From: Setaria digitata
Taxonomy: Eukaryota; Nematoda; Chromadorea; Rhabditida; Setariidae
Assembly: GCA_003640385.1 (NCBI GenBank)
Contig: RCAB01000063.1
Span: 1-64,000 of the forward strand
Direction: 5' to 3'
Length of the DNA: 64,000 bases
Position numbers and translations under genes: made by a program. Below the pieces are notes generated by a model, which saw nothing but the letters and a program-made list of their open reading frames with translations, was not told where the DNA came from and made no database searches. Below are positions 1-64,000 of the stretch, in pieces. Numbering within the stretch: position 1 is the first letter of the stretch; each line of letters opens with the position of its first letter.

Positions 1-328
1 AGAGATATGCACATACATACGCACGTGTACATGGAAGAGATAGAGAAGCAGATGATATCATACCTGTGCCTGTATACATATGGACATAGACAGAGAGAGA
101 AAAAAGCATAGAGGAAAATTTTTAAAAACCAAAGATGAAGTTTGGGGAGGAGCTAAACAACCACGTGGTGCTTCTTTCGCCACGCACTCGGCACTACTGT
201 ACCACCTTACAAAAGTTTGCAGATGTGTGTGTGTGTGTGTGTTTGTGTGTGGTGTATGTGTATGTCTGCGTTGTCACAAGTGTGTTTCGTCACGGCCTAA
301 GCTTAAATGTGGAGTGAGTGATCTCTGG

Positions 329-385
<57 letters not shown>

Positions 386-1989
386 TGTGTCTGCGTGTCT
401 AGACGGAAGGAATGGCTGGCGCCTGTGAATGATCACATGAGTTAAAGCATTTTCGCATATTGTCTGCTAAAAGTTTCGCAGAATTTTTAATGAAAATTTG
501 ATGCTGCAGAGTTAAATACATTTTCATATGTGGTAGCCTGTCATTTTCACGGATAATGTTTATAGTATTTTTTGACATTTATTTTGTATCCATGTCATCC
601 GTTCCTCTTATGTTGCTGCCTTTTTTGCCCTTCCTGTCCTCCCCCCTTTTTTTTTTTAATATTTTTCATTATTGATACATACATATTTATATTTATTTAG
701 TACTCAGTGCAGTGCACTCAAAATATCCTAATTTACCATACATTTTTCGTCTTATCAAAAAATACTGTTTGCACTGTATCGGCTTCATCGAGAGAAAATG
801 ATATGAAAATAACAAAATTACGAATGAAATGGGAAAAAAAAAACAATTTCACATTGCACTTATGATTCCAATTCTTTATTTTATTGTTGACATCAAATTT
901 TCAAGAAAATTGATGACGAATCTGCGTGGTTGGCATCATACAGTTTTTTTTTTTTTTTTTTTTTTCACGAACTTATTTGGAACAATAAACAGAAGGTGAT
1001 TTCGGGTAAATATTCGTTAAGAAACTACCAAATAACGGATCATTGGAAAAGAAGATTACCAATTGTAGCATCATTTTCAGTTAATTGATATTATTTACTT
1101 GATTTTTTACGGCTTAATAATAAGTGTCACATTTGTCAGATGCAATATAAATTTGAAATGATTTTTCCTCCGAATATTCGGTCAGAAAAAAGTAACATAA
1201 TTACGGACGAATACTGCATGTTTCATTATATCATGCACCACAAGGTATATCATCTCTTCCAGTTATCCGATACGAAATAAGAACTTGATATAATAATAAT
1301 CGAAATGGAGAAATAAGGCATCGTAGTAAGCGATTTACTTCATTTCCATTACAAATAATGTTTTTTAAATTAGATTCTTATTTGCTGTTGTTTTAAATAT
1401 GTTTATAAATCTCTTTGCATCACAAAAAATGATTCGTTTGTTAGCACCTCAGTTGATTCTTTTCCCCGTTTTGTGTTACTCCTTTAATTCCTGGTTCACT
1501 TCAGTTCAAATTTAGTGGGGAATACCTTTTTTTTTTTTTTTTTTTTTACAACGAATAGTATTTCGAAATTGTATGTTTTCGGGAAACTGAAAAGTACTGC
1601 TGCCTTCTTTTTCTAAATTCACCGGATCTCCCTACTTCCCTTCGTTGCTGTTCTCCGGAACAATTATGTTAAATGAAATTTGTGTTATTCAAAGAGAAAT
1701 GACTTCAATAACTGCTTTCTTACCGGTAAACTATATTGTGCTCTTCGTAAGGATATCATTAAAGTGATTTAATTTTTAAAAGTATGCTGAAATTTAAAAA
1801 AGGGAGTTTCCATTATGCTTTGCTCCATTTTTTAGTTGAAAATAACTAAACTAAACGTAAGAGTCAAATTTAAAAGTTTTGAAGTGATGAAAAAATTTTA
1901 AAGCTTGCCTGGTGCTGAAATATACTAGTCTTTCCCTCTTACTCTTTTGGTCACATATTTGCCATTATTTTTTGGAAAGCAGGACGAAA
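1..1989. other. Intergenic region left of proline dehydrogenase
   Basis: No gene model is supported here. The region holds TG microsatellite tracts, poly-T runs near 945-965 and 1528-1547, and AT-rich unique sequence. The short open frames at its left edge are translations of the TG repeat. The 5' flank of the proline dehydrogenase gene lies at the right end, but no recognisable promoter element was seen. Confidence 0.6.
332..384. repeat. (TG)n microsatellite
   Basis: An almost perfect TG dinucleotide run of about 53 bases, preceded by a shorter interrupted TG-rich tract around 222-265. The repeat keeps two reading frames open and produces spurious Cys-Val proteins. Confidence 0.95.
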
Positions 1990-4900
1990 ATGCCAGCAAT
2001 ATTACTGCGATCAAATAATCTTGCATCAGTATCAAACTTCAGATCGTTAGCACATTTATCGTATCGGTAGGCTTTTCGAATATATTTCAAACTTCTCAGT
2101 TTTCACAGATGTCGAAATCACAGTTTATTAAATTTTGTTATCAGACTCACTTACTACATTTATTGATTACTTTTGGTTACATTTACGTAAAATTTTCGAA
2201 GTGTTTTGAAAACAGTTCATTCTATTCTATCCTTTACATCATAAATGGAATAATTGCAGAAAAACTTCATCAGAAGTTTCATCCCAGGCATCCACTATAA
2301 ATATGAATGAGATCAAGGATTGCTATAGCAAGCTGGATTTGGATTTCAAATGCACAAAAACCGCCTTCAAAGTTGTTTTTTCTTTTTTTTTTTTTCTTAA
2401 ATTGCGTTTTATAAATAAATAAAGCTAAATGTTGTACTGGAAATTTTGCTCTGGGCATTAATGTTTAACGAGCGAGAAAATTAAGATATGTTTTTTTTTT
2501 TTTTTTTTTTTTTTTTCATATCAAAATAGCAACTCAAAAAATCACTGAAAATTCTTCGATTGGCAGCAGAAATTGTGAGCTACAAATCATTTAACATAAT
2601 TCAAAAAATTCAGTAGTTCTTTTTTGTAGGGCAAAAAAACAAGCGAATTATTCCGTGGCCTTGTTGTACTTCCTCTTTGTTCAATGCAAGCATTAAGGAA
2701 GAGAGAACAGTTGTTATTAGTTGGATTGAAAAAAGTATTTGGCGAAAAGCTGTATGCGAAATTCCTAAAATTAACATTTTTTGGACAATTTGTTGGTGGC
2801 GAAACAATAGCTGAGGTATTGGTAGCAATCAGCGAACATCGGTTTCAAATCATAAAAATAAAAAATGGAAAAGTTGATATCCACCAGAATACCATGAATT
2901 CCAAAATGCTATGGAAAAGTGACAGATCTTCGAAATAGTTTGCATGAAGAGAAATTACAATGAAATGACAGAGTTGTAAACTTAGTTTACTAATGAATCA
3001 AACTTTCGAACAACTTTTTTTTATCAAGTCCATTCAGATCTGCCACTGCTTCTGTACGGAAATTTCCCTATTTGCAAAAAATTAATTAAAAAAAAAAAAA
3101 ATAGTTATTGAAGGTACAAGAAACAATGAAGAAGCTGAAGAAGTGCGGTGTAAAATCAATTCTAGACTACTGCGTAGAGGCGGACATTTCTTCGGATGAA
3201 GCCGAAAAGAAAGCTGTTGAAGGAATAGTTGGAGGTGAAGCCAAAACTGAGGTTTGATTTTCAACAGTTAAAAAATGAAATAGAAAAAATGTTTATTGTT
3301 TTATTGATTTTTTTGTAGATTTTAGAAATTGCTGACAGTTTGTATTTTTATCATTATGTCGCTATATTTATTTGTTTCTGTCATTCAGAAGATCTCTTTT
3401 AATAAAAATTGGAGTGTTGTCATAGAAATGTCACATAACTGGAATACATTCCGTTCTTGTTTAATGTGAAATTAAAACCTTAGCCAGTGAGAACTATAGT
3501 TGACGAAGCAACAGTGGAAAAAACTCGACAACGTTATACAGTACATAAAGAATTCGGTGATCGCCGTAAAAACGTCGTTAGCGCCAGGTTGGTTTTCAAT
3601 TTCCTTTTAATTTAGAATAATAATGCGGTTTTCTATAAATTACTTTTTGCATTAAAATTATTTCAATAATTTTACATTTTATATAATGGAAACTCACCGT
3701 CAATTCCTCCACAAACTTCCGAAGCAAGCATTTACATATACCGTAAAATTGCCATTTAGTCATTCTGAAAATGTGCACTTCTTTCAACAAAACTTTTTGT
3801 AAAATTTGGAATAGACGAAGTCTAGAATTCTGGACCATCAAAGTTAGCTACTCATTGTTTCGATGTAATTTAACCACCGTTTTTCACTGCTTGATTTGTG
3901 CCATTTTAGGACCTATTTTTATGAAAGTGAAGTCCAGTGCGATAAGAACTGTGAAATATTTTGCTCAAGTGCAGATGCAATAACTTCAGCAGTTGGCAAT
4001 TATGGAATCAACTGTATCAAATTAACAGCTCTTGGAAGGTTCCATACTTCTGTAGTTAAAAAGTTATGAAGTAGGGCTAGACATTCGTTAAATTTACGTT
4101 GGATTTAATGAAAGTTGTGCTGAAATTCGTAAGTTTTCTGCCCATACATTTTGGTACAATATTATAGATTTTTTCCACTGTATGAAGTGTGTACAATATT
4201 TCAGACCACAGGTGCTCCTAAAATTAACGGAATTAATAGCACAATCTAACAATTTCTACAAAAAATTAATTGGTTCATCCTGGGAGGATCTTCTTCTCAG
4301 TAAAATCAAAAAAGAAGAATTTTTACAGCGAATCAAGGTTTATTTATACTACATTCAAACCAAATTTTTGGATGGGAATACGTTGGCTTTTCTTTCTAGT
4401 TCCTCTTGAAATTTTAAGTTTATCTGAAGTCACATGAATATTAGCCTTCTTTGGTTACCATATTATCACACTGAAAGTTACTGTCATTAAGGATCATGGT
4501 GTTCAAATTGATGAAGATATGATGGAGAGATGGTTAAAAAAAGTGGATTTTGACGAGAATGGATTTGTTGACTTTTACGATTGGCGCAAACTTATCGAAG
4601 AACATGAACGACTAGATCAGATGTTTCAAGTAATTACACCATTAATGTTCTCTCCGTAGAATTAAATTTCATCGAAGGATATTCCTCGCTTTCGCAGTTT
4701 TACATGAAGTTTGACTGCTGGATAGTAGCTTCTGAAGTATAAAAAAGTCATTTCCAGTTGATGCGAGACATAAATCATTGCATCATCAAATGATGAATAG
4801 CGCTGGTGTTTTTGCTTATTACAAGCAATGCAAAAATAGGAGAGATGTAAATCAGTTATGTGCAAATGTTACATAATTGTTTTTAATTGTACTGTTTTGA

Positions 4901-6713
4901 AAAAAACAGTAGCATTATGTCAGTTTACATATGATGTGTTTATATAGAAGTTTTGAAATTTTTATGGATTTATTCGTATAAAACAATCTATCAGTTTCAG
5001 TATTCTTCTTTCATGCATATGTTTTTTTTTTTTTTTTTTTTGAGGTTTACAATATCAAGACGAAAAAAATGGAACCGTTATTGAACTGTCTATCAGATGC
5101 TGAGGCTCGAGAAGTAAGTCAATAATTTTCTCTTTACTCTTAATCAACTTTTTAAATTTCAAAGTATATAGAATGCTTTAAAACTAATATTTTAAACTAA
5201 TATTCAAAGTTCTTCCAGACTGATAATATGATGGAACGTATTGTGCGAACAATTGAACATGGAAAAAAGTATAATTTGCGGACAATGATCGATGCTGAAC
5301 AGACGTATTTTCAACCAGCCATTTCGAGGCTAGCAATGGCAATGATGAGGAAGTCAGATGCAGTTGTAATTAATAATCATTTTAGGCTTCCAAAGGATTA
5401 GGCATTTTATGGTCTATGGAAGGAATAACAAATTACATTTAATTTGAATATATTTTAATCTTTGCAAGCCCTAAAGAATTAGTAGTGATTTCAGCTGTCG
5501 CGGTGTTCATAAAGAAGAGCTTTGTTTTCCAGATTTATATACAGTGTACATTTCTGTCCTACCTCCAACTTATCTAATTTGAGGTACAACAAGGAACAGG
5601 CCTTAGTGCTCAGTACATATCAAGCATATTTGAAAAGCTGCTTAAGAGATATTGAACTGGATTTGCATTTGGCTAGGCGGGAAGGGTTCAGTTTTGGATG
5701 TAAAGTTGTTCGTGGTGCATATATGGAACAGGAAAGAAAACGTGCTGAGGCGCTGAGTTATGAAGATCCAATTAATCCGAACATTGAAGTAAGGAATTGA
5801 AAATCTTGGACGGCTGTTTGATAGAAAAACATCCAAAACTGAAGGAGGAGTTATGGATATGGTGATTATGACTTTTTTCAAATAAAAACGACAACATTCA
5901 TTTTGTTTAGGCAACAGCAGATATGTACGGACAAGTGATGCAAAGAATAATAAGGGAATATCAAGAAAGAGGTCATGGGAGCATATTGGTGATGGCTGCG
6001 ACACACAATGAGAAAGCCATTAAAGATGTCGTTGAGATGATGCGTGAGGCTAAAATATTACCTTCTAGTGAAAGCGTCTGTTTTGCGCAGCTTTACGGAA
6101 TGTGTGATCAGGTTAGATTTATACCAATCAGAAAAAAATCTCCTAACAATGTTATTTTATTATTTTATGCTACCCGTACTGCAGGCATTGTTTTATGAAC
6201 GTTACCATTACAAGTCAAAGGAGTTGAATGATAAAACTGTTTACATTTTATGACTGTGGTAAGTTCCCGTGGCATTGTGGACGTAAGGAAATACTTTGTT
6301 CGTGGTGTCCTGGAAAGCTGAGCTGCAGAAACCTATGTAATTTCAAACACAAATGACGAATGAATTACTAATATAGGGGAAATTGAGCTTTAGTGGACTT
6401 GAAGTTATAGAATTCAAGAAGTCCAAGAACTTATTAGGATATTCCAGGTTTCGTATTCACTTGGAAATGCTGGTTATTCGGTGTACAAATATGTACCGTA
6501 TGGGCCGATTGATAAAGTTTTGCCTTACCTTTCTCGAAGAGCACAAGAAAATGCTTCCGTTTTGGGCAAGATTAGAAGAGTAAGTTTACGGTTATACTGA
6601 ATTTTGCAATCTTTATCTGCAAACTCTGAAGCGAGATATTTTTCCAGGAGGTTGGCTTAATGTCTCAAGAATTAATTCGAAGAACTTACACTCTTAATGG
6701 AAGATTCGGTTAA
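1990..6713 (+). CDS. PRODH: Proline dehydrogenase, mitochondrial
   Basis: Oxidises L-proline to pyrroline-5-carboxylate with FAD on the inner mitochondrial membrane, the first step of proline breakdown. Fourteen exons in consistent phase: 1990-2066, 2260-2371, 2630-2815, 3114-3251, 3484-3587, 3910-4038, 4205-4337, 4492-4629, 5045-5113, 5219-5352, 5584-5788, 5911-6111, 6448-6579, 6648-6713, giving 607 residues, the usual animal length. The N-terminus is Arg/Ser/Leu-rich like a mitochondrial presequence. Catalytic-barrel motifs seen: KVVRGAYM near residue 447, [17 protein letters not shown], and YKYVPYGP near 555 followed by YLSRRAQEN. Exon 8 encodes an EF-hand-like loop (residues 312-323, D-F-D-E-N-G-F-V-D). 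An acceptor-like AG sits 7 bases before the ATG, suggesting trans-splicing. The gene is tail to tail with the glycine C-acetyltransferase gene. Family identity is very secure; the exon 3/4 junction is the least certain. Confidence 0.93.
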
Positions 6714-7341
6714 CATCTAACGGAGGATATGTTTATATCTCACAACTATTTCAATGCTTCAGTCGTAATGGCGAAAGATTTACCAGAGATTTCTGATTTG
6801 ATATATTATTCAGCTTAATTATCGACTGATGCATTTTCACCCCATATTTATTTGCTTTTAAAATTTGGTAAAGGACTTATGAGTCGTGAGCAAAGAAAGT
6901 TTGTCGCTTTGTTGTACTGCTTTGACTTTCACCAATATTTCAGCTTTGTAGTTACTTTGCATCTTTAGTGAAAGAAAAAGGAAACAGTCTCCCAATCCAC
7001 TTGAGATGTGCATCACTGTCGCAAGAACGTGTTGCAGTTTTAGATGTTCAACTTCCCTTAGACCATATTATTTTTGTCATGAGATTGATTTTAATGGATA
7101 GTTTATAACTAACGGATTTTTTCAGGGATTTCGCAAAAATAATGAAGTAGTTGTCAGGTTTCTATTTCCTACATAATATTATGTTAATATTTTTGAAAGC
7201 AGTTGTGTAACAAGTTAACGATAAAACATTTAACTTCAAAAGAAACAAAAGAAAAACAAATGAAAGTCAAATTGAAACAAAGGTGGCATACTGTGTGGAA
7301 TATGAGCTGTAAACAAAGATCGTTGGATTTGACCAGCTTAT
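6714..7341. other. Convergent 3' region between PRODH and GCAT
   Basis: About 630 bases separate the two stop codons. The region must hold both 3' UTRs. No gene-like frame and no clear polyadenylation signal was identified with confidence. Confidence 0.55.
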
Positions 7342-10300
7342 TCAGATTACGTGAAGTTTTTTTCCAATCTTTTTGAATCCATTGATGCAGTGTTCAACAT
7401 GTTGTTGTGTGTGAGCCGCAGAAATCTGTATTTTTTTTTGTAGTGAAACAAAAAATATTTCCTGTAGAGATTGAACTTTTAAGATCTTCAAGTATATTAC
7501 AAGAGCTCGTAAGATTTTAATGTATAATTGTAAGCAATCCTGCTGAATTTTAGCAGTGACAGATCCCAAAAGGTACGCTATGTTAGTAGTAATGAAAATA
7601 ATTGATTGGAATGGAAGTTAATATTTACCTTCTCCACATCTGATTTAAAAACATTTTATAACAATTCTGATTGCTAAAATTCCACAATAAATTTTGGAGA
7701 ATACCTGTACGCGGATCCTGGCCTTGCCTTTAGGTACCACAGGGTAGCTAAATCCAATCACATATATCCCTTCTTTAAGCATTTCATCAGCAAATGTAGA
7801 AGCTAGCCTGCTCGTAAATTATTAATTGAAAAATTGAAAACTTCTTTTTTCTCTAGCTCCTGTATAAGAAGAAATTGTAGCATTTACCATATGAGTAATA
7901 GAAAAAATGTGAAGAATTAAAATACCTGGCATCACCAAGAAACACAGGACAGATCGGATGATCCAAATTGCCCATTACTTTAAAGCCAGCATCAGTGAGC
8001 GATTTACGGAAATGCATTATATTCGATTTCAGGGAGCTTGTGAATTCCGACGAACTAGTCAGCAAATCCAATACCTAAATAGCGAAAAAAATTCAGTACT
8101 TAATTGCTTATGAAGTATAATATATGCAAGTATCCGAAAGCAAATACCGAAGGTGATAATACAAAAGCCTAATTATTAAGTAGAACTAAAATGTTATTTT
8201 AGTGTAAGTAAACTATGATAAAAATTCGAAATGTAAAGAATTCATCAGTGAATTCAACAATGCATATCTGTAATAGAAAAAATTTCAAAAAAAAAGTTCT
8301 GCTTTTTACAGATGCACCTCGATCCATTTGATTTGTAATAGAGCAGAAATGTTTTTTTTTTTCTTGCAATTAATTGTCCCTTTAACTGTTAGGAAGGAAA
8401 CATATTTTTAAAAATGCAAAGTATCGTCGTTGTAATTTGATTACCTTGATGGAAGAGCCAACAACAGATGGAGCTAGTGAATTCGAGAACAAATACGGTC
8501 GAGAGCGCTGTCTTAAAAGATCAATAAGTGCTTTAGGTCCTGTAGTATAACCACCCATTGTACCCCCTAAGGCTTTTCCGAGTGTGGAATTAATTACATC
8601 AATTCGTCCTTGAATGCCAAGCTGTTCTTCTGTACCACGACCAGTTGGTCCAAAAAAGCCTGAAACAAAATCTAATTAATTTCTGATCAGCCGTAGAATT
8701 TTCCACTTTTTTAGATCATCGAGCTGTTTGTAACATATATTATCGGCAAGATCAGCAATTAACAATATATCAGTTTGTTTTTTTTTAAATCACAAATTCA
8801 TTTTTTACTTGACAGCATATAATATTATTATTTTATAATATAATATTATTAGTTTTGTTATTATTTATTATTATTTATTGTTATTATTTATTATTATTGT
8901 TAACTATATAATTATTAATCTGACTATTATTATTATATAGCTACCGGTTGCATGACATTCATCGACAAAAACAAGTGCATTATATCGGTCGGCAAGATCA
9001 CATATTTCCTCCAGTGGTGCTACGTCACCATCCATACTGAAAACGCCATCGGTGGCAATTACTCGTCTCCTGCTACCTTCAAAACATATTATTAACATTT
9101 AAACGGGAATCTGAATTTCAGAAAAAGAAAATGAACGTCTGAATCCTGAAGAAACATGTTAGCAAAACAATTGTGATGGCTTATTTCAAACATTACTGAT
9201 TTTCATTTTTCCTAAAGAGGAAAATGTTTAGAAAATTTTATCAGTTTCGATAAACATAACAAAAATATGAATGGCTACACACTATATATATATATACTAA
9301 CTAGCTTACTACTACTAGCTTTTTGCCAACAGCAAGGATCAATAATGTCAACTGGCACAAAAAGTTAGGTAAATAATAATAAATACTCTGAGTTTCTTTT
9401 AGAATTTTCTCCAAATCATTCAAATCAACGTGTTTATAGCGATAACGTTTCGCTTTACAAAGCCGAATGCCATCAATAATAGAAGCATGATTAAGCTCAT
9501 CCGAAATGACCGCATCCTGATCATCTATAAATAATTCTTACTAATTTTCAACTTTCAAAATTGAAATCAATAAATATATGTTGTGATGTAGGTGAAAATC
9601 TGACTGAAACATTTAATTAAAAGTACTATAGGGCAATTTATGGCTACCAGGATACTATACAGCGCGTGCTTTTTTTTGAATGCTAACAGCGAGTGATTTC
9701 TTAATTGCAAAGCTAAGCAAGAATAAATAAATAAGTAGATAAATAGGTTAAACAAAAATGACTAATTAAAAGAAGAGAGCAAATAAGCTTTCGATTTCTA
9801 GCATAAATTGATTAGTTTAAAATGATTTAGATTTATTTCGATTTTTTTTTTATCTTTACTTGTAAGCACTTCAAATAATCCTCCATTTGCATCAAAGCAG
9901 GATGTGTACAGGATAGCATCTTCCCGACCATGAAATTTAGCAAGCTTTTGTTCCAAAGTTCGATGTAGATCCTGTGTTCCACAAATGAATCTCACGGAGC
10001 TCATCCCAGCACCATGAGTATTCAGTGCTTCTTGTCCAGCTTTGATCACGTCAGGATGACTGCTCAATCCTGTAAAAATTTGATCTGAAGAGAACAGAAG
10101 AGAAAAAAAGACATCGCAGATCCTGCGAATGAATTTAATAACCGAAATTCGAGATGCAATTCGAGATCAAGTATCTAGAATTAAGTTCTTGATAAACAAC
10201 TTAGTGTCAAATTTATAATCAATTATTTATAATTGCAATAACCTCTATAATCTCTATACTGAATTCCATTAAATTCGCAGATATTTAAATTTTTTTAAAA

Positions 10301-10661
10301 TTAAAAAAAGAGAGTAGTTACCGAGATAATTGTTAGCACAAAAATTTAAAACAGGTATATCATGATTTTTTATTTTAATTTCCATTCCCTGTCGACCAAT
10401 GATAATTCGTTCATTTTTGTAAGTACCAGCATCCTGGAAATTATTACTTCTTTCAGACAACAGCAATTGTATCGAAGATTTAATATTAGCACAAATAATA
10501 ATTAGGAAGAACGTGATAAAATTTAGTGACAGATTAACCTGAATGGTGTTAAGTTCACCATTCAAAAACGTGATAAATTCTTGGCGAGCTGCGGAATAGT
10601 AACGAATAAATGAAAAACGAGGAAATCGAATTTGACCAAATAATACGTGTCGAACAGCCAT
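7342..10661 (-). CDS. GCAT: Glycine C-acetyltransferase (2-amino-3-ketobutyrate CoA ligase)
   Basis: PLP enzyme of mitochondrial threonine breakdown: cleaves 2-amino-3-ketobutyrate with CoA to glycine and acetyl-CoA. Nine exons, 5' to 3': 10661-10539, 10433-10322, 10069-9860, 9524-9387, 9076-8945, 8659-8445, 8074-7926, 7807-7705, 7425-7342; all phases agree and give 421 residues, matching the animal family. Motifs: [41 protein letters not shown] (Asp 233 should contact the pyridine nitrogen), and STLGKALGG with the PLP-binding lysine at about 267. The C-terminus carries [19 protein letters not shown]. An upstream in-frame ATG exists at 10700, but an attgcag acceptor lies between it and 10661, so the shorter start with an Arg-rich presequence is preferred. 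One intron (8820-8900) carries a TTATTA-type simple repeat. Confidence 0.93.
8820..8902. repeat. Intronic TATTATT-type low-complexity repeat
   Basis: Imperfect ATT/TTATTA units inside the intron between the GCAT exons at 8945-9076 and 8445-8659. No coding potential. Confidence 0.8.
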
Positions 10662-13233
10662 TTTGGAAAACTGTCTGTGATTTCTGCAATACTGAAACAT
10701 TCTAGGAAATATTATTAATCAAGTAACTCGGATAGATATCATGATGTGGAGAGAACTTATGTTAAAGGATCATTCTGGTAAGGTATAGAGTGATTAGTGG
10801 ATATAATCATGATACATTTTGTCAGATTATTCGAGTAGAAATAATGATAATACAGTACTATAACCATTTTGATCAGAAAACATGCAATATAATTAGATGA
10901 TAAGAATTTCACTTGTTTTTGTAGTAATTATTATTTAAGAAGAGAGGAAGGGAAAAGCAATGAAAAAGACTAATATTTGCAATTTATCTGTTCATCGTTC
11001 CTTCTAAACAACTCCATTCTACCTTCCAGTAAAATTTAAATTTTCGCACGAATCTATTCATAAAAGCTTCATTTTTAATAAATAAATAAATAAAATGATG
11101 GAGTAAATTAAATAGTTAAAATTATTTTTAGCAAAAATCAATGTCCGAAAATGAAAAAAAAAAAAAAAAAACTAAAAACGAGAAAAAACAGTGATATACA
11201 AATAGTAAGAGGGACTGTATGGTATTATTTCACATTGAATAGAAAAGAGAATGAGAAATAGGAAATAATTATATCAGCTGGTATCTATCATATGAAGGAA
11301 TGAATTTATGAATGCAGCGGGAGCAGTTCGAGAATGATAGCACATTAACTTATACCCCGTTGCAGGCCCATCATATGTGATCATTGGAGTGACGCCCACT
11401 TTCTACATATATGTCACAGAAATATTACTAATAGATATATAGTTTATTAAAAAATATTTTACAGATAAATATATATGAGTTGCAAAACTCAACGGTCATT
11501 GATGAAAAATAAGAGAAGATAATTAAACATTTTTAAAATGGTTTAAAATTTAACTTTGAATTTTAAAAAAATTTCAATTCCAATTTGGGGCAGATAAATC
11601 AATAATTAATTCAAAACCATGTATAATTTGCCGAAAAAGGTAAAAAAAAGAGAAATATACACTATTTATAACTTTCAAAAGCAATGAAATCTCGAACACT
11701 AGACATATATGTCTATACCAAAAAAAAAAATCAGTAGAAAAGATTCATCTCAACTGTTCTTTTCAGAATTAGCTTAATTTTAAGAAATTTTGAGCTACGT
11801 GTATTTAAGTGACCGCGATATACTTTTCAATCATTTATTAGATTATAGTAGTTTCATTTAATTATAATAAATGATATCAATCTAATAAATAATTAACTAA
11901 AATAGGTGATATAAATTATAAAAAAAAGTTATAAGAAATATATTAGAGCATAATATAAAATAGAATTAATGTCTTAATATATAGAATCAAATACAATATT
12001 TAAGGAAAATTACATGGGTAGATGAATAATCAGGAATTATATCAGCGCTGAAAAATATCTATCAATCTCCATTAACTATTCAGAATTATACTGGCCTGTC
12101 CATATAGACTGAGAGAGCTAAATGTTCAATATTAAATTTGAGACTATTGTACTAAAAAGTGATCTTCAAATAGAAAAATATATGCACAGAGAGCTCTGTT
12201 AGTGACTGAACTTCGATCAGTGCACTTTTACACGGTAAACTGTGTTGGACCAAGATAAGGGCAGTAATGATAAAAGCCTTTTAATTTGGTTTTTTAAGAA
12301 GAAAATTTTTTGTTTTTTAAGAAATTTTATGTTTTTTTTTTTAAAGAAGTATTCGAAATGATGCTCCCGCTCTCTGGAAAATTTGATGTAACAGAAATGC
12401 GACTGATTTGACTCCGTTAATGCAACAGATGATTTACATTGCGCGATATCAGCAAACTGGAAAACCATGTGCAACATTCCTTGCAGGAATTTTTTGTCAA
12501 GGAACACTTCGTGAATAAATACATAAAGATTAAGGGAATATAAATTAAAATGAGTATCAAAATTTGTAAAGGGATAGAGCTGACGAGAAAAAGTAGCAGA
12601 ATTCAGGCTATTAAGACTTGAGAAAAAACCATTTTCCTTTTCGCTAATGTTACGAATTTTCAAATAAAATAAGTAATGGTCTCAAATTATAATTCCTAAT
12701 CTCAGAAATAAGCATGCAAATGTGGAACAGCAATCAAAGACAAGTCTCTTTATCGGCGAGATAACCAGCCAACAAAAATGAGGCAGTTGTCAATAAAATT
12801 ACCTAAATACAAATAATTAAAACAGAGCCAATTTATTAAAGAATAGAATGAGAAAATATGACATTTTTGTCAATAAACAACACGGACAAAATATGAAAAT
12901 GCCCAGAGTAATTTCCCAAAGACCTGAAGCAACCTCTTAAAGAAAAAAGTGAGTGACACATACAAATAAATACACGAAGGAACAAATGTACATCATATGT
13001 TTCATATAAACATAATTAATTTTCGAATATCACAATCTCAAAGTGTACAAGGAAACAAGCAAAAAAATGAAGAACAGAGATGCACGGTTTCAATTAATCC
13101 ACACTAAATTTTTAACGCCGAACTTTAAAAATATCCTTTAACAATGTGAACTTTTAGTTAAAAGCAACAGCTGATTATATGATTTTAGAAGAGACGCAAT
13201 TACCGCCATCCATCAATAAAATCATTAAAAAGT
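10662..13233. other. AT-rich region between GCAT start and SLC41 stop
   Basis: This region contains the GCAT upstream flank and probably the SLC41 3' UTR. A 148-codon open frame lies on the minus strand at 12217-12663; its composition (Lys/Phe runs encoded by poly-A/T) and lack of any recognised domain argue against a gene. A short inverted pair (tttattagatt / aatctaataaa) occurs near 11836-11890. No other structure was seen. Confidence 0.5.
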
Positions 13234-16200
13234 TTAATCTTTGCTAAGCGAAGAAAGAGAAGCAAATATTAAAAATAACAGGAATGTACCAAGCAGATCG
13301 CCAAGAGCAGTTAAATATGGTATCGCAGCATAATCTGGATCCACCTGTAGTGACCACAGAAATGCAACGAGCAACTGACATACATACAGTAATAACAAAA
13401 CCTGAAAATTCACTATCTTCAGTCTCAACTCTTCTAGCACAAAACTTAACTTCCTTCTTATATTGCTTTTAAAATAACTGAATAAATACCCCTAAAATAA
13501 GTTTAGACTTTTAATGTGAATTAAGCATCCTGTTCTCTTTTTTGGCAAATAAAAATGTGTAGCATCCTACTTGATAGTAGTTAGGTTGACCAGCTAGTAG
13601 AAGCGAAATAACCAATAATCGCAGAATCAAATTAGCCCTCATTATGTTAGAAAAACGAATCTCTCAACCAACCTGTACTAGTGCTGCACAAATATAAATA
13701 CTAGTGAAAAGTAGTCCGGACGGTAGACTACTGCTCTTGTGCAAAATCTGTATCACCCAATTGAAAAAGATATGACAAGGAACGACAAACAACAGTAACA
13801 CACGGGCTGAATGTGTATCCGTATCTAAAAATCAATTTTTACAAACCCTGTTCGAAATTTCAGCAGAAGTAATGAGCGTAAACACTCACAGGAACAACAT
13901 CAGAAAACTTCCTGATGTGTTAAGACTGATTAATTTCCAAATTTGTGATGAAGTACACTGTCACATCTAAAGAAGCTTGGGAAAAGGTTAATTTGAAAAA
14001 GAACAGAAGTCATAAAAACAGATTACCATTAGAAAAGAATGCTCGTTTAAAGCTAAGATGACTTGCTAAATTCCTTTTTAAACATCCAAATGAAAAAGAT
14101 TGGTGATAGAACGTAGCAAGGCGACTAGCTTGAATAGCTGCAAGATTACCACCAACTCCTGCAAAAGTACGAGTCCTTAAAAAAAAGCAGCTTTTTAAGC
14201 TCAACTTCGATCCTGTATTTTCCATGTAATACTGTTAAGAATAGAATGGAAGAAAAAACAGATAGATAGAAAAATAAAAAATTAGGTAAAATAGAAGACG
14301 CTGCTCGCGTTCTGTACAAGGAATATAGAAAGGGGAAGGAAAACAAATGAATTGGTGATAAGCTGCATGTAAGAGCTTACCATTTATAACAGGTTGAAAG
14401 ACAGCAATTTTTGGAAATCGTTTGATAGCACTTTCCAGTATAAAACCGCCAGCACTACTTATCAACATGCTCAGTATAATGGGTAACCAACCATTTTCCA
14501 GTACATCAGTAGTACCTTCATCCTTTCGCGCCACATGAGCCCAAAATGGTGCTACCATCATAAATGTTACAATAACACCAACATTGAGCCACGTTTCATC
14601 AAGATGTGCTTGAAGAAATACCGAGCCTACAATAGTTCTTCAGTGAAAGCTTGGAAAAGAATTAAAATAGGAGAAAATTAATAGCAAATTAAAGCCACCA
14701 ATAAGCAAGATTAATTAAAATAAAAAGATATCCGCGCTTTATCTATCAAGTAATCTTTATTTTTAAAATATTTTTGTCATCTTCCCCACCTTATTCTTTT
14801 CACATGTATGATTAAATGTAATCTTCACAAAAAAATACATAAAAATTTTACGAACCAAACATCCGACTACCACCACCTAGTTGTACATCCTACCCTCCAC
14901 AAGAAAGGAAAAATTGAAATCCTCTTGAAGAAAAAGCTTCCAAATCCAAATTCCTGCCACAATTTAGATATAAGAAACAGATAGTAAGCAAATTCATTCC
15001 GAAAAATAATATTCCTTAGTGCTATTAAATTCGAGTTGACAGTTACCTAGCAGAGAGAGAGTTCCTAGGGTTGTAAGATCACCCAAAGAGGCGGCAATTG
15101 GTGTTGCAACATTGTCAGGATTTATAAGAAAATTTCGCGAAATTAAGACGACACTGATCATCACCGTACTAAGTATGAATGATGCTAAAGATGCTGTTGT
15201 TAGACTGCTTGCACATAATAAAGCGGCATGAGACCAATCAATCTAAAAAAATTACATTTACTGAACAGAAAGCAAAGTAACCGTTTACATTAATTTTTAA
15301 TCAACAAAGGTTCACGAGCATCTCATATCACTCGATTGATATTACGAATATTAACAAGCTATGATTAAAAACTATTTAATTAAGTAAAAATAAATGTATA
15401 TCTTGTTCTTATCCAAGGAAAGAAAAATGGGTTCTGAGAAATAATAGCCGCAACACAAATAAACTGAAGCTAAACATAAATAATCTCCAAATACTACCTA
15501 TCTTCATTTTTGTTCTTTTTCAATTTTATCTTGTTTCTACTTTGCAAGTGAATATAAAAATGGCATATGTTTTATCCATATCCATTTTCCGTCGCAATAC
15601 ATTCGATGGATATGAGTGGGAATAAATAACTAAACTACCAAATGAACCATTTTTTTTTCCAAATATTTTAATCAATTCCACTTTCTTTGTAGGATTGAAT
15701 GGTAATTTCTCGAAAAAAAAAAAAAAAAAAAAAAAATACATGTCATTTCCAAACTTAACAGAATCACCTGCCCTTTTGGTATCCATGCAAGTATAATAGC
15801 AAAACCAGAAGCAAGAAAGGCAACAACAATGGCTTGCACTTGAATGAGGGCTAAGTTCGCAAAAATAACCATTCGCAGACTTTCACTTGAATCCATTCGC
15901 CCCATGTTGGCCTGAAACAGCGATTTCAAAAGATATTTACTTGGCTTACGTACATAAATAACTTAAAAGTGAAACTCTGACAAACGAAATAAACGCACTT
16001 GAACTTACTGTGGAAATATTTTAATCTCAAAGCTTAACCGCAACAGGAAACATCAAATAAAATAAAATAAAATAAAAAAAAGAAAAAAGAAACAGCAACT
16101 GGAAAAAAAGAGGATGTGCGGGGTATTTTCAGCATGCGATTCTCCATAATGCTCTGAGAATGACGAAAGGATTTACAAACGTACCAACGTGGATAATCTA

Positions 16201-18084
16201 GATGCAAAAGTCATTTCGAGATTTCCTTTCAATCCAAGTAATGCGGGCACCAAAATAAACGTTTCAGGTACCTGTAAAAATCGTGGAAAAAAAGTAAAAT
16301 TTTCCGAAACACTATGAAATGAAAGCAAAATAAGTAGATCTAGGAATGTGAAGCAACAGAAGATATACCTCGATAAACAGATTCCAGTGTTGTACAATAT
16401 CAAGAACAAATCCAGCGAAAACCATACCAAGGCCAGCGGGAATGAAGGGGAATAGTATCTGGAATAGGAAGTAAAAATTTGGGAGACATGAGAAAAAAAA
16501 AAAAGTGAAATGAGCAGCAATTTTCATATCCCATGTAAGAAGGTAACAAACGAGACTTTAAAATTAAAATCAGGACAGAACAATTTCATTTAAATAAACT
16601 AGTGGGATAAAAAGTTGTACTATCATCAATCCACACCTGTAAAAACAAACTACACGAAGATTCAGTAGACATGCTTGAGTCAAGAACGTTTGTATGAGCA
16701 AAACTAAAATCTTCATCTGAAGCAGCCTGTATGCTTTCACCACTACTGAAACACAACATAGCTATACAACATGTAACTGAGCACAACCTGTTTCTTCTTT
16801 ACTAGTTTGTTTTAAATCTACTCTAGTTGATAGTAAAAGAAATCTAAAGCAAAATCAAGGACTAAATAAAGCGAAAATTATTCCACACAGAAACGTCTAC
16901 AAATGATACAGAACTATTTACGCAATGAATCTTCAGAACAAATCCACGATGTCCGCAAAGGACATTATTTGACGCAAACAATTTTTAAAATGCAAGACAA
17001 CCCAAGGGACTGTTACTGATCAACTGTTAGAAGGTGAAAGGAAGAAATCCATGTTAGAAATCGGGCGGTTAGCATACTGTCAAAAATTTCGAAGTAAAAA
17101 ATACCTAAAATCAGGGTTCGCCTCATCTTTTGCAGCCTTTAAATTTAATAATTTCCCCATCTCTTTTAATATCGGTATTGAATCAACTTCAACATCACTG
17201 CCTAATTCACTTTCTGTCAGATCGTTCTCATAACATGATGGACCATCAAATGATTGAGTAGCCACATCATTTAATTCGAATTTCATCCCCAAACCGTCCA
17301 ACTCCTAAAATTTACATTTTTATACACTTCGAAATCCATTATGCTGAAAAAAGAAAACATTATGAATCAGAATTCCTCTCCATAATTACTGAATAAACTA
17401 CTGAAAGCATTTATCTCTGCACATTAATAACAAGAAGGGAGAAGAATTACAATTTTTCCACCACAAAGGAACAATTTACTAACACCACCAACATTCGTAA
17501 TATCCATCTCCTTGTTCTCGCTTCGGAATCGTCGTCTTTTCACTTGAGATGCTTGAGATAATAATTCGTGTTCATCATACTGGTAGTGTTTTCTGTTCAG
17601 CTTCAAATAAACTGTTCGTAGTCATTACAGCTTAATGGAAAGGACTGTGAAGCATTAATTAAAAGTGCACAAAACTACACATCAACTTCAAATTGCACTT
17701 TTAATTTATCATTCTCATTCTTCCTATTTTAACATTTTTTCTCAGTTCCTTATTTATTAACAGCGACCTTAGAACAGTTTTTAGCTGCTTACACAACATC
17801 ATATGAAAGGATGCTTCATCCAGTTATCATTCGATATTATCATCATCCTAAACCTTATCAATTCTTATCGTCTATATATTGCCACAAACAATGTTAAGTG
17901 ATTTGGCTGAAAGGAAGTAATCCAGTAAAGATAATTCCTGAGTCCATCAATAAAGTGTGAAAGATGAAGTAGACAATCCTTACATGCAAAACTTTCATCC
18001 TGCTCAATATCTCACAGTATTTTCAACATTATATTTTTCAAAATAAACATACATTTCCGCTAGTTCCATCCATTGACCATGCAT
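13234..18084 (-). CDS. SLC41/MgtE-family magnesium transporter
   Basis: Membrane divalent-cation (Mg2+) transporter with two MgtE-like halves. Twelve exons, 5' to 3': 18084-18053, 17592-17451, 17304-17105, 16745-16637, 16458-16369, 16271-16185, 15911-15768, 15242-15047, 14626-14381, 14158-14027, 13824-13673, 13401-13234, giving 565 residues. The first about 160 residues are a soluble acidic, Ser-rich region. Half 1 carries [38 protein letters not shown] and [19 protein letters not shown]. Half 2 carries [17 protein letters not shown] and [19 protein letters not shown], the tandem signature of SLC41A1-3. The first exon (32 bases) is inferred from a trans-splice-like tttcag, an ATG, a GTATGT donor and matching phase; it is the weakest part. 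Paralogue number within SLC41 cannot be assigned. Divergent from the RNF141-type gene. Confidence 0.88.
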
Positions 18085-18751
18085 TCCTGAAATACCAAAT
18101 GAGTATACATAATAGTAATATCAACAGAACGATTGCAATGAATTACGAAATATGCCGATCGTGACTGTTCCTTTCCACTCGTTTTAGCCCTTCCACTTGT
18201 GAACTTCCATTAGAGAAAAACGAACGCTACATCCGTAAAATTCCGAGCTGGTGTTTAGCCTTGCCACGTTTTTCGCGGAAAAGCGGGTCGTTCAAGAAAA
18301 GCATTTCCAGGACGTTTGTGGGAGGTCAGTTGTTTCGTTAGTGTTGGAGGAGAAAAAGGTAACCGTTGTGGATGGTAAACAGAAACTATTTTGATAAGTA
18401 TCAAGCCTGGCAAATTTCAGAAATCGTAGAACAACAAAAGTTTCTAGACTTGCGTTGCTAACTTAATCAGAATTTGATCTCATTCGAAAATGTAATACTT
18501 CGAAACTTCTATTTTTTTTTTTCATTCTGCTATTATTCGTCAACTATTACATGTGCTCATTGTCAGATAAAAATTACATGTGTTTGCTAATGAAGCTAAT
18601 AGATAAATATAGATATTTATTTATATAGAAATATATAGAATATATAGAACTTATAGAATTTCTTAAATGAACATATTTTCATCACTGGATAGACGGTAGA
18701 CTTTTTTAAATGTATACATGGCTAATAGATTAATGATTTGTTTTTAGCAAA
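18085..18751. promoter_or_regulatory. Shared head-to-head upstream region (SLC41 / RNF141)
   Basis: The start codons of the two genes point away from each other across 667 bases. The part from about 18160 to 18370 is clearly richer in G+C than its AT-rich surroundings and lacks long open frames, consistent with a common promoter. No defined transcription-factor sites are claimed. Confidence 0.45.
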
Positions 18752-20062
18752 ATGGGACAAGAACGGAGCATATTTTCGAGGAAGTCACGAAATACAATTG
18801 AAATGTTATCCATGACGTGGGTGCAATTTGTTAAGCTTATTTGCGAGCTGAATGACAGGTTAATTAATCAGTTGGGGATTATGCAAAACTCATAAGTCAT
18901 CAGCAGTTTTGCTACGTTTTATTACGTTTCCCTCCATTAACGGTGCATCTCCTTTCTGGAACGCTCAAATAGGACATCCAACTGGATACGACAGTTTTGC
19001 GAGGATCAGTATTCAAGGAAAAGATCGGGTTTCTGGAAATTCTTATCCAAAAGAAAAGGTATTTAATTTAAAGATTTTCAGATGTGCTAAATTTGTTGAT
19101 CCAGATGGAAGGTATCTGTTGTTTGCTATTAAAAAAGGCAGTGCTAATACGTTGCTTTGGAAAATGACTGTTAGGATTTGCACACTGAAAGTAAGCATCG
19201 CTTTATCTATCTATCTTTATTCTTTTGATAAGTCAGGAAATTAGATGCAAATTTATCATACTCATATGCGCAAGTTGAGTTGGATTTTAGCCAGGCATCA
19301 CGAGTTGGTCCATTATTTTGCAGCGGGAACACCCTGATGGATTGAAATTCAAATTTTGTGAAGAAAGAAACAATCTAAACATTATCTTTTTTTTTTTAAT
19401 TCTAATCTTTCTGTGCGGTTGTTTGAAATTTAATTTAGTTTGAAATTAGTTTGAAATTCGATAATAGATTTAGATTAATGCGAGGTCGGCAGATTCGTAT
19501 CGTGTATTTACATTTGGGCAATTTCTGAGCCTTCAGAAATCGTTGTGTTATCTGCTCAGAGATGTAGCTGGTGAAACAGATGGAGCAATACTTCAAGAAC
19601 GGGTTTTTGATACATACATAGACAGGTCAGAAAGCACCTATCCATTTTTTTTTTTTTTCAGATAGTGTTGTTTGTACTATGATTGCAAGTAATTTTAAGT
19701 ATACATAGGAGGAGTGATTTTGGCAGTAAGCTCTAATTTTTTGATATCTAATACTGTCAAGAATAGCTTCTCATTGTTTTTACATCATTGTCTTTAGGGC
19801 TCTTACCACAAGTGAATGCATAATATGTATGGAACGTGAACCAGATGTAGTACTGCCCTGTGTGCATTCTTTCTGCTCGGCATGTATTGAACAGTGGAAA
19901 GCAATGGAGAAGGATTGGTGTCCACTTTGTCATCATCCTTTACAACTTGATGGGAGTGACTCTTGGGTAATTCCAGATGTTATTGAAAGTGGTGAATTAA
20001 GAAATTATTTAATGTCTTTAACGAAATCTGATGGAACCAAGAGCTCAAAGTGTTTGCGATAA
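18752..20062 (+). CDS. RNF141: RNF141-like RING-finger protein
   Basis: Probable E3 ubiquitin ligase. Four exons: 18752-18858, 19082-19190, 19474-19625, 19798-20062, giving 210 residues; vertebrate RNF141 is about 230. The C3HC4 RING is complete: Cys130, Cys133, Cys144, His146, Cys149, Cys152, Cys164, Cys167. Family-specific features include MGQ at the N-terminus (a possible N-myristoylation site), an ELND motif in exon 1 and the SWVIPD segment after the RING. An acceptor-like tttttag lies 4 bases before the ATG. The start is supported by that acceptor and the conserved MGQ. Substrates are unknown from sequence. Confidence 0.88.
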
Positions 20063-21866
20063 ATATTTCAGTCAACTTTTTTTTGACAAGCTTTTACTGG
20101 GGAAACAGTAACATTTGAAAGCAAATCTTGCCTCGTAAAAATATGAGGCCGATTAGAAAATTTATAAAATAGCTTCTTTATTGAATCTCATTCGCTTACT
20201 TGGGAATACGGTACAGAGATTTCACTGCTTGGTATGATTATATACATTTCGCTCATTTAGAATTTCTTTTTATTCCAAGACAAAGAAAGCATATATAAGC
20301 CTATAACGAATGGAAATATCAATTTTTTTATTATTAGCATTGGTACTTAGCAACTTATGTGCTATGTAAATTCTTCGAGTTTTTTCAAAATTGATTGTGT
20401 GAGCATACAAGGAGAGCCATTATAGATTGCCATATTTTCACTGAATTTGTAATTTACCAAACCATTCAGAATTGTATTATGCTGTATTTGATGATACGTT
20501 CACATGCATTCTATTAACATCACTGTCGAACACTGCTAATTGTAAATGAAATACTTTCTGTATTGTTATGGTCGTTAGCTAATTGCAGTGATCGGATTTG
20601 ATTTTTCAAATTGGACTTAGGACAAAAAACTCAAATTTTCCAGTTAAACAGAAAGATTATATGAACTGAAAGTATCGTAATGTTTGGTACCGAATTTAAT
20701 CTCATTTTCGGTTAAGTCTTTGGATTAGATTCGTATAATGAGATGAAAGCGAAAGCTAAAGGAATAGTGTTTATAGCGTAACACTGTAATTTGTTCATTT
20801 TGCACATACAGTGTGTTGAAATCAGTGGTAGTAGTGATTCAGGCGTTTAATCTGCTGATAAGTTCAATTTGGATCCTAAAAGACATTAGTTCAGTGCATC
20901 ATTCACTGTCATCCACGGAAAAACAATTTTGGGAAATTAATCTTTTAATCACCACCATTTACAAGCTTAAAATGCGTGCTTCCACTCATTTCATAGCATT
21001 AGTTTTCCTAACGTTTTGTCATCTAAAGATTTCCCTTTGGAGTCCAAACACTATTACTCGTTTTGGAAGCTGCTTCCAATTTCAGAATAAGTAGTACCAA
21101 TACTGGGAGTTAAATAACTCAGTAATAGCCCATAATTAAAGCGTTTAAAAAACTAGGAACAAACTAGGGTAAAAAAATGAAGTTTTTGTCGCAGTAAAAA
21201 TGTAATAGTAGTTTCAGTTTCGCACTCATAGATGCTTTGGAACTAATTTAGGAAATTAAAAGCTTCATTACATTCAGGTACTGTAATTAAAATCTCAATT
21301 TTCGTTATTCAATGACAGAACAAAAAAAAAGGCCACATCTAACCAATCCAGAAATATTCATAGAAATCTGTGCTTTGTTGCGTATTTCTAAAGAAGTCAA
21401 TAACAATAACATTTTAGTTTTGGATATGTTATCTACCATGCATACGTAAAGGTAAACATTTCTTTTGAAATTTGATTTGAAAATGATTATTACTATGCAT
21501 TAATTTTGGAAATTAAACTTGTGAAACGTTATTTATAATATTAATATGACTTAATATAATTTCTATATAAACAACGGATTTATCATTTTATCTATTGCGA
21601 TGTAATGAAACTAATTTAATTATCCTTTTCGTATTCTTCTACAAAGTTAGAGCATTGAAAAGAAAAAAAAAAAAAAAAAAACCGGTCAGTATCTTAATTA
21701 ATCTCAACTTCCCTGCTCGATCATTTTGAATCTATAGATTTTTTTTGCTTCCAAAAATTTAAAAGTTTCCAATAATAATGATAATGAGTTTTGTACAGTA
21801 AACTAGTCATGTGTAGAAAGAAGTAAAAGAACTAAATGTATCATGAGCATTGTGATTCAAATGCTT

Positions 21867-21900
<34 letters not shown>

Positions 21901-22697
21901 AAAAGAAAGAAAATGAAATAATTTTAAACACGACCAAAAAATTTTTTTAATCAGAAACTATGTTGTTCATCATTTTGATTGTTCTTATTTGCATAATTAT
22001 AAACTTTTGATCGACACAACCAACGAATTCTGTTTCATTACCTCCACAAGTTTTTTATAATTTTTTTTTTTTTTTTTTACCGACATAACTTATGGAAGAA
22101 TAAAAATTTTGATGATTTATTCTGTTTTGAAATATGTATGCAAAATATAATACGTTAAACTATTTCTTTGATAAATTTCAAAAGAAGAAAATAGTACGAA
22201 TTATCAGGCTCAGCCATTTTTTTTTTTTTTTTTTTGATAGACATAGAAAAGACAAGACACTCCTGTAAAAGATTTAGGAATGGAGCTTCATTTGGGGTTA
22301 AAATTCTAATTTTTTAATTAAAGTCATACACAAAATGTATATACGGCTCTTCTTTTTGCATTTGTTTAGTAAAAAAGATGATTAGAGCAAGGAGTAAAGA
22401 AAATATCACTTTCAGGTAGTTTTAAAGACGTCATCTGGAACCTTAATTTTCGAAATTACCTAATTATGGTTAGCCATCTTTCCCGAGATCTAAATTAACT
22501 TTCAATTATAAATGGTTGCAATTTATTACTTTAACGAAAATTACAGCACTAAACATAGTAACATAGCAACATCAGGGTTTAACAATGATAGCAAAAGGTA
22601 AGTTTAGGAATGTTCGATAAAGTAGGGGTTGACCAAAACTGTTACTGCTTCAATAATTGGATCTGTCTGCTACTCCTTTTATAAATAAAATATTTTG

Positions 22698-22746
<49 letters not shown>

Positions 22747-23850
22747 NAAAAAAAAAAACATATGTCATACATTTCATGAACTTTGGCAAAGTGAACAACA
22801 AAAGATAAATTTGGAATCAAAATCAGAAAACGGATCCATCCATGTAAAAAAGTTTTTACTTCCTTTATTTTCTCCCAATTAGATTAAGTTTAGAACTAAG
22901 AAGATTTTAATTTTTTTTTTTTTGTTTGCAAAATAATTTAAAATTAAGAAGGGCAATCTTTATCATATATACAAGTGACGGTCCTCCGGAGAATCCGTGG
23001 TGCACCACACATCATCCTGTTGATCAAACTGATTATTATCGCTAATACCAATTATAGTATTCTCATTTTGAAAATTTCGAGTGCAACAAAATTGAGAATT
23101 TCAGTAGAGATCTCATTAGCTTGAATGATTCACAAAATATTTTATACTCTATAGATACAGATAAACAATAACAAAGTGGGACAGAATCCTGAGATCATGG
23201 CTAGTAAATTGAGGAGTGGAAACCGACAATGCACCAGTATATCTTATGTAAAAACTTATATAAAACCAGTAATAATCACTAAATAGTACGATTCAGCTTT
23301 ATAAAAGCAGGAAAATATAAATTCAAATAGGAAAAGCATCACCCAGTGGGTGACTGGACAAACACACAGATGTGTTATAATATAAGATAAAACGAAATGC
23401 AGAGTATCTGCATGAAGAAAGATAAAACAACATACTAGAGAATAGACAATTACTCAAAACATTGTTTAAATACTACTAATTCATCAAATCAATGGTCAGG
23501 TAATGGGATAGAATCAATCACAGTTTTCTAATCGCTTAATGTCTTACAATGCTAAGCGATTGGAAAAAAAGATGAGGTCACAAATACGGATAATGGGATG
23601 GGGCAGATGAAGAGGTCGCGGCAAATATCGTATTAACGATTTCATGGAGTTGCTGTGGCATCTACAATAATTTTCATAAACTGCACCAAAATTTACAATT
23701 ATTACTAATGCAATATAACCATATCGCTATAGCGGCATATGAACTGAAAGAATAAATAGAAAAATAAATTAATGAAAGTACTAAAATATCACCAACTACA
23801 GCTACCATTAGGACACCACACCTAACCACCACCGGCAAGAGACTAGAAGT
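20063..23850. other. Intergenic region, RNF141 to the TBRG1-like gene
   Basis: Contains the 3' flanks of two converging genes, homopolymer runs (poly-A near 21661-21680, 21869-21898 and 22701-22758; poly-T near 22060 and 22218) and no gene model that could be supported. The 93-codon open frame near 20813 starts at a non-ATG codon and shows no recognised domain. Confidence 0.55.
22701..22758. repeat. Poly-A tract with an ambiguous base
   Basis: An A homopolymer of nearly 60 bases, interrupted by one N at 22747, which suggests an unresolved base or length in the assembly. Confidence 0.95.
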
Positions 23851-26800
23851 TTAATTAGAGGTGACTTTTTTTTCTCTGCGGTCAGTAGGAGTACGTTTAG
23901 CTGAAAGCTGACGACGCATATTGCTTTTCATTTTGCACTTCTCACCCTCCTGAACAACGGTGTTGTCAAGCATCACCTTCGACATGTATTCTTGGTTACG
24001 TGAAGCTGGCTCCGGTGTTTCGACCCGAGACATCTGGAAATAGCTATTCTGCTCCACTAAACTGCCAAAATTCTATAATAGATCGACATTATCTAAAGCA
24101 CTACAATTATAAAAAATATTGCAAGTATTCAGGAATTTCTCCTGCTTCCAATTTTTTTTATGAAGGTACATAAATGTAGTTTATTTCCAGTTAGGAAATG
24201 AAACGAAATTTTGCAAGAACTCACTGATGCACTCGTATTTGGAGAAGCAGCGCCACTGGAAACAAGAGTTTTATCAGAATCATCACTTTCATAATTTTCG
24301 ATATCACCAGTTGGCAAACCTCCTTCTACACCACATGCTCCTGATGTTGGGATCGGCTGCGATTCGTTCGTTTTTGCAGCGCGAGCAGCAGCTTGCTACA
24401 TGAGGAAGGAAGAATGAAAGATCCGTTAAATGAAATAGCAATTTTATTTGAAAATTAAATGAAAATTAAATGAAAAAAAAAGTTGACAGCTAAATATAGC
24501 TGTCAAACATTTTTTTTCTTTTTTTTTAAAGAATACCTTCTTAAGCTTAGTTTGAATCCTACGAATTCGATTACGTTCATGATGCTGTAATCGTTTTGCC
24601 AAAATTCTACAAAATATAACTTCAATTAATTTGTCTACCTCAAAGAGGCAATTTAATTTTTGATATTTTACTCCTGGTGCACGGAAACAAAATGAAGCAT
24701 ATTCATTTTGCAGGAGCAAATTTTATTTTTGCCTTGCTTCAATAAAAAAGAAAAAGGCTGGAGCAGAACTTCAGAAACTTAATTTCGCATATACTTCACT
24801 TAAGCGCAATCACCTTCGTTCTTCCATTACTGTTCGAATACGTTGATTCAAACGTGACACTTCATCACACAGTGCGCCGTTTTTCTACAAAACAGAAACC
24901 AAAATAGAACAGCATAAAAATTGAATTTTTGAAATTTCTTTTTGAAATGATTGAAGATAATAAAGAAAAGGATGCAATAATCGAAAATACATTGATAAAT
25001 TAAATTACTTGAAAAAAAAAAAGAAAAAAAAAACATACAATAACAAGCGATTCGACAAGTCGCTTCATGAAGTAAAGTTTACGAACATAATGAGCCTCAT
25101 GTGTGTAGGTAGCTATTTCATCATCAACCTGCGTCATTACCTCATGTAGCGACTCAGCAGGATGACTGCCATTTCCTTAATCATTATGTTCAAATTATGC
25201 TTCCGATGATTAGGCATATATGATGTGCACAAAACAGTGGTACAAATACTTTAAAATAAACATATTTTAACATGACAAATAGAGAAAAAAAAAAAAATGA
25301 AAAAAGGAGAGTGGTGGCAAGCGAAATTAGATGTCTATATACAGTGATTTTCCTCTCTTGGAAATATTTATAAGCTATTTTTTTTAAAATAGCTTACCAA
25401 AAAAAAAAAAAAAAAATGAATTGGAAGTTTTGAATTGTTATGAAAAAAAGTGCAAATCTTCGAAGAGCTAAGAGGATTTTTATTATTCTTCTAATAATAC
25501 AAATGCCTAACCAGCAAGCAAAGGTTGTGTTGCGACCAAGTCAGATGTATTAGACATCATTGTTAATTCTGAACCACTGACAGAAGAAATTGACTGGGTG
25601 AGAAGTGGTTCAGTGGTCGGTAAAGAGAAAGAGTTATTACTAATTTGAATAGCAAATGCTTTTTGTCCATTAGAAGGATCCATCCTAACTTCATTTTTTG
25701 AGCAGTCTTCCATTGCCTAAATACACTTTTTTTTTTCTTTTTTCTTTTTTTTTTTTTTTTTTTTTTAAAGCGATCTTTCAATGCAGAAGAAAATCGACCA
25801 AAAACCAACAGTACAATGATAAATAAGGCTTATTCTTCAGGTCTACACAATTTGGATGACAAGGGTAAACAAAAAAAAAAAAACTTTTAAATTGCCGTAA
25901 CAGTAATGCACAAATTGGCTTAAAGGTAATCGATGTATTAAATATGCTAAATTATCACAATTACCTGTGATGCATTGATGGAAACGGTATTGTTCGCAGT
26001 GCGAATAAACTGCCAAGGTGGCGGCTTCTCGTCGGCACTTCGAGGGACATCTTTTCCATTTCCTGTATCTGCCACATCGATACGAGACTAGAATTAAACA
26101 GGAAACTGAATAAGTACCTTTAATCATGATCGAACAAAACAAAATATTTTTACAGATAAAACCTTACAATCCAAAAAATGATCGATACCATTACAAACTC
26201 TAAACTGTGTTCAACTTAAGCTATCAAGGAAGCTAAATAAAGTCGAATATTTTTGAAAATACATTTGCGATAATAACCTGCTTAGGAAGACCAGCGATTC
26301 CATGAATAGGCAAAACATGGTCACTTTCTGTAATAATTTGCTGTGTGGCTGGCTCTGACTGTGTTCCAAGTACAGTGACACGAACCTGTGAAGCTGACAT
26401 CATCGAGTGATTTCTAAAAACTAGCCGAATGGATTAAAAAATAGTTTATAACTAAACATATATAACAAGGACGTTTGAAAATCTGAGCGAGAGCAGTAGT
26501 CATAGAGGAATTCATTATTCATTTTTTTTTCCAACAAAAAAATTGATGGCAAAGGTAACTGAGAGCAATTTTTTTTTTCAGGAATTTCTCTTTTTTATTT
26601 TTTCTTTTTTTTTAGCACAATCGCGACTGAGAAGTATAAAAGTTTCGAAATTAATGAAAACGAACATAAAATATGAGAGAAACTCCTGAAACAAGCACAA
26701 AACGAACAACAAAAAAAGGATGAAGATATTGGCAACATAATTTGAAATGAACAGGTGGAGGCATTATTCAACCTAGCAAACCATCTGGTGACAGAAAAGA

Positions 26801-27204
26801 AATACCAAGGTTTTTCAAATTAATAAGTTATCGTTCTTCCACGTCTCTTTCCTTACATCATTTTAACTGATATAGTTCCTCATAATAAGAGAAACTGTGC
26901 GTCAAGTAACGGCACCAACTCTTAAGATAGCATACAACTATCATCATAAGTACTACATTTAATTGTTAAGCCAATAATTTCTGATAACAATTTCTACTAG
27001 TACCACATTTCGCATCTATGGCCATCAAAGCTATTAATTTCTGCATCTATCAAATTTAAGAAATTTGAAAACTTCTGACGAACAAACATTTTTTGATATG
27101 TTAAAATAACTCAGAGAACATCACCAACCTATGCAAAACGATGACACATCAGACATTTTTCTGCCTTCTTCTTTCAAGCAAACATACTACACAAAATGTT
27201 TCTT

Positions 27205-27241
<37 letters not shown>

Positions 27242-30200
27242 TTTCTCACACTGATGATAATATTAATTTCTTCAAATCAGCTAAAATAAAAAAATCTGTT
27301 GCAAAATCACACCTTTTTCTTGTTGGCGACTTCTTTTGGACAGTTTCTACTGAAGCTTCAGCTATAGCTGTTGTAGCAGGGGATCGAGGAAATGGCATAT
27401 TCCGTGCCTAAATTACCACTGATTACCACTGTCATTCAGTCACTGCTTAATAGACCGATAAATTTCCTCAGAAAAATTATAAAAATATTTGGCAAAAATG
27501 AAATTGAACTTAAAAAAAAAATGAAAAAAAAAAACCTGTGTAGCATTAGCATCAGATGGAGAATATTTCTGTGCTCTGATCTGATTGTAAACAGCAGCTG
27601 CACGTTGAATAGCCTCCTCATGAATTTCAGCAGCACGTTGCTTCGGAGCGCAATACGATGATGTTACTTGATATGCTAAGATAGACGAAAGCATTCAATA
27701 AAAGTAGCACTATGATAATCTTTAGCAATTAATCGAATCAGAACTGCAGCAAACAGTGATTACTGTGTAGGAAAATTAAAAACAATAACAATAAACAATA
27801 AAATCTAGAACAATTTAAACCTAGTCAGCTTTCAATTCTTTTTTTTTTTTTAAATTGATACTGAGATATAAGAACCGGAACCCAATTGCTCACAGGTAAT
27901 AATAAGATAACAAAAGAAACAGTACCGTGATTATCATACAGCGGCATTCGTCGAACACGATCTGTCATAATTCGCGGTTTTTGAGCAGCCAGTCGATGAA
28001 TGTATTGTTGTCGTGGCATCTGTGAAACCCTGGATATATTCATAGAAGACGAAGGCGGTATATTCATTGACGGTGATGCAGGTACATTCGTGGATGGCGA
28101 AGGAGGTATATTCACTGATGACGATGCAAGTGCATTCATCGATGGTGATGACGGTACATTTGCTGATGGTGTTGCAGGCATATTCATCGGTGCTGACACA
28201 AACATATTTCCCGAACCTGAGGCTGGCAAATTCATCGTTGTTGACACCGGCAGCATCTTATCTACAGCCGGAGATAGCATGCCCGAATATTCAGTCATCA
28301 GATCATCCTAAATAAGTCAAAAACAATAATAACCATATTAACAATTCCCACAGCAAGATCTAAAAGTAACACCTTCCGAATATTTCGAAACGACTAGATT
28401 CAAAATCCGAAACAACCTTTTCCAATTTCGCCTTCTCCTGTAAGGCCAATTGCTGCTGCATTCGAGCTCTATGTTGTTGTTGCAAGTGCTGCCGTACAGT
28501 TGGTCCATCATCACTGACAACAGATATATTCGCTATCTGTCGGCTGGAACTACGTCCAGTCATTGGTAATAAGGATGGGTATGTTCTGAAGAAATACAGT
28601 CAAATCAATTAGTAATGCTGAACTAATAGACGTAAGCTGAATCAGATAGAGTATCATAGGTTGAGTACAATATAAAGAAAAAGAACTCTGATCAGATAGT
28701 ATCGGTACGTTTTGGTCCGACTATTATTGGAGCGAGACGTTTGTAAGCGCTGCATGCTGTAATCCGGTCGATTCTGCATCCCTGTCTGAGGTGCTGCATT
28801 TAGTGCCGGAACTGACTGCTGCACTTGCTGTGTTATTGCTGACGGAGGATATATTTGAAGTGCGGCAGTGTTTGTCGAATTGGGAATTGAACTGGGAACC
28901 GTATAAGCTATTCCTAAAACAGAAACGGCTGAGTAAACACATTCATTTCAGTATGGACTTGAAAAGAAAAGAACAAAATGGTGTCGAAAGAGAGTCGCCC
29001 CGATACTCTATGCTAACCATTCGACGAATTCGAAACTGAAGATACAGGAATTCCAGCATATATATCTGATGGCTGTTGCAAATTTGTCATAACTGTAATA
29101 TGATCGAACTGACTTGCTGATACAGCCGTTTGTGGCGGTGACATCTAAAAAAAAAAAAAAAAAAAAAGAATCACTTAAAAGAAAATAAAGCGAACTCCGT
29201 GTCCTTCTAACAACGACGACAATTCATATGCTTCTAAATATTTCCAGTGGAAAATATTTCAACAGGAATATTAATGAATAAGTAATAATTGAAGAGATTT
29301 CATTTATAAATAAGTCTACTTATATAATGTACAGCGAGAAGATTCCCTGGTTTTAACAAATATTTGCTCATTCCTATGAAATTAAAACGAACCTGGTTTA
29401 ACTGTTGATAAGAAGCTGGAGTAGAAGCGGTTGGAATAGTTGAGGTTGTCATGCCTACTGAGCTTCCAACTAAAGGCTGATATTCTGGAAAAATAACATT
29501 TCAGACATACATCTTCTCTTCTCGGCATTTAAAATCCATCATTTTCTAGTATTAAAAAAAAGGCATAATAGCCAAAAATTAAAAATAAAGCAGATATTCA
29601 AATAATTGCTTTACAGCAATCGACAAAAAGGGAGAATCATAGTAGAAAATATACAATGAGGAAAATAAACTACATGTGAAGTAAAATAAAAGAAGTATCA
29701 TAAGTGAACATACAAAAAAAAAAAGAAAAAAAAAAAAATTAGAGCCAAATTTTTCGGTGAAGTGAATACATGGAGTTCTCAATCTTCTTTGACCACATTA
29801 TTTTAATAACAAAAAGACAATATATGTCCTAAACTGCAATTAAATGCAATATCGAAATAAACTTTAAATTCAGTGGTTAGGTAAATGAAAACACCTGAGA
29901 AGCTATTTAGCCAGTATCAGAGGGATGCCAATTATATCATTTCTATATTTAAATATTGTGAAAAATGTCAGCTACCAATCGACAACAATAACGAATGAAT
30001 TTACAGGAACGAGAATTGCAGCAATGACAAACCTGAATAAACTGTCTGATAGTTGCCTGCCTCATTCATTTTATTTCCTTCAACGGTTACATTATTAAGA
30101 ATACCGTTCTGGCAGGTCTGAAACATTGCTCTGAACGTCTTTCCCACATACTTCACACCCTTTCGCCTACCAAAAACAGTAATTAAAGAAAAAAAAAGAG

Positions 30201-30508
30201 AAATTTGATAATACTCTACCAAAGGATATTTAGCGTACGAAAATGTACTTGAGAGATATTTGCTCAATATAAATCCTAAATAACTACCAAACTTTTCGTA
30301 CTAATAACTCATTAAGTCTTAATAAAACTTTCCGTTAAAGTTAAACAGACAGCCAGTCCAAATTTCAATCTTGGAAAATTTAAAAAAAAAAAAAAAATTG
30401 AACCTGATCATAATCAGAAATAATCATATTATTGTTAGCAATAAAACCTCCTTCAGTTGCAACTCCCTCTTGCTGTTCACTGCCAAACGACATAGACATG
30501 GCATGCAT
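23851..30508 (-). CDS. Ser/Thr/Gln-rich protein with TBRG1-like coiled coil
   Basis: Function not recognised; probably nuclear or chromatin-associated. Seventeen exons, 5' to 3': 30508-30404, 30117-30033, 29484-29393, 29144-29018, 28913-28709, 28585-28417, 28307-27926, 27675-27536, 27407-27313, 26413-26278, 26087-25965, 25716-25512, 25175-25039, 24884-24814, 24606-24537, 24395-24225, 24072-23851; phases agree and give 844 residues. Order: Ser/Thr/Gln-rich N-terminal half with a QQQHRARMQQQLALQEKAK helix; eight 8-residue Pro/Ser/Asn repeats in exon 7; a basic segment; then, at about residues 650-705, a coiled coil with NGALCDEVSRL and EERRILAKRL, closely resembling the N-terminal coil of TBRG1/NIAM. 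The FYRN/FYRC domains of TBRG1 are absent. A basic, Lys/Arg-rich tail ends the protein. Uncertain points: the exon 2 acceptor and the exon 6 donor. Confidence 0.72.
28038..28229 (-). repeat. Coding 24-base minisatellite, eight units
   Basis: Eight consecutive 24-base units in frame in exon 7 of the TBRG1-like gene. Each encodes an octapeptide of the type hydrophobic-Pro-x-Ser-Pro-Ser-x-Asn (for example VPSSPSMN, IPPSPSTN, VPASPSMN). The units are diverged but strictly 8 residues long, so the array is in frame throughout. Confidence 0.85.
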
Positions 30509-31276
30509 TGCTACTATGTCTGAAATAACTGATAATTTAAAAAAAAAAAAATAATTTATGAAAAATTTCAGGAGAACAAGCCCAAAGTAACTTACAGTCA
30601 CAGTTAATGGACACGCGAACGAACAAATAAAGTTAAAATTGGGAGCAAACAAATAGCATATCATTTACACAAATATAATTCCATCAAAAAAAAAAAGAAA
30701 AAAAAAGAAAACTTAAAACACCTAAAAAATCCAATACCTGAATACAATCTCGATTCTTTGCAAATATTCAAGTCTAAATAAATAAATTCCCACACACACA
30801 AAAAACAGCTTTACCAATATTCCAGTCAAGAATATTATAGAATGAAAAATAAAAAGATTGCATAAACCTCTGGAAGCAATGAACGCTCAAACTCGAAATT
30901 TTAATTTTTATTATATACGTACATAAGTAATGCTTAACTCATTAAGTTAACCCATACGCAGTAACGCTGTATGTATCAAAACCGGATTACAGTATACCGC
31001 TAGCAATCCATAAAAGTGTGGAATGATAAAAGAACTATTGATGAAAATATAGCAAGGATTTACAAATTACGGATTAATCAAACATTCTTGAATGATCCGT
31101 AATTTATAAATAATTCGAAGTGAAAGCAAAGTTCAAAGAATAAAAAGAGAGCGCACATAAACGATAATATGATTTGGAGTAAAAAAACGAACGAATCAAG
31201 GTACCGATAGAGCAAAAAATGAATGGAATTATTTATGTCTTAAAATTTATGCCTGATTAGCAAAACTAATAGTTGT
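30509..31276. other. Spacer between WBP2 stop and the TBRG1-like gene start
   Basis: Both flanking genes read on the minus strand with WBP2 upstream. The 768-base spacer has short A-rich runs and no gene. A tttcag acceptor lies 11 bases before the downstream ATG, compatible with trans-splicing of the downstream transcript; operon organisation is possible but unproven. Confidence 0.45.
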
Positions 31277-32806
31277 TCAACTTTTAGTAGGAAGTGGAGG
31301 TGCGTGCGTTAATTGGGGCGATGGAGCGCTTGAGAACATTCCATAATTCTGCAACTGTCCAGCCGGTATCGGCGAATGATCTGGACCGATGCCGGAATAT
31401 GGTGGTGGAGCCTCGTACATGTAAACATCACCAGCTAAACAAGGAAAACTTGATGAAATGAATCAGAAATACATATTTACTAAATGCAAAACTTAAATGA
31501 ATAGGAAAAAAAAATATGCATATAGCTTTGAAGAACTTCAACGATAGGTAAATTCACCTGGTGGATGGTTAGGGAAAGCATTCGTTGGAGCCTGGAAACC
31601 GTTGTAATTTCCTCCTGGAGGAATGTAGTATGCTGGTGGAGCAGCAAAATAATTTCCTGGTGGAGGAGCATAAGCTGGTGGTGCACCGTACGGACGAAAG
31701 CGCTGTGCTAAAAATGACTAATTAATTAATTGTTTATTATTGTAAGATAAAAAAAAAAAAAACAGTGAAACAACTTTCTTTGAAAAAAGAAAAAAGAAAA
31801 GAAAAAAAACAAAAAAGAACCCATGTCCACAGCTTTCAATAATGCCATTCCAAAGTCAATACATCCTCCTTTGTTGAATGTTAATTTCCAAGTAACCTGT
31901 CCATTCCAATTTCCTGAAAGTTCTCCAAGAAATTATGCCAATAAAATTTGGGGGAGGGGGAGGAAGGGGAAAAGAAAAAAAAAAAAAAAGGTAAACAAAA
32001 TGGATAACAATATCCAGAAAAAAAAAAAGAAAAAAAACTCTATTTGGTTAATACATTTTTATTCAGAGAAAATTTTCATTTGTTTGGAGCTCACATTACT
32101 TTACTTAAAGAATGCAACAGGGATTATAATTTTTAGCATATCCTACTCACCACCAGGTTGGGCCACAGCAATTCCCTGTAAAAAATTAGCTCCAAAAATG
32201 GGCTGCTCAAGTTTTACATCCTTCATACAGTGAAATGGCATAGAAAATGAACGCATTGCATCATTTTTCCGATTAATGAAAATGACCTGAAATAAGCAAA
32301 AGAACTATTTGCTAATGCAGCAGTACATTAAACTGCAAAGAAAAAAGGAAAAGAGTAGTAAAAACTGTACACGATGACTTGTCAAGTATAAATTTCCGGA
32401 TTTATTTCCTTTGAAAACATGATCTGATCCATTCTCAAAGCGGCAGTTCACTTCTTCCGTATAAAGCAAAATCCTAAAAACAAAAACAAAAAAAAAAAAA
32501 GAAAAAAAAAGAAGGAATTATCAAAAAGCATACAAATTTACGCACAGCTTACTGCATGTATACAGGATGAACGATTTGCTAAAGCTTTTTATTTTATTTT
32601 ATTTAAATGTATGTTTATTTCATCTTGTCTAAGTTATTATTGAATTATTAATATCTCGAGAGTTCCCAAATACGGAACAAAACAAGAATGTTTCAGAAAG
32701 GATTCATAATTGCCTTCTACATAAGCATAAATATGAAAACAAACATTTCGCCATTATAGATAAGTACTCCATGTCCATCAGGCGTATTTGATGTATTTAC
32801 TGACAT
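31277..32806 (-). CDS. WBP2: WW domain-binding protein 2 (GRAM domain, PY motifs)
   Basis: Adaptor and transcriptional co-activator that binds WW-domain proteins. Five exons, 5' to 3': 32806-32745, 32473-32371, 32286-32151, 31707-31558, 31434-31277, giving 202 residues. Residues about 20-100 form the GRAM domain, with GNLYLTSHRVIF and then DAMRSFSMPFHCMKDVKLEQ and PIFGAN, matching vertebrate WBP2 almost position by position. The Pro/Tyr-rich tail carries PPAY at 110-113, PPAY at 124-127 and PPPY at 160-163, the WW-binding sites. The tail is shorter than the vertebrate one. An acceptor-like cattttag lies 8 bases before the ATG. Confidence 0.92.
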
Positions 32807-35800
32807 TACTGATTTCTAAAATGAAAAAAAAAAAGAGAGAGAGAAAAAAAAGATGCATTCAGTTTTTATTACTACTATAATTAATTAACACATTTAATAA
32901 TTATGTGACGCGCAATAAGACAAATATGGTTATCATGTACTGGTACTGTTATGCAGTTAAGTCCATAAATATTATATTTATATAAGCGAATAATATAATT
33001 TGAAAAGTAAAACTTTGATTTAAGATGTTATTATTTGCTTTATAAATTTTATCAGTTGTCAGTGTACTAATCAACTGTATATTGATTTTTTTTTCTTTTT
33101 TTTTTTTATTTTTTCTTTTTTGCATCTTATCTATTCATACGTTGGTATTTATTTATTTGAAAGCATTTAATTAACAAACATTACTAAATGAAATCAATGA
33201 ATTAAAAGTGCTGATAAGATGTGAAATTCAGCAGGGGAATTGGGAAATGGCTGAATTAAAATGAGAAGTAGAACGTGAATTTACTGAATTATACATGTGC
33301 CAAATATTTATTCAACACACACACACAACAACTATTTACAGATTCATTTAATCTTAAATGAATTGTATTGATGGATTGTGTTACTAGAACTGATATCATG
33401 TAGTGTTGGGTTAGCAAAATTGCACTGATATTTACGGTGAAGAAAAAAAAAAAAAAAAAAAAAAGAAAAATGTTTCGGACTGATATAGATCAGTGATAAT
33501 TTATTCTGATATGATGATGATTGAAAGCAGCCCAAAGTTGCATTATGGCATAGGACGTGAAGATGAGATGACGTAATATGCCTTAGTTCATGCATAATTT
33601 CAATTCGCATTTAAACATGAGTGAAGAATGAGTGTTAAAAAAAAAAGGTTTCATTGTTTTTTTTTTTTTTTCTTTTTTCATAATTAGTGATGAAAGTGTT
33701 GCTGATTAAGAGTTAATGCGGAAGGATAAGTAATTACATAAAGCAATTCATTCAGGAAGGCGAAATCCTTCAGAATTTTCTCCTTTTCTTTTCTTTTTTT
33801 TTTTTACTCAATTTAATTTTGAAAAATTTAGGTTAAAACTATTGAAACAGGAAGCAATGTATTTAGGATTGGAATGAAAATACTTCCATTAATATCTTCA
33901 TATTTCAGCCAGGAACAGAGAGAACAACAAAATGAATGCCAAAATAATTTAAGCTTAATGAAATTAATTTCAAAAAAAGAAAAATATAGCAACTTTTTCA
34001 GAGTGGCAAACTCATGCAACCACCAATAATTCAGAAAATAATTCAAATAATTATGAATCATCGATATTTGTAGTGCTGCTCAGCCAGGTGACAGCCAATT
34101 CAAATTCATTCATTAACATCCTGTTATCATTATCATTCCTAGGATCTCTGAACCAATTTTCTTAATTTTCTCAGTCACCTTATATTTTTTCCTTTTTCTA
34201 ACATTCCTTGTCATCTATCCTATTTACGAACTCTTTTTTTTTCTTTTTTTCTCTTTAAAAAAAAACTTCATAACTTCATTTTAATCCCTGCCTCCTATTA
34301 AATTATCATACTATTTCCTTTCCTAATTATTCCTTATCCGTCATCAATACAGGAGACTATATGCATTTGCCATTCGATTAAAGATTAATCCCATATTCTC
34401 TCTTCTGTCTCTTTTTCTCTGCACGCATCATTACACATGATATTTCTCGCAGCATGATTTGCTGCGTATGCGTACCGCTTTAGGAATGTTCGATGTGGTC
34501 CATGCGTGGTGATGACTCATATGGTGCTTCCGGCTAGAAGTTCTAAAATGACCGAACTGACGCGGAACAATCAAAGAGAAAAAAAGATAGGAAACCTTGT
34601 TGATTAATTTGAAAAGGTCACGAGATAACGTGAACTCTGTTCTGTATATTTCACATTTTTTTTTTTTCATGTGAAACATTTTCCCTTACAAAAATATGCG
34701 ACAATAATAAAGGAGGAAGTAAATATGAAACAAAAAACGCAACATTACATAAGTAAGCCCAGCAGGAAATTTCAAATTCTGTTAGTTAGGAAATTAAGGG
34801 ATGATAACTATATGCTTTCATTTGTTGAGAAATAATTAGTTAAGAATAAAGCAATCCAGGGAAAGTCAGAATCTTTCACGTACGTTACGGGAATTGCAGC
34901 ATAAGCGTGATAAGTGATATGTAAATAGTTGTCGAATTCGCGCTGGATGATGACGATGTTATCACCGACCGTGTTGGGTTGGCATCGCAATGAAAATCAC
35001 AACCATGTCACCCACCCCATTTCTCACCTGTTAAGAGAAATTTCACAGTGTGTCGTCGTTCTTTAAGGTTCAGGATGGTAAGAGTTCATTGCAGCAACAC
35101 ATGAGAAAGAGGTGAAGTGAACTAAGGTGATACGTATTTGCAAGAGTATGAATATTACCTGAGTTGAAGTGATATCCGGAAAAGTACAGTTACTGAAGCA
35201 AACTTTTTTTTCCAATAGGCTATAGATTATAGCGTAGAATCCGTTCTGGATTCATTATACTTCACCTTTATTGATTAAGCAATAATTAGCATTAGCCATT
35301 ACAAACACTCTTAAATTACAATTAAATTAAAATTAAAAAAACTTAAATTACAAACTTACGGAAAATTAGGAAATAGAGATAGATATGAGTTACGGAGAGA
35401 AGCAGTGATATTTACTGGTATTCGAAAACAAATCGTAAAAAAATATTAGTATTTTGTAAATGACTAGGAGAGAAACCAGTCTATGGAGGATAACAGTGAG
35501 GATATAGCGAAATATAATTTCAAAAAAGTAATAAGAAAAGTTGGAAGAATTTAGCAGTCGAAGGGAAGCAGAGGAAAAGACAGCGGAAAGGGAGAAAGGG
35601 AAGGGAAGAGAGAGAAAGAGAAGAGAAGGAAGAGGGGGAGAGAGAGGGAGAGAGAAAGAGAGGACAAGAATATTAAAATTAGTTGCATTATTTTTGAGTG
35701 ATGTGAAGCAAAGTTCGTGTGATAATTCTGTTGTAAGAAGTTATAGAACGAGCAAATATCGAATTACTGTAATCTTGAAGTTAATTGTCTCGAAAATCTC

Positions 35801-36137
35801 CATACTGAGTATTTCTGTGCCGTGTAGACCTCATAAAGGAATAAACTTTAGGACTTCCGGAAGTTAAAGTATGGGTTTCAGATATTGATTGGTTTGCCGG
35901 AAATTTGCCTCAGTTTGGCGGATTTTCAAGTGGAGGAAGAGAGGGATTAACGAATTTGGTACTCTTCCACTTGTATAAACAAGGTTGAAGTGTAGACAAA
36001 AAGTGCCGACTAGCGTTTCAAAGAAAATTTGAATTTTATAGAAATTCAATTGCCAGCTGCGTTAGTCCGTTTTTTTCCTTTCCATTACTTCAAAGATTCA
36101 TATTACAGAAGAACGAGACTTCAGTGAGGTAACGAAA
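32807..36137. other. Region upstream of WBP2, no confirmed gene
   Basis: AT-rich with many poly-A/T runs and a GA-rich tract at 35560-35662. The segment 34430-35040 is less AT-rich than its surroundings and contains coding-like frames on the minus strand (34808-34990, and 34440-34526 following a tctag acceptor), but the frames cannot be joined into a model with a start codon. The rest shows nothing recognisable. Confidence 0.45.
35560..35662. repeat. Purine-rich (GA/GGA) low-complexity tract
   Basis: About 100 bases of almost pure purine with irregular GA, GGA and GAAA units. It creates a spurious Glu/Arg/Lys-rich open frame on the plus strand. Confidence 0.9.
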
Positions 36138-36485
36138 TTAGTAATAGGCTTGTCGTACGTAACAATAGAATACTTTTCTTTTCCCTTCCATTTCATGTTC
36201 TATTTTTAATTTCTTTGTACGAAGCTTTAACTAATGTCCAGTATTAAAGCAGCAATAAGTCAGATAAGAAAATATTCGGGATTGAAGAAATTTAAATTTG
36301 ACATATTGTTTCAAATTATCAAAAGCCGTTCGATGAAACTCTAAAATCACAAAGACTACACCACTTTCATGCTCCACCAGATATTTTGGTTTGGTTTGAG
36401 GCCCTAGTACCTCATTGTTTGGAACTTCTTGACGATTGTTTTTATTAGTGTAATGTGGCACTTTTTCGTGTTGTCTACCAGCCAT
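36138..36485 (-). CDS. Possible small two-exon protein, unrecognised
   Basis: Exons 36485-36303 and 36230-36138 join in phase 0 across a 72-base intron (gtcaaa donor, cattag acceptor), giving 91 residues. The protein is charged: a polar N-terminus (MAGRQHEKVP), a central hydrophobic patch (SGVVFVILEF), then FDNLKQY followed by the basic helix LKLRTKKLKIEHEMEGKRK. Its start codon lies 140 bases from that of the PRPSAP gene on the other strand, so the two could share a promoter. No family was recognised. The donor is weak and the second exon could instead be spliced at an internal GTATTC. It may be a chance open frame. Confidence 0.4.
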
Positions 36486-36625
36486 TTGGGACCGGAGTTT
36501 TAAAACAGCACTGCTGGATTCTAGGTTGCTGCATCCGGTTCTACGAGTTTATCAGTGTAAAATGTGGAAAATGATTGTGTCCATTCCATTCCCAAACTAT
36601 GTGCATTTTTTGTAGATTTGTGTGA

Positions 36626-39600
36626 ATGTCGATCAGGTATTTTACTGACCAAAGCAGTGGCATGGTACTGCTAGCCGGCAATTCTCATCCGGAATTAGCA
36701 AGATTAGTGTCTGAGTAAGTTTCTTCTTACTTTTGCGGATCACTGTTGATTTAATGACGAGTATAAAATAATTTTATAGGCGTTTGGGAGTTAAGCTTGG
36801 AGAAGCGGTGGTTTACAATAGGACAAATCGTGAAACTTCAGTTGAAATCAAACAGAGTGTTCGTGGGAAACATGTATTCGTTCTTCAGTCTGGTTCAAAG
36901 TAGGTTAATATTTCGCATATTTAGATAGAATTGAGACGTACGAACATCTTTTCTGATTGAAAAATTCTGCACTCATCTATTGATTGGAATCAAAGGGAGA
37001 TGAGTGATAGTGTAACGCATAATTGATAGAGACGTCATTGCGTACTGATAATGACCTCGGACGGAACGTTCTGCATCACGTCAGGTTAGTTAAGCTATCG
37101 ACTATTTTCATTCAAGTAAATGATGAAATTTTAGAGATGTGAATAATAACATAATGGAATTGATGATTTTAATATATGCTTGTAAAACTTCTATGGCAAA
37201 GACAATAACGGTAGTGATGCCATATCTGCCCTACAGCAAGCAGTGTCGAATGCTGCGACGATCATCCATACCAATGAAACTTATTGCCGATATGATGTGC
37301 AATTCCGGTAATTGTTTAATTTTTTTTTCTTCGATCGTCTTTTTCACCTAAGGAAATGGTTTACTGCATAGTTTATGAATGTCATAATAGTTAATTTGGG
37401 TAATACATGGGTATAACTGTTTAAATGCGTGATTAATTAGTAGAAAGATATTTTAGGAGCCACACGGATAGTTTCTCTCGATTTGTACAGGAAGGAAATC
37501 CAGGGATTTTTTTCAGTTCCCGTTGATAATCTACGTGCATCACCTTTTTTGTTACAGTATATAAAGGAAAATGTTCGGTTTGCTTTTTTTTTTTTTTTAA
37601 CGAACTTTTTTGTGCTTTAACGAATTGTATTTACCTTGAACGCAGCGCTTTTCTTTCCTTCATTATTTCCAAATCAAGGAATTTCAGATACCGGACTATA
37701 AAAACGCTATAATAGTTGCAAAGAATCCTGGTGTTATGAATAAAGCAACATCCTATGCTGATCGTCTTAGATTAGGTACTTATTACTGCTGGTACTTTTT
37801 GGTATTCCCAGTGCTTATTTTATTCGCTTAATAAATTTAGAATTTAAGGAAAAGTTGGAGAAACATTTTTCACTAAATATATACGATGTCAACAAAGGTT
37901 ATTTGAGATTACTGGGGTTTGGACATTTAAGAGTTTGGACGATGGAGAAATCATTGACCATGTGGATGTTTACATCTAGCACATTCAAGTTACTACTTCG
38001 GGGAGTTCAGTATTTTTCACTTAATTTATGCGATCTCACCGTCTTGGTTATTTCTGTGGTTCCATTTTTGTTTTCAACCGTCTCTAGTGGTCAGTTAATT
38101 CATTCTTTGGAAGGAGGTGCGGGAAAGAAAATTTTCTACAGACCTTGAAATTTTTAATAGTTGTTTATAGGATATACGTGCTGTTTTCTTATTTTCAATA
38201 GTTTAGCGAAGTTTTTATGCCAAAGAATTGGCAAAACCAGTTTTTTTTTTTGACTGTAGAAACTGAAATTTTTCCCTACTGCGCATTAATTAGGAAGTTA
38301 TAAATGAAAGCGAATTTAACCTTACTGAGTCATATCTTTCTTTTACTGAAGATATACGTTCTTCAACATTTTTCTTCCCCATTTCCAATAGAATACACTA
38401 TTGTGGTGGAAAGCTGAGGTCAGGGAGTTAATGAAAATTCATTATTCACGATGACTAACTGTGAAGATATTTATCATGCATTCGTCTACAGAAGCAACAG
38501 GTTGGTATGTTTGTTGTGTAGTGAAGTGAAACAAGCTGGTTAAAAATACAAGAGTAAAGGTTCTTACATCATATATGGAGTGTAGACATACGGTAATTTA
38601 GATGAAATCTGAGACTTGTCATGCAAGTCAAAATAAAAGCAAGAATTTATCACCAATATCATTCTTAGTTTATGCTAGGTCGACGTTGAAGTCTTGTAAC
38701 TGTTTATTACTGTTTACTGAACTTAAAGGTTAGAAAGGTTTTGGCTGGTTTGTGATGATGTAAAGTCTATCAGTGATAAATTTGAGGCGACAAAAATGAT
38801 TGGTTGTTATTCGTTTAACGTTTGCCATTATTAAATATACCTACAGCTCGACCGTAATTACTACTGATAGAATTTGTGAAGTAAAGAAAATTCAAGTGGT
38901 TGAGGTTGTTATGGTCTCATTCATTGCACCGACAGTATGTTGTGCTTTTGAACGAAGCTTGCTTTAGCCACTTATTTGTCTTTTTTGATCTTGCACGATG
39001 AGCATGTGCCTACAGAAAGTATTGGGTCGTCCTGTGTAATTTCCATCCTCATCATTTATTTCTACTTTATAACTTTTCGTTTTCGGACACTGTTCTGTCT
39101 TCAGAAGTTCCAACACTTTAATTAATTTCGTGGTGTTATAAAAAAACCGCGTTTAACTATTATTAACGCGTTTTTTTAAACTACCGATTATTATTTTAAT
39201 TGATATACCATATTTCCACCGGTTTTCAATGCTATAACTTTCTAAAAGAGCGCACTATTCCTGATTTCTCAGAACCGATTATTCTTTGAGATTGCAAAAG
39301 TTTTTCATTGACACTTTTTACCATGTTTAGAGGCTCGACATGCAGACAGTTTAGTAGATTTGTTGCTTGTCTGATAAAATATCGTTGTGTTTTCTTTAGT
39401 TTCAGTCAAAATTTTAGGTGTTGCAGTTATCCATGGTGAACAAAAAGATGTTGAAGAAAGCGGTTTAGAAGATGGTCGACAGAGTCCTCCACTGGATGGG
39501 AAGCCAAACGAAAATCTTACTGCATTCGAAATGTTTCCAGGTAATCCTTCTTTATAGGAAAACTATCGGTTAGTAAGTTTTTTTTAAATATTTAAATTCC

Positions 39601-40841
39601 TTTTCTACGGAGTCCCGTCCTTTTGGATCTAAAAATTGAGAGGACAATATGTCGTGACATACGAACATTTAATTCGGATTAGGAGAAGTAGTGGAACTTA
39701 TCGAAGAGTTCGAAGTCGTAAAGCGATAAGTTAACATGAGCGAATTGATAGCCATTATTTTAGTCACTGCAACTTTGTCACGAATTGTTGTAAATGAGGC
39801 AAGATATCACTATTATTGCACAGTTCTATTGCTATTTTGAGTAATATTTAGGATGATTCGAATTTGTAATACGTCTTGACATTTTTAGCTCAAGTTGCGA
39901 AAGAAAAACCTCCACTGACAGTTGTGGGTGATGTGGGTGGGCGTATAGCAATAATGGTGGTGAGTGTTCGTTGATTTGATTATTTTTTTCTTTGTAAACA
40001 CAAAGTGTAATTGCTGACTTCTTTTTTAGAGTAGGAAATTTTAATTCTAGCTAATTAAAAAAGTTAATACTTTTCAGCTGATTATTGATATTCACCTTTA
40101 GGATGATATAATCGATGATGCGCAGTCTTTCGTCGCAGTAGCTCAAGTATTGAAAAATCGTGGTGCCTATAAAATTTATGTCATAGCAACACACGGACTG
40201 TTATCAGCAGATGCGCCTGATCTTCTTGAATCTTCACCAATTACTGAGGTAAATTATTTACTTATGGATCACATGGCTAAAGTAAAACTAGTTACTGAGA
40301 TTAGAACCTTCTTTCCTTAGATGCGCGTACCAGAAGCAACATTTAAAACGATACTATCAACTATTAGTCCTCTTTTAACTAAGCCAGTGTGTATAAATAC
40401 TTTATTCCAGTTATTAGTCGGTCCTCTAATTAATATTAGTATATTAGTGTATTGGTTATGGCCAAAGTGAATATCACCAGCAAGCAGTGAATAAAAATAG
40501 TTTTCTTGATGGGAATTTGTGTAATGCCTGATACATTGTAACATAATTTTCACGAGCTTACTAATTGATGTATCTCATGAGCTGAAGCAGGTATTTAGGA
40601 AGGTATCTCTTATTACCCATTTTTTGTTCATTTAATTCATTTCTACCTCTTTTTATTCAATTTTCCATATAGTGTGGTTCAGGTGATTGTAACAAATACA
40701 GTACCTCATGAAGTGCAGAAGCTGCGCTGTCACAAAATCAAAACAGTTGACATATCATCAGTATTATGCGAAGCAGTTAGACGGATCTATCACAATGAAT
40801 CTATGGGCCAAATGTTCCGCGGTGTAGCGATTGGCGATTGA
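36626..40841 (+). CDS. PRPSAP: Phosphoribosyl pyrophosphate synthetase-associated protein
   Basis: Non-catalytic partner of PRPP synthetase, thought to restrain its activity in nucleotide synthesis. Nine exons: 36626-36714, 36780-36899, 37135-37307, 37457-37572, 37688-37775, 39418-39540, 39889-39959, 40102-40248, 40683-40841, giving 361 residues (human PAP39/PAP41 are 356 and 369). Diagnostic blocks: [49 protein letters not shown] (residues 247-266) and [10 protein letters not shown]. The segment [10 protein letters not shown] with the following linker is the insertion that separates PRPSAP from catalytic PRPS. The catalytic flexible loop of PRPS is altered ([12 protein letters not shown] here). 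The PRPP-loop equivalent reads DDIIDD rather than the catalytic-type DDMADT. A tttttgtag acceptor lies 10 bases before the ATG. Intron 5 is 1642 bases, much longer than the others. Confidence 0.93.
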
Positions 40842-42304
40842 AGAGAAGTCAGATTCAATAATGCCAATCACAATTCATTGTGGTTTACTTTTTCACGCAA
40901 ACTACGAGTCAGTTTTTTTTTTTTTTTTTCCTTTGCACTTCCTTGCTCGATGAATTTACGGGCTGATAATGTGTAATATACGAATAATAACCGTTTTATG
41001 TATATTAAATCTTTTTAGTGTTACTCGTTTTATGGTAATTCCAATAATATTCCTGTACCAAGATGTTTGTGATCATTCCTTTGTTTGGTAGTACTAGGAA
41101 ATCCACTAAGTGGTATCAGGGCCTAGTTGTAGTGATCAGAAAAACATAAAAAGATCGGTTTGTTCAGCTTTAACGGGATTTCTTTTCATTTATTTAGAAG
41201 TTAAAATCAGATTCAAAACGCTTGCGAGTGTTCCTCAATTATTAGGTAGTTTGTTTTAATTTTGAGATAAGAATGTACAAAGCTCCACCTATTCTTCCCC
41301 TTATATCTAGTACCAAACTAAATTTCTTTTCCGTAATCATTAGTTTTTTTTTTATTGATAACGACCAACTGCATTCGTCTCTATACGTCTTCTCACTTAA
41401 CACATTTGTGCTTTTTGATGGAGATGTAATTAATCTACTCATACAATGGTTTTGTGTTATAATTGCTGCATTTCATCACCTCGTAAAGAATTCGTTATAC
41501 TATCTGCGTTTTCATACTTTTTCAAATCATTTCTCTTCCTTTTGATATAATTTTTTTCCAAGTAATTCGTTTTTTGATATATTTTTCAGATTTAAATATT
41601 TTATTTAAATACTACTGAGATGTTTCTTTTTTTTTTTTTTTTTTTTCGAACTTCGTTTTCCTATAGTACCACTTCGTGTAGAAAATCATAAACAAAACGA
41701 AATGACTTGTCAAAATTAGTATTTCGAGGGTTAGGCAATAGCATTGCAGATCTTGCAGATTCATTCCATTGTTTAATTAAATATTATGGTTAGGTCTTAC
41801 AAGTTTTATAAAGAAATGCAAGTTAAAGTAGAAATTAATAGTTTATTATATTTAAAATCCATCTAATCTAATCAACTAAAATATTATAAAGTTAGGTGAG
41901 TTCAACAGTTCGAAATAGATGTACGTAAGCTACTTTAGAAATCAGATTTTTTTAATGACATTTTTTATGATATGCAATTTACAGGAATAGATCGTAAATG
42001 CTAAATGGAAGGAATGTTCTTAAGGAACTTTACTGAACTTTTTTGAGCGACCTCCTCACCATACTTCTGCTTAGCAATTTCTGGAACACAACGATTCCCA
42101 GAGGTGATTTAAAAAAATGTGAAAAATAGATGTAAGGGAATTCCCAAATAGTTGATGATGAATCATTCCTTACAGATTAATATTCTGAAATCTCAGTTCC
42201 AAACTGATCTGTTTTGGTTAACTCATTCACCTTACAATATTTACTGGACAGATTTATTCTAACTATATGTAATACACTATTATTATTATACAGTATAGTA
42301 ACAA
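40842..42304. other. Convergent 3' region, PRPSAP to four-pass protein
   Basis: No gene seen. AT-rich with poly-T runs near 40915 and 41628. A minus-strand segment near 42010-42095 reads as a 33-residue coding-like tail, but the terminal exon of the membrane gene is better placed at 42305-42418. Confidence 0.5.
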
Positions 42305-44064
42305 TCATCGGGAGTTGAGTGTTTTCATCGGTGTACTGAATGCAAGACAGTAATCCATGTAGCGGCACCGTTCCTTTAAGTAGTGATAGCAATTGTAAAT
42401 GATCACTATGTACCAACACTGAAATTGTTCTGAACACACAGTGAGGAAGACAAGACTACTCTGGTTGTACCGAATGAATACAACTTTCTATCAGTAATTT
42501 TAACTTTTTTAAACATTCTTTCGCGACAACTAAATTTTGGAACTTACCTGTATTACTTTGGATGAGATTATTTTAATCCTATTTTCACCTCCTGTTCAAT
42601 TTTTTAAGCAAGAAGAAATGAATGCTATGTATAATGAAATTTAATGACCTGTAATACAAGACAGGTAAAATAAAGGATGAAAATGGTGATAAACCATGCA
42701 GTAGTTTGAGCATCCAACGCAACAGTAGTAGAACCGGGATGTTCCCTGAATGATACTGCATTCATCAACCGATAAAATACTGTTGTATTGGTAGAAAGAG
42801 CAATGATACCGCATATCAAAGCAAATACAAGTATTAATACTACAATTATCTGAAAATATGGAGCGTTTAATCCGTGCTGTTGATTACACAAACTCAAGTG
42901 TAATTTATGTGTTTGTATATTAAATCATTAAATTCTAATTATATATGCACTCCCTAAATTTACAATTACTAATATTTCATTACTAAATCAAGTAAACTTG
43001 GTGGGATTTTACCTAACTGCAAGGAAAGAGAACCTGCATAATAAGGTGAGGTATTAAAAATGTAGCGATGTTGCGAACTGTTCCAACAAAAAGTAGGATA
43101 ACTGCTAAAAAACTAAGCCCAATGCCTATCATGGATGCGGAAAATGACTGCATCATATAATTATCATATGTCCCTGCAATTAAAGCATTAATACTATCAA
43201 TGAAGAATTAAAAAAAGAAAAAATTTTGAAACTAACTTAAAGAAATGACATACCTGTGATTCTTTCATATATGGTATCTTGTCCCACAATTACCACTAAG
43301 GAATTAATGAGAAATATTAACAACATTAGCATCTCTGTACCTGAAATGCTTCGAAAATTAAGACGAAAGCCATCTGAAATACAGATAGTTTCTTTTTTTC
43401 TTTTTCGACCATAACAAATGTTAATGTAAGTGTTTTGAGTTTCATTTAAGAACTAAAGATATAAACAAGTTATCTAAGGGTAATAGCGGAGCTAAAACAC
43501 ATGTGTGAAACAGAAAAAGACTGAATGGTCGGAAGAAGTAATTTAACCTAGCCAGAGAACACTGAAATTTATAGAAATTAAATTACTGAAGTTATAAAAG
43601 AAATACTGTCACAATTCAAAATCTATCGACAGTAATATTCTTTCATTTCCAGCATTAAATGTTAATTGTGAAAAAAAAGAACCAATTTCCCTCTAATTAA
43701 GCTCACATTTATGTTTATACGCTACCGATAGTGTGAAGTCTTATTAATCATTATTCATATTTAACTTGTTCAGAAATAATGTTGTAATGATGGTACATTA
43801 TTTCGTCAGATTCAGTTATGGTATCTTGAATTACCACATTATAATCCTAATACTTCATATTGAAAAAAAAAAAAAAAAAAAAAAAAAAAAGGAAAAAGAA
43901 TTACCAGCAACGATAAGTGCACCAGTTTTTATATGGAAGCAATTGCAAAGACAACGGTAGTTTTCACTGGATTCATTGAATTGTATTACTTTAGGCACCA
44001 TATCATTCACAAGACCATCCTGGTCTCTAACAAGCACAGGATGCATTACCCGTCCATTCATCAT
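42305..44064 (-). CDS. Four-transmembrane LAPTM4-like membrane protein
   Basis: Five exons, 5' to 3': 44064-43905, 43340-43254, 43173-43034, 42849-42649, 42418-42305, giving 233 residues. The cytosolic N-terminus has a Cys cluster, YRCLCNCFHIKTGALIVAG, leading into the first membrane segment. Three further hydrophobic stretches follow (around IGIGLSFLAVILLFVG, IIVVLILVFALICGIIAL and AWFITIFILYFTCLVLQ). A charged C-terminus with YNCYHYLKER closes the protein. The Cys-x3-H-x2-TG motif, four spans and terminal Tyr/Cys/Lys motif resemble LAPTM4 and related nematode-expanded families, which act in endosomal/lysosomal membranes. Exact family assignment is uncertain. Exon 2 may instead begin at 43373, adding 11 residues in frame. 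The start is ATG ATG, just after a gaacag acceptor. Confidence 0.72.
43863..43890. repeat. Poly-A tract beside an exon boundary
   Basis: About 28 A residues on the plus strand, that is poly-T in the first intron of the minus-strand four-pass protein gene, 14 bases past the donor. Confidence 0.9.
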
Positions 44065-44433
44065 TACTGTTCATGAAATGCTTGCTTTTATCGAAATTAA
44101 TTAGCATCTTGAGATGGATATCAAAAAAATTCTATCGGGATTAATTATCATCTTGAAGTTTGAATATTTCAAGAATTACAGGAATAAGAAGGCATGAATC
44201 TAATATAACACTTTTTTTTTTTCTTACTTTCTTCATCTGTTTAGGGCGATTAATAAGAGAGAATTCTGTATATTCATTCATCGGAATAATTTTGTTTGTA
44301 AGTTTTGATTCTGAAAGTGGTGAACTTAATGAAGCTCTGTGATCTAAAAAATGATGGGAATTGAAGAGAGAGCAAGTGTCTCAACTAAATCACTTGTAAT
44401 TCGCAATTCTAACAGTTAGGTTAAGAGTTTGTA

Positions 44434-44440
<7 letters not shown>

Positions 44441-44467
<27 letters not shown>
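44441..44467. repeat. (AT)n microsatellite
   Basis: A perfect AT dinucleotide run of 27 bases. Confidence 0.95.
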
Positions 44468-44470
<3 letters not shown>

Positions 44471-45000
44471 ATCATACATATAATGATGATGAACAATTCA
44501 AAGTGAATTTTCAAGTAAACATGGACAGGTAATCAAACAGACCAGCGGGACAATATTTTAAGCATTACTACAGAAAGGCATAATGTGTTGCTTGTCGAAA
44601 AAAAAAAAATTTTAAAAATGAACAAAAATAAGAAACTTGAACTGTCCAATTAGAATTATTTTATGATATTCGTATAAATTTCCAGCAGAGGAACCAGAAC
44701 AAAAAAGAGCTTGCAAAACTAGTCTTAATTTGAATTTTATTTTATTTTTCTATAGTTAAAAATTAATCTTAAGCAGATACCGAACAATTAATTTTATTGT
44801 TGCTGGCGAAAATGAACAGTTGCCATTACTGCAGCCTGATAATGTGGTGATATTTTGGTATTGCAGGATGCGGTTTACAGTTGGTTCATAATAAATGTCG
44901 CGGCTAGCATTGTTCTCATAATAACATATTGTTAAGCTCCAAAAAATAAGCAGCAATAATTAATTGCCATTATCAGAGAGCAAATCTCGGCAGCCACTTT

Positions 45001-45026
45001 CCTCTCTCCCCTCCCTCCTCCCCTCT

Positions 45027-45057
<31 letters not shown>
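45001..45057. repeat. Pyrimidine tract followed by poly-A
   Basis: 27 bases of pure C/T directly followed by 30 A residues. Low complexity; no coding potential. Confidence 0.9.
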
Positions 45058-45059
<2 letters not shown>

Positions 45060-46539
45060 TAAATTTGATTGATTCCCGAAACTCATTTGAATATTTATTC
45101 AAAATAAATATCCGGGTAATTTTAGCAAACGTTTCTTTACTTAATAAATTTGAATACCTTAACGGAACACTTTAAAAATTGTTGAAAAAAAAAACGCGAA
45201 TCGGAAAGTTTCTAGCAGATTAAAAAATACTTATAAAATAATATGATAGTATTATTAAATTACTCTTGCAATATTACGTATAATATTTTTTTTCACAACA
45301 AAACTATAGCAGTAATTCATTATTATTTCTTACAAGCGAAATTACAGCAATACTTGTAGCTTCCCAGTAATGAGTGACTTGATGTCAAGGTGCTAATTAC
45401 AACTCTATTAATCAATCAAATATGCAATCAAAATAATTTATTTTTGTAGCCAGTAGCATAATAAAGACCACTACTGTAAATAACAGCAATATCCACAGTA
45501 ATGTCGGCAATAATAGCAGTAGCACTAGTAGCAGCCTATTAACTAGTAGTATAAGTATGAACTGTGAAAGATGCGTAATCCAAAATATTTTGAATTGAAA
45601 AATAGCAAAAAGTCGAAAATTGAATCAAAATATTGACACACACATACAAACATCACGCCAAGCACTATTGATTCACTTTTAGAACTTAGAACCAAATGAG
45701 TCTTCTCGATGATGAAACAACGCTGTCGTATGGGATGGATAAAACTTTAAGCTCAATAACTTACATATTATGCATATATATCTATGCATATATATATGTT
45801 TTATTATGTTTTACATATACGTATGTTTTATTGTTATTGTTATTATCGCTATTACAATTATCAATTGGATTTTATTGCTTCTTCCCTAAATTAGAATTTG
45901 GATAGCAATCCAATATGACTATGTATGTGAGATATTACTATAAACAATCGTTGCATTTCAATAATTATTTTGACTAATCTTATCTTCTGGATATTTCACA
46001 CGAAGTGACAATAGAAAGAAAAATTAAAATACACAAATAAATAGGAAACGATAAAATCTTTTCATTGTTATGATAACACTTAAATCTAGTGCTTTATTAT
46101 TATTATTATTATTTTTTAATATGAAAATGAATAATAACGTGAGTTCAGGATTTCGCTGATAATGTTAGATGCTTAAATTGACAAGAATTATTAAATGCTC
46201 ACTTGTATGTTGCTGATAAGGACTTATATCATCAGTTGTCAAAATCCGAGAAAAAAAAGAAAAACAAGAACTAAAAACAGCAAAAAAAAAAATTTTTTTT
46301 TTTCATGAATGAGTGATGCGCCAGCAAATATTCCTTCAAAACAATGAACTAAAAGAAGCGATATTTTTTCTTTTGGGATTTTAACTAGCCAAAAAAATTC
46401 TTGCAGTGTATATAGCTGTAATGAACCGCACACTGAATTATCTATATATTCGAAAAAAAAAAAAAAGCGGCTCCCAGAATAGAAAAAGAATTCTTCATTT
46501 AGTTATTCATTCAAAAAATAGCCTCTTTTCCTTTCGATA

Positions 46540-46577
<38 letters not shown>

Positions 46578-48471
46578 ATTATTACAAAAGCAAAATCACT
46601 GCAAAACTTCGCTACGGAACACACGAAATAAGAATTCATCTAGAAAATCGAGAATATAACAAGCCTAAATTTAACAGACACTGGACCTGTGATAATCAGC
46701 TTTCATTATCAACAGAACTGGAAGCTACTTCGTACTTCATAGAGGAATGCAAAATTATCAAAGATGATGATAAGCAACAATATTTCAATACAAATATCAG
46801 ATAAAGATGTGCTTTGGACATTCAACAATGGAAATAGTATACATCAGCAAGATAAAATAAGAAGAAACAATTGGACCAAGAAAAAAAAAATCCTTTAAAA
46901 GTCATCAGTTACAAGTTTAGCTATAGCTTACTTTAAATTGTAAACGTGTAACAGCCTGAATTTTTATTCCGAGGTTTACTACTTCCCGTTAATACTTTTA
47001 CCATTCTCACGGTTTGCATTAATCTACCAATAAAACTATATCAAATCGACAAATGAAAGGTATAAAATTTAAACTCTCATTCCACATGAAGTTGAAAAGT
47101 GTCGCCATAAGAGATTAGAAATATGTGACTTCGCTTTATTTAGTCAAGAAGATAAAAGCCAAAAGGAGCAGAAAAAAAAATAATAAAATATACTACAGCT
47201 TAGCTTCTATCAACAAACGAATCTAATGATTGATGAATAAAGAAAAAGTTGATGCAACAATGTTCTATCATTTGTTGAGTGCATTTAAAGTTAGGAGAAT
47301 AGTTTGACAGAAGAAAGGATTATTTCGATGATTAACATGATTTCAGGAAAATTAAAAAAAAAGTAAATAAATGATTGAAATATAATACTAATTTATTATG
47401 AAAACCAGATGGAATTTTAAACAAAATTTTCGTATATTAATTACTTCTTATCAAAATAATCAGAATAACGATAGTGATAGTCATCAATGTTATCGCTATT
47501 TTGCTTAGAGAAACAATTATTTTATCATGATAGCGGTGCTATTCATCGTTGTAATAGCTAAAACAGTGACTGTTCATAAAAAACAATATTACTAGTCAAC
47601 ACTTTTACCCCCCCACCGCTGTGCTGATTAAAATGATTATTAGTCCTTATAGCAATGCTTCTAACACCAACATAACTGTTAATGTTTGAAATATTGATAA
47701 ATATAGCTTATCACTGTTGTGATAAAATATAATATGGCATAAAATGATAAAATTTTATATCTCATACTTTATTATTTTATACTAGATTATATTTTACACT
47801 ATATTTGTTAAATGTACGATATAATATCATTTATACATTATATTTTATCACAACTTGTCCATTACTATTCTTACAGGAATAACTGTCATAATTCCACAAT
47901 TGAAAGCAAAAAAAATTATTTATTTTCTTATATCATCACTTTTCCCTTCAAATACTTAAACAGTCTTTTCTTACGTTACTTATTCGGCTCAAAAATACTT
48001 CAAATGTAAGATTATATTAAATTATAGGTAGAATTTCACAGAAGTATAAGCGGAAAGAAGACAAATTCACCAAATGTGAAACATATACTGATCAGTCGGC
48101 AATTCATTTAGTTGCAGTTTAGAAACTTGCAATTAACAAAAGAAATTAGTGAAAAACAATGGAAACTGACAGGAATGAATGAGTAAAAGTAGCAAAAAAT
48201 TTGCTAAAGTAAACGGATGCAATTAGCAAACTTTCGTAGGTGACTAAATGTTAGGGATCAAGGAGAACGAAAAATGAAGCAAAGAAATTTGTAAGAATAG
48301 TGGCAAAAATAAAGCTGGACAAACTAGCTTACGAGGATCTATAAAGAAAGCTAGAAAATGCCTAGAGGCAAGTTCAATTAATCATAAAAGGACATGCAAT
48401 TAATTAATTAATACGAGATAAAATGATGACATATGTAGAGGTAAGAGAAATATTACATTAGAGGTGGAAGA

Positions 48472-48532
48472 CAGAAATACTCTGCAACAGAAAAAGTTAA
48501 GGAGAACATTTCGACTAATTATAGCTAACTGG
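48472..48532. repeat. Diverged repeat copy A
   Basis: Aligns with 54094-54152 in the same orientation with few small gaps. Both share cagaaatact, gagaacattt and ctaattata in the same order. Translations are also alike (RNTL, then K-L-R/K-R-T-F, then LII-A/S-N). It may be part of an old duplicated exon or a decayed mobile element. Confidence 0.55.
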
Positions 48533-51500
48533 AAATACAGAAAGGATGAGAAGCATGCTGTGAGGAAATAGCATGAGCTTGAAAAACATACAGCAAGTGT
48601 AAATAGTTGGATAAAGTATGGCAGGAAGTTGACAAATGAAACTTCTAACAGTAGTAGCAAATGGTGAGTGAGGAAGTTGCAGTAGTTGAGGTTAATGAAA
48701 AGGTATGCATTTCACTTAAATACGAAATAACCGGACAGAAAAAGAGAGATGGCCAACGGAATTCACAAAACTTTCAACAACAAAGAAAATTTCTCGAGCA
48801 AAAAAGTTCGACTGTATGTGACTGCAAGTTAACTTGCCAAAAACGATGAAATAGATAAAAGGCATATGGTGCAGAATGGTAAAGAGTATCAATCAGGTTA
48901 TTTCCTGCAATAATAATGTCTATCATAAATTTCTATGCAAATAAAAAAATTAAAAAATAGAAAGATGAAAAATAAATAAATAAAAAAAAGAATTACTCAC
49001 AAATGATAAAAGTCCAAAAATCGTTCGAAATAAAAATTAAAATTCTCATGCTAAGCTGATTGTGATTATCACTAATCAGTTGCCAAAGTTCACAAGGCAC
49101 TAAAATGTTCTGTTTTCAATAAATAAGAAGACCAATTATTAGATTATTCATATAATATTAATAAAATAATGACTTCAGATCTTTGTGAGAAATTTAATCT
49201 AACCTAGAACTATGGAACTTTTGAAAAGTAATAATGCTTAGAGTGGAGTGTTTTTTTTTTTTACTTTGACTTTGTTGGCATATAAATTTAGCAAAGTTAT
49301 AGGAAAATCGGACTATTTAAAATTAATCATTCACACACAGATATGGTCCTACTTTTTTATATTCTCTATAGCCAAAACATGAGCAGAAGTAAGTTGATTA
49401 GTAATGGAATATTAAACACGTACGAATTTTGAGCAGTCAAATTTTTGGCAGTAGAAAGTACTAATTGAAAAATCAATTAATGAGAAATTGTTGAACTTTA
49501 TACAAATTAAAAAAAGATCAAATCCTTTCGAAAAGAGTGAAAAAAAAAATGTTATTCAGTGAGTGATTTGAAAAAAAAAAAGTGGTAATTACAACTATCA
49601 GTACTTAAGCTAGATAAAATTACTGATAAACATGAAATAATAATAATTAGTAACGGAATCAAAAACCAAAGAGATTTATATAACCAATGAAAATACACAA
49701 AAATAGCCAATCACTAGAAAATAAATAGTAAAAACAGTTGGTGCTTGTAGCAAAAATGGCATTAGTTATTAACTTATTTAAAAAGTAAATAAGAAAAGTA
49801 TTGATGAAATGATGTCTAAGTGTTGCCGCAGACATAAACATAGAAGCATTCGATTCTATTGAAATTATCAAAATTAAAATTGGAAAAGAAAATGACATTG
49901 CAATAGAAAACAGTATTAAAAACTCCAAATACAAAATAATAAAACAAAAGAGTGTTATTTCGTTTTCAATTTATCTAATATTTGAAATCTTTTCCTCATT
50001 ATTCATCTCATCTTTCAAATCAGATTGCTGCTACTAATAATTTTTATGGTTAACTGAAGAAATGGACACAGGTTGTGGGGTGCGAGGAAGAATGAAATCG
50101 TTGAAAATTTTAAAATTCAAAATGAAAAAAACTGAAAGTGAAGAGAGAAACAATTAACATTACAACAGCAATGAAAAAAAAAAAAAAAAAAATGAGAAAA
50201 AAACAGTTATATTCAAAAATCTGACAAAAAATGTAAATTTTTGCTTGCTAAAAAAATAAATTTAACAGAAATCTTTAACCAATTTCTTTTGAATATAATA
50301 ACTTCGGTCTTATGTTTATGCAAATTTGTTATGCACTGTGCTACTTTATAATATCTTTTGTTATATATGCATTTATATATTGCTTATTTGTTAAAGATAA
50401 TCAACGAATAGGAATATTTTATTTTACATCAGCTATCATTTTTTGCCGATGAAGACAAAAGAGTTGAATGGATTAATGAGGAAGATGAGAAGAAAGTCCA
50501 TATGTAAAAAAAATCACTATAATAATTTTTTTGGTTCATTTCTGGTCCTGTTTCTTGGCTACTGAACCTTTGCCTTTTCTTTTCAGCCAAAGCTTCTCTT
50601 CTAAATTCTTCTCTTCTAAATTTATTTCGAAACAAATGTATCCTTCCATTACATTGTAAATAAGAAATAAGGAATTTTAAGTATCAATTTGTAAATGTTT
50701 TTATAGTATCAATACAATCACTGGATAAGCGCAAGGTGAAAAACGTTGAATTGAAAACAGTTAAACTTTGCTCGATTTCGGATCAAATTATTTTCATAAT
50801 TGTACGGTTGATTAAAAAAAAGAAAAGTACAAAAGGAAAGAAGATTCCTTGGGATGAATTACACTATCATCAGAATGAAGTAAGCACTGATATCAAGTTT
50901 AAAATGAAAATTTCTATCAAAGTTTGTTGCATTTCCAGCTACAACCATTTTCTAATATTGACAATTTCTGCAAACTAGAAAATCTGATATGATAAAAATC
51001 GTTTTTCTCAAAACTTTCTTTCAAGCTTCTAAATAATTGATGACCGGAGAATGAATTTATGTTTAAAGACTAACTTTATTCTTTTGCCATCTTGCAACTG
51101 AGTTGTTCAATTTGCAGTTAAAAATTTTACATTTATTTAAAATACCGAGGCTAATTTGGAAACTTTAGTTCGCAGTGTGCAGTTGACTAGAGATAGAAGC
51201 TAAATCAAATTAGCACAACTCTCAAGTGCTTTTAAATGATGGCTAAGATGTTGCATTCCAATCTATCAAGTGAATCTCAATAGCATTCAATATTTCGCCA
51301 AGTATTCGCTTCAAACCGTTTTACACAAAACATTCGGCTTTTTTGATAACGATTTTTTTTTTTTTTTTTTTTGTTAAACTTTCAAATTATCTGCGGAATT
51401 GTGAAAAAAAATCTTCTGTTTTTAATTTCTTGCATTTTTTTTTTAAAAAAAAAGAAAGTTGGAAAGTCAGAACTAAATTCTTTCTCGTCTCTAATTTATA

Positions 51501-53998
51501 AATTTTATAATGTTAACAGTTTTTGCACTTGAAAGAAATTCAATAACAATGTATGAATCCCATTGAGTCTAAATATAATTATTTTTGATATATATATATA
51601 TATATCAAAAAACACAACCAAAATGTTGAATAAGCAATAAAATTTGTTGAAATTCTCACTTACTTCAAATAACAATTCCATCTTGTATTTCATAACTAAT
51701 AGTTCTGATCGTTCTGTGCAACTCTTATCAGTATCCTTCCTCGATAACTAAGTTTCTTACAGTTGCAGAATGACATCAAATTGACCTTCAGCTGATAACG
51801 AATGTTATATTTTTACCTGCAATAAACATTTCATTGTATTGAACTTGACTCAGTCTTTTTTTTTTTTTTTTTTGTTTTATATAATGTCAACTTCATTACA
51901 AAATAATTATCTGCAATGTCAAACTGGCTACTTATTAGCATGCAATATTTATGACACTGACATTAGTTAAACAATCTCAACTTAACCTCATATTAATAAT
52001 GATAGAATATTACTAGTGCCTTAATTATCAATGCTTATTCTTATTATTAATTATTTAAGAGTTTGACTTAATATACATACTAGTTCCCGAAGGTTGATTT
52101 ATCATTGTATAGCATCAATTTAGGACACATTCAGCAGGGTAAAATATTTATCAATTTGAAATTATTTGATATTGTTATAACAATTAGCTGAGGTTAAATT
52201 AACATTTTAAATTAAATTTAACACTGCGAAATATTCACTAACATTTTATTTAACATTATTTGGTATTAGTTCGAAGTCAGTTCAATACTACTAAAAAATT
52301 ACAAGTGGTTTAAATAATATTAAAATCACTGAGGGACAGTTTTGAATGGATTGCTTAATTAATATTATTTATTTTACATTTGAAATTGATATTATAGAAT
52401 ATCTACCAGGGATTAAATTTACATTTTATTATATTAGTTTTTAAAATTATATTAATCTTACATGCCTCTGCTTTGATGAACTTTGACATTTTATTGCATT
52501 GTTTTAAAATTCCCCTACATTTAAGGCAATATAGTATTGCTATAACTTATTGTCATTGATTTATACCATTCAAAAATTTGTTTTTCACTATATGAATTTA
52601 CTATAAGAATGATTTAACAAGATATAATTTTAAAACAGCAATTAATTTGACATTACATGATACATTTTATTCGTTAATTTAGCATTGTTTCACACACTAA
52701 TTTAATATTATATGAGTTTATAAGTTGAATGTAATGTTGTTTTGAGAACAAGGACTTATTTCGCGACGTTTCTCATTTTACATTACTTATCGTAAACTGA
52801 ATTTTAATTTATAATTTTATGGCATTAGTACAGGTTGAAAATATTAGATGTTACCTGTTTACGATTAACTTAACATTCTATATTACTCATTTTTATGTGC
52901 ATATTATGTTGGCAATGTGATTTAGTGATAGTGTATGGCTTCATTTATTGCTAGATTATCATTTTTTTTTTTTTTTTCATTTTTTAGTACTACTTGAGGT
53001 CTAAGTGGAATTATTCGGCTTAGTCAGTGATATTTTGTTGTCATTGTTAGTACTACCAATACAAAAAAAAAAGAAAAAAATTTAATTTCAATTCTTTCCG
53101 GTTTTTTTTTTTCTTGTATGCTTTGTCAAATTTCGTTCCTTAAGTGTAATTTTTTTTCCTAAATTTCTTCACATTGAATGTTATGTCATGATTTGTATTT
53201 CAATCGTATTCTTTTTCTTTTCCTTTTTATTGTTTTTAAAAAAAAGATTATTGGCACCAACGTACAGCTACAGTAGTCCCTTCTGAATTTTTACCACTTT
53301 ACCGTGCTATGTTCTCGAAAGAAATAAATCATTTATCTCTAAAGTTTCGTAAATGCTACTTAAACAATGTTCTCAGCTTCTTCTACATCCATGAAACTTG
53401 TTTGCTTCTTGCTTGTAATAGTAGTTACTGCTTAGTTTTGTTCAACGGGACAATTTTCTAGTCCTCACAGATAATGAAAAATTATCAACGAAAAAGGGTA
53501 GAAAAATGATCGATACAGCGTCAACCTAACTTCTAATTTAATTTAACGTAAATAAATTCAAGGAAACAAAAGAAAGCAGGAATGCTTTGTAGGTAACATT
53601 TATGAAATTTCAAAAAGAAATAATAAATAGATCATTACAGTATTGAAGAGAAATGAGGATAGATGCGGATACTAAAGTATTACAACGTATGAAAAGACTA
53701 CCGTAACCAAAATAACGTATACTAGCAGGTCCATTGTTCGAAATTCATAAATCATTGGCAAGCTCTTACAGTCTAGAGATCTAGAAGCAAGATCAAGCTT
53801 GCCACATCTCTCTCTTTTCCTCTTTCCATCAAGAAGTAAAATTCACTTGTGGTTGGTTGACAAAAAACACTATCAGATATTTGTTACACTTGCAAAACTG
53901 ATTACATCCATGCACTAAACAACACCTACACCGAAGAAATGCCATAATACACTAAGTGACAAACGATTCAGTCATAGAAATTAAAGAAATTTTACGTG

Positions 53999-54034
<36 letters not shown>

Positions 54035-54093
54035 GGGAATAAAATTCGAAGTGAAAGTGAAGAAATAATTAGCAAATAATAAAAAGAAAAAAG

Positions 54094-54152
54094 CAGAAAT
54101 ACTTTGTAAGAAGTGAAGTTGAAGAGAACATTTGCGCTAATTATATCTAATC
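54094..54152. repeat. Diverged repeat copy B
   Basis: Partner of 48472-48532. Here the corresponding frame has a stop after RNTL and then stays open to 54304. It is followed, after a poly-A run, by another coding-like segment at 54372-54515. Confidence 0.55.
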
Positions 54153-54371
54153 GAAAAAGCGTAGCAAGAAATAAAGACCGGAAAATGTTGCAGCAAATGC
54201 TTTTCCGTAAATCTGGACTACGATCAAATAAGCTCAAACACCTTCGCTTCACCAGGCGCTCTTGCAATACTGACGCAATCGAGAGACGAAGATCAGATCA
54301 CTAAAGAACGGATTGATAGATCGCTGTCAGACGTTATTTCATATCGAATTCCTTAAAAAAAAAAAAAAAAT

Positions 54372-54515
54372 AACAACGAGGCGACAACTTTGCCAGCAAA
54401 AGGAAATCAGCGAATCGACAATACCGCCAACAGCAGTTACAATTTAAGAGACGTACAATTTCGACCAACAAATCCACATGATTGTAGGAGAATAGTAATT
54501 CAATTGCAGAAATAA
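54372..54515 (+). other. Orphan coding-like fragment
   Basis: A 47-codon open segment, ending at a TAA, with more balanced base and codon composition than its AT-rich surroundings. It is rich in Asn, Arg and Gln and contains RDVQFRPTNPHDCRR. No start codon, signal or family was recognised. It may belong with repeat copy B as the relic of one unit. Confidence 0.3.
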
Positions 54516-55566
54516 ATGCATTTTACTTCAGAAATCTTCTAAACATAAAAATAAAAAATGAAGCGGACAATTTTATTGCTCACCGTCCATACGACATATC
54601 CGCATGACATGCAAATGACACTCAGCGATCCAAAGCTGCGACAGTAGTAGAACATGTTGCATTTTAAATTAGAGATAAAAAGCAAATTTTCCAGTAGGAT
54701 TCCATTCAGAGCAACCAAAACTGGACTGATGAACCTGAAACTGAGATGAAAGATATTGAGCTTAACCTCAAATTGTCACCTGTAATGACATGTGGTCCAT
54801 CACGTGAACCTGCAACTGGTTCTTAGATTCAACGGGTAAGCTTTCAACCTGTGGTATGCTAAAGGCTTCTAACACCTCCGGTTGCATAACAACCAGCTGG
54901 TGGCACAGCTATTGGTACCTTTACGGTTCTCAGGTACCCAAAATATGCAAAATGAAGAGAAATGAAAAAATTTTAATCATGAACCACTGTTACTACCAGT
55001 CTGTGTGAAATAAAATGCCGTTCAAATTGCTCTTGAAGAATTGTCTTTGTACAATTTATCAAACAGGCCCAATCGAAAGTACAGGTCAATCTTTCCGAGA
55101 AAGGACTCACAATAAATCCTTTCGGTAAGGCACATAACAATAATTACTCGAACTTACGAAAAAGAAAAAAGCCTCGTAAGATCTGTAATTGATAGATTTA
55201 TTAGACCTGTTCAGGAATTCCACAATAACTTCAAACGATCCATGACTTTACAGTTTGAAAAATATTCCAGCTATTATGCTATATGCAGCGATTACACCAA
55301 GCAAAATACTTCACTGAAAAACAATTATTAACTTAAAATCAAAACCTTGAAAACAAAAAAAAAAAAGTATTACTTTCTGCATGCAGGCGACCTGTGGATA
55401 CTCTAAGTAACTTCGTAGTAACTTTTAATAACAAAAATTCGCTTAGGATTTTTGCGAACAGCTATCATAACCGTAAAAACTCTTTCAAAACAGTAAGCAC
55501 TGCTATCGAAGAATTACTCGAACGGATTAAATGAACAACCGGTAAATTAACAACTCACGTTAAGGT

Positions 55567-55594
55567 AATCAATCAATCAATCAATCAATCAATC
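55567..55594. repeat. (AATC)n microsatellite
   Basis: Seven perfect AATC tetranucleotides. Confidence 0.95.
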
Positions 55595-55779
55595 GATATG
55601 CAGGAATAGTGGAATGAATAGATAATAGTAATAATATTGAAGGACAAATTGTTTATGCAAATTAATCGAAAAAAAAAAAAGTGAAAAAGCTCTAAGATTT
55701 CTAAACTGAAACATTCTCGCAAAACTGCATTTTGTTCACTGCATTTACTGTCATAATTTCTACTACCTATGCAGTTGAT

Positions 55780-56900
55780 TATCATGACGACTGTGTTAAA
55801 ATTATCATTATCATCATTATTTCTCCTGCAATTGTAATTATTATGATGTTGCAATCCAACAGTTTTTTTTTTTCCTCGTAATACTTATAACAGCGATTGT
55901 TTATGATGATAGCGGTAGTACTGTTCATCAATGCGTTTGTTATTGAGAATACAATAATGATTATTTATATTTATAATAGTTAGTACTGATCAATATTTTT
56001 ATCGCAGTAGTAGTACTTGTATCACTATCACGACAGCGTTTGATCACAACTATTCTTATTGATATGCTTTGCAATACCAAAGATTTTTTTATTAAAGTAA
56101 TCGTGTTATGGTAATTATTTTATTTTTATTATGTCTATAATAAACATCATTTATTATAGCTAACTCTTGTCACTATCATTCTTGATATGTTAATTAATAA
56201 TTATTTACACGATAATCGTAGTGTGCTGTTCATCAGAATTGCCTCGCCATTATATTTGTGATAGTGATTTGATTTTTTTGGTATTACAGAAGCGTTTATT
56301 TATCATAATTACGGTGTCTCCGATTATCAGTTTTGTTGTTATTATGTCTACAGCAGTGATTGTTTATCATGATATCACGTGATAACAGCAAGTTATTTTC
56401 CCTGTATTTTAATGTGTTTATCAGGGGCGTTGCAAAAACTATACTATTTTTCAACAAAAAAAAAAACTATACTATACTATATATTTTTCTAATGCTTGCA
56501 ACAGGAATTATTCATGATGGTGATAATTATCACTACTATCATTATTATGTGCAACATCAGTTATAACACCGTTATCATGATAAATAATCATTATTAAATT
56601 CATAATAACTGGCATCGTCATTACTGTGATAATCAGCTATCACAGGATGAATGTAAAGAAATTTAGTAGTGATCAGCCGTATCTTTATCGCGATAAGCAA
56701 CTATAAGTATTAACTATATCGCTAATGGTGACATCAGCACCATCACTACTGTAATGAACAATTATTATTAATTATTTTCTGAATGACAGCGCCAGTAACC
56801 GTTACGCTTACCTTCATAACGGTAACTATAAATCCAAACTATTAATATTGTGATGAATAATCACTGGAATAAGTACATTAATGAAATTGTTGATAATAGT
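55780..56900. repeat. ATCATTA-rich low-complexity block
   Basis: About 1.1 kb dominated by short shuffled words such as ATTATCA, TGATAAT, CATCATT and ATGATGA on both strands. Phrases like gatgatagcggtagtactgttcat recur in altered form at 47526-47555, so it appears to be a dispersed satellite-like family rather than a local microsatellite. Confidence 0.6.
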
Positions 56901-58119
56901 GTTGTTTAGTAATACTTCATGATAACCATTATTTAAATTCCTATTTGTTTATTCCTTGTTTTCATTCTCCTGGTGGTACTTGATTTTTCAAAAATTTGCA
57001 GCCATAAGCCAATATAACAAATATATTTTAATGTACTTTAGTACTTTAATTATCACTACTTAATATTTTCAAGGAATCTTAAGGTTTCAATTACTAAACT
57101 ATTCTGTTTTATTTGCTATTTGATTAGTTAAATCATCTATTTTTTTTTTTTTTTTTTTTTGAATACTCTCATTTTAGTTTGCCATGATAATCTGTTCTTC
57201 GTTGTATTTGTCTCATAAATGCAATTCTTCAAACTAAAATATTTTCAAATAAAATATTTTTTTTCTTTTTTTTAGGTAAAAGGCTGTATGGATTCTTTGA
57301 TGAATTTTCAATTAGCCTAAATTATGTGCTTAATTAATCTTAGTTTAACTTTAGTTTAGGTTTGCTTTACTGACCTATTGAAGATTTGTTTTACTTCAGC
57401 CGTCTCAAGTTCGTTAAGTTCGTTTAGGTTTTCAAATTATACTACATAAGTTACTGCAGTAATAGAACGAAATGAACTTAGAACTTTTTTGCCACTTTCT
57501 TGTTTGTCTAAGGAGTTATTATATTTGAACATTCTGAATTCACTGATTTATTAATTTTCTGAACTTAATTCTTTCATCCAGTTAAATGTTTATCAAATTA
57601 AGGATGAAATCTCCAAATCCAGAATTCTTTTACTTTACTACTTGATGGCAAAGATTTTTTCTTGTCCCTTCGTAGAATAAAACGTGCAAATTTATGTACC
57701 TGACCTTAGGTGTACTATTACCTTTACGGATTTCCAAATATGAGTCAGTGCGTGAAATCTTTATTACAAGTACCAAGCTAAAAAGAATCATAGGTATAAA
57801 ATTTCGCCCATTCATTATTCAACGAAATAGTGCTTTATACAAAAGGAATGAGGAGAGTACAATAAATAATGGGTAAAATAGGTGCTATCAAAGATAACAG
57901 AAAATATTACAGGCCACAAAATGGAATTTAAATTTCCAAATTGGCAACCGGTTTAAATCATTTCCAATATACTGCAGTACTTTTTTTCTAGTGAAGTGTT
58001 ATTCCTCTAAGTGTTTTTATCTGGTTATATTACGGATGGAATAGCTATTCAAATTAGCAAGAAAATTTTGAAATTTGAATTAGATTATTTCGATACAGTA
58101 GGTCTTATAACATTTTTTT

Positions 58120-58155
<36 letters not shown>

Positions 58156-58617
58156 CGCACAGCATTTAAAAATTGGATTAACCCATTAATTTCTCGGAAG
58201 TGATTTAAAAGATCGTTATCTTTTTGCCAAGCTAAAGAGAATAACCCCTTCCTAAAGAATCCAAATTAATTATTGATTCAATTTTTTACCTCCAATATAT
58301 TTTAGTAAAATTAGTAAAGTTAAAAGAATCACTAAACAAATTAGGAAATTAAACAAGTATAAAGAAATAATTATATATTGATATCATTGTTGAAATCGTA
58401 GTTAAGGAAAGACAACGAAATTGTTGGGCAAATTAGATCGTGTTAATAGATCTGTTAATGGAATCGATAACCGTGCTAAGTTATGCTCGAATTATCAAAC
58501 AGTTGAAAAAAAAAACAATAATGATTATTTAAATTTTAAATTATATAGCTTATTTGCGAGAACTAAAAGAAATAACAGTAATGGAAGATATTACGCTATT
58601 AGCGGTATTTCGGTAAT

Positions 58618-59796
58618 TTATCTCGCCGTGTGTTTATTTCCCGCACCATTTGTTGATGGTGAAAAGATTTGTAGGCATGTGCGAAATTTTCTGTTACGGA
58701 AACAATTCTTGCTGCAAAAAGGAAATTAATTGAATCGTTTCATTTAAGGGAATATTGATTAGCATAAAATGTTTTCGAACAAATTTAAAAATTCAAATAT
58801 TTATAAATCATAAATGAGATTACTAATTTTTTTTTTTTTTAAAATATATCTAAAATGGATCAGTATTTGATAAAATGATAAATAATTGCATATTGCTCGA
58901 AACAATGAATTATCAGAACGAAATGTCGAACAACAAACAGCAAAAGCTTTTTTCAAATAACTATTAGCCCAAAAGTGAAAACTACAAATTCATCTATTTG
59001 AAATGGTAGAAAATGAACTAGCAAGCTAAATCCTTTGATCTTTCTAATTCATTTTCTTGCTGAAATAAAATGAAAATTGAAATACAAACCGACATTCGGC
59101 ACGCAAACTATTCTCCTCATATGAAAACATTTCATGGCAAAGTTCACAAACTCGATCCATAACAGCATGTAACGATTGATGCCGATAAATTCCACAATTT
59201 GGATCAATTTCTTCCCAATTCTTATCAGCTGATCGCTTTAGCAGATCGTTTAAATGCAAATCATTTACCATACTCTGCAGTGAACTAACTAACTAACTAA
59301 GGCAATAAACGAATCGCTCAAGTGTCATTCATTGCTACCAGATTTAGTCTTAGTCTTGCTAATGAATTTAGTCTTAAATCTTTTTACCGGATCTAACTAA
59401 TTTCAGAGCTCATAATATAAGTAAAAATTTTGAAGATATACCTAAAATAATGAGATTAGTTTACTCTCTTAATATAAAAAAGTATAATGAAAATTTACCA
59501 TTTTTCAACACAAAATAGGATAAATTAGAACAAACAAAAAATGATTACTTCAAACTATGTGAAGATTTTTCTGCGTTATTTCACATTTAAAAGTTTCTTA
59601 AAATTGAAAGTAATATCTGATATATAATATATACCTCATTCATTTTATTTCGCTGATATGTTTGTTGTATAAAACTCCTTACTGGCATAACCAAATGTAA
59701 TGATGTGAATATTATGAATCCTAGCAGTACTCGTTTACTATTTTGTTGAATTTCGGATTTCACTGAACCCATTTGTTGCCCGAAAATGATAAACAT
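58618..59796 (-). CDS. CHH/ITP-superfamily neuropeptide precursor
   Basis: Secreted peptide-hormone precursor of the crustacean hyperglycaemic hormone / ion transport peptide type. Three exons, 5' to 3': 59796-59635, 59274-59090, 58711-58618, giving 146 residues. Residues about 22-40 are a hydrophobic signal segment (VLLGFIIFTSLHLV) after a polar n-region; Met9 could be the true start. A dibasic KR at 67-68 should release the peptide beginning SADKNWEEIDPNCGIY. Cysteines at 81, 97, 100, 115, 119 and 128 give spacings of 15, 2, 14, 3 and 8, the family pattern (arthropod members usually have 12 in the third gap). DRVCELC and CRKNCF are family-like. The last intron splits the Arg codon directly after the fourth cysteine, the site used in arthropod ITP genes. 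An aatttcag acceptor lies 3 bases before the ATG. No C-terminal amidation signal is seen (it ends HTAR). Confidence 0.83.
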
Positions 59797-60879
59797 TTTC
59801 TGAAATTGTTTTTATCAAAATTTAGGTTTCATATTTTTCAGCAATTAAGATAAGTCTAAAAAGCAACAAATGACATTGATGAATTAAGAAAAATACAACA
59901 ATTATGATTAGGTGAAATTGCTATGAAACAGATTTATACAATGAATAAACTTATGAAGCAGTAAGAATCACATTAAATTCTACAATAAATTGCCAAATGG
60001 CTCTTTACATAATTAAAATGGAAAGAGAGCGTTGTTGAGATAAGTTATAATGAGTATGATAAAATGTTATACAAAGGTTGCAATGACAAGTTAGTCGCAT
60101 GCTTTTCGTCACAAGGAACATTTGCTAAACCATTCTTAATCCTAAAATTTCGAGGATTTTTCCACTTCAAATTTGGTAAAAGCAGTTCCACTTTAAAAAT
60201 ATAAATTCAGCAATTGCTTGCGTGAAGATTTCCTGAGGACATCAGCGTTGGCAGTTTATTTTCTGCCGGACAAATTCCAGCCTTGGCGAATTCAAAATGG
60301 CAATCACAGGCTTACATTCAAACTTTTATAGTCCGTTACAATGACATTTAAAAAAAAAAACCATTATGTCCAGATGTACTTCGTCGGTTCGATGATATTT
60401 AAATGAAGTACAAGAATTAAAGCGTAATGAAAAGGCTAAGCGTGGGCTGAGGTTTAAAATTTTTTGAGTAAGAAAATGTGCGAGGGAAGAGGAAAAAAAT
60501 ATTTGGGAATTGTTTTAAAGAAAAAAATGAATTCAATTTTTGAAAAAATTCGTTGAACAGCAGTGAAAAGGAAAAAAAAAAAAGCAAATGATGAAGAAGA
60601 ATAAGGCAAAATTGGACCCATTTATAATTAATATGAGTATTATAATATGCATTTAATTTTGATTCAAATGATAAGGAAAAATTGTGAATTGACTTTTTTT
60701 TTGAAACTTATTTAAAGTAATGACAAGTTTTGTTTAAATTAACAAGAATTCAAATCCCACTATTCATTTTCAATGTATCATTTATTCTATCAGAAAATTA
60801 ATTTTTCTTCTTTTCGATTTTATTAATTAGCAACAAAGACTCTTTATAGTTAGTACTATATATGAATATATTTAATATT

Positions 60880-60905
60880 ATATCAGTTATGCATATAACT
60901 GATAT
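60880..60905. repeat. Perfect 26-base palindrome
   Basis: atatcagttat, then its mirror around gcat, then ataactgatat: fully self-complementary over 26 bases. It could be a protein-binding site or chance in AT-rich DNA. Confidence 0.7.
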
Positions 60906-62372
60906 GATTAGCCAACAAAAAAAGTATTATTAGGTACAAAAATTCATTATATTATATATATAATGCTGATATACTTAGTCCATTATGTTTAAATATATTT
61001 CATGACGAAATAAGAAATAATTTTATATGCATTTCGTGATTAAATATACACCCATCGTATATTCGCATTTCCTTATTTGGTTTCTTGTAATTCTACCTAA
61101 TTAATTTCAACACATATCAATATCAATGACTGTTTATCATTTCGACGAAAAATTTTTTACATTCAATCAAATTTTACTATAAATAGTAGAGAATCGAAGT
61201 TAAACGAGACATTAAAAGAATGAAAGTGATAAAATCTGGTTTTTGAAGTTGTCTTAATTTTTTTTTTAAAAATTTTTTCTGTCCAAAAAAGGAAGAGTAA
61301 AAATACTAAAGTAAAAAAAAAAATTTGAACAATTTCAAACAATATATCTTCATGATACAATAGTTATATGTGAATTTATGACTAAATTTTCAATATGCAA
61401 AAGTTATAAAATGAGGAGTAATCATGCTGCAAGCTTTTGATTTACTATAAAATTTACATTAACATATTTTTTCTCTGAAATCATTCAATGTCTTGACCAT
61501 TATTAATTAGCCAAAAGAGAAGAAACAAAAACTTTGCAACTCGAAACAAAGCAAAAAAAAACAAAAAAAAAAAAAACGAAATTAACTATTGGATTCTAAA
61601 AAAAGAAAATGCCCGCTAATAAATAGAATAAGTTGATAAGAACAGTAATAAATTCCATTTGTAAATGCCACATTGCTGAACAAAATTTTACTTTACAAAG
61701 CGACACATTTCATCATTCATGCATCGTTTTTGCCCGCTTTAAGTATTAAACATTTTGAAAAACTATTAAAATCGAGTTTCAATTTCGCAAAATGAATAAT
61801 TAGCAAATTAGAAGTATCCTGTAAATGTTGTTTAATATGGTTGAACCGTATTTAATATTTCTAATATGTCCATATTTTTAGTTTCTTCTTAAAAAAAAAA
61901 TAAATAAAAATAAAATATTAAGTACCTACATGACTATTACAATTCACCATAGGTGGAAAATGGCATCTTTGATTCACGACGTTAAATGATAAGTTTTGCG
62001 AATCAGTTAGGAATGCTAGTTTACTAAGTTTGTAAATTATAATTTTTACATCAATAGTAAATTTATGAAAAAAAATTTTGCTTTTTTTTCCAACTCAATG
62101 GGTAACAAAATGAATTTTTATTAATTGCAGTTGGGAGTTTGGGAAAAAATTAAATTTAGTTTGAATAATGAAAATAAATTAAAAGCGAAAAAAGTGCAAA
62201 ATTTCACCGCCACAATTTGACTGCAATAAAATAAAATTAACTCAACCCAAATTTTTATGCCTCATAGTTTCAATATTCGAATCAGAAAGACAGGAATTGC
62301 TAAACAAATAATAAAAAATTACATTAGGAAATTGAATTTAATTTTAATAATGATATTGTTCAAGCCCAATGG

Positions 62373-62435
62373 TTTTTTTTCTTTTTCATTTTTTTTTTTT
62401 TTGAAATTATTTCTATAAATTGCAGAAAATTATAT
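62373..62435. repeat. Direct copy of a palindrome arm
   Basis: About 60 bases (T-rich run, ctttttcattttt, then gaaattatttctataaattg) nearly identical to 62625-62685, which forms the inner left arm and loop of the palindrome. Confidence 0.75.
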
Positions 62436-62556
62436 TTTTGCATGTTGCAATACAAATTTCAAATTATTTCTGCATTACAGTAAGTGCTCTGTAAATTTTC
62501 CTTTTTATTTTTCAATTTTTCATTAAATAAGAGAAACGAACACTGATGTTATTGAC

Positions 62557-62594
62557 AATATTTATTCATTATATATATATATCATAAAGCTTGC

Positions 62595-62625
<31 letters not shown>

Positions 62626-62777
62626 TTTTTCTTTTTCATTTTTTTTTTTTTTTGAAATTATTTCTATAAATTGCAGAAAATTATATAGAAATAATTTCAA
62701 AAAAAAAATGAAAAAGAAAAAAAACATATATATATATAATGCAAGCTTTATGATATATATATATATGAATAAATATT
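62557..62777. repeat. Large near-perfect inverted repeat
   Basis: The left arm (62557-62669) and right arm (62681-62777) are reverse complements apart from differences in TA and T/A run lengths. An 11-base loop, attgcagaaaa, separates them. Landmarks present on both arms: aatatttattca, a TA run, tcataaagcttgcatt, a second TA run, ctttttcatttt and gaaattatttcta. Confidence 0.85.
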
Positions 62778-63019
62778 ATTGTATGTATATATATATAAGC
62801 TGTTGTTTATATCACAATTTTCATATAATTTACTACTTTCGCAATCAACAATGCAAATAGGTGGAAAAGTAAAAATCATAAGTGCAATCACGGGAATTAT
62901 AATTAGATGTTATCTAATTATACTATCCAGCAAATTAGCTAATCACATCTTCTCTCTTCATTCAGGAAAGCTTGGGAAAAATATTAAAATTTCATTTTCT
63001 GAAAACTGAGTAACTAATG

Positions 63020-63055
<36 letters not shown>
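63020..63055. repeat. Poly-A tract
   Basis: 36 consecutive A residues, with an ambiguous base N at 63068 just beyond, suggesting reduced assembly quality at homopolymers. Confidence 0.95.
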
Positions 63056-63056
<1 letters not shown>

Positions 63057-64000
63057 AAAGCAATGTCNAATGTCTGCTTTTCTGAAACCACTGTAAATGG
63101 ATGAAATTAACAAAAGGTATAAATAAATTAACAATGATAGTTGTGGTAATATTATGTTACCTTTTATTAAGGGAACATTAATTAGTTGGAAAATAATTAT
63201 TTATTTTTGCAGCATCAAAAAATACATCCCTGATTGAAATCATTTGTAACGGATGGTCAACATTTTGGAGAGTAAAATGTGAAAAAATTAATTCTTTTTC
63301 TTATATTACTGAAAAACTCATTTCAGCTCCTTCAATTAAATAATTAACAGATAACATAATGGAAAAATATCATAAAATATCAACTGATTGCAGTGTTTGG
63401 GATGCCATGCGAAAGGTCTTTACTAAGTGAAATTTTAAGCAGTGAATTTCTAGATACTGAAGAAACAAAAATAATCAGTTACGGAATAGTGTGGAGATTA
63501 TATTGTAGGAATAAAAAAAGTGCGCAAAAATCGCTGAATCTCTGAATCAATCTTTGGTTTAAACATCATTATTATTTTGGCTTATAATTTAATTTCACAT
63601 TTTCATTATTTTGTAGCAAAATGTTTCTTTAAAAAAAAAAGACAAAAATAAAATCGAGCAAATCTCGAAAACCTAACTTCTTATGACTATTAAACGAGGT
63701 TTAAATTTACGTAAAATGCCACAAAAGTGAAATCTCGAAAATTAAAAAATCAAAAATATTGCTTGTTCTAAATATACAAGTACCAAGTGGTAGCAGTAAA
63801 TGGGATGTTATATTGTCCTAATTTCTAGAAGAATTTTTTCTTATTCTTTTTTCATTCTATTTTCTGACAACACAATTTACTTCGGCTGCCATAAAACTAA
63901 GTATTTATTAATTTCACTTCGGAAAATTATCTGCAGCATTCATTTTTGCATCTGTGTTTGCTTGTTATGCTTAAATTACTGGAATAATTTTAATGATCAT

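What the first reader, a model, noticed from the sequence alone, without database searches (positions are those of the whole stretch)
58618..59796. A nematode neuropeptide precursor of the CHH/ITP superfamily, hidden as three small exons
Six cysteines with spacing 15-2-14-3-8, a DRVCELC core, a signal segment and a dibasic KR before the mature region. None of the three exons is striking alone; joined, they make a 146-residue hormone precursor in an otherwise gene-poor region. CHH/ITP hormones control osmoregulation, metabolism and moulting in arthropods; nematode members are few and little studied. The 14-residue third gap is two longer than in typical arthropod members.
Basis: partly seen in the sequence, partly recalled or inferred. 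Interest (0 to 1): 0.78.

Follow-up and report, generated by a model that had tools for sequence, protein, structure and literature searches.

The report
Filarial worm CHH/ITP-type hormone gene
The three small exons really do join into a precursor of a crustacean-hyperglycaemic/ion-transport-type hormone in a filarial worm; it is a real but already known kind of gene whose Brugia relative was described in 2010, and the more useful by-products are an older second copy and a conserved cleavage site.

Summary
Confirmed. The three minus-strand exons (59796-59635, 59274-59090, 58711-58618) join into the 146-residue precursor described. A protein identical over all 146 residues is already predicted for Setaria digitata, misleadingly named "FLZ-type domain". 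It passes the Pfam CHH cut-off (41.6 against 25 bits), and intron 2 is phase 2 right after Cys4, the family's hallmark intron. So this is an orthologue of the kind of filarial ITP-like peptide published for Brugia in 2010. The 14-residue gap is not special: of 72 proteins found, 52 show the full signature and all 52 have it. Two things go further. The genome holds a second, divergent CHH gene (L004), with relatives in Onchocerca, Wuchereria and Thelazia; its split from this gene looks older than filariae, though the 2010 paper found one gene outside Caenorhabditis. And KR precedes the mature part in 12 of 13 proteins with the same lead-in, though in only 18 of 81 overall; the 2010 scenario placed such sites only in arthropods and Caenorhabditis. 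Function is inferred.

The parts
59635..59796 (-). exon 1: residues 1-54, including the signal segment
   Evidence: identical to P0001
59686..59730 (-). hydrophobic core of the signal segment, residues 23-37
   Evidence: Kyte-Doolittle scan; helix 17-36 in the model
59800..59805 (-). TTTCAG just before the start codon: a possible trans-splice or upstream-intron acceptor
   Evidence: read directly; inference
59275..59634 (-). intron 1, 360 bp, phase 0
59090..59274 (-). exon 2: KR site and cysteines 1 to 4
   Evidence: own-genome match 1.4e-38
59233..59238 (-). dibasic KR, residues 67-68, predicted convertase site
   Evidence: present in 12 of 13 proteins with the same lead-in to Cys1
58712..59089 (-). 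intron 2, 378 bp, phase 2, in the codon after Cys4 (CHH-family hallmark)
58618..58711 (-). exon 3: cysteines 5 and 6, C-terminal tail, stop codon

Best explanation
This is the filarial orthologue of a CHH/ITP neurohormone gene. Shown from sequence: a three-exon gene coding a 146-residue precursor with a hydrophobic signal segment, a propeptide, a conserved KR, and a six-cysteine core ending in a short tail without an amidation signal. Inferred: the precursor enters the secretory pathway and forms three disulphides (1-5, 2-4, 3-6). A prohormone convertase then cuts after KR68 to release a mature peptide of 78 residues (residues 69-146). Neurosecretory cells release it, and it acts as a hormone, most plausibly through a membrane guanylate cyclase and cGMP as for Drosophila ITPa, on water and ion balance, metabolism or moulting.
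Confidence: 0.96

Rival explanations
1. It is a CHH-family gene, but the KR is not cut; the signal-peptidase product of about 100 residues is the hormone, as Montagne et al. 2010 gave for Brugia (102 residues).
For: That paper lists a 102-residue Brugia peptide and places dibasic sites only in arthropods and Caenorhabditis. 63 of 81 homologues have no KR 5-13 residues before Cys1.
Against: KR stands 11-12 residues before Cys1 in 12 of 13 proteins with the W..(L/I/W)(D/N)P lead-in, while the neighbouring propeptide varies. The KR product of 78 residues falls in the 72 to 80-plus range that PMC7560641 gives for the family.
Confidence: 0.18
2. The peptide is a secreted product that acts outside the worm, like the CHH-derived venom peptides of arthropods, rather than an internal hormone.
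Against: The family occurs in many nematodes of different habits, Plectus, Ditylenchus and Steinernema among them. The CHH precursor Pej-SGP-I-Gly lacks that last helix as well.
Confidence: 0.04
3. A chance assembly of open frames or a decayed pseudogene.
For: No transcript evidence was available here.
Against: Intact frame with consensus splice sites, profile match over cut-off, 74% identity to the Brugia protein over 97% of the length.
Confidence: 0.01

Closest known systems
ITP-like peptide of Brugia malayi (Montagne et al. 2010, PMC2841656); database protein Bm17906 (P0002)
   Same: Orthologous precursor, 74% identity, same cysteine gaps, same KR and NWEEIDPNC lead-in
   Different: Species, and a longer C-terminal tail in Setaria. 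That P0002 is the very peptide of the 2010 figure is inferred from its length; the figure was not seen.
C. elegans ITP1 (ZC168.2) and ITP2 (C05E11.6)
   Same: Nematode CHH-family genes by the 2010 paper
   Different: Not retrieved or compared here; orthology to the two Setaria genes untested
Arthropod CHH / ITP / MIH (PF01147; PDB 5b5i, 1j0t)
   Same: Six cysteines, phase-2 intron after Cys4, hydrophobic leader and KR before the mature part
   Different: Third gap 14, against 12 in 5b5i (alignment); no alternative last exon found by a pattern scan of the 3.6 kb after exon 2; no amidation signal at the end of the frame
Second Setaria CHH gene, L004 1393-1619 and 1763-1835
   Same: PF01147 at 35.9 bits, gaps 15-2-14-3-8, same phase-2 intron
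   Different: 50% identical over 42 residues, no KR, ends in a glycine (possible amide); groups apart from this gene in the trees

Membership tests
CHH/ITP/MIH superfamily (PF01147) | Profile score over the curated cut-off | tested here: met
   41.6 against 25 bits, E 1.2e-10, residues 86-132
CHH/ITP/MIH superfamily (PF01147) | Six cysteines in the family register | tested here: met
   Gaps 15-2-14-3-8; third gap 14 as in 52 of 52 proteins with the full signature, of 72 examined, this one included
CHH/ITP/MIH superfamily (PF01147) | Phase-2 intron in the codon after Cys4 | tested here: met
   Exon 2 ends TGT CG and exon 3 begins C AAG; hallmark stated in PMC2841656 section 8
CHH/ITP/MIH superfamily (PF01147) | Disulphides 1-5, 2-4, 3-6 | not testable with these tools
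CHH/ITP/MIH superfamily (PF01147) | Helical CHH fold | tested here: inconclusive
CHH/ITP/MIH superfamily (PF01147) | Signal peptide for secretion | tested here: inconclusive
   Hydrophobic stretch about residues 23-37 and helix 17-36; no signal-peptide predictor available
CHH/ITP/MIH superfamily (PF01147) | Hormone activity | not testable with these tools
   No functional data

The most novel reading that the evidence does not exclude
Filariae and their relatives carry at least two ancient CHH-type hormones: one (this gene) with a KR-cleaved propeptide, and one (L004 type) without KR but, in the four filarial and thelaziid members with a complete core, with a terminal glycine that suggests amidation. 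The two split before the ascaridid-filarial divergence. KR-type processing was then not invented separately in Caenorhabditis but is older within nematodes, as KR also precedes Cys1 in Plectus and Soboliphyme; this would revise the published history of the family.
Probability: 0.6. Interest if true: 0.42.

Novelty: new member of a known kind. Interest (0 to 1): 0.3.

Why it matters
It puts a correct name on a mislabelled hormone gene in a filarial worm, and it suggests that filariae have two distinct CHH-type hormones. That gives a concrete ligand pair for testing whether ITP signalling controls water balance or moulting in nematodes, where the 2010 paper says nothing is known of function.

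Tried and rejected
PF01147 searched against the own genome rang nowhere, 0 of 14 controls included, so its silence says nothing; a protein query worked instead. A third ascaridid subfamily (P0031 type) was sought in the own genome and only the two known genes answered; the same with P0033. The assembly may be incomplete. An alternative last exon (three residues, then C-x8-C) was sought from intron 2 to position 55500: only the known exon was found; a pattern scan cannot exclude others. No tRNA and no Rfam family at gathering threshold in the window. Foldseek was uninformative. A count of KR/RR sites skipped the first 20 residues of every protein and so missed true sites; one search replaces it. 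In one search the lead-in motif was chosen after seeing the sequences, and one truncated protein (P0072) was let in by a pattern of its own. The clade test used 24 rows chosen by hand of 86, and its group was named after the 45-row tree had been seen, so its p-value is not to be taken literally. One search's 45 rows were also chosen by hand, and many of its forks are weak (14 of 42 inner branches starred). The structure model used 47 of 72 proteins, chosen by hand. One literature search on ITP in parasitic nematodes gave 2 papers, neither with a title on nematode hormones.

Full report
Observation. KR stands at residues 67-68 and the product after it has 78 residues. Intron 1 is phase 0. Intron 2 is phase 2 and splits the arginine codon after Cys4. 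TTTCAG lies directly before the start codon, which could be a trans-splice acceptor; this is inference.

Reality. A protein search found 9 proteins at E <= 1, the first identical over 146 of 146 residues and recorded for Setaria digitata as 'FLZ-type domain-containing protein' (A0A915PZC5). The window is therefore most likely S. digitata or a very close relative; the genome is held unnamed at 75.6 Mb in 976 contigs. Relatives follow in Brugia, Onchocerca, Loa, Thelazia, Dracunculus, Gongylonema and, further off, Plectus. The joined protein matches PF01147 above its cut-off; two other weak Pfam rows (E 0.024 and 0.034) lie below their cut-offs. It matches solved crustacean CHH at E 1.3e-06, with weaker matches to MIH (0.0059) and 5xs1 (0.012); two BLM helicase chains at E 0.054 and 0.19 are taken as chance.

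Known state. Montagne et al. 2010 (PMC2841656; passages and section 8 read) deduced ITP-like peptides for Caenorhabditis, Brugia malayi and Trichinella, found a single gene in the nematodes outside Caenorhabditis, and named the phase-2 intron after Cys4 as present in every known CHH gene except Caenorhabditis ITP2 and Trichinella. The Setaria gene has it. A search for papers holding both 'crustacean hyperglycemic hormone' and 'Brugia malayi' returned that paper alone (1 of 1). A 2022 survey of neuropeptide-like proteins in parasitic nematodes (PMC8764417, word search only) does not use the words ITP, CHH, ion transport or hyperglycemic in its main text. So the family in filariae is published; this gene is one more member.

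The 14-residue gap. Of the 72 proteins of the profile search, this one included, 52 show the whole signature, and all 52 have 14 residues in the third gap (51 with 15-2-14-3-8, one with 17-2-14-3-8). The other 20 did not match the pattern, several visibly being short or mis-spliced models. The gap is two longer than in the prawn CHH chain 5b5i (alignment). It is a trait of these nematode proteins, not a peculiarity of this gene. The Caenorhabditis members were not retrieved, so they are not covered.

Second gene. The own genome holds a second match at G000:C73:47063-47188, E 5.7e-10, 50% identity over 42 residues. Its two exons (L004 1393-1619 and 1763-1835) join to 99 residues with the same gaps and the same phase-2 intron, PF01147 at 35.9 bits. 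Full-signature relatives are in Onchocerca flexuosa, Wuchereria and Thelazia (81, 83 and 80% identity). The Setaria protein itself was not among the 24 hits at E <= 0.001, so it seems unannotated in that database. These four end in glycine (PYG or PHG), a possible amidation signal; the Toxocara and Ascaris relatives P0030 and P0033 do not. In a 45-row tree the second gene groups with these three and with P0030 and P0033 (98/96), away from the window gene, which groups with Brugia and Loa (100/99) and more weakly with Dracunculus, Anisakis, Gnathostoma, Heterorhabditis and Auanema (88/80). Holding three members of the first kind and four of the second together as one clade costs 23.4 log-likelihood units, p-AU 0.0008, on 24 hand-picked rows and with the group named after the first tree. 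This points to a duplication older than filariae. The third ascaridid type was not found in Setaria.

Dibasic site. Of 81 homologues with a recognisable Cys1 (4 of 85 skipped), 18 have KR 5 to 13 residues before Cys1 and 63 do not; of the 13 whose lead-in reads W..(L/I/W)(D/N)P, 12 have KR and one Steinernema protein does not. The motif was chosen after looking. KR also precedes Cys1 by six residues in Plectus and Soboliphyme. Heterorhabditis and Auanema, which group with this gene, lack KR. The 2010 scenario gives dibasic sites two origins, in arthropods and in Caenorhabditis. The present pattern suggests an older presence in nematodes with losses, but repeated gain is not excluded.

Mechanism. 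Shown: precursor anatomy, family, gene structure, conservation. Inferred: secretion, disulphides 1-5, 2-4, 3-6 (pattern from PMC8541221), cleavage at KR, hormone action. For the receptor the best guess is a membrane guanylate cyclase, since Drosophila ITPa activates Gyc76C, and ITP genes were found in nematodes among other protostomes in the same study (PMC12611267, passages and section 7). That section also tells that Bombyx ITPa activates G-protein-coupled receptors, so the guess is open. I put the specific role in water balance or moulting at about 0.3.

Verdict. The gene is an ordinary orthologue of a published filarial peptide. The second gene and the conserved KR are the parts worth following.

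Noticed in passing
L004 1393-1619 and 1763-1835 (G000:C73, + strand): Second CHH-family gene in the same genome, with no identical protein among the 24 hits; no KR, ends PMIPYG; relatives in Onchocerca, Wuchereria and Thelazia also end in glycine.
   Followed up: partly
Database names of P0001, P0005, P0006, P0007, P0060, P0066, P0080: Nematode CHH-type proteins carry misleading automatic names (FLZ-type, CHHC U11-48K-type, Zf-Tim10_DDP, Nudix hydrolase, Protein quiver, IMS_C, Saposin B-type).
   Followed up: no
P0003 (Onchocerca), P0005 (Thelazia), P0007 (Gongylonema): Public gene models of the orthologue appear mis-spliced at the Cys4 intron, losing or displacing the last two cysteines.
   Followed up: no
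window 5513-6195 (+), 8385-10166 (-), 14997-15242 (-), 19745-20059 (+): Apparent exons of a proline dehydrogenase, an aminotransferase of class I/II, an MgtE-type cation transporter and a RING-finger protein, by Pfam matches.
   Followed up: no
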